DNA of 64,000 nt, from the NCBI RefSeq assembly GCF_900112185.1, contig NZ_FOKP01000015.1, positions 1-64,000 of the forward strand, given 5' to 3'. This document shows positions 1 through 64,000 of this stretch, one piece after another (position 1 is the first letter of the stretch; every line of letters starts with the position of its first letter). The notes beneath the pieces are model-generated. The model searched no databases, had not been told where the DNA came from, and was given only the letters and a program-made list of their open reading frames with translations. Made by a program: the position numbers and the translations under genes. Source of the DNA: Allobosea sp. CRIB-10 (lineage in GTDB: Bacteria; Pseudomonadota; Alphaproteobacteria; Rhizobiales; Beijerinckiaceae).

Positions 1-1
1 G

Positions 2-184
2 ACTTGCAGGGTCACGCATCACATCCCCTGGCGGCTGCTGCGCGGCGTCCTCAACGGCGATCGCCTCGACGAGCTGCACAAGCGCCTGGTCTGCCAGAAA
101 TGCGGCACCAGGCCGGCGCCCGAGGATGTCTGCATCCCGGAGCCGGTGAAGTTTCCGGGCGGGCCGCTGTACGGGCCGAGCTGA
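2..184 (+). CDS. hypothetical protein, 3' end only (cut by window edge)
   Basis: An open frame enters from the left edge and ends at TGA 182-184, leaving 60 residues. It carries a CQKCG pair near residues 33-37, further cysteines near the start and at VCIPEP, and an HH pair. This suggests a small zinc-ribbon or zinc-finger protein, but I do not recognise the family. The frame ends just before the promoter of the next operon, so it is a separate transcription unit. Its neighbours look like phage or plasmid accessory genes; that context is inference. Confidence 0.5.
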   Translation, partial: TCRVTHHIPWRLLRGVLNGDRLDELHKRLVCQKCGTRPAPEDVCIPEPVKFPGGPLYGPS

Positions 185-201
185 ACGTTTCGCGGGCTCC
201 A

Positions 202-229
202 TTGACATACGCAAAAATGCGTATAGACT
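202..229 (+). promoter_or_regulatory. promoter with embedded palindromic operator for the HTH operon
   Basis: A perfect -35 TTGACA (202-207) is followed by TATAGA (222-227) or TAGACT (224-229) as the -10. The spacer is filled by a perfect inverted repeat, ATACGCA (207-213), AAAA, TGCGTAT (218-224). A repressor bound there would block RNA polymerase. The downstream operon encodes an HTH protein, so autorepression is the simplest reading, as in many HigA/Xre-type antitoxin operons. Confidence 0.7.
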
Positions 230-291
230 CCATCCTGTCAGCAAACGCTGGCGCCCGGCGCCTCCCGGCAATGAGGGGCAGGACCACGACG

Positions 292-627
292 ATGGCCACG
301 ATCCGCATCCCCGTCTACGCCCAGGACAGCCACAACTACCTGACCTCCTCCGACCACGTGCACTATTCCTGGCGGTCGGCCGAGAGCTTCGTCCACACTT
401 ACGCGGAGCCGATGTCCGGCCGCGACACCGGCTGCATCGATTACTCGGCCGAGGATAGCCGCCTGATCGGCCACATCGTCGCTCCGGCCGGCTCGAAGAC
501 CTATGTCAGCGTCTGCGAGATGGAGTGCCTGGCGCTGCCGGGAGACCGCTCCGGCTACGACATCTACGAGGCCGTCATGATCGCGAAAGCCGGCGAGTGC
601 GGCCTCTCCTGGGAGCGGGCTCAATGA
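292..627 (+). CDS. unknown 111-residue protein, first gene of HTH-regulated operon
   Basis: The protein has 111 residues. The start ATG 292 is chosen for the GGGGCAGGA-like ribosome site about 10 bases upstream; an in-frame ATG at 271 is the alternative. There is no signal peptide or membrane segment. It contains several His, Tyr and Cys residues (for example DHVHYSW near residue 21 and VCEMEC near residue 74), but no domain I recognise. The stop overlaps the ATG of the HTH gene (ATGA), so the two are translationally coupled. In such arrangements the first gene can be a toxin, but no toxin motif is visible here. Confidence 0.6.
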   Translation: MATIRIPVYAQDSHNYLTSSDHVHYSWRSAESFVHTYAEPMSGRDTGCIDYSAEDSRLIGHIVAPAGSKTYVSVCEMECLALPGDRSGYDIYEAVMIAKAGECGLSWERAQ

Positions 628-1100
628 GCCCCTCCATCAATCGCGGCAGGCTCGTCGTCCAGGAGCTGGGCGCGGGCTGGGTGAGCAAGTTCACCGGGAC
701 GCTCCGCCCGCCGAAGGGCTGGGAGGCCGTGGCCGAGGTCAAGCGGCTCGACAAGGAAAGCGGCTGGTCCCTCATGATCCGCAACCAGCGCACCGGAGTG
801 CTTGCGGCTTGGTATGGCGGCAGCATCGAGAGCCTGCCGCAGGACAAGGCGCGGGCCGCGCTCTCGGCCCTGCTCGGCGAGGACGGGGCAGATGCGGACG
901 AGCTCCCCGCCAACGCCGCCGATGGCGGCCGCGAGGTCGCCGCCCTCCTGCAGGAATGGCGGGGCAAGGCGGCGATGACGCAGGGTGATGCTGCCTCGCT
1001 GCTAGGCGTGCCGCTGCGCACCTATCAGGGCTGGGAGGCCGGCCGCGTCGGCAATACGCTGCGCCGCCTGATTGTGCTCGCGCTCAAGGCCTTCGACTGA
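624..1100 (+). CDS. HTH (Xre-like) transcriptional regulator with novel N-terminal domain
   Basis: The protein has 158 residues. The C-terminal half (about 110-150) reads as a helix-turn-helix: MTQGDAASLLGVPLRTYQGW followed by EAGR, the classic Xre/Cro spacing with 'T..G.AA.LLGV....Y..WE.GR'. The N-terminal half (1-85) holds repeated Trp/aromatic positions (GWVSKF, KGWEAV, SGWSLM, AAWYGG) and resembles no domain I can name. It overlaps the preceding gene by four bases. It probably binds the ATACGCA/TGCGTAT repeat in its own promoter (inference). It could be the antitoxin-like member of a two-gene module. Confidence 0.7.
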   Translation: MSPSINRGRLVVQELGAGWVSKFTGTLRPPKGWEAVAEVKRLDKESGWSLMIRNQRTGVLAAWYGGSIESLPQDKARAALSALLGEDGADADELPANAADGGREVAALLQEWRGKAAMTQGDAASLLGVPLRTYQGWEAGRVGNTLRRLIVLALKAFD

Positions 1101-1214
1101 GAGAGTGCCAGCGCTCCCGCCTGCACCATGCCGACCTGGCGATCCAGCGTGACAGTTCGAGATCGGGCGTCATGCCCATTCTTCCGCCCCATGCGATTGA
1201 GTTTGCTACATTTT

Positions 1215-1266
1215 CCGGAACTGTCATGCAGGCGCTCGCCATATCGGCAAATCATGACAGTTCCGG
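1215..1266. repeat. 14-bp inverted repeat within the 1101-1487 gap
   Basis: CCGGAACTGTCATG (1215-1228) and CATGACAGTTCCGG (1253-1266) are perfect inverted copies 24 bases apart. A third copy of the core TGACAGTTC lies at 1150-1158. No T-run follows, so it is not an obvious terminator. The rest of the gap (to 1487) contains short degenerate GATTTCTGG and TCCCG repeats and no credible gene. It lies between two convergent gene ends at the border of the accessory patch, so an attachment, recombinase or replication-protein site is possible but unproven. Confidence 0.6.
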
Positions 1267-1487
1267 CGGGCGCCGCGACGGGATTTCAATGAGTTAGCGC
1301 CGATCCCGATTTCTGGCTTTCTGCCTTTCGGGATTTCTGGCCACGCAGGCCGCGAAAGATCAAATGGCAATAACCGCCGCGCCCTTCGCCGCCTAAGCCC
1401 TTGCAGCGCCGCCGCTTTCCGCCTGATCCCGGATAGTCCCGGCTAATCCCGCCTCATTGCCATGTGATTGTTCGTTTCACACTCGTC

Positions 1488-2783
1488 TTATGTCTGCCCC
1501 GGCCGCAGCTTGTAAAAGACGTGCCGGCCGATAGTGTCCATTTTTTTCAGCTTTCGCGCCCAGTACGGACGAACGTAGTCCGCGTGGTAATGCGTGGAGG
1601 CGCCGACTTCCGCCAGATAGGTCGTGCCGTCATAGACCTCGCGGGCGATGCGGACCGCGTCGCGCCAGGGGCCGGGCTCGGTGATGCGCAGCGACTTGCC
1701 CTCGCAGGCGAAGGTGAACTGGCAGGCGAGATGGCGGCTGGCGTTCTGGTAGACCGCGCCGCAGACCGTGTTCGGGTAGAGCCCGCTCTTGACCCGGTTG
1801 AGCACGACCTGCGCCACGGCGGCGCGGCCCTGCTCGCCCTCCGAGCGGGCCTCGAAATAGACCGCCTCGGCCAGGCAGCGCTGCTCCTTGGCCATGTTCT
1901 CCGGCGCGATCAGGCTGGTATAGATCTGCTTCTCATTGGGGTCGACGGTGCGCAGGTCCGTGCTCGGTCCGCGCTCCGATTTGGCGATGCGGCTGCGCGA
2001 TTTCGGCTCGGCGGCGACGGGCGCCATCTGCATCGGCGTCGCCGAGGCAGCGCCGGCGCTGCCGGTGGCTGTCGGCGTGCTGGAGGACTGGCCGAGTGCC
2101 GTGGGGACGGTCGGTGTCGCGCCGTCGAGGTTTTCCGGGGCGAGTTCGCCATGGCGCGGCGAGCCGAGGCTCTTCGGCACCGCGGCCGGCGAGGATTCCG
2201 ACAGGGCCGGGTCGGTGACACCCTCATCGCGCAGGAAGGGCTCGAAGCCGAGCGGCGGCTCCTCCGGGCTTTCCTGCGCTTCCAGCGAGAAACCGCCCGA
2301 GATCAGCCCGGGCTGGGTGTCACCGAAGACGACCTGTTCGAGCTCGCCGGGCGGGCCGTTGCGGGTCAGCGTCGGGCGCAGCGATATGATCGGGTCACCC
2401 TTGCTGCTGCGGTCGACCTGCGGGAAGGCGCTGGCCGAGCGCTTCATGTCCTCGCGCGGCTGGCGCGGATCGATCGCGAAGGTCCGCTCCGGCGTTTCGA
2501 AGGAGAGGCGCGCCGGTTGGATCAGGCGGGCATAGGCACGCTCCGGCAGATGGAAGGCGCTGGCGGCGACGAGCAGCGACGGGCCGTCCGCGAGTTCGGA
2601 GAGTGGCCCCGGGGCCGTGCGCGCGATCAGCGAGCCTGGCGGGCCGAGTGGGGCTGGATTCTGGCCGGCCGAGGCGGTGAAGGAGACCAGCATGCCGGCC
2701 GAGAGCGCCCAGGGCGCGACCGTCGCCAGCGCCCAGCGCAGACGCTGCCAGCCCACTCGCTTCGATCGCCGACGCAGACGCAA
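1488..2783 (-). CDS. SleB/CwlJ-type cell wall hydrolase
   Basis: The protein has 431 residues. A basic N-terminus and one hydrophobic segment (about 15-38) anchor or export it. A long low-complexity Pro/Ser/Ala region (40-295) follows, then a C-terminal Hydrolase_2 domain (about 300-431) beginning with AEAVYFEARSEGEQG. That domain carries the conserved VVLNRV, CQFTFAC and HYHADYV blocks. SleB-type enzymes are lytic transglycosylase-like peptidoglycan hydrolases; in non-sporulating alphaproteobacteria they act in periplasmic wall remodelling. It is transcribed divergently from the acyl-CoA dehydrogenase gene. Confidence 0.88.
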   Translation of the reverse strand: MRLRRRSKRVGWQRLRWALATVAPWALSAGMLVSFTASAGQNPAPLGPPGSLIARTAPGPLSELADGPSLLVAASAFHLPERAYARLIQPARLSFETPERTFAIDPRQPREDMKRSASAFPQVDRSSKGDPIISLRPTLTRNGPPGELEQVVFGDTQPGLISGGFSLEAQESPEEPPLGFEPFLRDEGVTDPALSESSPAAVPKSLGSPRHGELAPENLDGATPTVPTALGQSSSTPTATGSAGAASATPMQMAPVAAEPKSRSRIAKSERGPSTDLRTVDPNEKQIYTSLIAPENMAKEQRCLAEAVYFEARSEGEQGRAAVAQVVLNRVKSGLYPNTVCGAVYQNASRHLACQFTFACEGKSLRITEPGPWRDAVRIAREVYDGTTYLAEVGASTHYHADYVRPYWARKLKKMDTIGRHVFYKLRPGQT

Positions 2784-2876
2784 CTGACCCAGGCCCTCAT
2801 ATCCAGAAGACGAAAGCGGAATGGCCGCAAATCCGGATGATGCAAATTCGCGACAGTTCGATAATCCCTTGTCAGG

Positions 2877-2892
2877 GTTGAAGGTGGGTTAA
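2877..2892 (-). promoter_or_regulatory. possible CtrA-like site upstream of the cell wall hydrolase
   Basis: Read on the minus strand the site is TTAA-N7-TCAAC, one base from the alphaproteobacterial CtrA consensus TTAA-N7-TTAAC. It lies about 95 bases upstream of the hydrolase start. Cell-wall remodelling genes are common CtrA targets, but a single imperfect match can arise by chance. Confidence 0.25.
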
Positions 2893-2946
2893 CGTGGCAC
2901 CGCCGATTGCCTCGGCCGGTCGCAGGGACGGGCACCCACAGCCCCT

Positions 2947-3064
2947 TCATCCTGAGGAGCAAGCACAAGCTTGCGTCTCGAAGGATGCTCCAGTGAGTTG
3001 CGGAGCCTCCTGGAGCATCCTTCGAGACGCCATTCCCATGGGAATGGCTCCTCAGGATGAGGGC
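2947..3064. repeat. REP-like palindrome, family A, copy 1
   Basis: The outer arms TCATCCTGAGGAGC and GCTCCTCAGGATGA enclose the inner arms GCGTCTCGAAGGATGCTCC and its complement, so the single strand can fold into a long branched hairpin. Related copies lie at 15272-15385, 39214-39260 and 43659-43710. All are intergenic. It fills most of the 379-base gap between the divergent hydrolase and dehydrogenase genes. Confidence 0.85.
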
Positions 3065-3162
3065 TGGGGGGATGAACGGGCTTGTGCCAGCCTCCGCCAA
3101 AAGACGGCTTTCCCGATCGGGGATTTGTCCCTTATGCTGCGCCGCAACAAAGGGAGAGAGAC

Positions 3163-4836
3163 ATGAATGCCACCGCCCTCAAGGCTGATTCCGAGGCCAA
3201 TGCCGTCGCGCTGATCGCCGCCGCCTTGCCCGGTTTCGAGGCTCTGCTGGAGGAAGCGGTCGCCGCCGTCAGGCAGAAGGTGCTGGTCGACGGCCGGATT
3301 TCCGCGGCCAAGCTCGAGCAGGAGCAGCACGCCGCCCATGGCCTCTCCTGGCTCGCCACCTATGTGATGGCCCTGCGCGAGCTGAAAGCCTATGGCGAGC
3401 GCCTGCAAAGCGAGGATCGCTACGGCGCGATCGAGGACTACGCGATCCGGATCGGCGCCGGCGAATACGCCGCCCAGATCTTCGGCGGCATCCCGATGAG
3501 CCAGGGCGAGATCGTCCGTCTGCCGACGCTCGGGCTTTCGGCCAAGGCCGTCGCCGCCGCCTGCTCGGACGCCGCCGAGCAACTGATCGCCGAAGGCAAC
3601 ACACCGGAAAACCGCGCCCGCTTCGTCGCCCTGTTCAGCCAATCGCAAGGCCTCGCCAGCGTCGGCGACCCCGGCCTCGACGAGACGCTCGAAGCGATCC
3701 GCTCGGAGATGCGCCGCTTCTGCGAGCAGCAGGTGACGCCGCATGCGCATGAATGGCACCTGCAGAACGAGTACATCCCGCTGCCGGTGGTCGAGCAGAT
3801 GGCCGAGCTCGGAGTCTTCGGCCTGACCATCCCCGAGGAATTCGGCGGCATGGGCCTGTCGAAGGTCTCGATGTGCGTCGTCTCCGAAGAGCTCTCGCGC
3901 GGCTATATCGGCGTCGGCTCGCTCGGCACCCGCTCCGAGATCGCCGCCGAGCTGATCCTCAACGGCGGTACCGACGAGCAGAAGGCCTATTGGCTGCCGA
4001 AGATCGCTTCGGGCGAGATCCTGCCCACGGCGGTCTTCACCGAGCCGAACACTGGCTCCGACCTGGCATCGCTGCGCACCAAGGCGGTTAAGGACGCTGA
4101 TGTCTGGAAGGTCTACGGCAACAAGACCTGGATCACCCATCCCGTCCGCGCCGACATCATGACGCTGCTGGTCCGCACCGATCCGGACGCGCCGGGCTAT
4201 CGCGGCCTGTCCATGCTGATCGCCGAGAAGCCGCGCGGCACCGACGCCGATCCGTTCCCGGTCGAGGGGCTGACCGGCGGCGAGATCGAGGTGCTCGGCT
4301 ATCGCGGCATGAAGGAATACGAGCTCGCCTTCGACGGCTTCGAGGTCAAGGGGGAGAACCTGCTCGGCGGCGTCGAAGGCCAAGGCTTCAAGCAATTGAT
4401 GCAGACCTTCGAGGCTGCCCGCATCCAGACCGCGGCCCGCGCGCTCGGCGTCGCGCAATCGGCCTTCGATCTCGGCCTGCGCTATGCCCAGGAGCGCATC
4501 CAGTTCGGCAAGCCGCTGATCGCCTTCCCGCGCGTCGCCGATAAGCTCGCCATGATGGCGGCCGAGCTCGTCATCGCCCGCCAGCTCACCTATTTCGCCG
4601 CCCGCGAGAAGGACGCCGACCGGCGCTGCGACCTCGAGGCCGGCATGGCCAAGCTGCTCGGCGCCCGCGTCGCCTGGGCGGCGGCCGACAACGCGCTGCA
4701 GATCCATGGCGGCAACGGCTTTGCGCTGGAGTACCCGGTCAGCCGCGTGCTCTGCGACGCCCGCATCCTCAACATCTTCGAGGGCGCGGCCGAGATCCAG
4801 GCGCAGGTGATCGCGCGGCGACTGGTCGAGGGCTGA
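3163..4836 (+). CDS. mcd: (2S)-methylsuccinyl-CoA dehydrogenase (acyl-CoA dehydrogenase family)
   Basis: The protein has 557 residues. ATG 3163 is preceded by AGGGAGAGAG. An N-terminal extension of about 160 residues precedes a complete FAD acyl-CoA dehydrogenase fold: the N domain starts near residue 165, VFTEPNTGSDLAS lies near 291, and the C-terminal block FEGAAEIQ has the likely catalytic base at Glu540. The long extension and total length match Mcd rather than the usual ~380-residue enzymes. Mcd oxidises methylsuccinyl-CoA to mesaconyl-CoA in the ethylmalonyl-CoA pathway of acetyl-CoA assimilation. No other pathway gene is adjacent. Another extended acyl-CoA dehydrogenase is the alternative. 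Confidence 0.75.
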   Translation: MNATALKADSEANAVALIAAALPGFEALLEEAVAAVRQKVLVDGRISAAKLEQEQHAAHGLSWLATYVMALRELKAYGERLQSEDRYGAIEDYAIRIGAGEYAAQIFGGIPMSQGEIVRLPTLGLSAKAVAAACSDAAEQLIAEGNTPENRARFVALFSQSQGLASVGDPGLDETLEAIRSEMRRFCEQQVTPHAHEWHLQNEYIPLPVVEQMAELGVFGLTIPEEFGGMGLSKVSMCVVSEELSRGYIGVGSLGTRSEIAAELILNGGTDEQKAYWLPKIASGEILPTAVFTEPNTGSDLASLRTKAVKDADVWKVYGNKTWITHPVRADIMTLLVRTDPDAPGYRGLSMLIAEKPRGTDADPFPVEGLTGGEIEVLGYRGMKEYELAFDGFEVKGENLLGGVEGQGFKQLMQTFEAARIQTAARALGVAQSAFDLGLRYAQERIQFGKPLIAFPRVADKLAMMAAELVIARQLTYFAAREKDADRRCDLEAGMAKLLGARVAWAAADNALQIHGGNGFALEYPVSRVLCDARILNIFEGAAEIQAQVIARRLVEG

Positions 4837-4867
4837 GGGGGAAGTTCGGGCTTGCAGTAAAGCGCGC

Positions 4868-4972
4868 GAGCCCTCTCCCGGAACGGGGGAGGGTTGGGAG
4901 GGGGCAGCGCTGAGGCTGGTTGATATAGTGACAGCCCCCTCTCCATCTCTCCCCCGTTCCGGGAGAGAGGGC
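4868..4972. repeat. intergenic inverted repeat (CTCTCCC..GGGAGAG family)
   Basis: CCCTCTCCCGGAACGGGGGAG near the left end and CTCCCCCGTTCCGGGAGAG near the right end are inverted copies around a ~60-base loop. It sits between two convergent genes and could help end transcription. A related palindrome lies on the other side of the MarR-like gene. Confidence 0.75.
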
Positions 4973-4995
4973 CTGTCGCGGTTCCCGCGCTTCGT

Positions 4996-5526
4996 TCAGA
5001 GACTCGCCGCCGCCCGCGCCGCCTGGTCGTACTGGCCCGACAGCGAGCGCATCGCGGCGGCGATCTCCGACAGGCGGGCCGGGTCGATCCCGGTCGCCAG
5101 CACCGATTTGACCAGAAGCTGCTCGCGGATCTGGGCGTAGCGCTTGCAGGCTTCCTCGCCCGCAGGCGTGATCGCGACGGTCTTCTCCTTGCCCTTGCGC
5201 CCGCTCTTCAGCAGCTTCAGGCGCTCGAGCTTCTTCAGCGAATAGTTCACCAGATGCGTGTCCTCGATGTTGAGGACGAGGCAAATGTCGGCGAGGCGCT
5301 TGGCCTTGCCGCGATGGTTGACGTTGTGCAGGACGAGCACGTCCATCGGCGTCAATTCGGGGATGCCGGCAGCCGTCATGCCGCGCAGCATCCAGCGATG
5401 GAAGGCGTTTACCGTCATCGTCAGCGCGAACTCGAACTCCGACAGCGCCGGCATCGCGCCGGAGGCAAGATGGCCGGAGGAGACGATCGGGCCGAGGTTG
5501 TCGGGAGATTGCATCGTGACGTTCAC
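4996..5526 (-). CDS. MarR-type winged-helix transcriptional regulator
   Basis: The protein has 176 residues. A winged-helix core spans about 55-130: LTPMDVLVLHNVNHRGKAKR, then LADICLVLNIEDTHLVNYSLKKLE as the recognition-helix region, and a basic wing SGRKGKEKTVAIT. It resembles the predicted MarR-like family COG5631. Targets are unknown; it is flanked on both sides by palindromic repeats and does not overlap a neighbour. The TRAP operon downstream in the same direction is a possible target, by position only. ATG 5514 is an alternative start. Confidence 0.75.
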   Translation of the reverse strand: MNVTMQSPDNLGPIVSSGHLASGAMPALSEFEFALTMTVNAFHRWMLRGMTAAGIPELTPMDVLVLHNVNHRGKAKRLADICLVLNIEDTHLVNYSLKKLERLKLLKSGRKGKEKTVAITPAGEEACKRYAQIREQLLVKSVLATGIDPARLSEIAAAMRSLSGQYDQAARAAASL

Positions 5527-5543
5527 CGAAGGGCGCGGGGAAC

Positions 5544-5688
5544 CCTCTCCTGTAAGGAGAGGGCAGGGTGAGGTGTCGGCCGGTGGACCAGTGGCGCGAG
5601 CGCTGACCGCGCGGTGGGGTTCGAGCTAACGATTCCGCTCCGAACACCTCACCCCTGCCCCTCTCCTTCCAGGAGAGGGGGTCTGTCG
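5544..5688. repeat. intergenic inverted repeat (CTCTCCT..AGGAGAG family)
   Basis: CCCTCTCCTGTAAGGAGAGGG and CCCTCTCCTTCCAGGAGAGG-type arms bracket further inverted pairs (GTGAGGTGTCGG against CACCTCACCCC). It is part of the same loose family as 4868-4972; both are followed by a near-identical GTTCCCGCGC stretch, so the MarR-like gene sits between related repeat ends. Confidence 0.7.
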
Positions 5689-5716
5689 TGGTTCCCGCGC
5701 TAATGCGGGAACAGCC

Positions 5717-6703
5717 TCACATCTTCTTATAGGCATCGACGATCGCCTGGCCGTCGGCGCCGGCCTTCTTCAGCCAGTCGGCGGTCAGCGTCTCGCCGGC
5801 TTTCTTGAAGCCGGCGGCGAGCGCCGCCGACGGGGCCTGCACCTTCATGCCCTTGGCCTTGAGCTGGTCGAGATACCAGTTGGTCTTCTCTTCCCACATC
5901 TTCCAGCCGCGCGCCTCGGCTGTCGCGGCGGCCTTCAGGATCGCCTCCTGCGTCGGCTTGTCGAGCGCGTCGAAGGCGGCCTTGTTGACGAAGGTGGCAT
6001 CCTTCGGGATCCAGGCCTGCACGTCGTAGAAATGCGTCAGCGTCTCCCAGGCCTTCGAGTCGTAGCCGGTGCCGCCCGACGACATGAAGGAATTGACCAC
6101 GCCGGTCGCCAGCGCCTGCGGCAGCTCCGCCGCCTGGATCGTCACCGACTGCATGCCGAGCAATTCGCCGAGGCGGGCGGTGCCGACATTATAGGCCCGC
6201 CATTTCAGGCCCTTCATGTCCTCGATCGTGTTGAGCTCCTTCTTGGTGTAGACGCCCTGCGGCGCCCAGGGGACCATGAACAGCAGCTTGACGCCCTGGC
6301 TCTCGAGCTTCTTCTCGACCGCCGCCTTCGAGGCCGCATAGAGCTTTTTCGAGTCGGCGAAGGAGGTCGCCAGGAACGGCACCACGTCGATGCCGAAGAT
6401 CGGATCCTCGTTCTCGTGGATCGACATCAGCACCTCGCCCATCTGGGCCTGGCCGCTGGCGACCGCGCGCTTGATCTCGGGCGCCTTGAACAGGGAGGCG
6501 CCGGGGTGGACGGTGATCTGCAGCTTGCCTGACGTCGCGGTCTCGACGTCCTTGGCGAAGAGGACGAGGTTCTCCGAATGCGGGTTGTCGGCCGGGTAGG
6601 CGGCCGGCAGGTTCCACTTGGTCTGGGCCGCGGCGGGGGCGGCGAGCGCGAAGGCGCTGCAGCCCAGTGCGAAGGCGGCGATCGCGGTTCTGCGATTGAA
6701 CAT
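5717..6703 (-). CDS. TRAP transporter substrate-binding protein (DctP family)
   Basis: The protein has 328 residues. The N-terminal signal peptide has a basic start, a hydrophobic run and an AAPAAAQT cleavage region near residue 26. The mature protein has the DctP fold signatures, including HPGASLFKAPEI, FMVPWAPQGVY, KGLKWRAYN and MSSGGTGYDSKAWE. It binds the substrate in the periplasm and hands it to the membrane subunits encoded just upstream in the same direction. Its position next to a hydantoinase-type enzyme suggests a cyclic amide, amino acid derivative or related organic acid as substrate (inference). Confidence 0.92.
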   Translation of the reverse strand: MFNRRTAIAAFALGCSAFALAAPAAAQTKWNLPAAYPADNPHSENLVLFAKDVETATSGKLQITVHPGASLFKAPEIKRAVASGQAQMGEVLMSIHENEDPIFGIDVVPFLATSFADSKKLYAASKAAVEKKLESQGVKLLFMVPWAPQGVYTKKELNTIEDMKGLKWRAYNVGTARLGELLGMQSVTIQAAELPQALATGVVNSFMSSGGTGYDSKAWETLTHFYDVQAWIPKDATFVNKAAFDALDKPTQEAILKAAATAEARGWKMWEEKTNWYLDQLKAKGMKVQAPSAALAAGFKKAGETLTADWLKKAGADGQAIVDAYKKM

Positions 6704-6748
6704 GTCGTTGTCCCTCTCTTGCTTGGTCTTGGTTGCTCGGTCTTGAAC

Positions 6749-8053
6749 TCAATCCGGGAAGGCGAGCTTTGGCAAATAGAGCACGATCTGGGGGAACGCC
6801 GTGATGATGAACACGGCGACATTGAGCAGAATGAAGAACGGAAACGCTGCCCTCGCAACCGTCCAGGTGTCCTTGCCGCTCATGTTCTGCAGCACGAACA
6901 GGTTGAAGCCGACCGGCGGCGTGATCTGCGCCATCTCGACCAGGACGACGAGGTAGACGCCGAACCAGACCGGGTCGAACCCCGCTTCCCGGATCATCGG
7001 CAGCACGATCACAGCGGTCAGCACGATCATCGAGATGCCGTCGATCAGGCAGCCGAGCAGGATGTACATGGCGGTCAGCGCCAGCACGAGCATGTATGGC
7101 GAGAGCTCCAGGCCCTTCACCCATTGCGCCAGCGCCCCAGGGATGCCCGTGAAGCCCATCGCCGCCGTGCAGAAGGCCGCGCCCGCCAGGATCAGCATGA
7201 TCATGCAGGTGAGGCGCGTCGCGCTCATGATGCTTTCGAGCAGCGTCGGCCAGGTCAGCGTGCCGCTCCACCAGGCGAGCAGGAGCGCGCCGGTGACACC
7301 GAAGGCGGCGCATTCGGTCGCCGTCGCGAAGCCGAGAATGAGCGACAGGAAGACCGCCACGATCAGCAGCAGGCAGGGTGCCAGCTTCGCCGACTGGCGC
7401 AGCTTCTCGCCCAGCGGCATGGCAGGGTCGCGCGGCGGCGTCTTGTCCGGATTCAGCAGGGACCAGACGATGACGTAGCCCATGTAGAGCGACATCACGA
7501 GCAGGCCGGGCAGGAAGCCGCCGAGAAAGACCTGCAGCACCGAGACATTGGCGGTGACCGCGTACACCACCATCGGGATCGAGGGCGGGATCAGGAGCCC
7601 GAGCGTTCCCGAGCCGGCGAGCGTGCCGAGGCTGAGCCGCTCATCATAGCCGCGCTTCTTCAGCTCCGGCAGGGAGATCTTGCCGATCGTGGCGACGGTC
7701 GCGGCCGACGATCCCGAGACCGCCGCGAAGATGCCGCAGCCGACGATGTTGGTGTGGATCAGGCGGCCCGGCAGCCATTGCAACCAGGGTGAGAGGCCCT
7801 GGAACATCTGCTCGGACAGCCTCGTCCTGAACAGGATCTCGCCCATCCAGATGAAGAGAGGCAGGGCAGCCAGCGTCCAGGAGGCCGTGGCGCTCCAGAC
7901 GGTGGTCGCCAGCACCTGGCCGATCGGGACATTGGTGACGAGGTTCATCGCCATCAAGCCGACCAGGCCGAGGCCGACGGCGATCCAGATGCCGCTGCCG
8001 AGGACGACGACGAGGAAGAGCAGGAGGGCGAGCGAGAGTTCGGGCAGGGACAT
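6749..8053 (-). CDS. TRAP transporter large permease (DctM family)
   Basis: The protein has 434 residues. ATG 8053 is chosen because it begins the conserved hydrophobic N-terminus (MSLPELSLALLLFLVVVLGS) and overlaps the stop of the small permease (ATGA). It is a polytopic inner-membrane protein with about 12 predicted segments and the family motifs GGIFA-like CGIFAAVSGSSAATVATIGK and LLIPPSIPMVVYA. It forms the sodium-driven translocation pore with the small subunit. Confidence 0.93.
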   Translation of the reverse strand: MSLPELSLALLLFLVVVLGSGIWIAVGLGLVGLMAMNLVTNVPIGQVLATTVWSATASWTLAALPLFIWMGEILFRTRLSEQMFQGLSPWLQWLPGRLIHTNIVGCGIFAAVSGSSAATVATIGKISLPELKKRGYDERLSLGTLAGSGTLGLLIPPSIPMVVYAVTANVSVLQVFLGGFLPGLLVMSLYMGYVIVWSLLNPDKTPPRDPAMPLGEKLRQSAKLAPCLLLIVAVFLSLILGFATATECAAFGVTGALLLAWWSGTLTWPTLLESIMSATRLTCMIMLILAGAAFCTAAMGFTGIPGALAQWVKGLELSPYMLVLALTAMYILLGCLIDGISMIVLTAVIVLPMIREAGFDPVWFGVYLVVLVEMAQITPPVGFNLFVLQNMSGKDTWTVARAAFPFFILLNVAVFIITAFPQIVLYLPKLAFPD

Positions 8054-8601
8054 CAGACGCCTCCGCCCTGCGCGACGCGCTCGACCAGTTCCTCGACGGA
8101 TTTCGGCGGCTCGGGCTGATAGGTGGGCCGGCCGCCGCGCGCCACGATGATCCATTCATCGATCAGCGCGATCAGCAGTATGCCGAGGCCGATCACCATG
8201 GCGAGCTGGGGAATCCAGAGCGGCACGGAGATGACGCCGGTCGACATGTCGTTGAAGCGCCAGGAATCATGCGCGAGACGCCCGGCCTGCCAGGTGAAAT
8301 AGCCGATGAAGGCCGATGCGACGGTGAGCGAGACCAGTTCGGCGGCCTGCCGGGGCTTGCCGTGCAGCCGCTCGATCAGCAGCCCGACGCGGATCATCTC
8401 GCCGCGCTTGAAAGTGTGGGCGAGTCCGAAGAACGCCATCGCCACCAGCGCCCATGAGGCGAAATCGTCGCCGGAGGGAATGTTGAAATTGATCTCGCGG
8501 CCGATCGACAGGAGCATCATCAGCACGAAGATCGCGACGAGGCTGATGCCGGAAAGCCAGCCGGCGACGAGATAGAGCGCGTCGAGGAAGCGGCGGATCA
8601 T
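8053..8601 (-). CDS. TRAP transporter small permease (DctQ family)
   Basis: The protein has 182 residues. ATG 8601 is chosen (MIRRFLDALYLVAGWLSG), since upstream in-frame residues are not membrane-like. Four hydrophobic segments are visible near 10-32, 48-68, 88-108 and 130-152, with the family motif FASWALVAMAFFGLAHTFK followed by GEMIRV. It is the first gene of the transport operon, transcribed away from the hydantoinase gene; translation is coupled to the large permease by a four-base overlap. Confidence 0.9.
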   Translation of the reverse strand: MIRRFLDALYLVAGWLSGISLVAIFVLMMLLSIGREINFNIPSGDDFASWALVAMAFFGLAHTFKRGEMIRVGLLIERLHGKPRQAAELVSLTVASAFIGYFTWQAGRLAHDSWRFNDMSTGVISVPLWIPQLAMVIGLGILLIALIDEWIIVARGGRPTYQPEPPKSVEELVERVAQGGGV

Positions 8602-8771
8602 GCGCGCGCCTCCGGACGGCGTGATGCCACGCCAGCCGATTGCGCCATGCGCAAAGCAGCGGTTGCCAGGACCGGTCCCGTCATGAAAGCCTCCCCTTGG
8701 ATCGGCCCGGCCCCTCAGCCATGTCCCGATCTCTGACGGCGATCCTAATCGTCGAAATGGGCTTGTCAACG

Positions 8772-8796
8772 TTTCATCGACGATTTATCGATGAAA
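8772..8796. promoter_or_regulatory. palindromic operator between TRAP operon and hydantoinase gene
   Basis: TTTCATCGA (8772-8780) and TCGATGAAA (8788-8796) are perfect inverted arms around 7 bases. A partial third arm, AATCGTCGAAA, lies at 8747-8757. The site lies 43 bases before the hydantoinase start and about 170 bases before the DctQ start, so one regulator could control both directions. No regulator gene is adjacent; arm length suggests a GntR-, IclR- or LacI-like dimer (inference). Confidence 0.6.
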
Positions 8797-8838
8797 TGTC
8801 AAAATGCCTTCCTGGCCAATAAATCGGGGGATCGGATC

Positions 8839-11800
8839 ATGAGCGGCCGTTGGGACTTCTGGATCGACCGTGGCGGCACCTTCACCGATGTGATCGGCCG
8901 CGATCCCGCAGGCAAATTATATGCCCGCAAGCTGCTCTCCGAGAATCCCGGCGCTTATCGCGACGCCGCCGTCCAGGGGATCCGCGACCATCTCGGCCTG
9001 AAGCGCGGTGAGCCGATCCCGGCCGCGACGGTCGGCGAAGTCCGCATGGGCACGACGGTCGCGACCAATGCGCTGCTCGAGCGCAAGGGCGACCGCACCT
9101 TGCTGGTCACCACCAAGGGTTTCCGCGACGCGCTGCGCATCGGCTACCAGGCCCGGCCCGATATCTTCGCCAAGGAGATCATCAAGCCGGAGCAGCTTTA
9201 CGACGCCGTGGTCGAGATCGAGGAGCGCGTGCTCGCCGACGGCGCGGTCGAGAAGGCTGCCGACGAGGCGGCGATCCGCGCCGCCTTGCAGGCGCAGTAC
9301 GATGCCGGCTTCCGCGCCGTCGCCATCGCCTTCATGCACGGCTACCGCTACCCGGCGCATGAGCAGCTCGCCGCCAAGGTTGCCCGCGAGATCGGCTTCC
9401 CGCAGGTCTCGGTCAGCCATGAGGTCTCGCCGCTGATCAAGCTGGTCGGGCGCGGCGACACCGCCGTGGTCGACGCCTATCTCTCGCCGATCCTCGCCCG
9501 CTATGTCGCGCAAGTCTCCGAGGAGCTCGACATCGCCCGCACCGGCGCGCGGCTAATGTTCATGATGTCCTCGGGCGGCCTCACCGCTGCCGAGTTGTTC
9601 CAGGGCAAGGACGCGATCCTCTCCGGCCCGGCCGGCGGCGTCGTCGGCCTCGCCGAGACCGGCCGCTCGGCCGGCTTCGACAAGGTCATCGGCTTCGACA
9701 TGGGCGGCACCTCGACCGACGTCGCCCATTTCGACGGCGAGTATGAGCGCGCCTTCGAGACCGAGGTCGCTGGCGTGCGCATGCGTGCGCCGATGATGCT
9801 GATCCACACCGTTGCTGCCGGCGGCGGCTCGATCCTCCACTTCGACGGTTCGCGCTTCCGCGTCGGCCCCGATTCCGCTGGCGCCAATCCCGGCCCGGCC
9901 GCCTATCGCCGCGGCGGCCCGCTCGCCGTGACCGACGCCAATGTCATGGTCGGCAAGCTGATCCCGTCCTATTTCCCGGCGATCTTTGGCCCCGGCCAGG
10001 ACCAGCCGCTCGATGTCGCAACGGTGCGCGAGAAATTCGCGGCGCTCGCATCGGAAGTCGGTGACGGTCGCACGCCCGAGGAGGTCGCGGACGGCTTCGT
10101 CCAGATCGCCGTCGCCAACATGGCTGAGGCGATCAAGAAGATCTCGGTCCAGCGCGGCTACGACATCACCCGCTATGCGCTGAACTCCTTCGGTGGCGCC
10201 GGCGGCCAGCATGCCTGCCTCGTCGCCGACGCGCTCGGCATCAAGACCGTGCTGCTGCACCCGTTCTCCGGCCTGCTCTCGGCCTATGGCATGGGCCTCG
10301 CCGAGATACGCGCGACCCGCACCGCGGCGCTCGACGTGCCCTTGGATGCCGACGCCAAGGCGGCGATCGGTACGCTTGCCGACAGGCTGGGCGCCGAGGC
10401 GAAGGGCGAAGTCGCCGGGCAGGGCGTGGCCGAGGCCGACATCGCCATCCATGTCCGCGCCCATATCCGCTATGCCGGCACCGACACCGCGATCGCGACG
10501 CCGTTCGGCAGCCGCGCCGAGATGCAGGAGGCCTTCCAGGCGGCGCACAAGGCCCGCTTCGGCTTCATGGACGAGACCAAGGCGCTGGTCGTCGAAGCCG
10601 TCGAGGTCGAGGCCGTCGGCGGCGGCGCCCGCTTCGAGGAGGAAGCTGCCGCCGAGAACGCCGGCGAGCCCGAGATCGCCGAGCGCACCCGCTTCTTCTC
10701 CAAGGGGCAATGGCACGAGGTGGCGATCGTCCGGCGCGAGGCGATGGCGCCGGGCCAGGGCATCGCCGGCCCGGCCATCGTGATCGAGCCGAACCAGACC
10801 GTGGTGGTCGAGGACGGCTGGACCGCCAAGCTGACGGCGAAGGATCATCTCGTCCTGACCCGCAGCAAGGCGCTGGTGCAGCAGGCGGCGATCGGTACCA
10901 AGGCCGACCCGGTCATGCTCGAGATCTTCAACAACCTGTTCATGTCGATCGCCGAGCAGATGGGCGTGACGCTGCAGAACACCGCCTATTCCGTGAACAT
11001 CAAGGAGCGGCTGGACTTCTCCTGCGCGGTCTTTGACCAGACCGGCGCGCTCGTCGCCAACGCCCCGCACATGCCGGTGCATCTCGGCTCGATGGACCGC
11101 TCGGTCGAGACGGTGATCTCGAACAATCCGGTGATCCGCCCGGGCGATGTCTATTGCCTCAACGCGCCCTATAATGGCGGCACGCATCTGCCCGACATCA
11201 CGGTCTGCACCCCGGTCTTCGACAATGAGGACAGGAACATCCTGTTCTGGGTGGCGAGCCGCGGCCACCATGCCGATGTCGGCGGCACCGCGCCGGGCTC
11301 GATGTCGCCGCTGGCGACCAATATCGAGGAAGAGGGCGTCTATATCGACAACTTCAAAATCGTCGATCAGGGCCGCTTCTGCGAGGAGGAACTGCTCAAG
11401 CTCCTGACCGGCGCGCGCTATCCCGTCCGCAACGTCGTCCAGAACGTCAACGACCTGAAGGCGCAGATCGCCGCCAACGAGAAGGGCGTTGCCGAGCTGC
11501 GCAAGATGATCCGCTCCTTCGGCCTCGATGTCGTCCAGGCCTATATGGGCCATGTCCAGGACAACGCCGCCGAGAGCGTCGCGCGCCTGCTGACCCGCCT
11601 GCACGACAGCGAGTTCACCTATCCGATGGACCAAGGCTGCGCGATCAAGGTGAAGATCACGATCGATCGCGAGAAGCGCGAGGCCACCGTCGACTTCACC
11701 GGCACCTCGCCGCAGCGGCCGGACAATTTCAACGCGCCGGCGCCCGTCACCCGCGCCGCCGTGCTCTATGTCTTCCGCGTCATGGTCGACGATGCGATCC

Positions 11801-12435
11801 CGATGAATGCCGGCTGCCTCAGGCCGATCAAAGTGATCGTGCCGGAAGGCTCGATGCTGGCGCCGCGCTATCCGGCCGCCGTCGTCGCCGGCAATGTCGA
11901 GGTCAGCCAAGCCGTGACCAACACGCTGTTCGGCGCGCTGGAGGCGATGTCGTCCTCGCAGGGCACGATGAACAACCTGACCTTCGGCAACGACCAGTAC
12001 CAGTATTACGAGACGATCTGCTCGGGATCGCCGGCCGGGCCTGGCTTCAACGGCACCTCGGGCGTCCACGTCCACATGACCAATTCGCGCCTGACCGATC
12101 CGGAGATCCTGGAGACGCGCTTCCCGGTCGTGCTGGAGGATTTCCACATCCGCGCCGGCTCGGGCGGCAAGGGCGAATGGAATGCCGGCGACGGCACCAG
12201 CCGCACCATCCGCTTCCTCAAGACGATGGACTGCGCCATCCTCGCCTCGCACCGCAAGGTCCGTCCCTTCGGCATGAAGGGCGGCGAGCCGGGAGAGCTC
12301 GGCCGGACGCTGGTCCGGCGGCTTTCGGGAGAGGTCGAGGAGCTGAAGCCGAGTGACCAGACGCTGCTCCAGGCCGGCGAAGCGGTCACCGTGATCACGC
12401 CGACCGCCGGTGGGTATGGCAAGCGCAAGGGCTGA
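8839..12435 (+). CDS. fused hydantoinase A/B, 5-oxoprolinase-type (ATP-hydrolysing)
   Basis: The protein has 1198 residues, starting at ATG 8839. The HyuA half (about 1-690) begins [17 protein letters not shown] and contains [16 protein letters not shown], the actin-like ATP-binding motifs. The HyuB half begins near residue 693 ([17 protein letters not shown]) and contains [27 protein letters not shown] and the [10 protein letters not shown] block. Full fusion is typical of 5-oxoprolinase, which converts 5-oxoproline to glutamate with ATP; N-methylhydantoinase activity is the main alternative. It is cytosolic. The divergent TRAP transporter probably supplies its substrate. Confidence 0.88.
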
Positions 12436-12438
12436 GGT

Positions 12439-12864
12439 TCAAGCCAGATCGGTCTGCGCGAAATCGTTGCCCTTGTAGAGCAGGGCTGCGCCATATTCCT
12501 TGGCGCAGGCATAGGCGAAGCAGTAGCCGAAGTTGAGCTTGGCCGGGCTGCCGACCGCTCGCCCATAGCGTTTTGCCGCCTCGATCGCGGCCCGGCCGAT
12601 TGCGGGCGAAATCTCGATTTCGCGCGCTTTGATGTTCGCCGCGAACAAGGCGACGCTGCTCTGAGCCTGGTCGATCAGGGAGGAATCCAGTTCGCTGCCC
12701 GTGTCGCGCGCCTTTTTCGCCGCCAGCGACATGACGGCCTCGAACAGGCCCGGTGGCGAGATGAGAAAAGGAGCTTGGGCAGCTTCGAGTCTGTCGAGCA
12801 GGACCTCGGCGTCGTCCTCCCGTCCGAGTATTGCGACGATCACGGACGCATCCAGATAGGTCAC
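12439..12864 (-). CDS. vapC: VapC-type PIN-domain toxin, active-site Asp replaced by Tyr
   Basis: The protein has 141 residues from GTG 12864, which overlaps the vapB stop (GTGA); GTG 12876 is the alternative start. PIN residues are Asp5 (YLDAS), Glu42 (LFEAV) and Asp134 (KGNDF). The third acidic position, normally Asp in LNFGDC, is Tyr114 here (LNFGYC, codon TAC where GAC is expected). VapC proteins are magnesium-dependent RNases, often cutting tRNA. Losing this carboxylate should weaken or abolish cleavage, so the toxin may be attenuated. The rest of the protein is intact. Confidence 0.88.
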   Translation of the reverse strand: MTYLDASVIVAILGREDDAEVLLDRLEAAQAPFLISPPGLFEAVMSLAAKKARDTGSELDSSLIDQAQSSVALFAANIKAREIEISPAIGRAAIEAAKRYGRAVGSPAKLNFGYCFAYACAKEYGAALLYKGNDFAQTDLA

Positions 12865-13106
12865 GCTTCGTCCCACATCTCGTCGAGAAAGGCCTTGACG
12901 TCAAAGTCGCTTTTGCCTTGCCCCATCGCGTCGGCGAGCGCGAGGCTGGGTGCTATCCGTTCGCGCAGCGAACGGGCGCTCTCCAACCGCTCAAGCTCCT
13001 GTTCGAGTGCTCGACGCACGACTTCCGTCTTTGTCCGCGCGCCGGTTGCCTTCTGCAAGCGGGTCGCGAGTTCGTCGACGGTGCGGTCGCGGATGTAGAG
13101 GGACAT
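12861..13106 (-). CDS. vapB: VapB-type antitoxin
   Basis: The protein has 81 residues. The N-terminal part (MSLYIRDRTVDELATRLQKA, then GARTKTEVVRRALEQELERL) is a ribbon-helix-helix DNA-binding and dimerisation region of the Rv0623/VapB-like family. The C-terminal tail (SDFDVKAFLDEMWDEA) is the acidic toxin-binding peptide that occupies the PIN active site. It overlaps vapC by four bases. It very probably represses the operon through the tandem palindromes just upstream. Confidence 0.88.
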   Translation of the reverse strand: MSLYIRDRTVDELATRLQKATGARTKTEVVRRALEQELERLESARSLRERIAPSLALADAMGQGKSDFDVKAFLDEMWDEA

Positions 13107-13118
13107 GGCTTGATTTTC

Positions 13119-13152
13119 ATATGAATATTCATATCAGGCAAGTGAATATTCA
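13119..13152. promoter_or_regulatory. tandem VapB operator palindromes
   Basis: A perfect 16-base palindrome, ATATGAATATTCATAT (13119-13134), is followed by a second TGAATATTCA (13143-13152). The two TGAATATTCA cores (13122-13131 and 13143-13152) are 21 bases apart, two helical turns, so two ribbon-helix-helix dimers would sit on the same face. The sites lie 13-46 bases upstream of the vapB start and stand out as AT-rich in GC-rich surroundings. Confidence 0.75.
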
Positions 13153-13268
13153 TCTGAACGACGGCACTCGCATGTCGCCGCGTCTCGTTGGGGCAAACGG
13201 CACGCGCTGCCGCTCTGGAAAGGGCGGGGTCCGAGGCTTAGGTCTGGTCTCTGAGACGGAGACCGACC

Positions 13269-13964
13269 ATGCCCCAGACCTGGATGATCACCGGTGCCAA
13301 TCGCGGCATCGGCCTGGCGTTGACGATGGAATTGCTGCGGCGGGGCGACCATGTCGTCGCTGCGGCGCGCGATCCCTGGGGCGGGGCGATGGCGGAACTC
13401 GCCGGCGTCCATGTCGGACAACTGACCCCGCTCGAACTCGACGTCACCTCCGACAGGAGCGTGGCGGCGGCCAAGCAGGCTTTCGACGGCCGGCCGATCG
13501 ACGTGCTCGTCAACAATGCCGGCGTCTACGGCCCGCGCGACCGGCAGTCGGCGCTCGACATGGATTTCAAGGCTTGGCGCGAGGTCTTCGAGGTCAATGT
13601 CTACGCCCCCTTGCGGGTGGCGCAGGCCTTTCTGCCCAATGTCGAGGCGGGCTCGGGCCGCAAGATCGTCACGATCAGCAGCCGCATGGGCTCGATCGGT
13701 AGCAATCCGTCCGGCGCGATCGCCTATCGCTCCTCGAAAGCGGCGGTGAACATGGTCATGGTCGGCTTCGGCAATGCGGTGCGCGACAGCGAGGTCGCAG
13801 TGCTGCTGTTCCACCCCGGCTGGGTCCGCACCGATATGGGCGGCGGCGGGGCCGATATCCCGCCGTCCGAGAGCGCCGCCGGGCTGATCGCGACGATCGA
13901 TGCGTCCGGCATGGCCCAGACCAACAGCTTCCGCAACTGGAAGGGCGAGGCGATCCCCTGGTAG
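13269..13964 (+). CDS. short-chain dehydrogenase/reductase (C-factor-like)
   Basis: The protein has 231 residues. It has the Rossmann motif TGANRGIG at 8-15, the NNAG motif near 82, catalytic Ser (TISSRMG) near 137 and YRSSK near 155-159. The pattern fits the small cytosolic SDRs related to the Myxococcus C-factor and to sniffer/carbonyl reductases. The NAD(P)-dependent substrate is not predictable. It is followed closely by a convergent LysE-type gene. Confidence 0.85.
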   Translation: MPQTWMITGANRGIGLALTMELLRRGDHVVAAARDPWGGAMAELAGVHVGQLTPLELDVTSDRSVAAAKQAFDGRPIDVLVNNAGVYGPRDRQSALDMDFKAWREVFEVNVYAPLRVAQAFLPNVEAGSGRKIVTISSRMGSIGSNPSGAIAYRSSKAAVNMVMVGFGNAVRDSEVAVLLFHPGWVRTDMGGGGADIPPSESAAGLIATIDASGMAQTNSFRNWKGEAIPW

Positions 13965-13967
13965 GGA

Positions 13968-14585
13968 TCAGCTGCCGCGGGTCGAGGCGAGCCAGAGCCC
14001 GCCGCCGATCAGGAAGCCGCCGCTGAACTTCGACATCAGCCGGACGCGCTTCTGCGACAGGAAGCGGCCGGCCCGGCCGGAGAGGATCGCATAGGCGCTG
14101 TCGCTGACGGCGGCGAACAGCATCGCGATCGCGCCCATGATCGCGATCTGCGTGGCGTAGTCGCGGGTCGGATCGAGGAACTGCGGGAAGAAGGCACCGA
14201 AGAAGACCAGCGTCTTCGGGTTGCTCAGCGCGACCAGCAGCCCCTGCAGGAAGAAGCCGCCACGCGGCGCGCGTGCCTCGGCCGCGCCATCGCTGATCTC
14301 ACCGGCGCTGCGATACATTTTCCAGCCCAGCCAGATTAGATAGGCGGCGCCCGCGAGTCTGACCCAGTCGAACCAATGCCCCATCGCGGCGATCACCGAG
14401 CTCAGGCCGATGCCGACGATCGCGATCATGATCACGAGCCCGGCCTGCGTTCCTGCCATGTTGAGAAGCCCGGCGCGGCTACCATGCCTCAGGCTGTTGG
14501 CGATGATCAGGGTCACCGTCGGGCCGGGCACGATCACGATGACGAAGCAGGCGACGAGATAGGCGGCGAGGAGTTCGAGTGACAT
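13968..14585 (-). CDS. LysE/RhtB family amino acid exporter
   Basis: The protein has 205 residues. Six hydrophobic segments, the N-terminal VPGPTVTLIIANSLRHGSRA motif and the NPKTLVFFGAFFPQFLD motif are characteristic of LysE/RhtB efflux proteins of the inner membrane. Members export amino acids or derivatives such as homoserine lactone, threonine or leucine; the substrate here is unknown. This is one of three LysE-type genes in the window, each next to unrelated genes. Confidence 0.9.
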   Translation of the reverse strand: MSLELLAAYLVACFVIVIVPGPTVTLIIANSLRHGSRAGLLNMAGTQAGLVIMIAIVGIGLSSVIAAMGHWFDWVRLAGAAYLIWLGWKMYRSAGEISDGAAEARAPRGGFFLQGLLVALSNPKTLVFFGAFFPQFLDPTRDYATQIAIMGAIAMLFAAVSDSAYAILSGRAGRFLSQKRVRLMSKFSGGFLIGGGLWLASTRGS

Positions 14586-14669
14586 GGAATAGCCTCCGAC
14601 GGCGGCCGCCTCGGAGGCGACGCGTCATTCCTCTCCTGTTTGCGCCAGCCTGTCGAGGGAGGGGCAGGG

Positions 14670-15254
14670 ATGATGAAGGTAAACTTTCAGGTCGTCCCGT
14701 TGACGCCGGAGCATTGGCCGGCGCTGGAGTATCTCTTCGGCCCGCAAGGCCCCTGCTATGGCTGCTGGTGCAATCATTTCCGTATGCCGCCGAAACTGCG
14801 CAAGCCGCTGCTCGGCGAGGGCGCGCGCCAGCTCTTCGAGGACAGGGTGAGGAAGGGCCCGCCGCCCGGCGTGCTCGCCTTCGCCGGTGATGTCCCGGTC
14901 GGCTGGCTGCAGATCGGGCCACGGGCGCATGTGCCCGAGTGGAACAATCCGCGCCGCGCCTCGACGCCGCTGCCGGATGCACCCGCTGAGGACGAACGCA
15001 ACTGGGCGGCCTCCTGCTTCTTCGTCCGCAAGGGCTTTCGCGGCCAGGGCGTCACGGCGGCGCTGCTGGCCGGTGGGCTGGATTTCGCCCGGGTGAGCGG
15101 CGCGCGCCTGATCGAAGCCGCGCCGATGGACAATGAGGGGAAGCGCAGTGCCGACGGCCTCTATGTCGGTCCGGAGAGCGTGTTCCAGCGCGCCGGTTTC
15201 GCCGAGGTCGCGAGGCAGAAGCCCGGCCGGCCGCTGATGCGCTTCGTCCTCTGA
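14670..15254 (+). CDS. GNAT-family N-acetyltransferase
   Basis: The protein has 194 residues. The acetyl-CoA-binding motif A is VRKGFRGQGVTAALLAGGL at about 114-132, preceded by the beta strand CFF. Motif B follows with VFQRAGFAEV near the C-terminus. An N-terminal CYGCWCNHFRMP segment is typical of a subgroup of GNATs with a Cys-Trp-Cys patch. ATG 14670 or the adjacent ATG 14673 may be used; both follow GAGGGGCAGGG. The acceptor substrate is unknown. Confidence 0.85.
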   Translation: MMKVNFQVVPLTPEHWPALEYLFGPQGPCYGCWCNHFRMPPKLRKPLLGEGARQLFEDRVRKGPPPGVLAFAGDVPVGWLQIGPRAHVPEWNNPRRASTPLPDAPAEDERNWAASCFFVRKGFRGQGVTAALLAGGLDFARVSGARLIEAAPMDNEGKRSADGLYVGPESVFQRAGFAEVARQKPGRPLMRFVL

Positions 15255-15271
15255 CTGCCTGTTCGAACGTC

Positions 15272-15385
15272 CCCTCATCCCGAGGAGCGGCCGGAGGTTG
15301 CGTCTCGAAGGATGCTCCAGTTGTCTCCGGAGCCTCCTGAAGCATCCTTCGAGACGCCGCTGACGCGGCTCCTCAGGATGAGGGC
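15272..15385. repeat. REP-like palindrome, family A, copy 2
   Basis: It has the same design as 2947-3064: outer arms CCCTCATCC.GAGGAGC and GCTCCTCAGGATGAGGG, inner arms GCGTCTCGAAGGATGCT and AGCATCCTTCGAGACGC. It lies between the acetyltransferase and the chemotaxis receptor. Confidence 0.85.
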
Positions 15386-15438
15386 TCAAGGAAGAGACAA
15401 GGTCGCAGAAGGAGCGGCAGCTTTTCCGGGAGTCCTGT

Positions 15439-15470
15439 CAAGTCAAATATTTTATATTTTTTAGATACTT
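15439..15470 (+). promoter_or_regulatory. AT-rich segment upstream of the chemotaxis receptor
   Basis: A run rich in A and T (AAGTCAAATATTTTATATT, then TTTTAGATACTTA) interrupts strongly GC-rich sequence about 75-105 bases before the receptor start. It is the most likely promoter region of that gene. I cannot assign a sigma factor; no clear sigma-28 motif is present. Confidence 0.35.
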
Positions 15471-15542
15471 AGCTGGCTCCGTTAAGGATCTGTTTGTCTC
15501 GCATTTGCGAAAGCTCTGCCCGCTGGCGAAGCGGTGAAGACG

Positions 15543-17219
15543 ATGCGGCCGTTCGGGCTTACAGCCAAGATCACAGTCCTGTTCGCGATCTTCGGGATCG
15601 CGGCTGCACTCGGTTTGGCGAGTGCGGTCAGCGGGCTCGATTCCGTCCATGAGATCGACCGAGAGGCCTTCGCCGGCCAACAGCTCGCCAACAAGGCCGC
15701 GCTGCTGTCGAGCCGGGTCGCGCAGGCTTCGCTCCTCAGCCGCTTCGACGATGCGAGCGAGCCGCGTGCAGTCCAGACGGCGCTCGACCAGCTCGACGAA
15801 GCGGTCGAACTGGTCGATTCGGCCGGCGCCAATCTGATGTCGTCGCTGCCGGTAGGTCTGTTGCAGGCCAACGCCTCGCTGGACCCGCGCATAAAAACCT
15901 TCATCGCCTTCCAGCGCGACATCGTCGATATCGGCCGGCGCGTCTCGCCCAAGGCAGCACTGATCGAAGCGTCGGCAGTCGAGGCGCGCGAGAACGTCCG
16001 CCAGATCATCGCGGCGACGGCGCGCTTGCGCGACGATCTCGACCGTCAGGCCGGACTCGCAGCCAGCCGTGCCGGCGACCTGGCGAGGAAGGTCCGGCTG
16101 CGCGTGATCCTGATCGCCGCTGGCCTGCCGCTGGCCGGCGGGCTGCTCGCGATCCTGCTGCTGCGGACCTATCTGACCCGGCCTTTGCGCGTGCTGATGG
16201 AGACCATCGCCAGCGTCACCTCCTCCGACCGGGTCGTCGAGGTGCCCTATGGCAAGCGCCGCGACGAGATCGGCCAGCTCGCCCGCACGGTACGCACGCT
16301 GAGCGAAGTCCGCGCCACACTGGTCACCCGCGATGCCGAGGCCGACCTGGCGCAGCAGCATCGGCAGCAGCGGACGGAGGAACTGCACAGGATCGCCCAG
16401 GAGTTCGAGACGCGCATCGGTCGCCTGCTCGCCGATATCGGCCGGCTGAGCGAGGGGTTGCGGGCGGCGCTCGCCGCATCCGCACTCCGAGCCGGACAGA
16501 TCTCGCATAGCGGAAGCGCTGCGGCGCAGGCCGTCGCCGGAGCTGGCGAGGAGGCGATAAGCATCGCTGATGCCGCTTTGCGGCTGGAGGAGGTGGTCGA
16601 GCAGATCAATCGCGAGGTCCGGCGCGTCTCGGAGACCGCGAGCCTCGCGACCCGGGACGCCGCCGGCACGGTCGGCCTTGTCGGCAGATTGACCGAGAAC
16701 GCCGGCAAGATCCGCGACGTCGTCCAGTTGATCGAAGCGATCGCCCGGCAGACCAACCTGCTCGCTCTCAACGCCACGATCGAGGCGGCTCGTGCCGGCA
16801 CGCATGGCCGCGGCTTCGCCATCGTCGCCAGCGAGGTCAAGGCGCTGGCGACCCAGACCGCCGACGCGACGGCGCAGATCTCGGCCCGGATCGCGACGGT
16901 GAACACGGCGCTGTCGCAGGCCGCTCAGGCGATCACCGGCATCGCCAATCGCGCCGGTGCGGTCGAGCAGGCAAGCACCGAGATCTCGACCATGGTCGCC
17001 TCGCATACCGGCCTGCTGCAGGGGCTTGGCGAGACCATCGCCCGCATCTCGGTGGTCACCGGGCAGGCCGCCAGCGCCGTGACGACGATCGCCGGCGCCA
17101 GCGTCCAGACCGCCTCCCACGCCGAGCAAGGCGCCACAGGAGCCCGTCAGCTCGACGAGCGCATCTCTGCCTTGCAGGCGGAGGCGGACGAGTTCGCCCG
17201 AAGGCTGCGCGCCGCCTGA
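15543..17219 (+). CDS. methyl-accepting chemotaxis protein
   Basis: The protein has 558 residues from ATG 15543 (GTG 15534 is possible). Transmembrane helix 1 lies near 8-28 and a periplasmic helical sensor at 30-180. Helix 2 lies near 183-208 ([20 protein letters not shown]), followed by a HAMP region at 210-262. The cytoplasmic coiled-coil signalling domain has the conserved tip [20 protein letters not shown] near 400 and [15 protein letters not shown]. It signals to CheW/CheA. No chemotaxis genes are adjacent, and the ligand is unknown. There is no C-terminal pentapeptide for CheR docking. Confidence 0.92.
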
Positions 17220-17286
17220 TCCGGCTTGCCTTGGCCGCCCGACTCGCGGCCTTGTGCGCCATGCTCAACAGCATCCGCATCCACCC

Positions 17287-18378
17287 ATGAGCTGGTCGCC
17301 GCAGCAGGACGCGGCGCTCGCCGCCGTGGCCGATTGGCTGAAGGCCGGCTCGCCGCAGCTCTTTCGCCTGTTCGGCTATGCCGGCACCGGCAAGACCACG
17401 CTCGCCCGCCACATCGCCGAGGGCGTCGACGGCACCGTCGTCTTCGCCGCGTTCACCGGCAAGGCGGCGCTGGTGCTGCGCAACAAGGGTTGCGAGGGCG
17501 CGCAGACCATCCACTCGCTGATCTACCGCTCGCGCGGGGTCGACGAGGAGAGCCCGACCTTCGTGCTCAACCGCGAGAGCACCGCCGCCAAGGCCAAGCT
17601 GATCATCATCGACGAGTGCTCGATGGTCGACGAGGAGCTCGGACGCGACCTGCTCTCCTTCGGCACGCCGGTGTTGGTGCTGGGCGATCCGGCCCAGCTC
17701 CCGCCGGTCAAGGGCGGCGGTTTCTTCACCGAGGCCGAGCCCGACGTGATGCTGACCGAGGTCCATCGCCAGGCGGCCGACAACCCGATCGTGCGCATGT
17801 CGATGATCGTGCGCGAGGGCGGGCGGCTGGAGGTCGGCGACTACGGCGCGAGCCGGATCATCCGGCGCGCCGAGATCACGCCCGAGATCGTGCTGTCGGC
17901 CGATCAGGTCCTGGTCGGCCTCAACAAGACCCGCCGGCAATACAATGCCCGCATGCGCCAGCTCATGGGCCATGTCGCCAACGTCCCGGCGGTCGGCGAG
18001 AAGCTGGTCTGCCTGCGCAACGACAAGAGCAAGGGCCTGCTCAATGGCGGCGCCTGGATCGTGCAGGAGTTGAAGACCTCGAAGAAGGGCCTCGTCACCA
18101 TGCGGGTGACGCCGGAGGACGACACCGGCGGCAAGCCGGTCAAGGTCTCGGTGCTGCCGAACTTCTTCGACGGCACCGAGGACGAGGTGCCCTGGGAACT
18201 GCGCCGCCACACCGACGAGTTCACCTTCGGCTACGCCCTCACGGTGCACAAGGCGCAGGGCTCGCAATGGGACAACATCGTCATGTTCGACGAGGCCTAC
18301 GCCTTTCGCGAGCACCGGGCGCGCTGGCTCTATACCGGCCTGACCCGCGCCGCCGAGACGATCACGGTGGTGATGTGA
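17287..18378 (+). CDS. RecD-like superfamily 1 DNA helicase (short form)
   Basis: The protein has 363 residues from ATG 17287. Walker A is GYAGTGKTT near 31-39, Walker B IIIDECSMVDEEL near 105, motif III LVLGDPAQLPPV near 133. C-terminal motifs are TVHKAQGSQWDNI near 322 and YTGLTRAAETI near the end. It lacks the N-terminal RecBCD-interaction region of full RecD and resembles the compact Dda/RecD2-like helicases also found in phages. It is presumably a 5'-3' DNA helicase. It overlaps the end of a convergent pseudogene by 17 bases. Confidence 0.88.
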   Translation: MSWSPQQDAALAAVADWLKAGSPQLFRLFGYAGTGKTTLARHIAEGVDGTVVFAAFTGKAALVLRNKGCEGAQTIHSLIYRSRGVDEESPTFVLNRESTAAKAKLIIIDECSMVDEELGRDLLSFGTPVLVLGDPAQLPPVKGGGFFTEAEPDVMLTEVHRQAADNPIVRMSMIVREGGRLEVGDYGASRIIRRAEITPEIVLSADQVLVGLNKTRRQYNARMRQLMGHVANVPAVGEKLVCLRNDKSKGLLNGGAWIVQELKTSKKGLVTMRVTPEDDTGGKPVKVSVLPNFFDGTEDEVPWELRRHTDEFTFGYALTVHKAQGSQWDNIVMFDEAYAFREHRARWLYTGLTRAAETITVVM

Positions 18379-18832
18379 GCTCCGCCAGCAGACGGGCGCG
18401 TTCGAGGTCCTTGGGGCGCCCGAACGCTTCGAGCATGCGCCTGAGCTCGTCCCGCTCGGGGATGTAAACGATCGTCGCGCCCACGGTGACCGCTTGCCGC
18501 GTCACCGGCTGGACCGGATGCCAGGTCTCGCCGACGCGATGCTCGAAGCCGGCCATGAGATCGACAGGTACGGGCGGCCCCGGCCATTTGGCCAGAACCC
18601 TGGACCTGAATAGCGGATTTGGCGGCGCCGGATAGGGTTCGATGCCTAGCTGCGGCAGAATGCGGCCGATATCGGCGACGCTGAGCAAGACATCAACATC
18701 CGCGACCGTGATGGGCGTCGCGCCATGCAGGGCTGCTGCGGCGCTGGCAATGATCCACTAGGGATCGCGCGCCGTGGTCATGATCGCGGCAACGGAACCG
18801 AGGGTCTCGACTAAGGGGGCAGGCAGGCTCAT
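18362..18832 (-). pseudogene. nucleotidyltransferase-like gene with one in-frame amber stop
   Basis: The reading frame from ATG 18832 to 18362 would give 156 residues. Codon 25 (18760-18758) is TAG, directly before a TGG codon, where a Trp fits the context: the protein would read ARDP-W-WIIASAAAALHG. The downstream part keeps the nucleotidyltransferase signature (ASAAAALHG, then ADVDVLLSV with its Asp-x-Asp pair) and runs open to the end (PKDLERARLLAELTSPP). This looks like a recent single-base loss, TGG to TAG. A sequencing error is possible. An internal restart would lose part of the fold. Confidence 0.7.
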
Positions 18833-18982
18833 GGCCGCTTATAGCAGCGCCCGAACGGTTGCGACGAGGCCCGCGCCAGACCGTCACGGTAGATTGGAAT
18901 TGCGCATAGCGCTGCTGGCGGAGAAGAATTTTCTTGGTATGCGATGGGCTCGTGCTAGCCCGGCAATGCATCGGAACCTGAG

Positions 18983-20167
18983 ATGATCGCAGCTTCGACC
19001 TTCGACTTGCATATCGACCGCCGCGGCAGCAACTGCGCCAAATGGGACAAGATGGAAGCGATCTACGGCGTGCCTGCCTCCGAGGGCATCGCCATGTGGG
19101 TCGCCGACATGGATTTCCGCCCGCCGGCTTGCGTCCAGGCCGCGGTCGAGGCGATGGCCGCCCATGGCGTCTACGGCTATTTTGGCGACGAGAAGACCAA
19201 TAGCGATGCGATCCGCTGGTGGATGCAGGAGCGCCATGGCTGGGAGGTCGCAGCGGATGCGATCTTCACCACGCACGGTCTGGTCAACGGTACCGCGCTC
19301 TGCGTCGACGCCTATACCAGGCCGGGCGACGGTGTCGTGCTGATGACCCCGGTCTATCACGCCTTCGCCCGCGTCATCAAAGCTGCCGGCCGCGAGGTCG
19401 TCGAATGCCGGCTCGCCCAGGAGGACGGCCGCTACGTCCTCGACATCGCCGCCTGGGATGCGCAGATGACCGGCAAGGAGACAATGCTGATCCTGTGCTC
19501 GCCGCATAATCCGGGCGGGCGGGTCTGGACCCGCGACGAGCTCCGCCAGATCGCCGATTTCTGCGTTCGCCACGACCTGATCCTGGTCTCGGACGAGATC
19601 CATCACGATCTGGTCATGCCCGGCTACAAGCACACGGTCATGGCCAATGCCGCGCCGGAGATCATCGATCGCCTGGTGATGATGACGGCGACGACCAAGA
19701 CCTTCAACATCGCCGGCGCCCATGTCGGCAACGTCATCATCCCCGACGAGGCGCTGCGCGCGCCCTTCCGCGCCCGGATGAACGCGCTCGGCATCTCCCC
19801 GAATTCCTTCGGCATGGAGATGTCGACCGCTGCCTACAGCAAGGAGGGCGCCGCCTGGGTCGACGCGCTGACCGCCTATCTCGACGGCAATCGCCGGCTC
19901 TTCGACGAGGCGATCAACGCCATCCCCGGCCTGCGCTCGATGCCGCTGGAGGCGACCTATCTCGCCTGGGTCGATTTCTCCGGCACCGGCATGGAGCCGA
20001 AGGATTTCGTCGCCCGCGTGGAGAAGCAGGCGAAGATCGCGGTCAACCATGGCAACAGCTTCGGCGCCGGCGGCGACAGCTTCCTGCGCTTCAACCTCGC
20101 GACGCAGCGCGCGGTGGTGGTCGAGGCTGTCGAGCGCCTGCGGAAGGCCTTTGCCGACCTTCAGTGA
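18983..20167 (+). CDS. patB: PatB/MalY-type PLP enzyme, putative cystathionine beta-lyase
   Basis: The protein has 394 residues. The fold type I aminotransferase pattern is complete: AMWVADMDFRPP near 36, NPGG (CSPHNPGGRVW) near 174, SDEIHHDL near 200, and the PLP lysine in TATTKTFNIAG near 238. The WVADMDF and SDEIHHDL blocks are typical of the MalY/PatB C-S lyases, which release homocysteine or sulfide, pyruvate and ammonia from cystathionine or cysteine. It is cytosolic. No maltose or methionine regulator is adjacent, so the physiological role is open. Confidence 0.87.
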   Translation: MIAASTFDLHIDRRGSNCAKWDKMEAIYGVPASEGIAMWVADMDFRPPACVQAAVEAMAAHGVYGYFGDEKTNSDAIRWWMQERHGWEVAADAIFTTHGLVNGTALCVDAYTRPGDGVVLMTPVYHAFARVIKAAGREVVECRLAQEDGRYVLDIAAWDAQMTGKETMLILCSPHNPGGRVWTRDELRQIADFCVRHDLILVSDEIHHDLVMPGYKHTVMANAAPEIIDRLVMMTATTKTFNIAGAHVGNVIIPDEALRAPFRARMNALGISPNSFGMEMSTAAYSKEGAAWVDALTAYLDGNRRLFDEAINAIPGLRSMPLEATYLAWVDFSGTGMEPKDFVARVEKQAKIAVNHGNSFGAGGDSFLRFNLATQRAVVVEAVERLRKAFADLQ

Positions 20168-20208
20168 GCAAAGGCTGCGGCGAGCTTTGAGCTCGCCGCT
20201 CGCCGGTC

Positions 20209-20967
20209 TCACAGCCGCTGTGAGGTCGTGCCCTTGGCGATGATCGGGCCCGTCGGGCGGCCGGTCGGCGAGCCGCTGGCAGGCTCCAGCGTGATCTCGA
20301 AGAGCTGATCCCGACCGAGCGGCAGATTGTCGAGCCGCAGCGGCGTCGAGCGGGCCCGATCGATCAGGCCGACAGAGCGCGGGCCGACAGCGCGGTCCCA
20401 CAGGGTCCAGATCTCCAGCGCCTTGCCGGCCGGCACGTCGATGCTCTGCAGCGGCAGCATCTCGACGCGCCCATCGGCGAAGGTGTTGACCACGGCGGCG
20501 GCGATATTGCTGTCGGTCAGGAGCACCGCGACCATCAAGGGCTGGCGTTTGGCGCGATCGAGTGCGCCGAAGAGGCCGACCGCGAGCAGCACGGTCGCCA
20601 GCGCGCCGGCAAAAGCCGCGCCGCGCCAGACGAACAGGCTGTTCCACCAGTCGGCGAAGCGGCTGGTGCGGGCTGTAGCCGGGCGCGGCGCCGTCACTGA
20701 TGCGGAGGCGGACGGCTGGATCAAGCCCGCCAACCCGGCCTCGATCCGGGACCAGAGATCGGCGGGAGGCGTGATCGGTGGGGCAGTCGCATCGAGCGCG
20801 GCGAAATGCCGGCGCCAGCGCTCGACCGAGGCGGCGAAATCGCGATCCGTGTCGAGACGGCGTTCGACCGCCGCGAGTTCCGCCCCGTCGAGCAGGCCGA
20901 GCACATACTCGCCTGCGAGCGCGTCGCGTTCCGGCGGGCTGAGCTGATCGTCGCGGGAGGGGCTCAT
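20209..20967 (-). CDS. RskA-type anti-sigma factor
   Basis: The protein has 252 residues from ATG 20967, which overlaps the sigma factor stop (ATGA). The N-terminal anti-sigma zinc-independent domain includes LSPPERDALAGEYVLGLLD; one membrane segment lies near 122-145 (GAAFAGALATVLLAVGLFGA). The periplasmic RskA domain ends with KALEIWTLWD and ITLEPASGSPTGRPTGP, the family hallmark. It holds the co-transcribed ECF sigma factor inactive at the membrane until a signal triggers its proteolysis (family knowledge). Confidence 0.9.
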   Translation of the reverse strand: MSPSRDDQLSPPERDALAGEYVLGLLDGAELAAVERRLDTDRDFAASVERWRRHFAALDATAPPITPPADLWSRIEAGLAGLIQPSASASVTAPRPATARTSRFADWWNSLFVWRGAAFAGALATVLLAVGLFGALDRAKRQPLMVAVLLTDSNIAAAVVNTFADGRVEMLPLQSIDVPAGKALEIWTLWDRAVGPRSVGLIDRARSTPLRLDNLPLGRDQLFEITLEPASGSPTGRPTGPIIAKGTTSQRL

Positions 20968-21527
20968 CCGAGGCACTCCTTCAAAGAGAGCAGCGAACGG
21001 CGAATCCAGGACTTCACGGTGCCGAGTGGCAGCTTGAGGCGACCGGCGATCTCGCCATGGGTGAGGCCCTGCACGAAGGCGAGCAGCACGAGGCCGCGCC
21101 GCTGCGGCGACAGCGTCTCCAGGCAAGCTCGCAGCGCGCTGGCGTCAGACAGTTTCGCCATCACCGTTTCCGGATCGTCCTCCTCGCTCGCGGTCTCCTC
21201 GGCGATCGGCGTGTCGCTGGCTTCGGTGCGCTTCTCGTCGCGCAGGATCGAGAGCGCGCGGTTGCGCAGGATCGCGTAGATCCAGCTCAGGCCGGCGCCG
21301 CGCTCGGGATCGAAGCGGCCGGCATGCCTGAAGATCAGCACGAACGCATCCTGCACCGCTTCCTCCGCCAGAGCGCGGCGCTTCAAGAGACGCTGCGCCA
21401 CACCGAGCATACGCGGCGACTCGGCCTCGTAGATGCGGCGGAGCGCTGATTTATCGCCCGCGGCACAGGCGAGCAGCGCGGCTTCGATCTCGCCGTGCTC
21501 TCCTGGTTGCTTCACCTCGGTCGCCAT
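20964..21527 (-). CDS. RNA polymerase sigma factor, ECF family (SigK-like)
   Basis: The protein has 187 residues from ATG 21527. Region 2 includes the helix RRALAEEAVQDAFVLIFRHA and GLSWIYAILRNRALSILRDE. Region 4 includes LSPQRRGLVLLAFVQGLTHG followed by EIAGRLKLPLGTVKSWIRRSL. An acidic linker (EETASEEDDPETV) separates them. Pairing with an RskA anti-sigma factor places it near the SigK/ECF19 group. It is divergent from a secreted DUF4394 gene that is a likely target. Confidence 0.92.
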   Translation of the reverse strand: MATEVKQPGEHGEIEAALLACAAGDKSALRRIYEAESPRMLGVAQRLLKRRALAEEAVQDAFVLIFRHAGRFDPERGAGLSWIYAILRNRALSILRDEKRTEASDTPIAEETASEEDDPETVMAKLSDASALRACLETLSPQRRGLVLLAFVQGLTHGEIAGRLKLPLGTVKSWIRRSLLSLKECLG

Positions 21528-21628
21528 CCATCTCCCCGGTATCCGGCCGTCCTCGCGAGAGCAGCGGCCCATTGTTACGCGATGCCTGCCGCCTTGGATG
21601 CAGGCCGCGGCTTTTATTTTTTCCTCCG

Positions 21629-21654
21629 CATCCGGTCTTGAGACTCGCCGCTAT
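21629..21654 (+). promoter_or_regulatory. candidate ECF promoter for the DUF4394 gene
   Basis: CATCCG (21629-21634) is followed after 14 bases by CGCTAT (21649-21654), about 75 bases before the DUF4394 start. CATCC-type -35 elements are reported for SigK-like ECF factors, but the spacing and the -10 are only approximate, so this is a weak call. Confidence 0.3.
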
Positions 21655-21728
21655 CCGCCATGGGTGCCGCGCCGCAGCAGGCGTCGGCCAGCCCTTCAGA
21701 GATCGCGACACGAACCGGAGGACATCAC

Positions 21729-22517
21729 ATGACCAAGGCTCGCAACCTACTTCTCGCTTCCACCATTCTCAGCGCGGCTTTCGCGGCGACTGCAGCCCAG
21801 GCCGGCACGCTCGCCGTCCTGACCGGCGACGACACGCTCACCATGGTCGACACCGCGACCCAAAAGGCCGGCAAGTCGATGAAGGTCAGCGGCATCAATG
21901 GCAAGATCGCCGGCATCGACGTCCGCCCCGCCGACGGCATGCTCTATGCGCTAGCCACCGACGGCACGATCTACACGGTCGACAAGGCCGGCAAGGCGAC
22001 AATGAAGTCGAAGATGGACACGGTGCTCTCGGCCAGCACGATGGCGACGGTCGATTTCAACCCGGCCGCTGATCGTCTGCGCGTCATCGGCGCCGACGGC
22101 ACCAATCTTCGCGTCAATGTCGACGACGGCAAGACCACGGTCGACGGTAAGCTGAAATTCGCCGAGACCGACATGCACAAGGGCGAGACGCCGATGGTCG
22201 TCGCCGGTGCTTACAGCAATTCGGTCAAGGGTACCAAGGAGACGGCGCTCTACGACATCGACGGCAAGATCGGCGGGCTGTTGAAGCAGGCGCCGCCGAA
22301 TGACGGCGTGCTCGGCGCGATCGGCAAGCTCGGCATCACCCCGAAGGCGATCGCCTTCGATATCGAGACGGCGGCCGACGGCAGCAATACCGGCTGGCTG
22401 GTGGCCGATGGCGGCCTCTACAAGCTCGACATCACCACCGGCAAGGCCGCGATGGTCGGCAAGATCGGCGGGCTGAGCGCGCCGGTGCGCGATGTCGCGG
22501 CGCTGCCGGCGATGTGA
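21729..22517 (+). CDS. secreted DUF4394 domain protein
   Basis: The protein has 262 residues from ATG 21729. The signal peptide is at 1-25 (LLASTILSAAFAATAAQAG). The mature part carries the repeated pattern of DUF4394: LTGDDTLTMVDT, IAGIDVRPADGMLYAL, VDFNPAADRLRVIGADGTNLRVNVDDGKT (here given in pieces) and a closing GLSAPVRDVAALPA. The family is predicted to form a beta-propeller-like domain of unknown function. It is divergent from the ECF sigma/RskA pair and probably belongs to its regulon. Confidence 0.88.
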   Translation: MTKARNLLLASTILSAAFAATAAQAGTLAVLTGDDTLTMVDTATQKAGKSMKVSGINGKIAGIDVRPADGMLYALATDGTIYTVDKAGKATMKSKMDTVLSASTMATVDFNPAADRLRVIGADGTNLRVNVDDGKTTVDGKLKFAETDMHKGETPMVVAGAYSNSVKGTKETALYDIDGKIGGLLKQAPPNDGVLGAIGKLGITPKAIAFDIETAADGSNTGWLVADGGLYKLDITTGKAAMVGKIGGLSAPVRDVAALPAM

Positions 22518-22543
22518 GCTGAGGGCGTCTTTCGACCTGCAGG

Positions 22544-22577
22544 AGGCCGCCGTTCGTCAGGGAGCGGCGGCCTTTTG
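22544..22577 (+). terminator. rho-independent terminator after the DUF4394 gene
   Basis: GGCCGCCG (22545-22552) and CGGCGGCC (22565-22572) form an 8-bp GC stem with a 12-base loop, followed by TTTT. It starts 27 bases after the stop codon. Confidence 0.7.
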
Positions 22578-22667
22578 CATTGCGCAAGGAGTGAGCTGGC
22601 GGTCGGGCTTTCGCCATAGTTGCAGTGGACTTTGCGAGCGGCGACGCAGGATGGCGGAGGCGAGGGC

Positions 22668-24116
<1,449 letters not shown>

Positions 24117-24118
24117 GC

Positions 24119-25363
24119 ATGGCCGCCGACGACGATGATTGCGAACGGATGACGCCCTCGCGCCGGGCCGTGCTCGGCGCGGCCAGCGCGCTCTTTGCCT
24201 GGTCCTATATGCCGAAATTTGCCCATGCGGCGGCTGGATCGCGCGATTCCCGCTTTCTGCTGGTGGTGCTGCGCGGCGCGCTCGACGGGCTCTCCGCCGT
24301 GCCGCCGCTCGGCGACCCCGCTTACGCTGATCTGCGCGAGGGCATCGCGCTCGCCAAGGACGGGCCGGAGGCGGCGCTGCCGCTCGACGGCTTCTTCTAC
24401 CTGCATCCGGCGATGCCGAACCTGGCGCGACTCTACGCTGGCGGGCAGGCGGCAATCGTCCATGCCAGCGCTACCGGCTATCGCGAGCGTTCGCATTTCG
24501 ACGGGCAGGACGTGCTGGAGAGCGGGCAAAGTGGGCCGGGCAAGACCGAGAGCGGCTGGCTCAACCGGCTGATCGCCAGCCTGCCGCCGGGCGAGGCGGT
24601 CTCGCGCCATGGTGCGCTCGGCGTCGGGGTCGTTCCGCCGCTGGTGGTGCGGGGCCAGGCGCCGGTGCTCGGCTGGGCGCCGCCGCGCATGGCGCGGGCC
24701 GGCGCCGATCTCGTCCAGCGTCTCGGCGATCTCTATGGCGAGCGCGATCCCGCTTTGGCGCTGGTGCTGAAGCGGGCGATCGAGACCGAACTGATCGCGT
24801 CCAGGCAGGGCGCCGAGCAGCCGCGTGGCGGCGGCGGACCCGACAGCGCCGAGGGCATGAAGCGTATCGCCGAGGGCGCGGCTCGGCTGGTCGGCGCCGA
24901 GGATGGCCCGCGCATCGCCGCGCTGGCGTTCGAGGGCTGGGACACGCATGCCAATGAGGGCGGCGCCAAGGGGCGCCTTGCCAATCTGCTCGGCGGGCTC
25001 GACGGTGCGCTCGCGACCTTCGAAAGCGGGCTGAAACCCGTCTGGAAGGATACGGTGGTGATGGTGGTCACCGAGTTCGGCCGCACCGCCCGCGTCAACG
25101 GCACGGTCGGCACCGATCACGGCACCGGCACGGTCGCCTTCCTGGTCGGCGGCGCGGTCAGGGGCAGGCGGATGATCGTCGACTGGCCCGGCCTCAACCC
25201 GGAGCAGCTGCACGAGCAGCGCGACCTCAGGCCGACCACCGACATCCGCGCGGTTGCGAAGGGCGTCATTGCCGACCTCTTCGGGCTCTCGGGGCCTGTG
25301 CTGGCCGAGAAGGTGTTCCCCGGCACCGGCGGGCTCGCGCCGATGCAGGGTTTGGTGGTTTAG
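24119..25363 (+). CDS. DUF1501 domain protein, Tat-type exported
   Basis: The protein has 414 residues from ATG 24119, seven bases after a GGAGG site; an overlapping GTG at 24113 is possible. A twin-arginine-like signal (PSRRAVLGAASALFAWSY) precedes an alkaline-phosphatase-like DUF1501 fold. Its motifs include FLLVVLRGALDGLS, YRERSHFDGQDVLESG, EGWDTHANEGG and VTEFGRTARVNGTVGTDHGT. It is probably a folded periplasmic protein partnered with the DUF1800 protein encoded just upstream. Its activity is unknown. Confidence 0.88.
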   Translation: MAADDDDCERMTPSRRAVLGAASALFAWSYMPKFAHAAAGSRDSRFLLVVLRGALDGLSAVPPLGDPAYADLREGIALAKDGPEAALPLDGFFYLHPAMPNLARLYAGGQAAIVHASATGYRERSHFDGQDVLESGQSGPGKTESGWLNRLIASLPPGEAVSRHGALGVGVVPPLVVRGQAPVLGWAPPRMARAGADLVQRLGDLYGERDPALALVLKRAIETELIASRQGAEQPRGGGGPDSAEGMKRIAEGAARLVGAEDGPRIAALAFEGWDTHANEGGAKGRLANLLGGLDGALATFESGLKPVWKDTVVMVVTEFGRTARVNGTVGTDHGTGTVAFLVGGAVRGRRMIVDWPGLNPEQLHEQRDLRPTTDIRAVAKGVIADLFGLSGPVLAEKVFPGTGGLAPMQGLVV

Positions 25364-25398
25364 CTTCCTTCTCCCCTCGAGGGGAAGGAAGAGCAGGC

Positions 25399-26001
25399 TC
25401 AAGCCCAGGCGCGGCTCTTGAGCTTCTCCTCATAGGCGGCGATCTTGCTCGACTTCTCCATGGTGAGGCCGATGTCGTCGAGGCCGTTGAGCAGGCAATG
25501 CTTGCGGAACGGGTCGATCTCGAAGCGGATCTCGCCGCCATCCGGACCCTTGATGCTCTGGTTGACCAGATCGACGGTCAGCGTCGCGTTCGAGCCGCGG
25601 TCGGCGTCGTCGAACAGCTTCTCGAGGTCTTCCTGGCTGACCACGATCGGCAGGATGCCGTTCTTGAAGCAGTTATTGTAGAAGATGTCGGCGAAGCTGG
25701 TGGAGATCACGCAGCGAATGCCGAAATCGAGCAGGGCCCAGGGCGCGTGCTCGCGCGAGGAGCCGCAGCCGAAATTGTCGCCGGCGACCAGGATCTCCGA
25801 CTTGCGATAGGCCGGCTGGTTCAGAACGAAATCAGGGTTCTCCGAGCCATCCTCCTTGTAGCGCATCTCCGAGAACAGCGCGGTGCCCAGCCCGGTGCGC
25901 TTGATCGTCTTCAGATATTGCTTGGGGATGATCATGTCGGTGTCGACATTGATCACCTTCAGCGGGGCGGGGGTCGAGGTCAGGGTGGTGAAGGGCTGCA
26001 T
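25399..26001 (-). CDS. leuD: 3-isopropylmalate dehydratase small subunit
   Basis: The protein has 200 residues. It has the conserved [20 protein letters not shown] start and the swivelling-domain motif [17 protein letters not shown] near 75-91. With LeuC it isomerises 2-isopropylmalate to 3-isopropylmalate in leucine synthesis. leuC lies 1.4 kb upstream in the same direction, separated by three genes. Length is normal for the family. Confidence 0.96.
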
Positions 26002-26050
26002 GGCGGATACTCCGGCAGGTCTTGTCTAGTCAGGTTGGGGCACGGCTCAA

Positions 26051-26683
26051 TCAGAGCTGCGCCGTCAGGAGCTTGAAGCTGGCGAAGGTGAAGAAGGCTG
26101 CGAGGCAGGCTTCTGCGCGGCGGCGGATCCTGCGGTAGCCCGCCACCATCGAGGCAGTCGAGAACAGGTAGGCATAGGTCTGGTTGATCGCGAGCGAGAT
26201 CGTCAGGCATCCCAAGATGATGGCGTAGAGCACCACCGCCGGCGTTTCTGGCCTGAGGCCGAGCGCGATGATCGCCGTCCAGCTCAGGATCGCCTTCGGG
26301 TTGGTGAGGTGCATCAGGTAGCCGCGCAGATAGAGCCGGCGGCCCGAGAGGCCGGCTTTCGGCGGCGGCATCTCCGCCTGCATGGCCGAGCGGGCCGAGC
26401 GCCAGGCCAGGAACAGGAGATAGAGCCCTCCGACGATCTTGATGGCGTAGAGTGCCCCGGGATGGGCGACGATCAGTGCGGTGACGCCGACCGCGGCGAG
26501 GACGCCCCAGGTCAGCGATCCCGTGGTGACGCCGAGCGCCAGCGTCATCCCGGCCTTCCGGCCATGCTCCATCGAGGTCGCCATCACCTGGAGATTGCTC
26601 GGCCCGGGGCTGGCGACGGCGATGAAGAAGGCCGAGAAGACCAGGGCAAGGTCAGGCAGGTGGCGGATCAGTTCGTCGAGCAT
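26051..26683 (-). CDS. LysE family translocator
   Basis: The protein has 210 residues. Motifs are VASPGPSNLQVMATSMEHGR and LTNPKAILSWTAII, with six hydrophobic segments. It is an inner-membrane exporter of amino acids or related compounds, substrate unknown. It lies between leuD and the metallopeptidase gene on the same strand, six bases from the latter, and may be co-transcribed with the leu genes. Export of excess branched-chain amino acid is conceivable but only inferred from position. Confidence 0.88.
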   Translation of the reverse strand: MLDELIRHLPDLALVFSAFFIAVASPGPSNLQVMATSMEHGRKAGMTLALGVTTGSLTWGVLAAVGVTALIVAHPGALYAIKIVGGLYLLFLAWRSARSAMQAEMPPPKAGLSGRRLYLRGYLMHLTNPKAILSWTAIIALGLRPETPAVVLYAIILGCLTISLAINQTYAYLFSTASMVAGYRRIRRRAEACLAAFFTFASFKLLTAQL

Positions 26684-26688
26684 GTCTC

Positions 26689-27147
26689 TTATCCTGCCGC
26701 CTTCTCGATCGCGTCCATGTCGTCGTCGTCGAAGCCGAAATGGTGGCCGATCTCGTGGACGAGCACATGGGTGACGATGGCGCCGAGCGTCTCGTCATGC
26801 TCGGCCCAGTAGTCGAGAATCGGCCGGCGGTAGAGGTGGATGGTATTGGGCATCTGCCCGGTCTGCGGGGCATAGCCCTGCTGCGGCAAGCCGATACCCG
26901 AGAACAGGCCGAGCAGGTCGAAGGGGCTCTCGGCCTCGAGCTCCTTCAGCACGTCGTCCTCGGGGAATTCGGTGATGGTGATGACGAGGTCGGCGCAGAG
27001 CTTACGGAAATCCTCGGGCAGGCGGTCATAGGCCGCCTGCGCCAGGATCTCGAACTCGGCGCCCGAGGGGGCGCGCACGCCGTCCCAGTCGAGGCCCTGC
27101 GAGGCCTCGGCCGAAGCGGTTGTCTTGATAGACGGAACGGAGCCCAT
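26689..27147 (-). CDS. zincin-like metallopeptidase (DUF1025 family)
   Basis: The protein has 152 residues from ATG 27147, which overlaps the stop of the preceding small gene (ATGA). The C-terminal HEIGHHFGFDDDDM is a HExxHxxGxxD zinc-binding motif. The central part (YDRLPEDFRKLCADLVITI and PNTIHLYRRPIL) matches the small minimal-zincin family PF06262. These are cytosolic proteins of unknown substrate, widespread in alphaproteobacteria and often next to leuC/leuD. Confidence 0.88.
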   Translation of the reverse strand: MGSVPSIKTTASAEASQGLDWDGVRAPSGAEFEILAQAAYDRLPEDFRKLCADLVITITEFPEDDVLKELEAESPFDLLGLFSGIGLPQQGYAPQTGQMPNTIHLYRRPILDYWAEHDETLGAIVTHVLVHEIGHHFGFDDDDMDAIEKAAG

Positions 27148-27392
27148 CACCAGATCTTCAGTTGATGCCCGAGCCACCAGGACAGGCCGATGAAGGCGAT
27201 CAGCGAGAGGCCGCGGCCGATCCTGCGGCCCCAGAGCTCGATATTGTCGCCTTCCGGCGCGTCCTTGCCGGCGAAGTGGTCGGCCGCGCGCCCCATCGAG
27301 GAGCCGATGAAGCTCTCATCGTCGCGCTTGACGCGAGCGAGGGCTTCCTTGGCCTCCTTGGCGCGGGCGGCGTCGCGGGGATCGGTGCTCAT
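27147..27392 (-). CDS. small membrane-anchored protein
   Basis: The protein has 81 residues from ATG 27392. It has a charged N-terminal half (KEAKEALARVKRDDESF) and one C-terminal transmembrane helix (GRGLSLIAFIGLSWWLGHQL), so it should be a tail-anchored inner-membrane protein with the N-terminus in the cytoplasm. It is translationally coupled to the metallopeptidase gene and 26 bases from the leuC stop. Function unknown. Confidence 0.75.
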   Translation of the reverse strand: MSTDPRDAARAKEAKEALARVKRDDESFIGSSMGRAADHFAGKDAPEGDNIELWGRRIGRGLSLIAFIGLSWWLGHQLKIW

Positions 27393-27418
27393 GACGTCCT
27401 CCCGCGAACCCGACCGCT

Positions 27419-28837
27419 TCAGCCCAGCGTGCGCACGTCGACGAAGCGGCCGGTCAGGGCCGCCGCCGCTGCCATCGCCGGCGAGACGAGGTGCGTGCGG
27501 CCGCGATAGCCCTGGCGACCCTCGAAATTGCGGTTCGAGGTCGAGGCGGCGCGCTGGCCCGGCTTGAGCTGGTCGGGGTTCATGCCCAGGCACATCGAGC
27601 AGCCCGGCTCGCGCCATTCGAAGCCGGCGGCGATGAAGATCTTGTCCAGACCCTCGGCCTCGGCCTGCTGCTTCACCAGGCCCGAGCCCGGCACGATCAT
27701 GCCGTAATCCAGGCTCTCATGGATCTTCTTGCCCTCGACGATCTTGGCGACGGTGCGCAGGTCCTCGATGCGGCCATTGGTGCAGGAGCCGATCCAGATC
27801 ACGTCGAGCGGGATATCCGTCATCTTGGTGCCTGCCGTCAGGCCCATGTACTCGAGCGCCCGCTTCTTCGAGGCGCGCTTGACCTCGTCCTCGATCTCAT
27901 CGGGATCGGGCACGGCGCCCGTCACCGAGATGACGTCCTCGGGGCTGGTGCCCCAGGAGACGATCGGCGGCAGGTTGGCGGCGTCGAGCCGGACAATGCG
28001 GTCGAAATGCGCACCCTCATCGGTCCGCAGCGTCTCCCAATAGCGCAGCGCCTCGTCCCAGGCGGCACCCTTCGGCGCCTTCGGGCGGTCCTTGAGATAG
28101 GCATAGGCCTTCTCGTCCGGCGCGACCATGCCGGCGCGGGCGCCGCCCTCGATCGACATGTTGCAGACGGTCATGCGGCCTTCCATGGTGAGGCCGCGGA
28201 TGGCCTCGCCCGCGTACTCGATCACCGAGCCGGTGCCGCCGGCGGTGCCGATCTCGCCGATGATGGCGAGGGTGATGTCCTTGGCGCCGACGCCCGGAGC
28301 GGGCTTGCCGTCGACCTGGACCAGCATGTTCTTGGCCTTCTTCTGGATCAGCGTCTGGGTGGCGAGCACATGCTCGACCTCCGAGGTGCCGATGCCATGG
28401 GCAAGAGCTCCAAAAGCCCCGTGCGTCGAGGTGTGGCTGTCACCGCAGACGATCGTCGTGCCGGGCAAGGTGAAGCCCTGCTCGGGGCCGACGATGTGCA
28501 CGATGCCCTGGCGGATATCGAGCTCGTTGAAGTACTCGACGCCGAAATCCCTGGCGTTCTGCGCGAGTGCCTCGACCTGGATCCGGCTTTCCTCTTCCTG
28601 GATGCCCTTGGAGCGGTCGGTGGTCTGGATGTTGTGGTCGACCACGGCCAGCGTCTTGTGCGGGGCATGGACCTTGCGGCCGGTCATGCGCAGGCCCTCG
28701 AAGGCCTGCGGGCTGGTGACCTCATGGACGAGATGGCGGTCGATATAGAGCAGGCAGGTGCCGTCGTCCTGGCGGTCGACGACGTGGTCCTCGAAGATCT
28801 TGTCGTAGAGGGTGGAGGGGGCCTTGGTCGCAGTCAT
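27419..28837 (-). CDS. leuC: 3-isopropylmalate dehydratase large subunit
   Basis: The protein has 472 residues, full length. Iron-sulfur cluster cysteines appear in [13 protein letters not shown] and in [14 protein letters not shown]. The active-site block [21 protein letters not shown] is intact. It forms the isopropylmalate isomerase with LeuD in the cytosol. First of a run of five same-strand genes ending in leuD, with spacings or overlaps small enough for one transcript. Confidence 0.97.
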
Positions 28838-28926
28838 GGCTTCATCGCCTTCGGTATGGAAATCGGTAGCGGCCCATCAGGGCCAACGCGCATCGCAACG
28901 GCCTGTCGCCGGCCGGACGGCCGGTC

Positions 28927-29103
28927 TCAGGCGCAGCTAAGGCCTGCTGCGAGCGAGGCCGTGAAGCGGCCGAAGAAGCGCCAGGGCAGGCGGGCATGGT
29001 CATGCAGCGCGGCGAAGCCCTGGGTGGTCGGAAAACGGCGCAGGTTCAGCGTGCGGCGCATCACGCGCCGGACTTCGCCCCTGTTCTGCCGCTTCACCGT
29101 CAT
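28927..29103 (-). CDS. possible small basic protein upstream of leuC
   Basis: An open frame of 58 residues starts at ATG 29103 and stops 89 bases before leuC. It is Arg-rich (RRVMRRTLNLRRF) with a hydrophobic C-terminus (RFTASLAAGLSCA). It is too short to judge by codon use and has no recognised domain. It is not Leu-rich, so it is not an evident attenuation leader. Confidence 0.3.
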   Translation of the reverse strand: MTVKRQNRGEVRRVMRRTLNLRRFPTTQGFAALHDHARLPWRFFGRFTASLAAGLSCA

Positions 29104-29255
29104 GGCTCGCTTCTACCAGTTCCAAACTGCACGGGCAACGCGACGGCGCTGTCGCAGCGGCAGCCGCGTAGCGCGTTCCGTGCAGGGCTGATATCTAGCG
29201 GCTCCGGGTGCGCTGCGAAAGGGCAGGCTGCGCCGGCAAACGGATCGGTGATGCG

Positions 29256-29654
29256 ATGGCGCGCTTCTTCCCCTTCATGCTGCTGGCGGTCATCGCCTAT
29301 GGCGTCACCGTCGCGGCCATGGGCGTGCCGCTCTCGCGCGAGCTTTTGAACATCGGCCTGCCCTCCGGCACGGCGTTCGTCATGACGGTCAGCGAGCTTC
29401 TGCTAGCGGTCTCGACCATCGTGCTCTTCTTCGAGATCATGAACGCGACCAGCGCGAAGTCGAGCTCGATCCTGAACCATGGCCTGTCCATGGTGGTGTT
29501 TATCGCCTGCGGGCTGATCTTCCTGTTCGTGCCCGGCTTCGGCACCGGCACCTTCGTGATCATCACGCTGATGGCGCTGGTCGACGTGATCGCCGGTTAT
29601 TCGATCAGCATCCTGACGGCGCGGCGCGACATGACCTTTGGCAACAACGAGTAG
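29256..29654 (+). CDS. four-helix integral membrane protein, unknown function
   Basis: The protein has 132 residues from ATG 29256. Four hydrophobic segments (about 4-24, 40-62, 75-95, 97-118) leave little soluble sequence; the only polar stretch is ATSAKSSSILNHG between helices 2 and 3. I do not recognise a family. It stops eight bases before the convergent kynA gene. Confidence 0.75.
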   Translation: MARFFPFMLLAVIAYGVTVAAMGVPLSRELLNIGLPSGTAFVMTVSELLLAVSTIVLFFEIMNATSAKSSSILNHGLSMVVFIACGLIFLFVPGFGTGTFVIITLMALVDVIAGYSISILTARRDMTFGNNE

Positions 29655-29661
29655 GTGCGCC

Positions 29662-30510
29662 TCACAGTTCGCTGCGCAGCTGCCAGAGCTCCGGGAAGAA
29701 CGAGCGCTCCAGCGCCGTCCGCAGGAACTTCACGCCGCTGGAGCCGCCGGTGCCCTGCTTGAAGCCGATGATGCGCTCGACCGTCTTCATGTGGCGGAAG
29801 CGCCATTGCTGGAACTGGTCCTCGACGTCGACCAGCTCCTCGGCGAGCTCATAGAGATCGAAGTATTGATGCGTGTCGCGGTAGATCGAAAGCCACGCCG
29901 CCTTCACCGCCTCGTTCGCGACATGCGGCTGGCTCCAGTCGCGTTCGACGCACTCGGCCGGAACCGGCAGGCCGCGGCGGGCGAGCAGCCGTAGCGCCTC
30001 GTCATAGAGGCTCGGTGCATTCAGCAGGTCCTGGAGATGGGCATGGTGCTCCGGGTGATGCTTGTGCATCGCCGCCATGCGCGGATCCTTGGCGCCGAGG
30101 CGGAATTCGAGGGCTCGGTACTGATAGGACTGGAAGCCCGAGGACTGGCCGAGCGCATCGCGGAAAGCGAGATAGTCTGATGGAGTCATGGTCGAGAGCA
30201 CGTCCCAGGCGGTGACGAGCTGCGCCTGGATGCGCGAGACCCGCGCCAGCGACTTGAAGGCCGGCTGCAGTTCGTCGGCGCGGATCGCGGCGATGGCGCC
30301 GTCGAGCTCATGCGCGGCGAGCTTCAGCCAGAGCTCCTGCACTTGATGGATGGTGATGAACAGCAATTCGTCGGGCGCGTCGCTCAGCGGCTCCTGCGCC
30401 GCGAGCAGCAGGTCGAGGCCGAGATAGGAGCCGTAATCCATCCGCTCCTTGAAATCGGTCTGCATGCCCGGCTCGATCCGGCTCTGATGGTCGCCCGTCC
30501 CGCTGGTCAT
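29662..30510 (-). CDS. kynA: tryptophan 2,3-dioxygenase
   Basis: The protein has 282 residues. It includes [19 protein letters not shown] and [14 protein letters not shown], with His55 as the substrate-interacting histidine, and [20 protein letters not shown] with His240 as the expected haem ligand. It oxidises L-tryptophan to N-formylkynurenine in the cytosol. It is divergent from a kynureninase-like gene, so the two catabolic steps are probably co-regulated. No kynurenine formamidase gene is present in the window. Confidence 0.96.
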
Positions 30511-30557
30511 GATGCCGCCCTCGCTCGCCTCGCGCCTTGACTGGAGAGAGGCGCAAG

Positions 30558-30577
30558 ATATTTTAAGCTTAAAGTAT
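30558..30577. promoter_or_regulatory. palindromic operator between kynA and kynureninase
   Basis: A perfect 12-base palindrome, TTTAAGCTTAAA (30562-30573), extends to 20 bases with one mismatched pair. It is AT-rich in a GC-rich context and lies about 48 bases from kynA and 31 bases from the divergent gene. That placement suits a shared repressor of the MarR or Lrp type (inference); no such regulator gene is adjacent. Confidence 0.65.
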
Positions 30578-30607
30578 TTTGCCGGTTGGGCAAGGCTGCG
30601 GAGCGCG

Positions 30608-31822
30608 ATGATGGACCAGATGACGAAGGTTCCTGCAAGGCTCGGCCGCCCGCCCTTCGACCTCTCGGTCGAGTTCTCACGCTTCCGCCAGAACTGGCCT
30701 TCGAGCCTGCATTTCGCCGCCCACAGCCATCATTTCTGGCCGGACGCCACCCGCGAGGCGCATTTGCGCGCCTGGGACGATGCCGCCCGCCTCATCGACG
30801 GCAAATGGCAGGAGGTGCTGGGTCCGGTCTGGCGGAAGGTCGCGCAGGGCGTGGCGCGGCATCTCAACCTGCCCGGGATCGATGGGCTGGTTCCGGCCAA
30901 CAACACACACGAATTCGTCAATCGTCTGCTCTCCTGCCTGCCGCGTGAGCGCAAGCCGCGCATCCTGACCAGCGATGCCGAGTTCCACTCCTTCCGGCGC
31001 CAGATCGAACGGCTCGCCGAGGACGGGTTGATCGAGCTCACCGTCGTACCGGCCGAGCCCTTCGCCGGCCTGACCGAGCGGTTGGTCGCCGCGGCGCAGC
31101 AAGGCCCCGGTCCCGACATGGTCTTCGTCAGCCAGGTCCATTTCAACTCAGGCTATGCGCTGACCGATCTGGAAACCCTGGTCGAGGGCGTCGCTGCACC
31201 CGGGCGGCTCGTCGTCATCGATGGCTATCACGGCTTCCTGGCGCGGCCGACCGATCTCTCCGCCATCGCCGACAAGGCCTTCTACATCGCCGGCGGCTAC
31301 AAATACGCCATGTCCGGCGAGGGCGCCTGCTTCATGCACTGCCCGCCCGGTTTCGCCATGCGGCCGCGCGACACCGGCTGGTACGCCTCCTTCGGCGCGC
31401 TCTCGGGCGCGCAGGGCGAGGTCGGCTATGCCGAAAATGGCTGGCGCTTCATGGGCGCGACCTTCGATCCTTCCGGCCTCTACCGCATGGGCGCGATGTT
31501 CGACTGGCTGGATGCCAAGGGCCTCGACGTTGCTGCGATCCACGCCCACGCCCACGCCTTGCAGGCGATCTTCGCCGAGGGCTTGGCGCGGCAGCCCTGC
31601 GGCGTGCTCGCCCTAGAGAACCTGGTCGTGCCCTTGAGCGAGCCGGCGCGCGGCAACTTCCTGACCTTCCGCCATGCCGATGCGGCTGAGTGGCATGAGA
31701 AGCTGAAGCAGGCCGGCATCACCGTCGATCTGCGCGGCGATCGTTTGCGGGTCGGCTTCGGGCTCTATCAGACGGAAGCCGATGTGAAGCTGCTGCTGGA
31801 GCGGCTACTGACGTTGGGTTAG
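30608..31822 (+). CDS. class V aminotransferase-fold PLP enzyme, probable kynureninase
   Basis: The protein has 404 residues from ATG 30608 (ATG 30611 is equally possible). It is a fold type I, class V PLP enzyme with [11 protein letters not shown] near 170, VIDGYHGF near 205 and the PLP lysine in [16 protein letters not shown] near 232. Divergence from kynA and the shared palindrome point to kynureninase, cleaving kynurenine to anthranilate and alanine. It is not a close match to classical KynU by motif, so another class V lyase remains possible. Confidence 0.72.
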
Positions 31823-31878
31823 GCTCCGCTTCCGATCAGCCATTGTGTGCTGGTCGATCGAACGGACGGAGCTGACAC

Positions 31879-32292
31879 ATGAAGACGCTGCCGGGCCTGG
31901 TGATCGCTGCCGCTCTCGCTTCCCTCGCTCCCGCCATCGCCCAGGCGCCCCGGAAAGCCGTTGCCTCTCCGGCCGTGCAGCAGGAGTTCAGCGACTTCAT
32001 CGGAAAGTTCCGCGCGGCGCTGAAGGCCAATGATCCGGCCGCCGTCGCCGCCATGACGAAGCTGCCCTATATGGGCGATGCTTCCATCGCCGACGCCGCG
32101 CAGTTCCGCGCCAAGGCCTGGCCGAGCGATTTCAACGCGAAGAACCGCGCCTGCCTGCAGCGCACCAAGCCGGTCTATGACCGCGATGGCGCCAGGAACG
32201 AGGTCTACGCCATCGCCTGCGGCGGCAGCATCTTCACCTTCACTAGGACATCGGCCGGCTTCCAGCTCACGGATGTCGATGTCGCCGACTGA
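31879..32292 (+). CDS. small exported protein of unknown function
   Basis: The protein has 137 residues. The signal peptide covers about 1-22 (LVIAAALASLAPAIAQA). The mature domain resembles NTF2-like fold proteins in pattern (FIGKFRAALKANDPAAVAAM near 40), with two cysteines (ACLQRTK and AIACGG) that could form a disulfide. Probably periplasmic. It is 56 bases after the kynureninase-like gene and convergent with the efflux operon. Confidence 0.7.
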   Translation: MKTLPGLVIAAALASLAPAIAQAPRKAVASPAVQQEFSDFIGKFRAALKANDPAAVAAMTKLPYMGDASIADAAQFRAKAWPSDFNAKNRACLQRTKPVYDRDGARNEVYAIACGGSIFTFTRTSAGFQLTDVDVAD

Positions 32293-32312
32293 GCGGCGAC
32301 ATCGAATAATCG

Positions 32313-33353
32313 TCAGCGCTGCGCGGTGTCGACGCTGACCACCACCGACATCCCCGGCGAAAGCCGCTCCGCCAGCTCCTGACCGGGATCGATCGCGATG
32401 CGCACCGGCACGCGCTGGGCGATCTTCACGAAATTGCCGGTGGCGTTCTCCGGCCGGATCACGCTGAACTCCGAGCCGGCGGCCGGGGAGAAGCGCTCGA
32501 TCGTGCCCGTCAGCCTGGCATGGCGCAGGGCATCGACGGTGAAGGAGACCTTCTGGCCAACGCGCATGCCGGGCAATTGCGTCTCCTTGAAATTGGCGAT
32601 CACCCAGACCTGGCTCGGCACCAGCGCCATCAATTGCGTGCCGGCCGAGACGTATTGGCCGAGCCGGGCCGAGACCTCGCCGAGGCGCCCGTCCTGCGGC
32701 GCGGGGATACGGGTGTTCTGCAGGTCGATCTCGGCGAGATGCACCGCCGCTTCCGCGCCCTGCACCGCCGCTTCGAGCGATGCCTTGTTGACGATCGCGC
32801 TCTGCACGTCCTGGCGGGAGACGTCGACGGCGGCATGGCTCGCCGCCAGCCCGGCCTTGGCCTGGTCGAGCGCCTGCAGGCTCTGGTCGGCATTGGTCTG
32901 GTTGACGACGCCGCGCTCGCGCAGCGGCTCGATCCGACCCCAATTGGCCTCCGCCGTGCGCAAGGCGGCTTCCGCGCTGGCGACATTGGCCTCGCTGGCG
33001 CGCTGGCGTGCCTCGGCGGCGTGGCGGGCCTGTTCGGAATTGGCGAGCGCTGCTCGCTGGGCGGCGAGGCTGGCGCGGGCCTGGTCCAGCCGCTGCTGGA
33101 AGATGCGCTCGTCGATCCGGACGAGGAGCTGACCCTGCCTCACCGTGGCGAAATCCTGCACGGCCACCTCGGCGATATAGCCGGCGAGCTGCGGCGCGAT
33201 CACCGTGACCTGGCCGCGGATATAGGCGTTCTCGGTGGTCTCGATCGCGCTGGCGAAGGGCGGCAGCCGCCATGCGTAGAGGATGATGCCGATGCCGGCG
33301 AGGCCGACGGCGAGGGCGACATAGGTCGAGACGGAGCGAAAGATGCGGGTCAT
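32313..33353 (-). CDS. HlyD/EmrA-type membrane fusion protein
   Basis: The protein has 346 residues. One N-terminal membrane anchor (about 12-30), a biotinyl-lipoyl-like half (ENAYIRGQVTVIAPQLAGYI), a long alpha-hairpin coiled coil (about 85-190) and the returning half (RIPAPQDGRLGEVSARLGQY) are in the canonical order. It links the inner-membrane MFS pump to an outer-membrane channel. It overlaps the upstream pump gene by four bases, the last gene of a marR-pump-adaptor operon. Confidence 0.92.
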   Translation of the reverse strand: MTRIFRSVSTYVALAVGLAGIGIILYAWRLPPFASAIETTENAYIRGQVTVIAPQLAGYIAEVAVQDFATVRQGQLLVRIDERIFQQRLDQARASLAAQRAALANSEQARHAAEARQRASEANVASAEAALRTAEANWGRIEPLRERGVVNQTNADQSLQALDQAKAGLAASHAAVDVSRQDVQSAIVNKASLEAAVQGAEAAVHLAEIDLQNTRIPAPQDGRLGEVSARLGQYVSAGTQLMALVPSQVWVIANFKETQLPGMRVGQKVSFTVDALRHARLTGTIERFSPAAGSEFSVIRPENATGNFVKIAQRVPVRIAIDPGQELAERLSPGMSVVVSVDTAQR

Positions 33354-34993
33354 GGCTGGGGCGCAGGGGCAGGGGTGGCGGCATGAGCGGCGACGCGTTC
33401 GCGCCAGCGCAGGATGGCGAGATGGGCGAAGAGGCCGATGAGCGCGCTGCCGGCGATCACGGCTATCAGCAGGAAGGCGTCGTTATAGGCGAGCACGGTC
33501 GCTTCCCGGATCGCCTGCTGGGCGAGCAGGGTGACGCCCTCGGCTCGCGTCAGTCCGGCGTCGGTCAGCATATGGCCATAGGTGCCGGCGAGCTCCTGGA
33601 TGCGCTGGGCAACGAGCGGGTCAGCCAGCGAGAAATGCTCGGCTAGCTGGCTGTAATGGAAGCTGGTCCGGAGCGTGATGAAGCTGCCGAACAGGGCCGA
33701 GCCGAGCAGGCCGCCAATGCTCTGGGTGAACAGGAAGATCACGAAGAAGCTGAGGATGTAGACCGGGCCGCGTGCGAGCGCCGGGGCAAGGCCCTGCCTC
33801 ATGGCGGTCGGCAGGAACAGGGTGGAGCCATAGGCCACCAGCGCCTGGCTCAGATGGATGTCGTGCGGGCGGGTCAGGCTCGTGGCGTTGCTGTCGAGGA
33901 TGGCGCCGGTCATGACGCAGATCAGCGCGGCCGCGTAGAAGGCATTCTCCCGGCCGGGACGCAAGAGCGCCGCGCAGGTGAAGCCGCCGGCCAGGATCGC
34001 TGCCAGGATCACGCCGTAGAGCGGCAGGGTCTGCTCGTTCTGGAGGCCGAGCGCCTGGAAGAAGTTGGAGGCTCCGACCGTCTGCTCGGCCAGCACGACG
34101 CGGAAGAGCAGCAGCACGGTAGCATAATGCAGCGTCGCCGGGCTGGTCAGCCAGCGTATGTCGATCAGCGGGCTCGGCCGGTGCAATTCGATGATCGCCG
34201 CCAGCGTCAGGCAGAGGATCGCACCGGCGAAGAGCCCGCCGAGCCAGGGCGCCTCCAGCCACCAGTAGATCCGCCCGAGCGAGAGCGCGACGGCGATGGC
34301 GCCGAAGCCGAGCGCGATCAGGAGGTAGCTCACGCCGTCGAGCGGGCCGATCACCTTGACCCGAGGCGGTGTCGTCAGGGGCAGGGCGTAGACCAGGCCG
34401 AAGGCGACCAGCGCCAGCCCCATCTCGAACAGGGTCAGGCCATGGAAGCCGCCGATCTCGAGCAGGCTCGGCGACAGCAGCCGCGTGATCGGAATACCGA
34501 GTGTGGTGTTGGTCAGCGCCAGCGACAGGCCGACAGTGAGCTTGTGCTGCGGCTGCAGCGGCTCGATCATGTAGAGGAAGGCGAGCGAGGACAGCGGCGC
34601 TGCTGCGATGCCGCTCATGAAGCGCACCACCAGCGCCGATTGCAGGTCGTGCACGAAGAAATTGAGCAGGGCTGCGACCACGAAGCCGGCGATGCTGATC
34701 TCGGCGAAATTCCGCAGGCCGTACTGCATCCTGATCTTGATCAGGGCGATCGAGAGCGAGACGTTCGGCGCCAGATAGGCGGCGATCAGCCAGTTGGTCT
34801 CGGCGACTGTGGCGCTGAGATCGCCCTGGATCTGATAGACATTGGTCGTGACGAGATTGGCGCCGACCTGCTGGGTCATCGCCAGCATGGTCGAGGCCAG
34901 CATGTAAGCCAGCGCTCGTCCCCGGCTCATGCCCGTGGCTGCAGACGGCGGCGGTGGCGGCGCGGCTTCAGGAGCGGGGGAGGACGCGTTCAT
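33350..34993 (-). CDS. MFS multidrug transporter, DHA2 (EmrB-like), 14 TM
   Basis: The protein has 547 residues. It has about 14 hydrophobic segments and a Pro-rich start (EAAPPPPPSAATG). The segments TNWLIAAYLAPNVSLSIALI and the loop FVHDLQSALVVRFMSGIAAAP resemble the EmrB/DHA2 pattern. With the adaptor encoded downstream it should export hydrophobic toxic compounds. The outer-membrane partner is not in the window. It overlaps both operon neighbours by four bases. Confidence 0.9.
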   Translation of the reverse strand: MNASSPAPEAAPPPPPSAATGMSRGRALAYMLASTMLAMTQQVGANLVTTNVYQIQGDLSATVAETNWLIAAYLAPNVSLSIALIKIRMQYGLRNFAEISIAGFVVAALLNFFVHDLQSALVVRFMSGIAAAPLSSLAFLYMIEPLQPQHKLTVGLSLALTNTTLGIPITRLLSPSLLEIGGFHGLTLFEMGLALVAFGLVYALPLTTPPRVKVIGPLDGVSYLLIALGFGAIAVALSLGRIYWWLEAPWLGGLFAGAILCLTLAAIIELHRPSPLIDIRWLTSPATLHYATVLLLFRVVLAEQTVGASNFFQALGLQNEQTLPLYGVILAAILAGGFTCAALLRPGRENAFYAAALICVMTGAILDSNATSLTRPHDIHLSQALVAYGSTLFLPTAMRQGLAPALARGPVYILSFFVIFLFTQSIGGLLGSALFGSFITLRTSFHYSQLAEHFSLADPLVAQRIQELAGTYGHMLTDAGLTRAEGVTLLAQQAIREATVLAYNDAFLLIAVIAGSALIGLFAHLAILRWRERVAAHAATPAPAPQP

Positions 34994-35448
34994 CCGGCCG
35001 CCCCACGATTGGCGGCGATGTTCCGCGACATCCGGGCGAGCACGCGCAGGGCGATCTCGAGCTCCTCCCTATCGATCCCGTCGAGCACATCGGCACGCAA
35101 TTCGGTCAGGAACGCAAGGATGTCCTCGGCCTGGGCGCGCGCGGCCGGCGTCAGGAACACCCGCCGGGCCCGCCGGTCGCCAGGGGCGGCGCGGCGCTCG
35201 ATCATGCCGGTGCGTTCGAGCCCGTCGAGCAGGCGCACCAGTGTCGGCTGTTCGATGTCGAGCAGCCCGGCGAGATCGGACTGGATCGGCCCGTCGGCCT
35301 TGGCGAGCTGCATCAGCAGGCGGGCCCGCGAGAGCGTCAGCCCCATGTCGCGGGCGCGCTCGTCGACCAGCGCCCTGAGCTTGCGATTGGCGGAGGCCAG
35401 CTCGGCGGTGAAGGCGGCTTGAAGCTCCGAGGAGTCCATAGCGTTCAT
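34990..35448 (-). CDS. MarR family repressor of the efflux operon
   Basis: The protein has 152 residues. The winged helix spans about 45-110: LSRARLLMQLAKADGPIQSD, LAGLLDIEQPTLVRLLDGLE (recognition helix) and the wing RRAAPGDRRARRVFLT, where the DRRA-R pattern is the MarR hallmark. It is the first gene of the efflux operon, so ligand-relieved autorepression is expected. Two TAGC/GCTA motifs upstream are candidate binding sites. Confidence 0.92.
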   Translation of the reverse strand: MNAMDSSELQAAFTAELASANRKLRALVDERARDMGLTLSRARLLMQLAKADGPIQSDLAGLLDIEQPTLVRLLDGLERTGMIERRAAPGDRRARRVFLTPAARAQAEDILAFLTELRADVLDGIDREELEIALRVLARMSRNIAANRGAAG

Positions 35449-35453
35449 ATAGG

Positions 35454-35488
35454 TAGCTTGCTAATGATATGCTGACATAGCAATGCTA
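35454..35488. promoter_or_regulatory. candidate MarR operators
   Basis: Two short inverted repeats lie just upstream of the marR start: TAGCTTGCTA (35454-35463) and TAGCAATGCTA (35478-35488), with centres about 24-25 bases apart. They lie in an AT-rich stretch that probably also holds the promoter. Confidence 0.5.
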
Positions 35489-35572
35489 GAGGCGCATTAC
35501 AAGTTCCAATTCTGTCCTCTGATATGCGTTTTAGGAATGTGATGCGTGGCGGCTTGCGTTGGCGCAGGCAAC

Positions 35573-35599
35573 AAAAAAACGCGGCCCGAAGGCCGCGTT
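35573..35599 (-). terminator. rplS: rho-independent terminator after rplS
   Basis: Read on the minus strand, AACGCGGCC-TTCG-GGCCGCGTT forms a 9-bp stem with a stable TTCG tetraloop, followed by a run of seven T-equivalents (35573-35579 on the plus strand are A). It begins 29 bases past the rplS stop. The strongest terminator in the window. Confidence 0.92.
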
Positions 35600-35627
35600 C
35601 CTGAAACCTTGGAAAAGGAAGAGCGGC

Positions 35628-36020
35628 TTACTTGCCCTTGCTCTCGCCCTTGGCCGGCTTGGCATCGACGCGCTCGGCGATACGGGCCGACTTGCCGCGG
35701 CGATCGCGCAGGTAATACAGCTTGGCGCGGCGCACCTTGCCCTTGCGGACGACCTTGATCGAGTCGAGGTTCGGCGAATACAGCGGGAAGACGCGCTCGA
35801 CGCCCTCGCCATAGGAAATCTTGCGGACGGTGAAGCTCTCGTTGAGGCCGCCGCCATTGCGGGCGATCACGACGCCTTCATAGGCCTGGACGCGGCTGCG
35901 CTCGCCTTCCTTGACCTTGACGTTGACCTGCACGGTGTCGCCGGGCTGGAAATGCGGGATTTCCTTGCTCTCGGCGAGCTTGGCGATCTGCTCTTTGTCG
36001 AGCTGCTCGATGATGTTCAT
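35628..36020 (-). CDS. rplS: 50S ribosomal protein L19
   Basis: The protein has 130 residues from ATG 36020 ([20 protein letters not shown]). Conserved features include [41 protein letters not shown], the [20 protein letters not shown] block and [19 protein letters not shown] basic C-terminal tail follows. L19 normally lies just after trmD; here trmD is 19 kb away on the opposite strand. Confidence 0.97.
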
Positions 36021-36194
36021 GGTCTTCTCCATGGCCGTGTTCGCGCGGGTAGCGCGGGCTTTCGGCTCGCTGTTTTCAGTTGAGGGCGTGGCCATACAGC
36101 AGGGCGGCGGGTTTGTCGAGACGCTGCGGCGGTCGCGCCGGGCCAGTTCCCTGTCATCTTGCGCATTGTCGCCGGCAGGGCCACGAGATTCAGC

Positions 36195-36938
36195 ATGCCG
36201 GCTGAGATCCTGTCCTATGCCTCGCTGTTCACCCTGGCGGTCGGGCTGATCGCCGGCACCGTCGGCGGCGTGGTCGGGACAGGCTCCTCGATCATGCTGC
36301 TGCCGGTGCTGGTCTGGTCGTTCGGGCCGAAGCAGGCGGTGCCGATCATGGCGGTCGCAGCTGTGATGGCGAATCTTGCGCGGCTTGCGGCCTGGTGGCG
36401 CGAGGTCGACTGGCGCGCCTTCCTCGCCTATGCGCTGCCCGGCATTCCCGCCGCGATGCTCGGCGCGCGCACGCTGCTGCAATTGCCGGCCGCGGCGATC
36501 GATATCGGTCTCGGCCTGTTCTTCCTTGTGATGATTCCCGGGCGGCGCTGGCTCGCGGCGCGCAAGATCAGGCTCGGTCTCTGGCAGCTGGCCCTGGCGG
36601 GAGCTGTGATCGGCTTCCTGACCGGCCTCGTGCTCTCGACCGGGCCGCTCAGCATCCCCGCCTTCGCCGCCTATGGCCTGAGCAAGGGCGCGCTGCTCTC
36701 GACGGAGGCCGCGACCTCGCTGTTCATCTACCTGACCAAGGTCGGGACCTTCCGCAGCTTCGGCGCGATGCCGCTGGCGATCTTCGCCAAGGGCGTGATC
36801 GTCGGCTCCTCGCTGATGCTCGGCGCCTTCGTCGGCAGGGCGCTGGTGCGGCGCATGGATGAGCGCACCTTCCAGCACCTGCTCGACGGGATGATGCTGC
36901 TCTCCGGCCTGTTTTTGCTGCTGGCGGCGTTTCGCTAG
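36195..36938 (+). CDS. TauE/SafE family anion exporter
   Basis: The protein has 247 residues from ATG 36195. It shows 7-8 hydrophobic segments in two repeats; the first has [20 protein letters not shown] and the second [20 protein letters not shown]. These glycine-rich helix motifs are typical of TauE/SafE permeases, which move sulfite, sulfoacetate or related organosulfur anions. No sulfonate gene is adjacent, so the substrate is open. Confidence 0.87.
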
Positions 36939-37005
36939 GCGCGCTTCCGGCCGGCCGCGCCGGGTTGTATGCAAGCTTCAGGCTTATGCATAGCGGAGCA
37001 GCGTC

Positions 37006-37794
37006 ATGTCCGAGAATTCGATCAAGACCGCCCTCGTCACCGGGGCCGCGCGCGGGATCGGGCTCGCGACGGCCAAGCGCTTCCTCGCCGACAACTGGCG
37101 TGTCGCGCTGCTCGATATCGACGAGCCGGAGCTCGCCAGGGCGATGGCCGAGCTTGATGCGCCCACCGTGACGATGTCGATCGGCTGCGATGTCGCCATG
37201 CCCGGGCAGGTGGCGGAGGCGGTCGATGCGGTGGTCGAGCGCTTCGGCCGGCTCGACGCCCTCGTCAACAATGCCGGCACCGCCGTGTTCAAGCCGCTGC
37301 TCGAGACGAGCTACGCCGAATGGCAGCGTGTGCTCGCCGTCAATCTCGACGGTCCCTTCCTGACGACCCAGGCGGCCGCGCCGGTGATGGCCGATAACGG
37401 TGGCGGCGCCATCGTCAACATCACCTCGATCTCAGGCTTGCGTGCCTCGACGCTGCGCGTCGCCTACGGCACCAGCAAGGCGGCGCTCGCCCATCTCACC
37501 AAGCAGCAGGCGGCAGAGCTCGCCGGGCTCGGCATCCGGGTCAACGCCGTAGCCCCCGGCCCGGTCGAGACGGCGATGGCCAAGGCCGTGCACTCGCCGG
37601 AGATCCGCGCCGATTACCACGACGCCATCCCGCTCGCGCGATACGGCGCAGAGGAGGAACTCGCCGAGGCGATCTTCTTCCTCTGCAGCGACCGGGCGAG
37701 CTACATCACCGGCCAGGTGCTCGCCGTCGATGGCGGCTTCGACGCGGTCGGCATCGGTTTGCCTACGCTGCGCGGGCAGCGGCGCAATCGCTGA
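37006..37794 (+). CDS. SDR family oxidoreductase
   Basis: The protein has 262 residues. The classical SDR pattern is complete: TGAARGIG near 12-19, NNAGTAV near 87, Ser in NITSISG near 140, and YGTSK near 155-159. VLAVDGGFDAVG sits near the C-terminus. It is NAD(P)-dependent and cytosolic. The closest functional classes are 3-oxoacyl-ACP or sugar/alcohol dehydrogenases; substrate unknown. Confidence 0.87.
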   Translation: MSENSIKTALVTGAARGIGLATAKRFLADNWRVALLDIDEPELARAMAELDAPTVTMSIGCDVAMPGQVAEAVDAVVERFGRLDALVNNAGTAVFKPLLETSYAEWQRVLAVNLDGPFLTTQAAAPVMADNGGGAIVNITSISGLRASTLRVAYGTSKAALAHLTKQQAAELAGLGIRVNAVAPGPVETAMAKAVHSPEIRADYHDAIPLARYGAEEELAEAIFFLCSDRASYITGQVLAVDGGFDAVGIGLPTLRGQRRNR

Positions 37795-37798
37795 GCGA

Positions 37799-37884
37799 TC
37801 GTTGCGAGCGCAGCGAAGCAATCCAGAAGGGCGTAGGGCTCTGCCGCCCCTGGATGCTTCGTCGCTATGCTCCTCGCAATGACG
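37799..37884. repeat. intergenic palindromic repeat, family D
   Basis: CGTTGCGAGCGCAGCGAAGCA and TGCTTCGTCGCTATGCTCCTC with CGCAATGACG form inverted arms around a loop containing a second stem (AATCCAG against CTGGAT). Similar elements are common in Hyphomicrobiales genomes. It separates two convergent genes. Confidence 0.75.
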
Positions 37885-37897
37885 ATGATCGTTGCGC

Positions 37898-38764
37898 TTA
37901 GCCCAGCAGCCCGGCGAGCGCTTCCTTCAGCGTGACACTGCCGCGGCGCGTCTCGCCGATCTCTTCGAAGCCGGCGCGGCCGGCGTTCATGGCGTCGTAG
38001 AGCGCGGCCAGTTCGCGGGCATGGCTCGCGCTCAAGCCAGCAGCGATAAGCCCCGGTTCCCACTCTTCGCGCGGCGTCGCGACTGCCATGACCGGCTTAC
38101 CGAGCAACTCGGTCAGCGCCTGTGCGGCTTCCTCCGGTGAATACTCGGCGGGCCCTTTCAGGTTGACGATCCGCTCGCCGGCATGCGGGCGGGCGAGTTC
38201 GGCCGCGGCCTGACGGCCGACATCGACCGTGGAGACGGTCTCGCCGGCGGCATCGAGCGGCTGGCGCATGCTCGGCAGGATGCCGTGCTCGGCTGCGACG
38301 CCAAGCACGCCGCCCCAGTTCTCCATGAATTCGGTGGCGCGGATGAAGGTCAGCGAGGCCGCCGCTCCGCGCAGGGCCTCTTCGAAATCATGCAGCGCCC
38401 TGACGATGCCGGTGCCCTCCGTGCGATGGGCGCCGCTCGACGACAGTGCCACGACATGCGGCACGCGGGCGCGGCGGATCGCCTCGGCGATCGCGGCGCC
38501 ATTCTTTGCCGCTGCGGCGATGACGTCCTCTGCTGCATGCGGCACCGGATTGAGGACATAGGCTGCCTCGGCGCCGGCAAAGGCGGCCGTCAGTGCTTCG
38601 ACATCGTCGAGGTCGGCCTTGGCCACGATCGCGCCTTTGTCGGTCAGCGCAGTTGCGCGGCTCGGCTCGCGCACGATCGCCCTGACCGCATGACCCGCGG
38701 CGAGAGAGGCCGCCAAGGCCGCGCCGCCCGTCTGTCCCGTCGCGCCCAAGATTGCAAACATCAT
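37898..38764 (-). CDS. NmrA-like NAD(P)-binding oxidoreductase
   Basis: The protein has 288 residues from ATG 38764 or the next codon. The atypical-SDR glycine motif GATGQTGG is near 6-13, and the region KADLDDVEALTAAFAGAEAA suits NmrA/quinone oxidoreductase 2-like proteins. There is no YxxxK catalytic pair, so it may be a redox sensor or a reductase of the QOR2 type. It is divergent from an HxlR regulator, the usual arrangement for that regulator's target gene. Confidence 0.82.
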   Translation of the reverse strand: MMFAILGATGQTGGAALAASLAAGHAVRAIVREPSRATALTDKGAIVAKADLDDVEALTAAFAGAEAAYVLNPVPHAAEDVIAAAAKNGAAIAEAIRRARVPHVVALSSSGAHRTEGTGIVRALHDFEEALRGAAASLTFIRATEFMENWGGVLGVAAEHGILPSMRQPLDAAGETVSTVDVGRQAAAELARPHAGERIVNLKGPAEYSPEEAAQALTELLGKPVMAVATPREEWEPGLIAAGLSASHARELAALYDAMNAGRAGFEEIGETRRGSVTLKEALAGLLG

Positions 38765-38850
38765 GTCCTCCTTCGGTTGCTGGGGAGGGCATAACAGGGC
38801 AGTATCCGAAGCATAAGTACGCACAATTTTTATACCGATAGGAGCCGCCG

Positions 38851-39195
38851 ATGCGCCCCTCGCTGAAGGACATCCCCTATGTCTGGTGCCCGGTGGAGGC
38901 GACGATCGACGTGATCGGCGGCAAGTGGAAGGCCCTGATCCTGTTCCAGCTGACGCGCGGCCCATGCCGCTTCAATGCGCTGCGCCGGCTCCTGCCGCAT
39001 GTGACCCAGCGGATGATGACCCTGCAGCTGCGGGCGCTGGAGGAGGACGGCATCATCTCCCGCAGCGTGCAGGAGACGGTGCCGCCCAGGGTCGAATACG
39101 CCCTGACCGAGCGCGGCTGGGCGCTAGCGCCGATCTTCGAGGCGATGGCGCTCTGGGGGCAGGCGCATGGTCCGCGCCGGTCCGAGGCGGCCTGA
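38851..39195 (+). CDS. HxlR family transcriptional regulator
   Basis: The protein has 114 residues. The HxlR winged helix is intact: CPVEATIDVIGGKWKALILF, RFNALRRLLPHVTQRMMTLQ (recognition helix), LEEDGIISRSVQETVPPRVE and the YALTERGW wing. Cys13 lies at the position used for redox or electrophile sensing in several HxlR proteins. It is divergent from the NmrA-like gene, which it probably controls from the AT-rich 86-base gap between them. Confidence 0.92.
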   Translation: MRPSLKDIPYVWCPVEATIDVIGGKWKALILFQLTRGPCRFNALRRLLPHVTQRMMTLQLRALEEDGIISRSVQETVPPRVEYALTERGWALAPIFEAMALWGQAHGPRRSEAA

Positions 39196-39213
39196 ACGGC
39201 CAGTCCTTCGCGA

Positions 39214-39260
39214 GCCCTCATCCTTCGAGACGCCGCTGCGCGGCTCCTCAGGATGAGGGC
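39214..39260. repeat. REP-like palindrome, family A, short copy 3
   Basis: GCCCTCATCCTTCGAGACGCC... folds back on ...CGGCTCCTCAGGATGAGGGC. It is a shortened relative of the copies at 2.9 and 15.3 kb with one inner arm missing. The remaining gap to 39499 shows no credible gene; an AAGGAGGA ribosome site precedes the next start. Confidence 0.75.
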
Positions 39261-39499
39261 TATTGGATCGTCGGAAGAGTTTCAGGACGCGGCAACATTC
39301 CGCTTGCGCCGGCTCCTGAACGGCGCGAACCTGCCCTCCGACATCCCTCTTCGACGGCCGCCCGACCCTGTCGGGCCCGAGCGACCGCCGCCTTTCCGGC
39401 GTGGGCGCTCCGTTCCCGTTCCCGCCGGTCAACCGCCGTCCCGGACGCAAAGCCTTCAGGGCCATCGTCCGCGCGCGGCCAGAACCGAAGGAGGACGAC

Positions 39500-41578
39500 A
39501 TGGCTGCGACTTCCAGCAAGGGAGGAAACCCGTCCGGCGTCAGAGGCCGGGGGCCGCGATGCATCGCCATCGTCGGTCCCTTCCAGAGCGGCAAGACCAG
39601 CCTGTTCGAGAGCATATTGGAGCGTTGCGGCGCCGTGTCGCGCGCCGGCTCCGTCAAGACCAGGAACAGTGTCGGCGACGCCTCGCCGGAAGCACGCTCC
39701 CACCAGATGAGCACCGAGCCCAATGTCGCCAGCGTCGACTTCATGGGCGAGCGCTACACCTTCATCGACTGCCCCGGCTCCGTCGAGTTTCTCCAGGAGA
39801 TGCGCCACGTCCTGCCAGCGGTCGACGCCGCGGTCGTGGTCTGCGAGGCCGATGACCGCAAGGCGCCGGCGCTGGAACTCGTGCTGCGCGAGCTCGAGGA
39901 GGCCGACATCCCGCGCTTCCTCTTTCTCAACAAGATCGACACCGCCTCGCGGCGTGTACGCGAGACGCTCGGACTGCTGCAGCGCGCCTCGCGCACGCCG
40001 CTGCTGCTCCGGCAGATCCCGATCTGGCAGGGCAGCATCGCCGTCGGCTTCATCGACCTCGCGCTGGAGCGGGCCTTCATCTATCGCGAGCATGCACCCA
40101 GCGAAGTGGTGCCGCTGGCACCCGAGGAGGTCGAGCGCGAGCGCGATGCCCGCTTCTCGATGCTGGAGAAGCTGGCCGATTATGACGACGAGCTGATGGA
40201 AGGCCTGCTCGGCGAGATCGAGCCGCCGCGCGACCTCGTCTTCGACGACCTCGCCCGTGAACTGAAGGAGCGTCACGTCGTGCCGGTGCTGATCGGCGCG
40301 GCCGAGCGCGGCAACGGCGTCACCCGGCTGCTCAAGGCGCTGAGGCATGAGGCACCGCCCCTGGAAGTGACGCGCGGGCGGATCGGCGTGGTCGACAGCG
40401 GTGCGCCGCTCGCGCTGGTCATGAAGACCTGGCAGTCCGGCCAGGGCGGCAAGCTCTCGTTGGCACGCGTGCTGCGCGGGCGCATGGCGGAAGGCGACGT
40501 CATCACCTCCTCCGGGGGCGTCGAAGCCCGCATCGCCGGCGTGCTCGAGCTCAAGGGCGCCGAGCAGCAGCGCCGTCCGGCGGCGGAGGAGGGCGAGACG
40601 GTCGCCTTAGCCCGGCTCGAAGGCGTCCGCACCGGCGACGCGGTCGCGGTCGGCAAGGTCCGGCCCGATGTCGTCAGCGCCGTCGCGCCGCCCGAGCCGG
40701 TTCATGCGCTCTCGGTCGGCGTCAAGGATCGCAAGGACGATGTCAGGCTGACCTCCGGACTCGCCAAGCTGATCGAGGAGGATCCGGCGCTCGCGCTCGA
40801 ACACCGTGCGGAGTTCGGCGAGATGCGCCTCTCCGGCCAGGGTGAGATGCATTTGCGCGTCGCGCTCGAACGGCTCGCCGGGCGCTACGGTGTCAATGTC
40901 GACAGCGGCGCGACGCAGATCGGCTATCGCGAGACCCTGCGCGGCAAGGCCAGCGCGCGCGGCCGGCACCGCAAGCAGAGCGGAGGCCATGGCCAGTTCG
41001 GCGATGTCGTTCTGGAGATCGGCCCGCTCCCGCGCGGCGAGGGTATCCGCTTCGTCGACCGCATCACCGGCGGCGTCGTGCCGAGGCAGTACATCTCCTC
41101 GGTCGAGGCCGGGGTGCGCGACTACTGCCAGCGCGGCCCGCTCGGCTTTCCGCTGGTCGACATCGAGGTGACGCTGACCGACGGCTCCTACCATACGGTC
41201 GATTCCTCCGACATGGCCTTCCGCCAGGCGGCGCGGATCGCGATGGGCGAGGCCTGCCCGCAGGCCAGGCCCGTGCTGCTGGAGCCCATCCTGGCGGTCG
41301 AGATCGTCATTCCCTCGGATGCGATGTCGCGGGCCTCGGCGATCGTCTCGGCAAGGCGTGGCCAGATCCTTGGCTATGATGCGCGGCCAGGCTGGCGCGG
41401 CTGGGACCAGATCAACGCGCTGATGCCGGAGGCGGAGATGAGCGGGTTGATCGTCGAACTGCGCTCGGCGACGGCGGGTGTCGGCACCTTCAGCGCCCGC
41501 TTCGACCATCTCGCCGAACTCGCCGGCAAGCCGGCCGACGCGGTGGTCGCGGCGCAGGCGATGGCGCAGGCGCGATAG
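39500..41578 (+). CDS. elongation factor G-like GTPase with degenerate G3 motif
   Basis: The protein has 692 residues from ATG 39500 with an AAGGAGGA site. The EF-G domain order is kept: G domain with P-loop GPFQSGKT (26-33) and NKID (144-147), then domains II to V including YHTVDSSDMAFRQAARIAMGE. The G3 motif reads DCPGS (90-94) instead of DTPGH, so the histidine that activates water is Ser94. It belongs to an alphaproteobacterial EF-G-like group distinct from FusA. Role in translation is unproven. No str-operon genes are near. Confidence 0.85.
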   Translation: MAATSSKGGNPSGVRGRGPRCIAIVGPFQSGKTSLFESILERCGAVSRAGSVKTRNSVGDASPEARSHQMSTEPNVASVDFMGERYTFIDCPGSVEFLQEMRHVLPAVDAAVVVCEADDRKAPALELVLRELEEADIPRFLFLNKIDTASRRVRETLGLLQRASRTPLLLRQIPIWQGSIAVGFIDLALERAFIYREHAPSEVVPLAPEEVERERDARFSMLEKLADYDDELMEGLLGEIEPPRDLVFDDLARELKERHVVPVLIGAAERGNGVTRLLKALRHEAPPLEVTRGRIGVVDSGAPLALVMKTWQSGQGGKLSLARVLRGRMAEGDVITSSGGVEARIAGVLELKGAEQQRRPAAEEGETVALARLEGVRTGDAVAVGKVRPDVVSAVAPPEPVHALSVGVKDRKDDVRLTSGLAKLIEEDPALALEHRAEFGEMRLSGQGEMHLRVALERLAGRYGVNVDSGATQIGYRETLRGKASARGRHRKQSGGHGQFGDVVLEIGPLPRGEGIRFVDRITGGVVPRQYISSVEAGVRDYCQRGPLGFPLVDIEVTLTDGSYHTVDSSDMAFRQAARIAMGEACPQARPVLLEPILAVEIVIPSDAMSRASAIVSARRGQILGYDARPGWRGWDQINALMPEAEMSGLIVELRSATAGVGTFSARFDHLAELAGKPADAVVAAQAMAQAR

Positions 41579-41609
41579 AGCTTGCACCACAAACTGCCGG
41601 GCAAGGGAT

Positions 41610-41629
41610 CTATAGACTAAAGTCTATAG
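41610..41629. promoter_or_regulatory. perfect inverted repeat upstream of fadD
   Basis: CTATAGACT (41610-41618), AA, AGTCTATAG (41621-41629) is a perfect 9-bp inverted repeat only 32 bases after the EF-G-like gene. Its AT-rich arms and lack of a T-run favour an operator over a terminator. Confidence 0.55.
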
Positions 41630-41750
41630 CCCTTGAGCTGGGGCAGACTCGCTGGTCAGGTCATTTCCTCCTGACCGGATTCGGCTCTAGCTTCGGTGCG
41701 GTGTCTTGCTTGTCAGCCGATGGGACGCGGCCTTCGCCCAGTTGCGGTAC

Positions 41751-41772
41751 GAAGGTTTATATGTAAACTTTC
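41751..41772. promoter_or_regulatory. candidate fadD operator
   Basis: GAAGGTTTA (41751-41759), TATG, TAAACTTTC (41764-41772) pair at 8 of 9 positions. It lies about 150 bases before fadD. Fatty-acid regulators of the TetR and GntR families bind similar AT-rich dyads; which one acts here is unknown. No credible gene lies in the 41579-41922 gap. Confidence 0.5.
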
Positions 41773-41922
41773 TGGCGGCGGGTGCTTGCGCCAGCCGCTA
41801 GGCTTGCGCAGTGTAGCGCAGGACAATCAGAAGGTGCGGAGCGCGACCGGCGGGCTGCCGAGCGCACCCGCCGCGCGGTATCCATGCCCGGCAACAGGGC
41901 AGGCCGCAGAGGGAGGATGAGG

Positions 41923-43641
41923 ATGACGGCTCTTTCCGAGGTTCAGGCGACATCGGATGCGCGCCCCTGGCTGGCGCATTATCCGCCGGCCGTGCCGCCG
42001 ACCATCGACGAGGCCAAGGTCGGCACGCTGGCCGATCTGATCCGTGGCGCCTACGAGACCTATCCTGATCGCCAGGCCTTCGAGAGCTTCGGCAAGTCGA
42101 TCACCTTCGCCGAGGTCGGGCGCGCGGCGCGAGCTTTCGCCGCCTGGCTGCAGGCACAGGGCTTCAAGAAGGGCGACCGCATCGCGCTGATGATGCCGAA
42201 CATCCTCGCCAATCCGGTGACGATCTTCGGCACGCTGCTCGGCGGTTACACAGTGGTCAACGTCAACCCGCTCTACACCGCCCGCGAGTTGACGCATCAG
42301 CTCAACGATTCCGGCGCCCGTGCCCTGGTCGTGATCGAGAACTTCGCTCATGTCGTCGAGGAGGCCCGGCCCAATCTCAAGCTGGAGTCGATCGTCATCG
42401 CCAAGGCCGGCGACCTGATGGGTTTCAAGGGCGCGATCGTCAACTTCGTCGCCCGCAAGATCAAGAAGGTGGTCAAGCCCTACGACCTGCCGGGTGCGGT
42501 GCCGTTGAAGACCATCCTGGCGCAGCCGGGGACGATGAGCCCGGTCACGATCGCGCCCGAGGATGTCGCCTTCCTGCAATACACCGGCGGCACAACCGGC
42601 GTCGCCAAGGGCGCGACGCTGACCCATCACAACGTCGCCTCCAATGTCGCGCAATGCGCGTTCTGGCTCGGCTGGGAGCTCGAGGCGCCGCATGGGCGCG
42701 GCGACTACCAGCACGTCATGGTGACGGCGCTGCCGCTCTACCACATCTTCGCTTTGACCTGCTGCTGCATGTTCATGTTGCGTATCGGCGCCAAGAGCCT
42801 GCTGATCGCCAATCCGCGTGACATCGCCGGGTTCGTGAAGATTCTGAAGGGGAGTCGGTTCACGCTTTTCTCCGGCGTCAACACGCTCTACAATGCGCTT
42901 GCGAGCCATCCCGAGATCAAAGATGTGGATTTCTCGGAACTGCGCTTCGCCATCGCCGGCGGCATGGCGACACAGGCCGCCGTCGCCAAGCGTTGGAAGG
43001 ACGCCACCGGCCGGCCGATCATCGAAGGTTATGGCCTGTCGGAGACCTCGCCGGTCGCATCGGTCAACCGCACCGACATCACCGAATTCACCGGCACGAT
43101 CGGCTACCCTCTGTCCTCGACCGACTTCGCCATCCGCGACGCCGAGGGCAACGACATACCGGCAGGCCAGCCGGGCGAGATCTGCATCCGCGGGCCGCAG
43201 GTGATGGTCGGCTACTGGAACCGGCCGGACGAGACCGCCAAGGTGATGACGGCGGACGGCTTCTTCCGAACCGGCGATGTCGGCGTCCTTCTGCCGGACG
43301 GGCAGTTCAAGGTCGTCGACCGGATGAAGGACATGGTCATCGTCTCCGGCTTCAACGTCTATCCGAACGAGGTCGAGGACGTCCTCGCCAAGCATCCCGG
43401 CGTGCTGGAATCGGCCGTGATCGGCCTGCCGGACGAGCATTCCGGCGAGGCGGTGACGGCCTTCGTGGTCAAGCGCGATCCGGCTGTGACGGCCGACGAG
43501 CTGCGCGCCTTCTGCAAGGAGAACCTGACCGGCTACAAGGTGCCCAAGCAGATCATCTTCCGCGAGACGCTGCCGAAGACCAATGTCGGCAAGGTGTTGC
43601 GCCGGGCGCTGCGCGAGGAGGTCGCGGGGCAGAAGGTCTGA
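41923..43641 (+). CDS. fadD: long-chain fatty acid-CoA ligase
   Basis: The protein has 572 residues from ATG 41923, six bases after GGGAGG (an in-frame ATG at 41917 is too close to that site). AMP-binding motifs are present in order: YTGGTTGVAKGATLTH near 221, EGYGLSETSP near 367, FFRTGDVG near 446 and the C-terminal catalytic lysine in KTNVGKVLRR. It activates fatty acids to acyl-CoA at the inner face of the membrane. Confidence 0.92.
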   Translation: MTALSEVQATSDARPWLAHYPPAVPPTIDEAKVGTLADLIRGAYETYPDRQAFESFGKSITFAEVGRAARAFAAWLQAQGFKKGDRIALMMPNILANPVTIFGTLLGGYTVVNVNPLYTARELTHQLNDSGARALVVIENFAHVVEEARPNLKLESIVIAKAGDLMGFKGAIVNFVARKIKKVVKPYDLPGAVPLKTILAQPGTMSPVTIAPEDVAFLQYTGGTTGVAKGATLTHHNVASNVAQCAFWLGWELEAPHGRGDYQHVMVTALPLYHIFALTCCCMFMLRIGAKSLLIANPRDIAGFVKILKGSRFTLFSGVNTLYNALASHPEIKDVDFSELRFAIAGGMATQAAVAKRWKDATGRPIIEGYGLSETSPVASVNRTDITEFTGTIGYPLSSTDFAIRDAEGNDIPAGQPGEICIRGPQVMVGYWNRPDETAKVMTADGFFRTGDVGVLLPDGQFKVVDRMKDMVIVSGFNVYPNEVEDVLAKHPGVLESAVIGLPDEHSGEAVTAFVVKRDPAVTADELRAFCKENLTGYKVPKQIIFRETLPKTNVGKVLRRALREEVAGQKV

Positions 43642-43658
43642 ACCTTTTCGGTTCCACA

Positions 43659-43710
43659 GCCCTCATCCTGAGGAAGGCCGCGCTAGCGGCCGACTCACAG
43701 GATGATGGCT
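43659..43710. repeat. REP-like palindrome, family A, degenerate copy 4
   Basis: GCCCTCATCCTGAGGA pairs loosely with TCACAGGATGATGGC, enclosing GGCCGCGCTAGCGGCC. Placed between convergent fadD and an exported-protein gene. Confidence 0.65.
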
Positions 43711-43726
43711 CCGGGCCTCGGGCCAC

Positions 43727-44290
43727 CTACTCCGGCGCGTGGATCGTCGAACGCAGCGCCTTGAACTGCGGCAGCGCAGCGGCGAGGCTCGCCTGATCGG
43801 TGGCGCAGATCAGCGCGGTGCGGCCCTTGGCCGTCTCCAGGGTCGAGGTGAACATGCGCACATTCTGCGCGTTCGGCCCGGCCTTGGGGGTCACGATCAG
43901 CTCGACGCCGGTGAAGCCCTGGTGCTCGAACAGCTTGAGATCGGACACGGTGCCGATCGTCTCGAACATGTTGCGATAGAGCTGCTGCCACTCAGGCTTG
44001 GCCATCTGCTCGTTGACGATCTCGCGCGTCAGCTGGGCGTTCTGCGCCGCGCGCTTGAAGCCGAGCGTGCAGAGCTGGCCGGTGCTGTTGACCGCCTTGG
44101 GCGTGCCCGTCTTCGAACTGATGTCGATCGTCACATCGAATTGCGGATGCCGCCCGCCGGCCTCGGCCTTGAAGCCGGCGGGGGACGCGATCGACAGGCC
44201 GCTCGCGGGATCGCCATAGGATTGCGCATTGGCGCCCCAGGCGAACAGGATGGCGGCGCAGGCGGCGGAGAGGTGAAGCGATCTGGTCAT
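43727..44290 (-). CDS. exported protein of unknown function
   Basis: The protein has 187 residues. The signal peptide ends near residue 22 (AAILFAWGANAQS). The mature part begins with YGDPASGLSIASPAGFKAE, a pattern seen in small periplasmic proteins of Hyphomicrobiales, and includes two cysteines (QLCTLGF, ALICATD). No enzymatic motif is visible. It lies 79 bases downstream of mtaB on the same strand, so read-through is possible. Confidence 0.72.
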   Translation of the reverse strand: MTRSLHLSAACAAILFAWGANAQSYGDPASGLSIASPAGFKAEAGGRHPQFDVTIDISSKTGTPKAVNSTGQLCTLGFKRAAQNAQLTREIVNEQMAKPEWQQLYRNMFETIGTVSDLKLFEHQGFTGVELIVTPKAGPNAQNVRMFTSTLETAKGRTALICATDQASLAAALPQFKALRSTIHAPE

Positions 44291-44369
44291 GGCGAGGGGC
44301 TAGTTCCGGATTGCGACAACAAGGAGACGGATGAATCGCAGTCGGCTATGGGCGGCATGGGCCGGCTGG

Positions 44370-45647
44370 TCAAGCAGCCAGCAGCGATTTACCGGCCTGG
44401 GCATGGGCGGTCACCGGCAGGATCTGGCCGGGTGCGACATGGCTGCCGAAGCGCACCAGCGTGAAATCCTCGGCGCGACCGGTATCGCCGCGCTCGGTCA
44501 AGACGGAGAGCGGCCGGCCGATCCGGGCCCCGAGATGCCGGGCATGGGCTGCTTCCGCCGCCTCCCGCAGGCGAGCTGCCCGTTCCTTGATCTCGCTGCC
44601 AGCGACCTGCGGCATGCGCGCTGCCGGCGTGCCTGGACGCGGCGAATATGGGAAGCCGTGGACATAGGACAGCCCGCACTCCTCGATCAGGGCGAGCGTG
44701 CGCGAGAACATCGCCTCGTCCTCGGTCGGGAAGCCGGCGATCAGGTCGGCGCCGAAGACGATGTCGGGTCTGAGGTCGCGCATCTCCTCGCAGAATGCGA
44801 CGGCCTCGGCACGGCTATGGCGACGCTTCATCCGCTTGAGCACGAGATCGTCGCCCGATTGCAGCGAGAGATGCAGATGCGGCATCAGCCGCGGCTCCCC
44901 GGCGATCAGAGCGCGCAGCTCATCATCGACCTCGACCGCGTCGAGCGAGGACAGGCGCAGCCGCTTCAGCTCCGGCAATGCGGCGAGGATCGCGCCGACG
45001 AGCGTGCCGAGTGTCGGGCCATTCAGCTGCTCGCGGCCATAGCTGGTCAGGTCGACGCCGGTCAGCACGATCTCGCTGGCGCCATCTTGGACGAGACTGC
45101 GCGCCTGCGCAACGACCTCATCGACCGGTGCGGAGCGGGCATTGCCACGGCCGAGCGGGATGACGCAGAAGGTGCAGCGATGGTCGCAGCCGTTCTGCAC
45201 CTGCAGGAAGCCGCGCGTGTGCTGGCCGAGCGCCTGCGTGCGGTGAGGGGAGGCATCGCGAGCCTGCATGATGTCGCCGACGACAATCTTGCTCGCCGGC
45301 TCATCGGTCTGGCCCGCGCCCCGCAGGCTGTTCGAGTTCGCGAGGGCCCGCCAGCTCGCCACATCGAGCTTCTCGGCATTGCCGAGCACCCGCGCCACCT
45401 CCGGCATGGCGGCGAAGTGCTGCGGCTCGATCTGCGCGGCGCAGCCCGTGACGATGATCGGGCGATCGGGGTTGTCACGGGCGAGCCGGCGGATCGCCTG
45501 GCCGGCCTGGCGCACGGCTTCAGAGGTCACGGCGCAGGTATTGATCACCGCGACATCGGCGAGGCCGGTGGCCAGCGCCTGCCGCTCGATCGCCTCGCTC
45601 TCGACGAGGTTGAGCCGGCAGCCGAAGGTGACGAGCTCGACGCCCAT
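44370..45647 (-). CDS. mtaB: tRNA t6A37 methylthiotransferase
   Basis: The protein has 425 residues from ATG 45647, overlapping the dapF stop (ATGA). The N-terminal MTTase domain has GCRLNLVESEAI and the Cys in INTCAVTSEA. The radical SAM cluster motif is NGCDHRCTFCVIPLGRGNAR, and a C-terminal TRAM-like region follows. It converts t6A to ms2t6A at position 37 of tRNAs reading ANN codons. The dapF-mtaB order is conserved in alphaproteobacteria, but ftsY, often next, is absent. Confidence 0.94.
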   Translation of the reverse strand: MGVELVTFGCRLNLVESEAIERQALATGLADVAVINTCAVTSEAVRQAGQAIRRLARDNPDRPIIVTGCAAQIEPQHFAAMPEVARVLGNAEKLDVASWRALANSNSLRGAGQTDEPASKIVVGDIMQARDASPHRTQALGQHTRGFLQVQNGCDHRCTFCVIPLGRGNARSAPVDEVVAQARSLVQDGASEIVLTGVDLTSYGREQLNGPTLGTLVGAILAALPELKRLRLSSLDAVEVDDELRALIAGEPRLMPHLHLSLQSGDDLVLKRMKRRHSRAEAVAFCEEMRDLRPDIVFGADLIAGFPTEDEAMFSRTLALIEECGLSYVHGFPYSPRPGTPAARMPQVAGSEIKERAARLREAAEAAHARHLGARIGRPLSVLTERGDTGRAEDFTLVRFGSHVAPGQILPVTAHAQAGKSLLAA

Positions 45648-46531
45648 CAGGCGACGGCCGCGAAGAGCCCGGGCTCCAGCACGCCGTCCCAGTCGAGCGC
45701 GGCCGGCCCGGTCATCAGCACATGGCCGTCGCTCTCGCGCCATTCGATCGTAAGATCGCCGCCGGGCAGGCTGACGGTCGCCTTGCGCGCGGAGAGCTCG
45801 CGGCGCACGGCCGCGACCAGCGCCGCGCAGGCGCCCGAGCCGCAGGCACGGGTGATGCCGGCGCCGCGCTCCCAGACGCGCAGCACGATGTGGTCCGGCG
45901 CCTTGACCGCGGCGAGGCCGATATTGGCGCGGTCCGGAAAGATCGGGTGGTTCTCCAGCAGGGGGCCGATCTGCTCGAGATTGAAGCGGTAGGGATCGTC
46001 GACGAAGAAGACAGCGTGCGGATTGCCCATGCTGACGGCGCAGGGCGTGTGCAGGATCGGATCGTCGATAGGCCCGATCTGCAGCTCGAAGCGGCTGGTG
46101 TCCTCGAAGGGCTCGGCCAGCGGGATCTCGTCCCAGGCGAGGCGCGGCGCGCCCATGTCGACGGTGAAGACGGTCTCCGAGAGCCGCGCCACCGGCAACA
46201 GCCCGGCCTTGGTCTGCAGCAGGAGACCGTCGCGGCCGGCCTGTCCCATTGCGGGATCTGCGGTCATCGCCCAGGCAACGCAGCGCGTGCCGTTGCCGCA
46301 GGCGCCCGCCTCGGAGCCGTCAGTGTTGTAGATGCGGACATAGGCGTCGGTGCCGGACGCCTTGGCGTCGTGCAGGACCATGAGCTGGTCGAAGCGGGTG
46401 CGCTCCTGGCTCGCGATCGCGCGCGCCTCGGCTTCGCTGACGACGTGCTTCGTCCCGCGCAGGTCGAGCACGGTGATCTCGTTGCCGAGTCCGTTCATCT
46501 TGAGGAACCGGCGATTGGCGAGGGCGTTCAT
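45647..46531 (-). CDS. dapF: diaminopimelate epimerase
   Basis: The protein has 294 residues from ATG 46531. The two catalytic cysteines appear in [11 protein letters not shown] and [13 protein letters not shown], and the N-terminus has [14 protein letters not shown]. It interconverts LL- and meso-diaminopimelate for lysine and peptidoglycan synthesis. Its stop overlaps the mtaB start, so the two are translationally coupled. Confidence 0.95.
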
Positions 46532-46672
46532 ATGGTCACACGTCGTTGATGATGCGGGTATATGAGCCTGACGCCGAAAAAATGCCACCCTTCGCGATCT
46601 TCCTGCCGTAACGGGATCGTCGTAGCTTGCGGCACGGCGCGAATCGGTCGTGTCAGCTCGGGATATTCGGGT

Positions 46673-47539
46673 ATGCGGCAGTCGAGATTCAGCGCGCTTC
46701 TTCTTGCGCTCGCCTTTGCCTATCCGGCCGCCGCGCAGACGCGCGTGGCGCCGCCGACCGCCGTGGAAAGCGCTCCGCTCGCCGCGCCGCCCGGTGCGGC
46801 CGCGCCGGCGCAGAACGTGCAGCCTGCCCAGCCGACCCAGAACCAGACCAATCCGCCGGCCCCGGCCGAGCCGCAGCCCGTGCAGCCGCCGCCGGCGCCT
46901 CAGGCTCCGATCGTGCCGCAGCCGGTCCAGCCCGCCCCCGCCCCGCAGACGCCGGTCGAGCCCCAGCCTGTGCAGCCGCCGCCGACCTTGCCCGCTCCGC
47001 AGCCGGCGCCGCCTGTCCAGCAACAGCAGACCGGCACGCCCAATCCCAACGCGACGCTGGCCGGCAAGCCGGGCGACCCCTCGGATGTCGACGAGATTCA
47101 GCTGGTGTCGAAGCCGGTGCTGGTGACTGCAGGACAGTCGAGCTGGGACCAAGGTTTCCAGAAGCTGTCGGAGGCGATCGCGCAGCTGCGGACCGAGGCC
47201 GATAAGTCCGGCCTTAAGGTGGCCGGGCGCCCCTTGAGCCTGTTCGTCGAGACCGACGACAACGGCTTCAAGTTCGAAGCGATGCTGCCGGTCGACAAGG
47301 CGGCGGCCGGGTCGCTCGCGAATGGCGTGCGCAACGGGCAGTCACCGGTCGGCCGCGCTTTGCGCTTCGTCCACACCGCGCCCTATGACGACATCGATTC
47401 GACCTATGAGACGATCACGGCCTATCTCGAGGCCAAGAGCATCGTCGTGAAGGACGCCTTCCTCGAGGAATATGTCAGCGACCTCAAGGATCCCGGCGAT
47501 CCGAACCTCGAGATCAACGTCTACGTCCAGCCGAAGTAG
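46673..47539 (+). CDS. exported proline-rich protein with GyrI-like domain
   Basis: The protein has 288 residues from ATG 46673. A signal peptide (about 1-20, [17 protein letters not shown]) is followed by a Pro/Gln/Ala-rich region (about 25-130) with repeats such as [14 protein letters not shown] and [14 protein letters not shown]. The C-terminal part (about 150-288) resembles the GyrI-like/SOUL-type effector-binding fold ([34 protein letters not shown]). Export of such a domain is unusual; it may bind a small ligand in the periplasm. Function unknown. Confidence 0.72.
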
Positions 47540-47551
47540 GCCGCGCCTTCC

Positions 47552-47640
47552 TCGTCATGGTCGGACTTGTTCCGACCACCCACGTCTTCGAATAGCGCAG
47601 CGTTCAAGACGTGGATGCTCGCCACAAGGACGAGCATGAC
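47552..47640. repeat. intergenic palindromic repeat, family B, copy 1
   Basis: TCGTCATGGTCGGACTTGTT... pairs with ...GGACGAGCATGACG-type sequence, and CCACGTCTTCGAA with TTCAAGACGTGG. The same element occurs at 53904-53997 with few changes. Located between convergent genes. Confidence 0.8.
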
Positions 47641-47651
47641 GGCGTGGCTTC

Positions 47652-48710
47652 TCACACCTCCCAGACCACCCCCGGCCGCATCGGCCGGAATCGCTCCGCC
47701 GGCAGCCCGGCCTTCTCCAACGCGACCGTGAGCGCCTCGGGCGGGCGGGTGACGCCTTCGTCGGTGAGCTGGAACGTGCCCCAATGGTGGCCGAGCGCCT
47801 GCTCGGCCCGCAGCGAGCGCATCACCTTGACCGCTTCTTCCGGGTTCATGTGGTTGTCGCTCATGAACCAGCGCGGCTCATAGGCGCCGATCGGCAGCGC
47901 CGCCAGCCGGAACGGGCCATGCTCCCGGCCGAGCCGCTCATAGAGCGAGCCGTCATGATAGCCGGTGTCGCCGATATGGAAGAGCTTGCCGGCCGGCGTC
48001 TCGATCACGAAGGAGCACCAGAGCGCCATGCGCCGGTCGAAGGCGCCGCGGGCCGACCAGTGATAGCTCGGCACCAATGTGGTCGCGACTTTGTCCGAGA
48101 GCTCCAGCCGCGCGCCCCAGTCATGCGCCTCGGCCCGGATGCTCGCCTCGCGCCCCTTGACGATCACATCGTTGCCGAGCGGCATGATCATGCGCGGGTT
48201 GTCGCGCGCATGCACCTGCGCCAGCGTCTCGACGTCGAGATGGTCGTAATGGTTGTGGGTGACCAGCACGACGTCGATCGTCGGCAGGTCGGCGAAGGCG
48301 ACGCCCGGGGCGTTAACCCGCTTTGGCCCGAAGAAGGAGAACGGGCTGGCACGTTCGGAAAAGACCGGGTCGATCAGGATGTTGAGGCCGGCGATCTGGT
48401 AGAGGAAGGAGGCGTGGCCGAGATGGACGACGCGCAGGCCCTCGACGCGAGCGGGCGGCTTGTCCTGCGGCGGCGCCTCATACCGTGCCGGGAAGGCCTC
48501 GCGCTGGCGCTGCGAGAACTGCCAGCGCAGCACATCGGTGAGCCCCTTCGTGACCGGCCGGCCGTCCGTGAAGACGAGCCCGTCGAAATGGTCGCTGACC
48601 GGGCCCTGGTAATAGGGGTTGCGCGAGCGCGCATAGGACGCCCAGGCAAGCCCGGTCGAGCCGAGCAGAGCGGGGATGCCGAGAAGGCGCAGGAGTTTGC
48701 GACGGGTCAT
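47652..48710 (-). CDS. MBL-fold metallohydrolase (NAPE-PLD/UlaG-like)
   Basis: The protein has 352 residues. It begins with a twin-arginine-like signal (MTRRKLLRLLGIPALLGS), so it may be exported folded. The metal-binding HNHYDHLD lies near 152-159, with later ligands in HIGDTGYHDGS and LGHHWGTFQL. LGHASFLYQIAGLNILIDPV is typical of the NAPE-PLD-like subgroup. The substrate is unknown; phosphodiester or lipid hydrolysis is suggested by the subgroup only. Confidence 0.88.
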   Translation of the reverse strand: MTRRKLLRLLGIPALLGSTGLAWASYARSRNPYYQGPVSDHFDGLVFTDGRPVTKGLTDVLRWQFSQRQREAFPARYEAPPQDKPPARVEGLRVVHLGHASFLYQIAGLNILIDPVFSERASPFSFFGPKRVNAPGVAFADLPTIDVVLVTHNHYDHLDVETLAQVHARDNPRMIMPLGNDVIVKGREASIRAEAHDWGARLELSDKVATTLVPSYHWSARGAFDRRMALWCSFVIETPAGKLFHIGDTGYHDGSLYERLGREHGPFRLAALPIGAYEPRWFMSDNHMNPEEAVKVMRSLRAEQALGHHWGTFQLTDEGVTRPPEALTVALEKAGLPAERFRPMRPGVVWEV

Positions 48711-48861
48711 GGCATCGAGAAGTCGTGCGCGGATCGCACAGCGTCAAGCCCGGGCCACTGGTTTCAAGACAACTTGATCGCGGCTGACACCCGTCATCAG
48801 CCTCGAGCCTTGATCGGTTCGGGAAGACCGGCATAGTCCCGCCACGTCTCGCGAGGCTGCC

Positions 48862-49719
48862 ATGGCTAGGCTCTTCCTCTTCTCGACCCTTTTCCTCGGC
48901 CTCGCCGGCAGCGCCGCGCAGGCTTGCGGCTTGCAGGGCGAACCTTGCAAGGTTCCGCTCGGCGACTATCACGCCGCCGCTCCCACTGTTGCACCACCAC
49001 CTGCCGAGAAGCGCCCGGCCGTATTGTTCTTCCACGGCGCAGGCGGAGGCGGCGATGCGATCCTGGCGGCCGACTCCGTCCTGCGGCCCTTCGTCGAGGC
49101 CGGCTATGTCGTGCTCGGTCCGAACGGGCTCGTGATGCCGAACAGCCGCTATGGTCGCGGCTGGTCCTTCCTGCCGGATGCGCCGCAGCAACGCGACGAG
49201 CTGGCCTTCGCGCAACAGGTGCTGGGCGATGCCGTCGCCCGCTTCGACATCGATCGCAAGCGCGTCCTCGTCGGTGGTTTCTCGATCGGCGCGTCGCTGA
49301 CCTGGTATCTCGCCTGCCGGCAGCCCGACCTCGGCGCCGCCTATGCGCCGCTCGCCGGCAATTTCTGGCGGCCGCAACCGGAAAAATGCGCCGGGCCGGT
49401 CGACATTCTCCAGACTCACGGCTGGCGCGACGAGGTCTTCCCGCTCGAAGGCCGCCAGCTCGGACCGAAGCATGCGCAGGGCGACGTGTTCGAGGGGCTG
49501 CAGCTCTGGCGCGCTACCGACGGCTGCAAGACCACGCGCCCCGACGCGATCGAGGTAAGTGGACCGGTCTGGCAGCGCTCATGGACGAATTGCGAGAGCG
49601 GCCGTCAGGTTTCGCTCATGCTCCATGCCGGTGGGCATGAGGACCCGCCGAAGGAATGGGCCGAACTGGCGCGCCGCTGGTTCGAGGCGCGCCTGAAAGC
49701 CCGGCCGGCAGCGAACTGA
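48862..49719 (+). CDS. exported alpha/beta hydrolase (polyhydroxybutyrate depolymerase/LpqC-like)
   Basis: The protein has 285 residues. The signal peptide ends near residue 21 (LGLAGSAAQACG). The oxyanion region is FFHGAGGGGD near 55, the nucleophile elbow is GGFSIGASL (G-x-S-x-G) near 140, and LMLHAGGHEDPPKEW supplies the likely catalytic His near 260. Asp may be in WRDEVFP. It resembles esterases of the PHB depolymerase/feruloyl esterase group. Periplasmic or secreted. Confidence 0.82.
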   Translation: MARLFLFSTLFLGLAGSAAQACGLQGEPCKVPLGDYHAAAPTVAPPPAEKRPAVLFFHGAGGGGDAILAADSVLRPFVEAGYVVLGPNGLVMPNSRYGRGWSFLPDAPQQRDELAFAQQVLGDAVARFDIDRKRVLVGGFSIGASLTWYLACRQPDLGAAYAPLAGNFWRPQPEKCAGPVDILQTHGWRDEVFPLEGRQLGPKHAQGDVFEGLQLWRATDGCKTTRPDAIEVSGPVWQRSWTNCESGRQVSLMLHAGGHEDPPKEWAELARRWFEARLKARPAAN

Positions 49720-49727
49720 AGGCGGCT

Positions 49728-50354
49728 TCAGTTGCTACCCGAGCGCACCGCGACGGTGGCGATGCCGGCGCCGATCAGCAGCGTGCCGCCGGCCTTGTTG
49801 AACAGGCCGATGGCGCGCGGGTTGCCGACGAGGTTGCGGGCGCGCGAGGCGATCAGCGCATAGCCGAAGGCATTGGCGAAGGCGAGGGTGATGAAGGTCG
49901 CCTCGAAGATCAGCATCTGCGTCCAGAAGTCGGCCTTGGGATCGAGGAACTGCGGCAGGAAGGCGACGAAGAAGGTGATGCTCTTCGGGTTCAGCGCCGT
50001 CACCAGCCAGGCATGGCCGAGCATCTTCAGCGCCGAACTCGCATCCCGGCGCGGCTCGGCATCGAGGCTGCCGCCGGCGCGAAAGAGCTTGACGCCGAGA
50101 TAGATCAGATAGGCGGCGCCTGCCCATTTCAACGCCGTGAAGATCGTCGCCGAGGTCGCCAGCAGCGCGCCCACGCCGAGCATGGACAGGGTCATCGCGG
50201 TGAAGTCGCCGAGTGCGACGCCGACCGCCATCGGCAGGGCGGTGCGCCAGCCCTGGCCGAGCGCATAGGAGATCACCAGCAGGATGGTCGGGCCGGGGAT
50301 GACGAGGAGGACGGCGGTGGCGGCGGCGAACGCGGCCCAGCTTTCGAAGGTCAT
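49728..50354 (-). CDS. LysE family translocator
   Basis: The protein has 208 residues. Motifs VIPGPTILLVISYALGQGWR and LNPKSITFFVAFLPQFLDPK identify the LysE/RhtB family; six hydrophobic segments are present. Substrate unknown. It is convergent with the esterase gene, with only eight bases between them. Confidence 0.9.
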   Translation of the reverse strand: MTFESWAAFAAATAVLLVIPGPTILLVISYALGQGWRTALPMAVGVALGDFTAMTLSMLGVGALLATSATIFTALKWAGAAYLIYLGVKLFRAGGSLDAEPRRDASSALKMLGHAWLVTALNPKSITFFVAFLPQFLDPKADFWTQMLIFEATFITLAFANAFGYALIASRARNLVGNPRAIGLFNKAGGTLLIGAGIATVAVRSGSN

Positions 50355-50447
50355 GACGTAGAGGCTCCGCTAAAAACCAGAGCCATCACCAGACCGGGGC
50401 GCTTGTAAAGAGGCTTTTTTGATTGCGATCACGGCGCCATTGTAGGC

Positions 50448-51032
50448 CTAGAGTGGCGGGCCCCAGCGGAAGGTCGTCGTCCCCCCGCGTACCGGCACCA
50501 GCGGCCCGGCCGACATCTCGCGCCGCTTCTCCGGCTCGCCGGCCAATACCAGCGTCCACCAGGCGCCGTAGCGGGTCTGCGGGTTCTTCGCCAAGGCGAT
50601 GCCGATGCGCGTCGCTTGCGGCATGGAGAGATTGGCCTCGTGGCCGGAGGATTTCTTCCAGCCGTCGAACGCTTCTTGCGTCGAATAATAGCCGGCGCCG
50701 AGATTCTCCGCAGCGCGCACCGTATCGAGGCCGGCGGCATTGACGCGGGAATTGAAGCTGCCGCCGGCGCTGTGGGAGAGATCGTCGCTGGCCGCCATCG
50801 CGTCGGACTGGCGCTGAGCCATCGCCGTCAGCGTCGAATCGAGTTTGACCGGGCCGAGGCCCTTGCCGGTGCGATAAGCGTTGAGGATGCGCACCGCCTC
50901 GGCCGGGTCGACCTTCACCGCCGCGAGACGCTCGAGCTTGCGCGGGCTCGGCACCGTGGTCTCGCGCTGCGCTCCGGCGCAACCGGCCAGAAGCAGGGCG
51001 ATCAGGAGGGCTGCGCCCGAATGCTTCGTCAT
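50448..51032 (-). CDS. CAP-domain (SCP/PR1-like) lipoprotein
   Basis: The protein has 194 residues. A lipobox LLLAGCAG near 15-22 predicts a lipid-anchored protein with Cys18 as the modified residue. The CAP domain follows: ILNAYRTGKGLGPVKLDSTL, AQRQSDAMAASDDLSHSAGG, AENLGAGYYSTQEAFDGWKK, SSGHEANL and TRIGIALAKN. Bacterial CAP proteins are extracytoplasmic; their activities are mostly unknown. Confidence 0.88.
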   Translation of the reverse strand: MTKHSGAALLIALLLAGCAGAQRETTVPSPRKLERLAAVKVDPAEAVRILNAYRTGKGLGPVKLDSTLTAMAQRQSDAMAASDDLSHSAGGSFNSRVNAAGLDTVRAAENLGAGYYSTQEAFDGWKKSSGHEANLSMPQATRIGIALAKNPQTRYGAWWTLVLAGEPEKRREMSAGPLVPVRGGTTTFRWGPPL

Positions 51033-51141
51033 CTATGAGGGATCCTGTCAGGCACCATCGGCTGGCGTGTCCGCCTAATGGCGGATTCTGGCAGGATTGT
51101 CGCGGCGCCTGCCTGAGACGAGGCGCCGCGCCCTCGCTTGA

Positions 51142-51555
51142 CTAGCCCTGCGCGCCGGAGATCACGCGGCAGAGCGCGTCGCGGACGTAAGCCTCCGGTG
51201 CGACCTGGCCCTGCTGGACGACGAAGACCGCATCGACCCGCGTGCCGCTGCCGCTCTTGCGTGCGGTGATGCGCAGGTGCTGCGGTCGGCCCGAGCCGGA
51301 GGTTTCCTGGATGGCGAGGACCGAGCTGGTCGCATTGTCGATGCGCATGTCGGCGAAGCCTTCGGCCGAGACGGCGGCGCCGAGATCCTTCAGCACCCGC
51401 GCCGGGGCCCGCTTTGGCACCATGTCCCAGGTCTTGTAGGTCAGGCCGGTCAACATCGGCGTGCCGACCACGGAGAAATTGCCTTCGCAGGACTGGGCCT
51501 GCGCCTGGGTGAGGCCGAGCGCGAACAAGGCGGTGGCAAGGACCGGAAGCTTCAT
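51142..51555 (-). CDS. small exported protein of unknown function
   Basis: The protein has 137 residues from ATG 51555. The signal peptide ends near residue 21 (LFALGLTQAQAQS). The mature part has two cysteines, CEGNF near the start and LCRVISG near the end, that could close the fold. No domain recognised. Single-gene unit upstream of the ffh region on the opposite strand. Confidence 0.7.
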   Translation of the reverse strand: MKLPVLATALFALGLTQAQAQSCEGNFSVVGTPMLTGLTYKTWDMVPKRAPARVLKDLGAAVSAEGFADMRIDNATSSVLAIQETSGSGRPQHLRITARKSGSGTRVDAVFVVQQGQVAPEAYVRDALCRVISGAQG

Positions 51556-51614
51556 GTCATCTCCGTGATGAGGATCGCGCGCGGCTGGCGCAGCCGCCAC
51601 TTGCGCGCTTCAGC

Positions 51615-51644
51615 TTGACTTTCGCCGCATTTGTCCGCTTTAAC
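51615..51644 (+). promoter_or_regulatory. candidate sigma-70 promoter for the ffh operon
   Basis: TTGACT (51615-51620) and TTTAAC (51639-51644) are separated by 18 bases, about 280 bases before ffh. No better match is seen closer to the gene, but the -10 is weak. Confidence 0.35.
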
Positions 51645-51710
51645 GCGCGCATTCGTTTCGCCGACATCGCCGAAACCACATCCGCCGACCGGGCCGCCTC
51701 GCGGCTGTCT

Positions 51711-51755
51711 GCATCATCCCGAAAAGTGCCTTGCGGTTTTCGGATCAGATGATGC
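51711..51755. repeat. intergenic palindrome, GCATCATC..GATGATGC type
   Basis: GCATCATC (51711-51718) with CCGAAAA pairs with TTTTCGG and GATGATGC (51748-51755). The CCGAAAAGTG/CGGTTTTCGG pattern is a common intergenic palindrome in Hyphomicrobiales. Confidence 0.7.
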
Positions 51756-51858
51756 CAGAAAAACGAGCCCGGAGGTCAACGCCCGACAGCGCGTCTGCGC
51801 CCTCGGGCGCGAAACCGTTTGGCGGATAGCCCAGGTGATGTCGGCTCTAGAGCCGGAT

Positions 51859-51882
51859 CCGATCAGGCTTCAGCCTGATCGG
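51859..51882. repeat. perfect 11-bp hairpin in the ffh leader
   Basis: CCGATCAGGCT (51859-51869), TC, AGCCTGATCGG (51872-51882) forms a perfect stem with a two-base gap. It ends 45 bases before ffh and no T-run follows, so it would lie in the mRNA leader. It may be a repeat remnant or an mRNA structural element. The rest of the 51556-51927 gap shows no gene. Confidence 0.55.
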
Positions 51883-51927
51883 TGAATCCGTCTCTCACTT
51901 TGTTGAGGCCAGGCAAAGCAGGACCGC

Positions 51928-53493
<1,566 letters not shown>

Positions 53494-53524
53494 TTTTTAC
53501 CACTCACCCAAAGGAAGAAGACCC

Positions 53525-53887
53525 ATGTCCCTCAAGATCCGCCTGACCCGTGGCGGCGCCAAGAAGCGCCCGTACTACCGCATTGTCGTCGCCGACGCCC
53601 GCTCGCCGCGCGATGGCCGCTTCATCGAGAAGATCGGCGCCTATGACCCGATGAAGGCCAAGGATTCTCCCGAGCGCGTTGTCCTGGATCTGGAAAAAGC
53701 CAAGGCCTGGATCGCCAAGGGCGCCCAGCCGACCGACCGCGTCCTGCGCTTCCTCGACGCCGCCGGCGTCGCCAAGCGCCCGGCCCGCAACAACCCGAAC
53801 AAGGCTGTTCCCGGCGACAAGGCCAAGGAGCGCGCCGAGAAGAAGGCCGAGAAGAACGCCGCTCCGGCCGAAGCCGCGGCTGAGTGA
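53525..53887 (+). CDS. rpsP: 30S ribosomal protein S16
   Basis: The protein has 120 residues with an AAGGAAGAAG ribosome site. The core [38 protein letters not shown] and [16 protein letters not shown] is standard. A Lys/Glu/Ala-rich tail (about 95-120) is a common alphaproteobacterial extension. It lies 31 bases after ffh, and a family B palindrome separates it from rimM. Confidence 0.97.
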
Positions 53888-53903
53888 GCTGCGTGAGCCT
53901 CTC

Positions 53904-53997
53904 CCGTCATGGTCGGGCTTGTCCCGACCATCCACGTCTTCCGTTCCCCAAGGTCGTGTTCAAGACGTGGATGCTCGCCACAAGGGCGAGTATGACG
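53904..53997. repeat. intergenic palindromic repeat, family B, copy 2
   Basis: CCGTCATGGTCGGGCTTGTC with CGACCATCCACGTCTTC, and the matching CAAGACGTGGATGCTCGCCA with GGCGAGTATGACG. It closely matches 47552-47640. It interrupts the rpsP-rimM interval, where it could reduce or punctuate transcription. Confidence 0.8.
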
Positions 53998-54053
53998 AAC
54001 TGGAGAGGCATTGCGGCCTTGCGGTCTGACGGTCTGTCCCTGAAGGGCCATCG

Positions 54054-54575
54054 ATGAGCGACGACCTCGTCCTGCTCGGCATCGTCGGCGCGCCGCATGG
54101 CGTGCGCGGCGAGGTCCGGATCAAGACCTTCACCGCCGATCCGCTGGCGCTCGCCGAATACGGCCCGCTCGTCGACGAGAAGGGCCGGCGCTTCGAGATC
54201 GCCGACATCCGCCCTGCCAAGGAAGTGGTCGTCGCCCGGCTCAAGGGCGTGACCAGCCGCGAGGGGGCCGAGCTCCTGAACGGGGTCAGGCTCCATATCG
54301 AGCGCTCGCGCCTGCCCGCGCCCGAGGACGAGGACGAGTTCCTGCAGGCCGACCTCGTCGGCTGCAGCGTCATCGGTCCTGACGGAGCCATTCTCGGGAC
54401 CGTCACCGCCGTCGCCAATTACGGCGCCGGCGACCTCATCGACATCGAGACGCCGGATGGCCGCTCGGTGCTGATGCCGTTCACCAAGGCCTATGCGCCA
54501 CGCATCGACATCGCCGCCAAGCGCATCGAGGCCCTGCCTCCCGCCGGTCTGTTCGAGGATGACGATGCTGCCTGA
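54054..54575 (+). CDS. rimM: 16S rRNA processing protein RimM
   Basis: The protein has 173 residues. The N-terminal RimM domain has LLGIVGAPHGVRGEVRIKTF and the C-terminal PRC barrel has FLQADLVGCSVI and GDLIDIETPDGRSVLMPF. It assists 30S head maturation and binds S19. Its last 11 bases overlap the HAD gene. Confidence 0.95.
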   Translation: MSDDLVLLGIVGAPHGVRGEVRIKTFTADPLALAEYGPLVDEKGRRFEIADIRPAKEVVVARLKGVTSREGAELLNGVRLHIERSRLPAPEDEDEFLQADLVGCSVIGPDGAILGTVTAVANYGAGDLIDIETPDGRSVLMPFTKAYAPRIDIAAKRIEALPPAGLFEDDDAA

Positions 54576-55236
54576 GACGCCGGCCAAGGGCCTGATCTTC
54601 GACATGGACGGCACCATCGTCGACAATATGCGCTACCACGACGACGCCTGGGCGAGCTGGCACCGCAAGCACGGCCTGCCCTTCGAACGCGCGACCTTCT
54701 CGGCGCGCACCGCCGGCATGGCGGTCGCTGACATCATCGGCCCGCATTTTCCCGGTGTCGACGCGGCCGAGCTCCACCGGCTCGCCGAGGAGAAGGAAGA
54801 GCTCTATCGCGAGGTCTACGGCCCGCTGGTCAAGCCGCTCGGAGGATTGATCGACCTGCTCGACCGGGCGCGCGATCATTCCGTCCCGATGGCGGTCGGC
54901 ACCGCCGCCGCTCCGCCGAATATCGCCCTGATCCTCGACACGCTGTCACTTCGCCAGCGCTTCGCCACCATTGTCTCGCCGAGCCAGGGCTATCCCGGCA
55001 AGCCGCATCCCGACATGTTCCTGGCGGCGGCCGAGCGCATGGGCGTCGCCCCGGCCGACTGCATCGTCTTCGAGGATGCGCCGAACGGCGTTGAAGCCGC
55101 ACGACGCGCCGGCATGCGCGCGGTAGCGGTGCTGACCATGCTGCCGGCGCAGGCTTTTGCTGCCTTCGACAACGTCATCGCCAGCGTCAATGACTATGCG
55201 GCGCTGGACGGCAATCCGGCGCTGCGCTTTGCTTGA
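54565..55236 (+). CDS. HAD-superfamily hydrolase (beta-phosphoglucomutase-like)
   Basis: The protein has 223 residues from ATG 54565 (ATG 54559 is possible but abuts the GAGG site). Motif I is FDMDGTIVDN with Asp13 and Asp15. Motif II is VGTAAA, and KPHPDMFLAAAERMG and FEDAPNGVEAARRAGM supply motifs III and IV. The helical cap is of the PGMB/phosphonatase type. It is probably a small-molecule phosphatase or phosphomutase. It is wedged between rimM and trmD by an 11-base overlap and a 3-base gap, an uncommon insertion in this operon. Confidence 0.88.
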   Translation: MLPETPAKGLIFDMDGTIVDNMRYHDDAWASWHRKHGLPFERATFSARTAGMAVADIIGPHFPGVDAAELHRLAEEKEELYREVYGPLVKPLGGLIDLLDRARDHSVPMAVGTAAAPPNIALILDTLSLRQRFATIVSPSQGYPGKPHPDMFLAAAERMGVAPADCIVFEDAPNGVEAARRAGMRAVAVLTMLPAQAFAAFDNVIASVNDYAALDGNPALRFA

Positions 55237-55239
55237 GCG

Positions 55240-55959
55240 ATGGCATTCCGCGCCTCGGTCCTGACCCTCTATCCCGAGATGTTCCCCGGCCCGCTCGGCG
55301 CCTCGCTGGCGGGTGAGGGCCTGCGCACCGGGCTCTGGTCGCTGGAGGCGCACCAGATCCGCGAGCACGGCATCGGCCGCCATCGCAATGTCGATGACAC
55401 GCCTGCCGGCGGCGGCGCCGGCATGGTGCTGCGCTGCGATGTGCTGGCGGCGGCGATCGATGCGGCGGTTCCGGCCGACGATACTCGGCCGCGCCTCCTG
55501 ATGTCGCCGCGCGGCCGGCCGCTCAGCCAGCGCATGGTGCGGGACTATGTCGCCGGGGACGGTGTCGTCATCGTCTGCGGCCGCTTCGAGGGCGTCGACG
55601 AGCGCGTGATCGAAGGGCGTGGCCTGACAGAGATCTCGGTCGGCGACTACATCCTCTCCGGTGGCGAGATGGCCGCCATGGTGCTGCTCGATGCCTGCGT
55701 GCGCCTGATCCCCGGCGTGATGGGCAAGGAAGCTTCCGGCGCCGAGGAGAGCTTCGAGAACGGCCTGCTCGAATACCCGCACTACACCCGCCCGCGCGAA
55801 TGGGAGGGCAGGGGTCTGCCCGAGGCGCTGCTCTCCGGCGACCATGCCCGCATTGCGAGGTGGCGGCGCGAGCAGGCGGAGGCGATCACAAGGGAGAGAA
55901 GGCCGGATCTCTTGAACCCTTCTCCCCTCGGGGGAGAAGGTGGCAGCGCGAAGCGCTGA
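55240..55959 (+). CDS. trmD: tRNA (guanine37-N1)-methyltransferase
   Basis: The protein has 239 residues. The trefoil-knot SAM site is visible as [13 protein letters not shown] and [27 protein letters not shown]-like sequence appears as [12 protein letters not shown]. The usual CGRYEG reads CGRFEG. It methylates G37 of tRNAs reading CNN codons and some others. It is the last gene of the run; rplS, which usually follows, is elsewhere in the window. Confidence 0.96.
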
Positions 55960-56052
55960 CGGATGAGGGCAGGACAGGCTCAGTTGGTCCTTGTCTCACC
56001 CCGTCGTACCGCCCTCATCCCCTGCCGGACCTTCTCCCCCGAGGGGAGAAGG
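55918..56052. repeat. intergenic palindrome, CTTCTCCCC family
   Basis: CCTTCTCCCCTCGGGGGAGAAGG (written as two 10-base arms around TCG) at 55918-55940 is mirrored by the same motif at 56030-56052. GATGAGGGCAGGAC and GCCCTCATCCCCTGCC pair inside. The left arm overlaps the last codons of trmD, so the repeat has contributed the C-terminus ([15 protein letters not shown]). Confidence 0.75.
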
Positions 56053-56059
56053 AAGCGCG

Positions 56060-56482
56060 TCATTGATAGCTCGTCACCGGCAGGCCTTCCGCCAGCCAGC
56101 CCTTGTCCTTGGGATTGCCGAGCAGGCCGCCGCGAACATCGACCAGCTCCTTCCAGCCGCGCGCGGTGAGCGTCTTCTGCAAGGTCGAGGTCCGGTTTCC
56201 GGTCCGGCAGATCAGGGCGATCGGCTTGCCGGGATGGTCGAGCTTCAGGGCCGCCAGTCTGACCTCGAAGGCGCTGCCGGTCATGTCGAGCTTGATCGCG
56301 CCGTCCGGCACGCCGGTATCGGCCCATTCCTCGGGCGTGCGGATGTCGACGAGGACGAGCTTGCCGGCCTTGTTCGCCTCATGCGCCTCGCGCACTGAGA
56401 GCGAGGGCGGGGCAGATTGCGCCCGTGCCGGCCCGATGACGGCTGTGGTGGCAAGGCTCAGCAGGAAGGAACGGCGATCCAT
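56060..56482 (-). CDS. exported rhodanese-like protein
   Basis: The protein has 140 residues from ATG 56482. A twin-arginine-like signal (MDRRSFLLSLATTAVIGPAR) precedes a single rhodanese domain with VLVDIRTPEEWADTGVPDGA. The active-site loop is CRTGNRT with Cys92. It could carry sulfane sulfur in the periplasm, donor and acceptor unknown. Confidence 0.87.
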   Translation of the reverse strand: MDRRSFLLSLATTAVIGPARAQSAPPSLSVREAHEANKAGKLVLVDIRTPEEWADTGVPDGAIKLDMTGSAFEVRLAALKLDHPGKPIALICRTGNRTSTLQKTLTARGWKELVDVRGGLLGNPKDKGWLAEGLPVTSYQ

Positions 56483-56536
56483 ACCGCAAGCGCTAGCCTG
56501 TTGGCGCGCTTGCGGCAATTCACAAGTCGATGCGCC

Positions 56537-58821
<2,285 letters not shown>

Positions 58822-58833
58822 GGCCGCCCGGCC

Positions 58834-59037
58834 TCACTTGTCGAAGAGCGGGGCAGCCTCGGTCTTTTTCTTCGCCCGTAAAGGCGTCCTGCGGGTCAGG
58901 CCCTTGCGGTTCGCCGGAGTGGCGCTTGCATCCTCCGGCTTCGACGCTGCTGCTGCGGTCGCGACAGGCTTCACAATGGCGGGCTGCGGTGCCGGCTTCT
59001 CGGGCTGGACAGGGTCGATCGTGCGGAAGCGGATCAT
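58834..59037 (-). CDS. small basic protein, second gene of a two-gene unit
   Basis: The protein has 67 residues from ATG 59037, overlapping the preceding stop (ATGA). It has an Ala/Pro-rich centre and a basic segment (NRKGLTRRTPLRAKKKTE) near the C-terminus. Composition suggests a disordered nucleic-acid- or ribosome-associated peptide. It is convergent with the transglutaminase-like gene. Confidence 0.6.
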   Translation of the reverse strand: MIRFRTIDPVQPEKPAPQPAIVKPVATAAAASKPEDASATPANRKGLTRRTPLRAKKKTEAAPLFDK

Positions 59038-59168
59038 TTCTTCTTCGGACCCGCCGCTGCCTTGGCGACGGCCGAGGCGAAGCCCGCCGGAGGGGTCGCG
59101 CTCGCCTTCGGCTTGATCTGCTTGGGCTTCTTGGCCTCGCGATTGCTGCGCTGCTCGCCTTTTGCCAT
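59034..59168 (-). CDS. very small lysine-rich protein
   Basis: The protein has 44 residues from ATG 59168, MAKGEQRSNREAKKPKQIKP at its start and a KAAAGPKKK end. Similar short MAKG-type basic peptides are common in Hyphomicrobiales. It is coupled to the next gene by four overlapping bases. Confidence 0.65.
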   Translation of the reverse strand: MAKGEQRSNREAKKPKQIKPKASATPPAGFASAVAKAAAGPKKK

Positions 59169-59386
59169 GTCTCGTCTCCTTCGGTCGGGATGACAGGTAT
59201 CGCCACTTCGAATCGAAGGGGCTCGAACCTGCGCTGGTCGGGACGGCTGCGGGTCTCAACTCATGGCGGCCGGCTTCCGGCTGCCGCGGCCGGCCCGCGG
59301 AAATCGGGCCGTGAAGTCGAAGCAGAAGCGGAGCCTAGGGCAGAGTCGCGGCGAGAGCACGCGCTTTCTTCACGAGAACGCCCCGC

Positions 59387-59620
59387 TCAGGCGGCCTCGC
59401 GCAGGCGCTCCCGCCGGCGCAGCACGGTCGAGACCGCGACGGCGTTCCAGCGCGGCCGGCCGAAGCAGGGGAAGCCGCGGCGGTTGAGGCGGCGGGCGAT
59501 GTCGGCGGGATCGGTGATGCCGGCGCCGACGAGCTGATCGATCAGCGCGCCTGCGGCTTCGAGGAAAACGGCGAGCAGCGCCCTGTCGAGGTCGCGGCTC
59601 GCCTTGTTACCGGCGGACAT
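59387..59620 (-). CDS. small protein with recombinase-like C-terminal motif
   Basis: The protein has 77 residues from ATG 59620. The C-terminal half, ADIARRLNRRGFPCFGRPRW followed by NAVAVSTVLRRRE, resembles the DNA-binding segment of large serine recombinases (pattern IA..LN.RG.....G.W....V..VL.R). There is no catalytic domain. It may be a stand-alone DNA-binding protein, or a remnant. Confidence 0.6.
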   Translation of the reverse strand: MSAGNKASRDLDRALLAVFLEAAGALIDQLVGAGITDPADIARRLNRRGFPCFGRPRWNAVAVSTVLRRRERLREAA

Positions 59621-59624
59621 CCCG

Positions 59625-59855
59625 TCAATGGATGCCCAGGCCATAGCTCGGCTCGACCTCGTTCGGGGAGAGCAGCACGGCATTGGGGTGGCCGCCCTCC
59701 GACAGCGCGAATCGGACCGCGTCCTTCTGGTTGCGGAAGATGCCCTCACTGCGGCCTTCGAGATCGCGCGCGACCCAGAAGCCGTGGCTGGACTGGCCGA
59801 CCAAGAAGAGATGGCTCTCGCTATTGAGCGGCTGCAGCGGCTTGAATTGTCCCAT
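59625..59855 (-). CDS. small conserved-looking protein, unknown function
   Basis: The protein has 76 residues from ATG 59855. The run GFWVARDLEGRSEGIFRNQK and DAVRFALSEGG suggests a DUF2188-like or similar small alpha/beta domain. No signal or membrane segment. It sits four bases upstream of the recombinase-like small gene and 10 bases downstream of a small membrane protein gene, so the three probably share a transcript. Confidence 0.65.
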   Translation of the reverse strand: MGQFKPLQPLNSESHLFLVGQSSHGFWVARDLEGRSEGIFRNQKDAVRFALSEGGHPNAVLLSPNEVEPSYGLGIH

Positions 59856-59865
59856 TGTGGCGTCC

Positions 59866-60051
59866 TCAGTTCGGCAAGGCGAACCAGGCGCGCAGGCCGA
59901 TGAAGGCTGCAGCTGCCAGTGCGAACACGGCGAGCGCAACCATCTCGGCACAGAGGATTCCGACGGCCGGGCGGCGGCTGGCGACGCTGTCATAGACGGC
60001 GCGGGCGCGGCGCTGCTGGCTGGTGCGGAACAAGGTGTTGTTCATCGACAT
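59866..60051 (-). CDS. small single-pass membrane protein
   Basis: The protein has 61 residues from ATG 60051, five bases after a GGAGG site (ATG 60045 is possible). A basic N-terminal half is followed by one hydrophobic helix (ILCAEMVALAVFALAAAAFI). First of three closely spaced small genes on this strand. Function unknown. Confidence 0.65.
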   Translation of the reverse strand: MSMNNTLFRTSQQRRARAVYDSVASRRPAVGILCAEMVALAVFALAAAAFIGLRAWFALPN

Positions 60052-60177
60052 ATCGACCTCCATCGATGCCGATGATGTAGGTCCGGCCCCGGTAAGGCCG
60101 CCATGCGGAAGGCGATCGGGCGCATAAGGCCGGCATAAAGGCTTGCGCAGCGTCGTCGCGACTGCGATGCCGGCGAC

Positions 60178-60657
60178 ATGGACGCTCCCCCGAACACCGT
60201 CGCGATCTATGTCGACGCCGATGCCTGCCCGGTGAAGCCGGAGGTCTATCGCGTCGCCGAGAGGCACAAGCTCAAGGTCTTCGTCGTCGCCAACAGCTTC
60301 CTGCAGGTGCCGCGCGAGCCCTGGATCGAGCGCGTCGTCGTGTCCGGCAATTTCGATGCGGCCGATGACTGGATCGCCGAGCGCGCACGCCGCGGCGCGA
60401 TCGTGATCACCGCCGACATCCCGCTCGCCGACCGCTGCATCAAGGCCGGCGCCGACGTGATCGGCCCGACCGGCAAGCCCTTCACCGAAGCCTCGATCGG
60501 CATGGCGCTGGCGACCCGCGACATGATGGAGGACCTGCGCGCCATGGGCAGCGTCGGCGGCGGGCCGAAGCCGTTCTCGCAGAAGGACCGCTCGGCCTTC
60601 CTGCAGGCGCTCGACGTCGCGGTGCAGCGCCTGAAGCGGGCGGGGTTCACCGCCTGA
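60178..60657 (+). CDS. YaiI/YqxD family protein (DUF188)
   Basis: The protein has 159 residues. Signature motifs are [54 protein letters not shown] and [16 protein letters not shown]188 proteins have a PIN-like fold with conserved Asp residues and are thought to bind metal and nucleic acid, but their activity is not established. Confidence 0.92.
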
Positions 60658-60752
60658 TGAGCCTCGCGCTCGGGCCGCTGGACGAAAAATCTCTTTGCCC
60701 CTAATCCTGCCGCGAAAGCCCGTCTCCCAATCGGGCTCCCGGGAGGAAATTC

Positions 60753-61727
60753 ATGTCGCTGACCCGCCGTTCCACGCTCGGCCTCGTTGCCGGCGCCGTC
60801 TTCGCTCCGGCCATCGTGCGGGCGCAAAGCTATCCGTCGAAGCCGATCACCCTGGTCGTGCCCTATCCGGCGGGCGGGCCGACCGATGCGATCGCGCGCT
60901 TCGTCGCGCAGGACCTCTCGACCTCGATCGGCCAGAACGTCGTCGTCGACAACCGCGCCGGCGCCTCGGGCGCGGTCGGCACCCGCGCCGTCGCGCATGG
61001 CGCTGCCGACGGCCACACCTTCATCTTCGGCAACAACCAGACGCACGGGAACAACATGTTCCTGCTGAAGGACCCCGGCTATGACGCGGTCAAGGACTTC
61101 GCGCCGGTCGCCGGTGTCGGCGCCTTCGAGCACGCCTTCGTCGTCCGCAACGACCTGCCGGCGAAAAGCATCAAGGAGCTGATCGCGCTCGCCAAGGCCG
61201 ATCCGGGCAAGCTCAACTATGGCTCGACTGGCGTCGGCTCCGGCTCGCACCTCGCCATGGAGCTGTTCATGCAGCGCACCGGCATCAAGATGACGCATGT
61301 GCCGTTCCGCGGCGCGGCGCCTTTGGTGCAGGAGATCATCGGCGGGCGCATCGACATCGCCAATTCGACGCTGCCGTCCGTGCTGGAGCAGATCAATGCC
61401 GGCACGCTGCGCGCGATCGCGCTGGCGAGCCCGGAGCGCAACCCGCGCGCCAAGGACATCCCGACCCTGCGCGAGCAGGGGGTGAGCGATGCCGACGCCG
61501 ACAGCTGGGCCGCCTTCTTCGCCCCAGCCGCGACGCCGGCGCCGGTCCTCGACACCCTGTCGAAGGCCGTATTGGCTTCGCTCGCCAAGCCGGCTGTCGC
61601 CGAGCAGATCCTGAAGCTCGGCTTCACCCTCAAGGTCCGCGATCCCGCCGCCTTCCGGCCCTATCACCAGCAGGAGATCGCGACCTGGGAGAAGATCATC
61701 AAGGAAGCCGGCGTCAAGCCGGAGTGA
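60753..61727 (+). CDS. TTT-family (Bug) solute-binding protein
   Basis: The protein has 324 residues. A Tat-like signal (MSLTRRSTLGLVAGAVFAPA) is followed by the Bug-family pattern YPSKPITLVVPYPAGGPTDA, DNRAGASGAVG, LNYGSTGVGSGSHLAMELFM and PFRGAAPLVQEIIGGRIDI. These periplasmic receptors bind carboxylates and related anions. No TctA/TctB membrane genes are adjacent; such orphans are common in alpha- and betaproteobacteria. It may share a transcript with the next two genes. Confidence 0.92.
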   Translation: MSLTRRSTLGLVAGAVFAPAIVRAQSYPSKPITLVVPYPAGGPTDAIARFVAQDLSTSIGQNVVVDNRAGASGAVGTRAVAHGAADGHTFIFGNNQTHGNNMFLLKDPGYDAVKDFAPVAGVGAFEHAFVVRNDLPAKSIKELIALAKADPGKLNYGSTGVGSGSHLAMELFMQRTGIKMTHVPFRGAAPLVQEIIGGRIDIANSTLPSVLEQINAGTLRAIALASPERNPRAKDIPTLREQGVSDADADSWAAFFAPAATPAPVLDTLSKAVLASLAKPAVAEQILKLGFTLKVRDPAAFRPYHQQEIATWEKIIKEAGVKPE

Positions 61728-61735
61728 GCCTTCCG

Positions 61736-62329
61736 ATGGGCGTGCCCGCGTCGCTGCCGCGCCGGCTCGTGCTGGTCGCGCTCGCCACGCTGCCGCTTGC
61801 GGCGACTGGGGCGGCGCGTGAGAGCGCAGACGCCCTGTGGGATGCGCTTGCCACGCCTGGGCACATCGCGCTGCTGCGTCATGCCGACGCTCCCGGGGTC
61901 GGCGATCCGGCCGGATTCCGGATCGGCGACTGCGCGACACAGCGCAATCTTGGCGAGCAAGGCCGGGCACAGGCCCGCCGGATCGGGGATGAGTTTCGCC
62001 GGCGCGGCGTGCGCGTCGGCCTCGTGCTCACGAGCCAGTGGTGCCGGGCGCGCGACACGGCGCAGCTTATGGGCCTGGGGACCGTCGAGGACGCACCCGA
62101 GGCGCTGAACTCCTTCTTCGGCCGCTCCGGCGAGCGCGAGGCCGCAACGAATGCACTCCGACGGCGGCTGTCCGGCCTGCCGCGCGATGCGGGAACGGTC
62201 GTGATGGTGACCCATCAGGTCAACATCACCGCGCTGACCGAAGTGTTCCCCAGGTCGGGCGATATCGTGGTGCTGCGTCGCGAGCCTGACGGAGGCATCA
62301 GCGTGCGCGGCACGATTCCTGCGCCGTGA
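61736..62329 (+). CDS. exported histidine phosphatase family protein
   Basis: The protein has 197 residues from ATG 61736 (an overlapping GTG at 61724 is possible). A signal peptide (about 10-27) precedes the phosphatase core IALLRHADAPG with the catalytic RH, TSQWCRARDTAQLMG near 100 and MVTHQVNITALT with the second His. The core motif reads RHAD instead of RHG/RHGE, as in related periplasmic members. Substrate unknown. Confidence 0.85.
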   Translation: MGVPASLPRRLVLVALATLPLAATGAARESADALWDALATPGHIALLRHADAPGVGDPAGFRIGDCATQRNLGEQGRAQARRIGDEFRRRGVRVGLVLTSQWCRARDTAQLMGLGTVEDAPEALNSFFGRSGEREAATNALRRRLSGLPRDAGTVVMVTHQVNITALTEVFPRSGDIVVLRREPDGGISVRGTIPAP

Positions 62330-62354
62330 CGACCAGCGAGAAAAGGGCGATGCG

Positions 62355-63659
62355 ATGAATCTGATGCCGAAACTGGTCGCCCGCGCCGAGGCCGGCCGGC
62401 CCGTCCGCTGTGCCTTGATCGGCGCCGGCAAGTTCGGCTCGATGTTCCTGGCGCAGGTGCCGCATATCGAAGGGCTGGAGGTCGCCGCGATCGCCGATCT
62501 CGATCCCGAGCGGGCGAAGACTGCCTGCCGCACCGTCGGCTGGGACGAGGCCCGTATCGCCGCGACGCGCTTCGTCGATAGCGGCGTCACCGCCGCCGAG
62601 ATGGACGGCGTCGAGGTGGTGATCGAGGCGACCGGGCATCCGGCCGCCGGTGCCCGCCACGCGCTCGCCGCGATCGCGGCAAAGCGCCATGTCGTCATGG
62701 TCAACGTCGAGGCCGATGTGCTGGTCGGTCCGCTGCTGGCGGCGAAGGCCAGGGCGGCCGGCGTGGTCTATTCCATGGCCTATGGCGACCAGCCGGCGCT
62801 CGTCGCCGAGATGGTCGACTGGGCGCGCGCGACCGGATTCACTGTCGCGGCCGCCGGCAAGGGCACCAAATACCTGCCGGCCTATCATCGCGTCACCCCG
62901 GACGAGGTCTGGAGCCATTACGGTTTGACGCCGGAGGCGGCGAAGGCCGCCGGCATGAACCCGCAAATGTTCAACTCCTTCCTCGATGGCACGAAGTCGG
63001 CGATCGAGATGGCGGCGATCGCCAATGCCAGCGGGCTCGACGTGCCGGAGGGTGGCCTTACCTTTCCGCCCTGCGGCGTTGACGACCTCGCTCATGTCCT
63101 GCGGCCGAAGGCAGTCGGCGGCCAGCTCGATCATGACGGCATGGTCGAAGTCGTCTCCTCGCTGGAGCGCGACGGCCGGCCGGTCTTCCGTGACCTGCGC
63201 TGGGGCGTCTACGTCGTCCTGAAGGCGCCGAACCCTTACGCCGCCGCCTGCTTCAAGCAATACGGTTTGCCGACCGATTCCACCGGCCTCTATGCCGCAA
63301 TGTACAAGCCCTTCCACCTGATCGGGCTCGAGCTCTCGATTTCGGTGCTGAATGCGGCTTTACGTGGCGAGCCGACCGGCACGACCAGGAGCTGGCGCGG
63401 CGATGCGGTAGCGACCGCCAAGCGCGACCTTAAGGCCGGCGAGATGCTGGACGGGGAGGGCGGCTACACCGTCTACGGGAAGCTGATGCCGGCCGCCGCC
63501 AGTCGCGCTGCGAAGGCGCTGCCGATCGGTCTGGCGCATGGCGTGGCCTTGAAGCGGAACGTTGCCGCCGGCGCGGTCGTCAACAGCGCCGATGTCGCGC
63601 TCGATGAAACCTCGCAAATCGTCTCACTTCGGCGTGAGCTCGAGGCAACCGGCGTCTGA
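62355..63659 (+). CDS. NAD(P)-dependent oxidoreductase with C-terminal SAF domain
   Basis: The protein has 434 residues. The Rossmann motif is IGAGKFGSMFLAQ near 21, and VEVVIEATGHPAAGARHAL continues the homoserine dehydrogenase-like fold. The catalytic middle contains AAAGKGTKYLPAYHRVTPDE. The C-terminus (about 350-434, ATAKRDLKAGEMLDGEGG and GVALKRNVAAGAVV) is a SAF-like domain. Members oxidise or reduce small sugars or hydroxy acids; the substrate is not predictable. It is 25 bases after the phosphatase gene. Confidence 0.82.
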   Translation: MNLMPKLVARAEAGRPVRCALIGAGKFGSMFLAQVPHIEGLEVAAIADLDPERAKTACRTVGWDEARIAATRFVDSGVTAAEMDGVEVVIEATGHPAAGARHALAAIAAKRHVVMVNVEADVLVGPLLAAKARAAGVVYSMAYGDQPALVAEMVDWARATGFTVAAAGKGTKYLPAYHRVTPDEVWSHYGLTPEAAKAAGMNPQMFNSFLDGTKSAIEMAAIANASGLDVPEGGLTFPPCGVDDLAHVLRPKAVGGQLDHDGMVEVVSSLERDGRPVFRDLRWGVYVVLKAPNPYAAACFKQYGLPTDSTGLYAAMYKPFHLIGLELSISVLNAALRGEPTGTTRSWRGDAVATAKRDLKAGEMLDGEGGYTVYGKLMPAAASRAAKALPIGLAHGVALKRNVAAGAVVNSADVALDETSQIVSLRRELEATGV

Positions 63660-63706
63660 ATCGTGCATTCTTCCTAGGCTGGTGGTCCCGGGCGACCGAA
63701 GGGAGA

Positions 63707-63760
63707 CCCGGGACCCATTTCCGGACCCTCTTTCGGCAAGGCTCCGGAATGGGTCCCGGA
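63707..63760. repeat. intergenic palindrome, GGGACCCATTTCCGGA type
   Basis: CCCGGGACCCATTTCCGGA (63707-63725) and TCCGGAATGGGTCCCGGA (63743-63760) are inverted arms with a ~17-base loop, giving a stable hairpin between the oxidoreductase and the next gene. Confidence 0.75.
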
Positions 63761-63834
63761 TCGGCGCGGCTTCGCCGCTTGTCCGGGGCGACACTGGATT
63801 GGTGCTAAAGCCTAACCGCCATCAGGAGATGTCG

Positions 63835-64000
63835 ATGCGTTTCGTTCTCGCCGCAGCCCTCGCGCTGGCTCTCACCATTCCGGCGACAGCACAGCAGCGC
63901 TACCCGTCGAGCGCCGGCGAGCTCGCGGTCGAGACGGTCGCGAGCGGGCTGGAGAACCCCTGGGGCCTCGCCTTCCTGCCGGACGGACGCATGCTGGTGA
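63835..64000 (+). CDS. PQQ-dependent sugar dehydrogenase-like protein, 5' part
   Basis: The first 55 residues are present before the window ends. A signal peptide (about 1-20, LAAALALALTIPATAQQ) is followed by VETVASGLENPWGLAFLPDG, the opening beta-propeller strand typical of soluble PQQ aldose dehydrogenases. ATG 63835 is preferred over ATG 63829, which directly abuts the AGGAG site. Such enzymes oxidise aldose sugars in the periplasm; the catalytic part is outside the window. Confidence 0.78.
   Translation, partial: MRFVLAAALALALTIPATAQQRYPSSAGELAVETVASGLENPWGLAFLPDGRMLV

Follow-up and report, generated by a model that had tools for sequence, protein, structure and literature searches.

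The 64,000-nucleotide window that we analysed (Allobosea sp. CRIB-10, contig NZ_FOKP01000015.1) carries on its forward strand, at 39500-41578, a gene for an EF-G paralog that belongs to an established subfamily, EFG II, within its alphaproteobacteria/cyanobacteria group (Margus 2011), and that has a serine in place of the switch II histidine, a loss shared across the family. Judged from its sequence and from comparable characterised proteins, this paralog probably drives slow ribosome movement while consuming little GTP or none. An earlier note on the same DNA had presented it as an EF-G-like protein lacking its catalytic histidine; that framing needs correcting in that the protein belongs to an already described subfamily, and we place the wider interest in what we interpret as a loss of GTPase elements that has recurred, and been selected, among EF-G paralogs.

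The gene (692 aa, recognised by translation, NCBIfam NF009379 and Pfam; its coordinates include the final stop codon, TAG) is preceded by GGAGG, read directly at 39490-39494 of the same strand, which resembles a ribosome-binding site 5' of the ATG. Translation and alignment place the P-loop, GPFQSGKT, at residues 26-33 (39575-39598), with Gln29 at the Asp position of canonical EF-G; the switch I region at residues 50-74 (39647-39721), with Ser71 (39710-39712) at the G2 Thr place; G3, DCPGS, at residues 90-94 (39767-39781); and G4, NKID, at residues 144-147 (39929-39940), all on the forward strand. The central claim of the earlier note, that G3 lacks its histidine, is borne out, as Ser94 (codon TCC, 39779-39781) aligns with the switch II histidine. 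Its P-loop reading was also right, though the GHVDAGKT that it used for reference was not: ordinary EF-G has AH[IV]DAGKT, as in this genome's own copy, so the P-loop of the window protein has lost a conserved Asp too. Relative to canonical EF-G, the P-loop Lys and Thr, DxPG and NKxD are retained. A histidine supplied from another position had been considered as well, and a replacement present in >60% of the clade was sought by alignment over residues 1-290. Only positions 139 (64%) and 283 (87%) qualified, the first being Arg in the window protein and the second lying at the end of the G domain, so that the alignment offers no obvious, conserved substitute within the G domain.

With NF009379, the window protein scores 982.5 bits (cut-off 513), and with TIGR00484, the model for canonical EF-G, 384 bits (cut-off 659.4). 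The NF009379 cut-off alone fails to separate the paralog from EF-G, since it sits below the scores of many canonical EF-Gs (about 463-553 bits among those scored and used in the 235-row set described below). In a tree from the trimmed alignment, the query clade (n = 151) contained no canonical EF-G and had a support of 1.0 (0.79 in a first tree). None of the canonical motifs DTPGH, AHxDAGKT and RGITI is present, the window protein having DCPGS, GPFQSGKT and HQMST instead. Margus, Remm and Tenson 2011 (PMC3150367, available in part) portray EFG II as a subfamily that evolves fast and whose GTPase domain is loosened, and name an alphaproteobacteria/Cyanobacteria sub-subgroup with G2 R/HxMS/GV instead of RGITI. 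HQMST fits the R/HxMS of this group, its fifth place being Thr, not Val, as in many relatives too. Gly26 (150 of 151 clade members) and Leu35 (148 of 151) contrast with Ala (36/36) and Thr (27/36) in canonical EF-G, and the shared sequence family and a basic loop 1 of domain IV complete the resemblance to the EFG II group, from which we found no difference; the domain V hairpin carries additional residues that may correspond to insertion XI of EFG II (Margus 2011). The text of PMC3150367 gives G3 as DxPG only and contains neither "histidine" nor "catalytic". Atkinson 2015 (PMC4342817), in the part available, notes that EFGII carries Gly in place of the P-loop Asp, regards the role of this subfamily as unknown, states that it can replace EF-G at a much slower rate, and likewise does not use the word "histidine".

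The genome has a separate, ordinary EF-G (C27:69584-71623; 33% identical to the window protein), which an EF-Tu-like 403-codon frame (C27:68910-69494) adjoins, an arrangement consistent with EFG I in the str operon. Models for tetracycline ribosomal protection proteins scored the window protein at no more than 213 bits (NF012153, 213.4), against cut-offs of at least 775, and it is not one of them. The nearest named relatives fetched are Bosea proteins, 84% and 79% identical; B. psychrotolerans is now placed under Allobosea in the taxonomy.

Loss of the histidine is widespread in the subfamily, and serine is the usual choice of the alpha/cyano clade. We drew 289 alphaproteobacterial genomes evenly across the class and counted NF009379 matches above 600 bits as members (the next among the matches listed below that line scored 547 bits). 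The family was carried by 110 of the 289, the window's own genome included, and all 110 were read. Residue 94 was readable in all but one that has no N-terminus (L344), and was Ser in 98, Ala in 8, Gly in 2, Thr in 1 and His in none, and the loss is therefore not an oddity of one gene. The P-loop Asp was absent from all 108 readable members, and His565 of domain IV was kept in 110/110. Together with a first set, in which 60 of 60 family sequences had Ser94, the absence of His from the 109 means that the serine reflects neither chance nor sequencing error; the alphaproteobacterial alignment proposed in the earlier note as a check on Ser94 thus came out in its favor.

A larger set of 265 loci yielded 257 proteins, from which 14 short or weak and 8 duplicate entries were removed, and with the window's own copy replaced by a single query row it came to 235 rows; pooled from several searches, it is an uneven sample, also across phyla. 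Within the alpha/cyano clade of this set (n = 151), residue 94 was Ser in 137, Ala in 7, Gly in 5, Asn and Leu in 1 each and His in none, and the P-loop Asp was found in 0 of 150 readable members. Canonical EF-G had His in 36/36, a count unaffected by our having picked these sequences by their P-loop, which makes their P-loop Asp count circular. The other 48 non-canonical EF-G-like proteins, for each of which EFG II membership is not proven, had Phe (22), Ser (9), Tyr (8), Leu (4), His (3), Ala (1) or Gly (1), so that His is missing in 45. The three that keep DTPGH (L190, L195 and L238) lie in or near His-less groups, representing either retention or reversion. Among cyanobacteria, 18 of 59 genomes carry the family, one of these genomes having been chosen for carrying it. 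We take sll0830 of Synechocystis to be a cyanobacterial member; the available part of one source gives it as about 1.6-fold up in a regulator mutant. Within the genus of the window, the family was not found in 8 of 37 genomes, two of which (G025 and G033) are also without EF-G, maybe through assembly gaps; another, G008, is in two contigs and rated 100% complete.

Purifying selection acts on the gene and on its G domain. Against seven close relatives, dN/dS was 0.03-0.21 for the whole gene and 0.01-0.16 for the G domain, which is thus not decaying. Ser94 is encoded by TCN in 132 members and by AGT or AGC in 5 (two alphaproteobacterial, three cyanobacterial), a switch between the two codon families requiring two base changes, and from these codons the serine looks selected. 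Its conservation ranks 136th of 692 residues, so the position is well but not extremely conserved. A hallmark of the clade is a Trp pair in the extra stretch of the domain V hairpin (Trp-x-x-Trp; 41393-41404, forward strand), defined by clade alignment, with W635 in 151/151 and W632 in 145/151, at a position gapped in 36/36 canonical EF-Gs. Loop 1 of domain IV stays basic.

Some relatives have lost further parts of the GTPase. Switch I is almost wholly gone (residues 53-70 gapped) in proteins from S. meliloti pSymB (L202; G3 DVPGN), Phyllobacterium (L148/L157; DTSGS), Rhizobium herbae (L153/L156; DAPGL), a Rhizobiales isolate (L152; DAPGA), a Boseongicola MAG (L149/L158; DCPGS) and a genome of the same order (L345; DAPGP), and is shortened by 9-11 places in four members of the class sample (L332, L335, L336 and L343). 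Four rhizobial switch I-less members, when compared, gave a dN/dS of 0.08-0.15 and have kept loops 1 and 2 of domain IV and W635; the Phyllobacterium protein was modelled with confidence (mean pLDDT 90.4, pTM 0.85). In eight genomes of one proteobacterial family (L242-L249), the P-loop, within the first ~35 residues, reads GAGET (Lys to Glu) and G3 reads DVPGS; each of these genomes has a second EF-G-like match, and dN/dS among the five paralogs compared was 0.06-0.11, with one pair saturated. From their sequence, nucleotide binding is probably absent in these paralogs. A further EF-G-like protein (L263) has the P-loop GGGGAT (Lys to Ala), yet RGITI and DTPGY. Serine at the switch II His occurs in the alpha/cyano clade and, separately, in Bacteroides and one proteobacterial family. 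We tentatively suggest, as a possibility that we would not yet expect to hold, that EFG II sheds its GTPase, losing the His in nearly every group sampled and then, in some, either switch I or the P-loop Lys, and that the end forms may be EF-G-shaped translocases needing neither GTP hydrolysis nor a GTP switch. If true, these end forms would be natural mutants for asking what GTP does in translocation.

Pfam at an E value of 0.001 matched domains I, III, IV and V, with domain II unmatched. An AlphaFold2 model of the window protein (38 sequences) reached a mean pLDDT of 90.1 and a pTM of 0.86, was poor only in the first 20 residues and aligned with EF-G structures over nearly its full length; because the model is confident and so aligned, all five EF-G domains are taken as present, and the earlier description of NKID and the domains as intact holds. 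Among the 50 Foldseek matches listed, the top one was T. thermophilus EF-G-2 (1wdt; TM 0.85, 33% identity), and two ribosome-bound structures were also present, B. thetaiotaomicron EF-G2 (8dmf) and the EF-G2-70S complex of M. smegmatis (9k0z); the highest-Z structural alignments were with ribosome-bound EF-G. Domain IV (residues 473-589; 40916-41266, forward strand; PF03764) has HRKQSGGHGQ as loop 1 (490-499) and keeps His565 in loop 2. It is the most EF-G-like part, being 47% identical to that of the genome's own EF-G, compared with 26% for the G domain. Mean identity in domain IV was 64% between the query and its clade and 53% between the genome's EF-G and the canonical set, two sets that differ in breadth.

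In three EFG II-type proteins with reported activity, the His is missing: B. theta EF-G2 (DCPGS), M. smegmatis EF-G2 (DTPGY) and T. thermophilus EF-G-2 (DAPGY). B. thetaiotaomicron EF-G2 (PDB 8dmf and 7uvp; NCBIfam NF058620) shares with the window protein DCPGS, an Asp-less P-loop, the G2 Ser and the EF-G domains, and also coexists with an EF-G in its genome. It differs by ~23 extra residues in domain IV (513-535 of 8dmf), which have no counterpart in a beta EFG II protein and at which the window protein continues without insertion relative to EF-G; WxxW was not seen in B. theta EF-G2 in the printed alignment. The paper on B. theta EF-G2 reportedly credits the missing GTPase to a region of this kind, 26 residues long. 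When the B. theta fragment was added to a tree, that protein joined the beta/gamma-type EFG II (support 0.98), outside the alpha/cyano clade (1.0), and the deepest node of the non-canonical group was poorly supported (0.23); with B. theta branching apart, DCPGS either arose by convergence or is an ancient state that intervening lineages have lost. The entries 7uvp and 8dmf hold one chain sequence with the molecule name TetQ, yet 8dmf is titled B. theta EF-G2. Residues 11-512 of 8dmf (502) score 932 bits with NF058620 (full-length cut-off 1000), whereas the Tet(Q) model gives them 101.5 bits, and by sequence the chain is Bacteroides EF-G2 despite its label. In the available parts of the sources, B. 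theta EF-G2 is described as enabling GTP-independent translation (PMC10294740), is ascribed translocation without GTP hydrolysis (PMC12775393) and, under carbon limitation, has its mRNA up 238-fold as fusA mRNA falls tenfold (PMC6989115).

The other comparisons point both ways. M. smegmatis EF-G2 (PDB 9k0z), solved on the 70S ribosome, shares the EF-G2 type and the loss of His, differs in having Tyr instead of Ser and in being actinobacterial, and is reported to be without ribosome-dependent GTPase; T. thermophilus EF-G-2 (PDB 1wdt), an EFG II protein that is His-less like ours but with Tyr instead of Ser, differs in that it is reported to bind and hydrolyse GTP, to have a higher intrinsic GTPase activity and to sustain poly(Phe) synthesis (Seshadri 2009 and Connell 2007, results taken as quoted in the available part of PMC3150367). 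For E. coli EF-G H91A, the part of PMC4532990 available gives a sevenfold fall in ribosome-stimulated hydrolysis (202 to 28 per second), an about 90-fold fall in Pi release (28 to 0.32 per second), and GTP affinity and intrinsic hydrolysis that are about unchanged, with H91Q hardly slowing hydrolysis. That intrinsic hydrolysis survives loss of the His may explain why the Thermus protein is still counted as a GTPase. E. coli EF-G H92A is said, in the part of PMC12775393 available, to stay ~20 s on the ribosome and yet to perform multi-turnover translocation. Yeast Ski7 has a His-to-Ser change in G3 (Ser360) and binds GTP, with no hydrolysis observed even when 80S ribosomes are present (PMC4933942, PMC4509514); S360H changed its function little, most being kept (PMC4933942), and its Ser was suggested to be able to stabilise the catalytic water (PMC4509514), each as given in the available parts of those papers. 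Ski7 is an EF1A/Hbs1 relative in non-stop mRNA decay, not an EF-G, so the likeness in His-to-Ser must be convergent.

We propose, with somewhat more confidence than doubt, that the window protein combines EF-G-like docking and translocation with impaired hydrolysis and Pi release, serving as a spare, slow or GTP-saving factor beside EF-G. It would bind GTP through the retained P-loop Lys and Thr, G2 Ser, DxPG and NKxD, and would dock in the A site like EF-G, where the conserved domain IV would promote tRNA-mRNA translocation. With neither the switch II His nor the P-loop Asp in place, GTP hydrolysis triggered by the ribosome, and Pi release most of all, would be slow or absent, in which case each round would be slow and movement would be driven by binding energy, not hydrolysis. 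Use would be most likely in nutrient limitation or slow growth, by analogy with B. theta. The family-wide fixation of the His loss, the conserved domain IV and purifying selection support this reading, as do the relatives that have lost switch I or the P-loop Lys and yet remain under purifying selection with intact domain IV tips, the much slower substitution for EF-G ascribed to EFGII, and the multi-turnover translocation of the long-dwelling H92A; B. theta EF-G2 with the same DCPGS, M. smegmatis EF-G2 and Ski7 are good precedents for slow or no turnover. Against it stand the His-less T. thermophilus EF-G-2, the best Foldseek match among those listed, with its reported GTPase; the sevenfold effect of H91A and the near absence of one in H91Q; the dispensability of the Ser, with Ala, Gly or Thr in 11 of 109 and a rank of 136th among the 692 residues; and the place of B. 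theta EF-G2 on another branch, with an extra stretch of domain IV that is missing here. The Ser could also stabilise a catalytic water, and Ski7 S360H changed little. The suggestion of slow or no turnover in the earlier note is thus upheld by the three precedents and weakened by the Thermus protein and by H91A, and its premise, that the His activates water, is disputed for EF-G (PMC4532990, as partly available). Sequence alone cannot tell slow from absent hydrolysis, and the Thermus protein warns against certainty.

That same Thermus protein is one argument for an alternative that we consider unlikely, namely that the window protein is a working GTPase of altered chemistry, in which Ser or the backbone places the water and which acts as an ordinary, if slower, multi-turnover EF-G. 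The modest effect of H91A on hydrolysis and its unchanged intrinsic rate fit this alternative, as do the largely retained P-loop Lys/Thr, DxPG and G4, the mostly Ser G2 and purifying selection on the G domain; it accords poorly with the additional loss of the P-loop Asp, with the B. theta factor of identical DCPGS that is reported to have no GTPase, and with the continued selection on relatives that have dispensed with switch I or the P-loop Lys. We give little credence to a protein that does not translocate and occupies the A site in a GTP state, protecting, parking, recycling or rescuing ribosomes, for although Ski7 offers a parallel and the clade-specific Trp pair of domain V hints at a private contact, His565 is kept in all 110 class-sample members, loop 1 is basic, the Tet protection models score far below their cut-offs (at most 213 bits against at least 775), and no family-wide partner gene was seen in the neighbourhoods of 47 sources. 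The stalling, recycling or regulatory roles floated in the earlier note are likewise less supported than slow translocation because it is in domain IV that the protein most resembles ordinary EF-G, and to go from a missing His to a stalling factor is unsupported. A redundant or decaying EF-G copy without its own role is very improbable given a dN/dS of 0.03-0.21, its occurrence in 110 of the 289 genomes of the class sample and in 18 of 59 cyanobacterial genomes, and retention of Ser94 through different codons, though the gene is dispensable, with no copy found in 8 of the 37 genus genomes, among them G008, which is rated 100% complete.

Slow translocation with little GTP turnover, if correct, would bear on the old question of what EF-G requires GTP hydrolysis for, ribosome movement or mainly its own departure, on which single-molecule work favors the latter (PMC12775393, as partly available). 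A family found in 110 of 289 sampled genomes, His-less and in some members without switch I, supplies test proteins that are natural and have been under selection. The family further suggests that GTP turnover differs in many of the proteins annotated as simply "elongation factor G" in these bacteria, and that these may serve slow-growth translation.

Naive ORF calling around 68 sources left 47 usable, the EF-G ORF having been missed in the other 21, and in these no partner gene shared across the family came up, although the clusters are blurred by GC-rich shadow ORFs. Among the recurring neighbours, an upstream gene read as an aminotransferase occurred in 18 loci and a gene read as LysR-like in 15, neither of them in the window; a putative acyl-CoA-ligase-like gene, so assigned by reading, lies downstream in 4 loci including the window. 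A scan for promoters and terminators gave nothing clearly above chance. Starting 32 bases past the gene, at 41610-41629, is a 20-base palindrome, CTATAGACTAAAGTCTATAG, perfect except for its two middle bases, which is the sole such site in the genome at up to 2 mismatches and has no T run after it. A second palindrome-like sequence, GTTTATATGTAAAC, lies at 41755-41768, in the interval that separates the EF-G paralog from the acyl-CoA-ligase-like ORF downstream, and is perhaps an operator of the latter.
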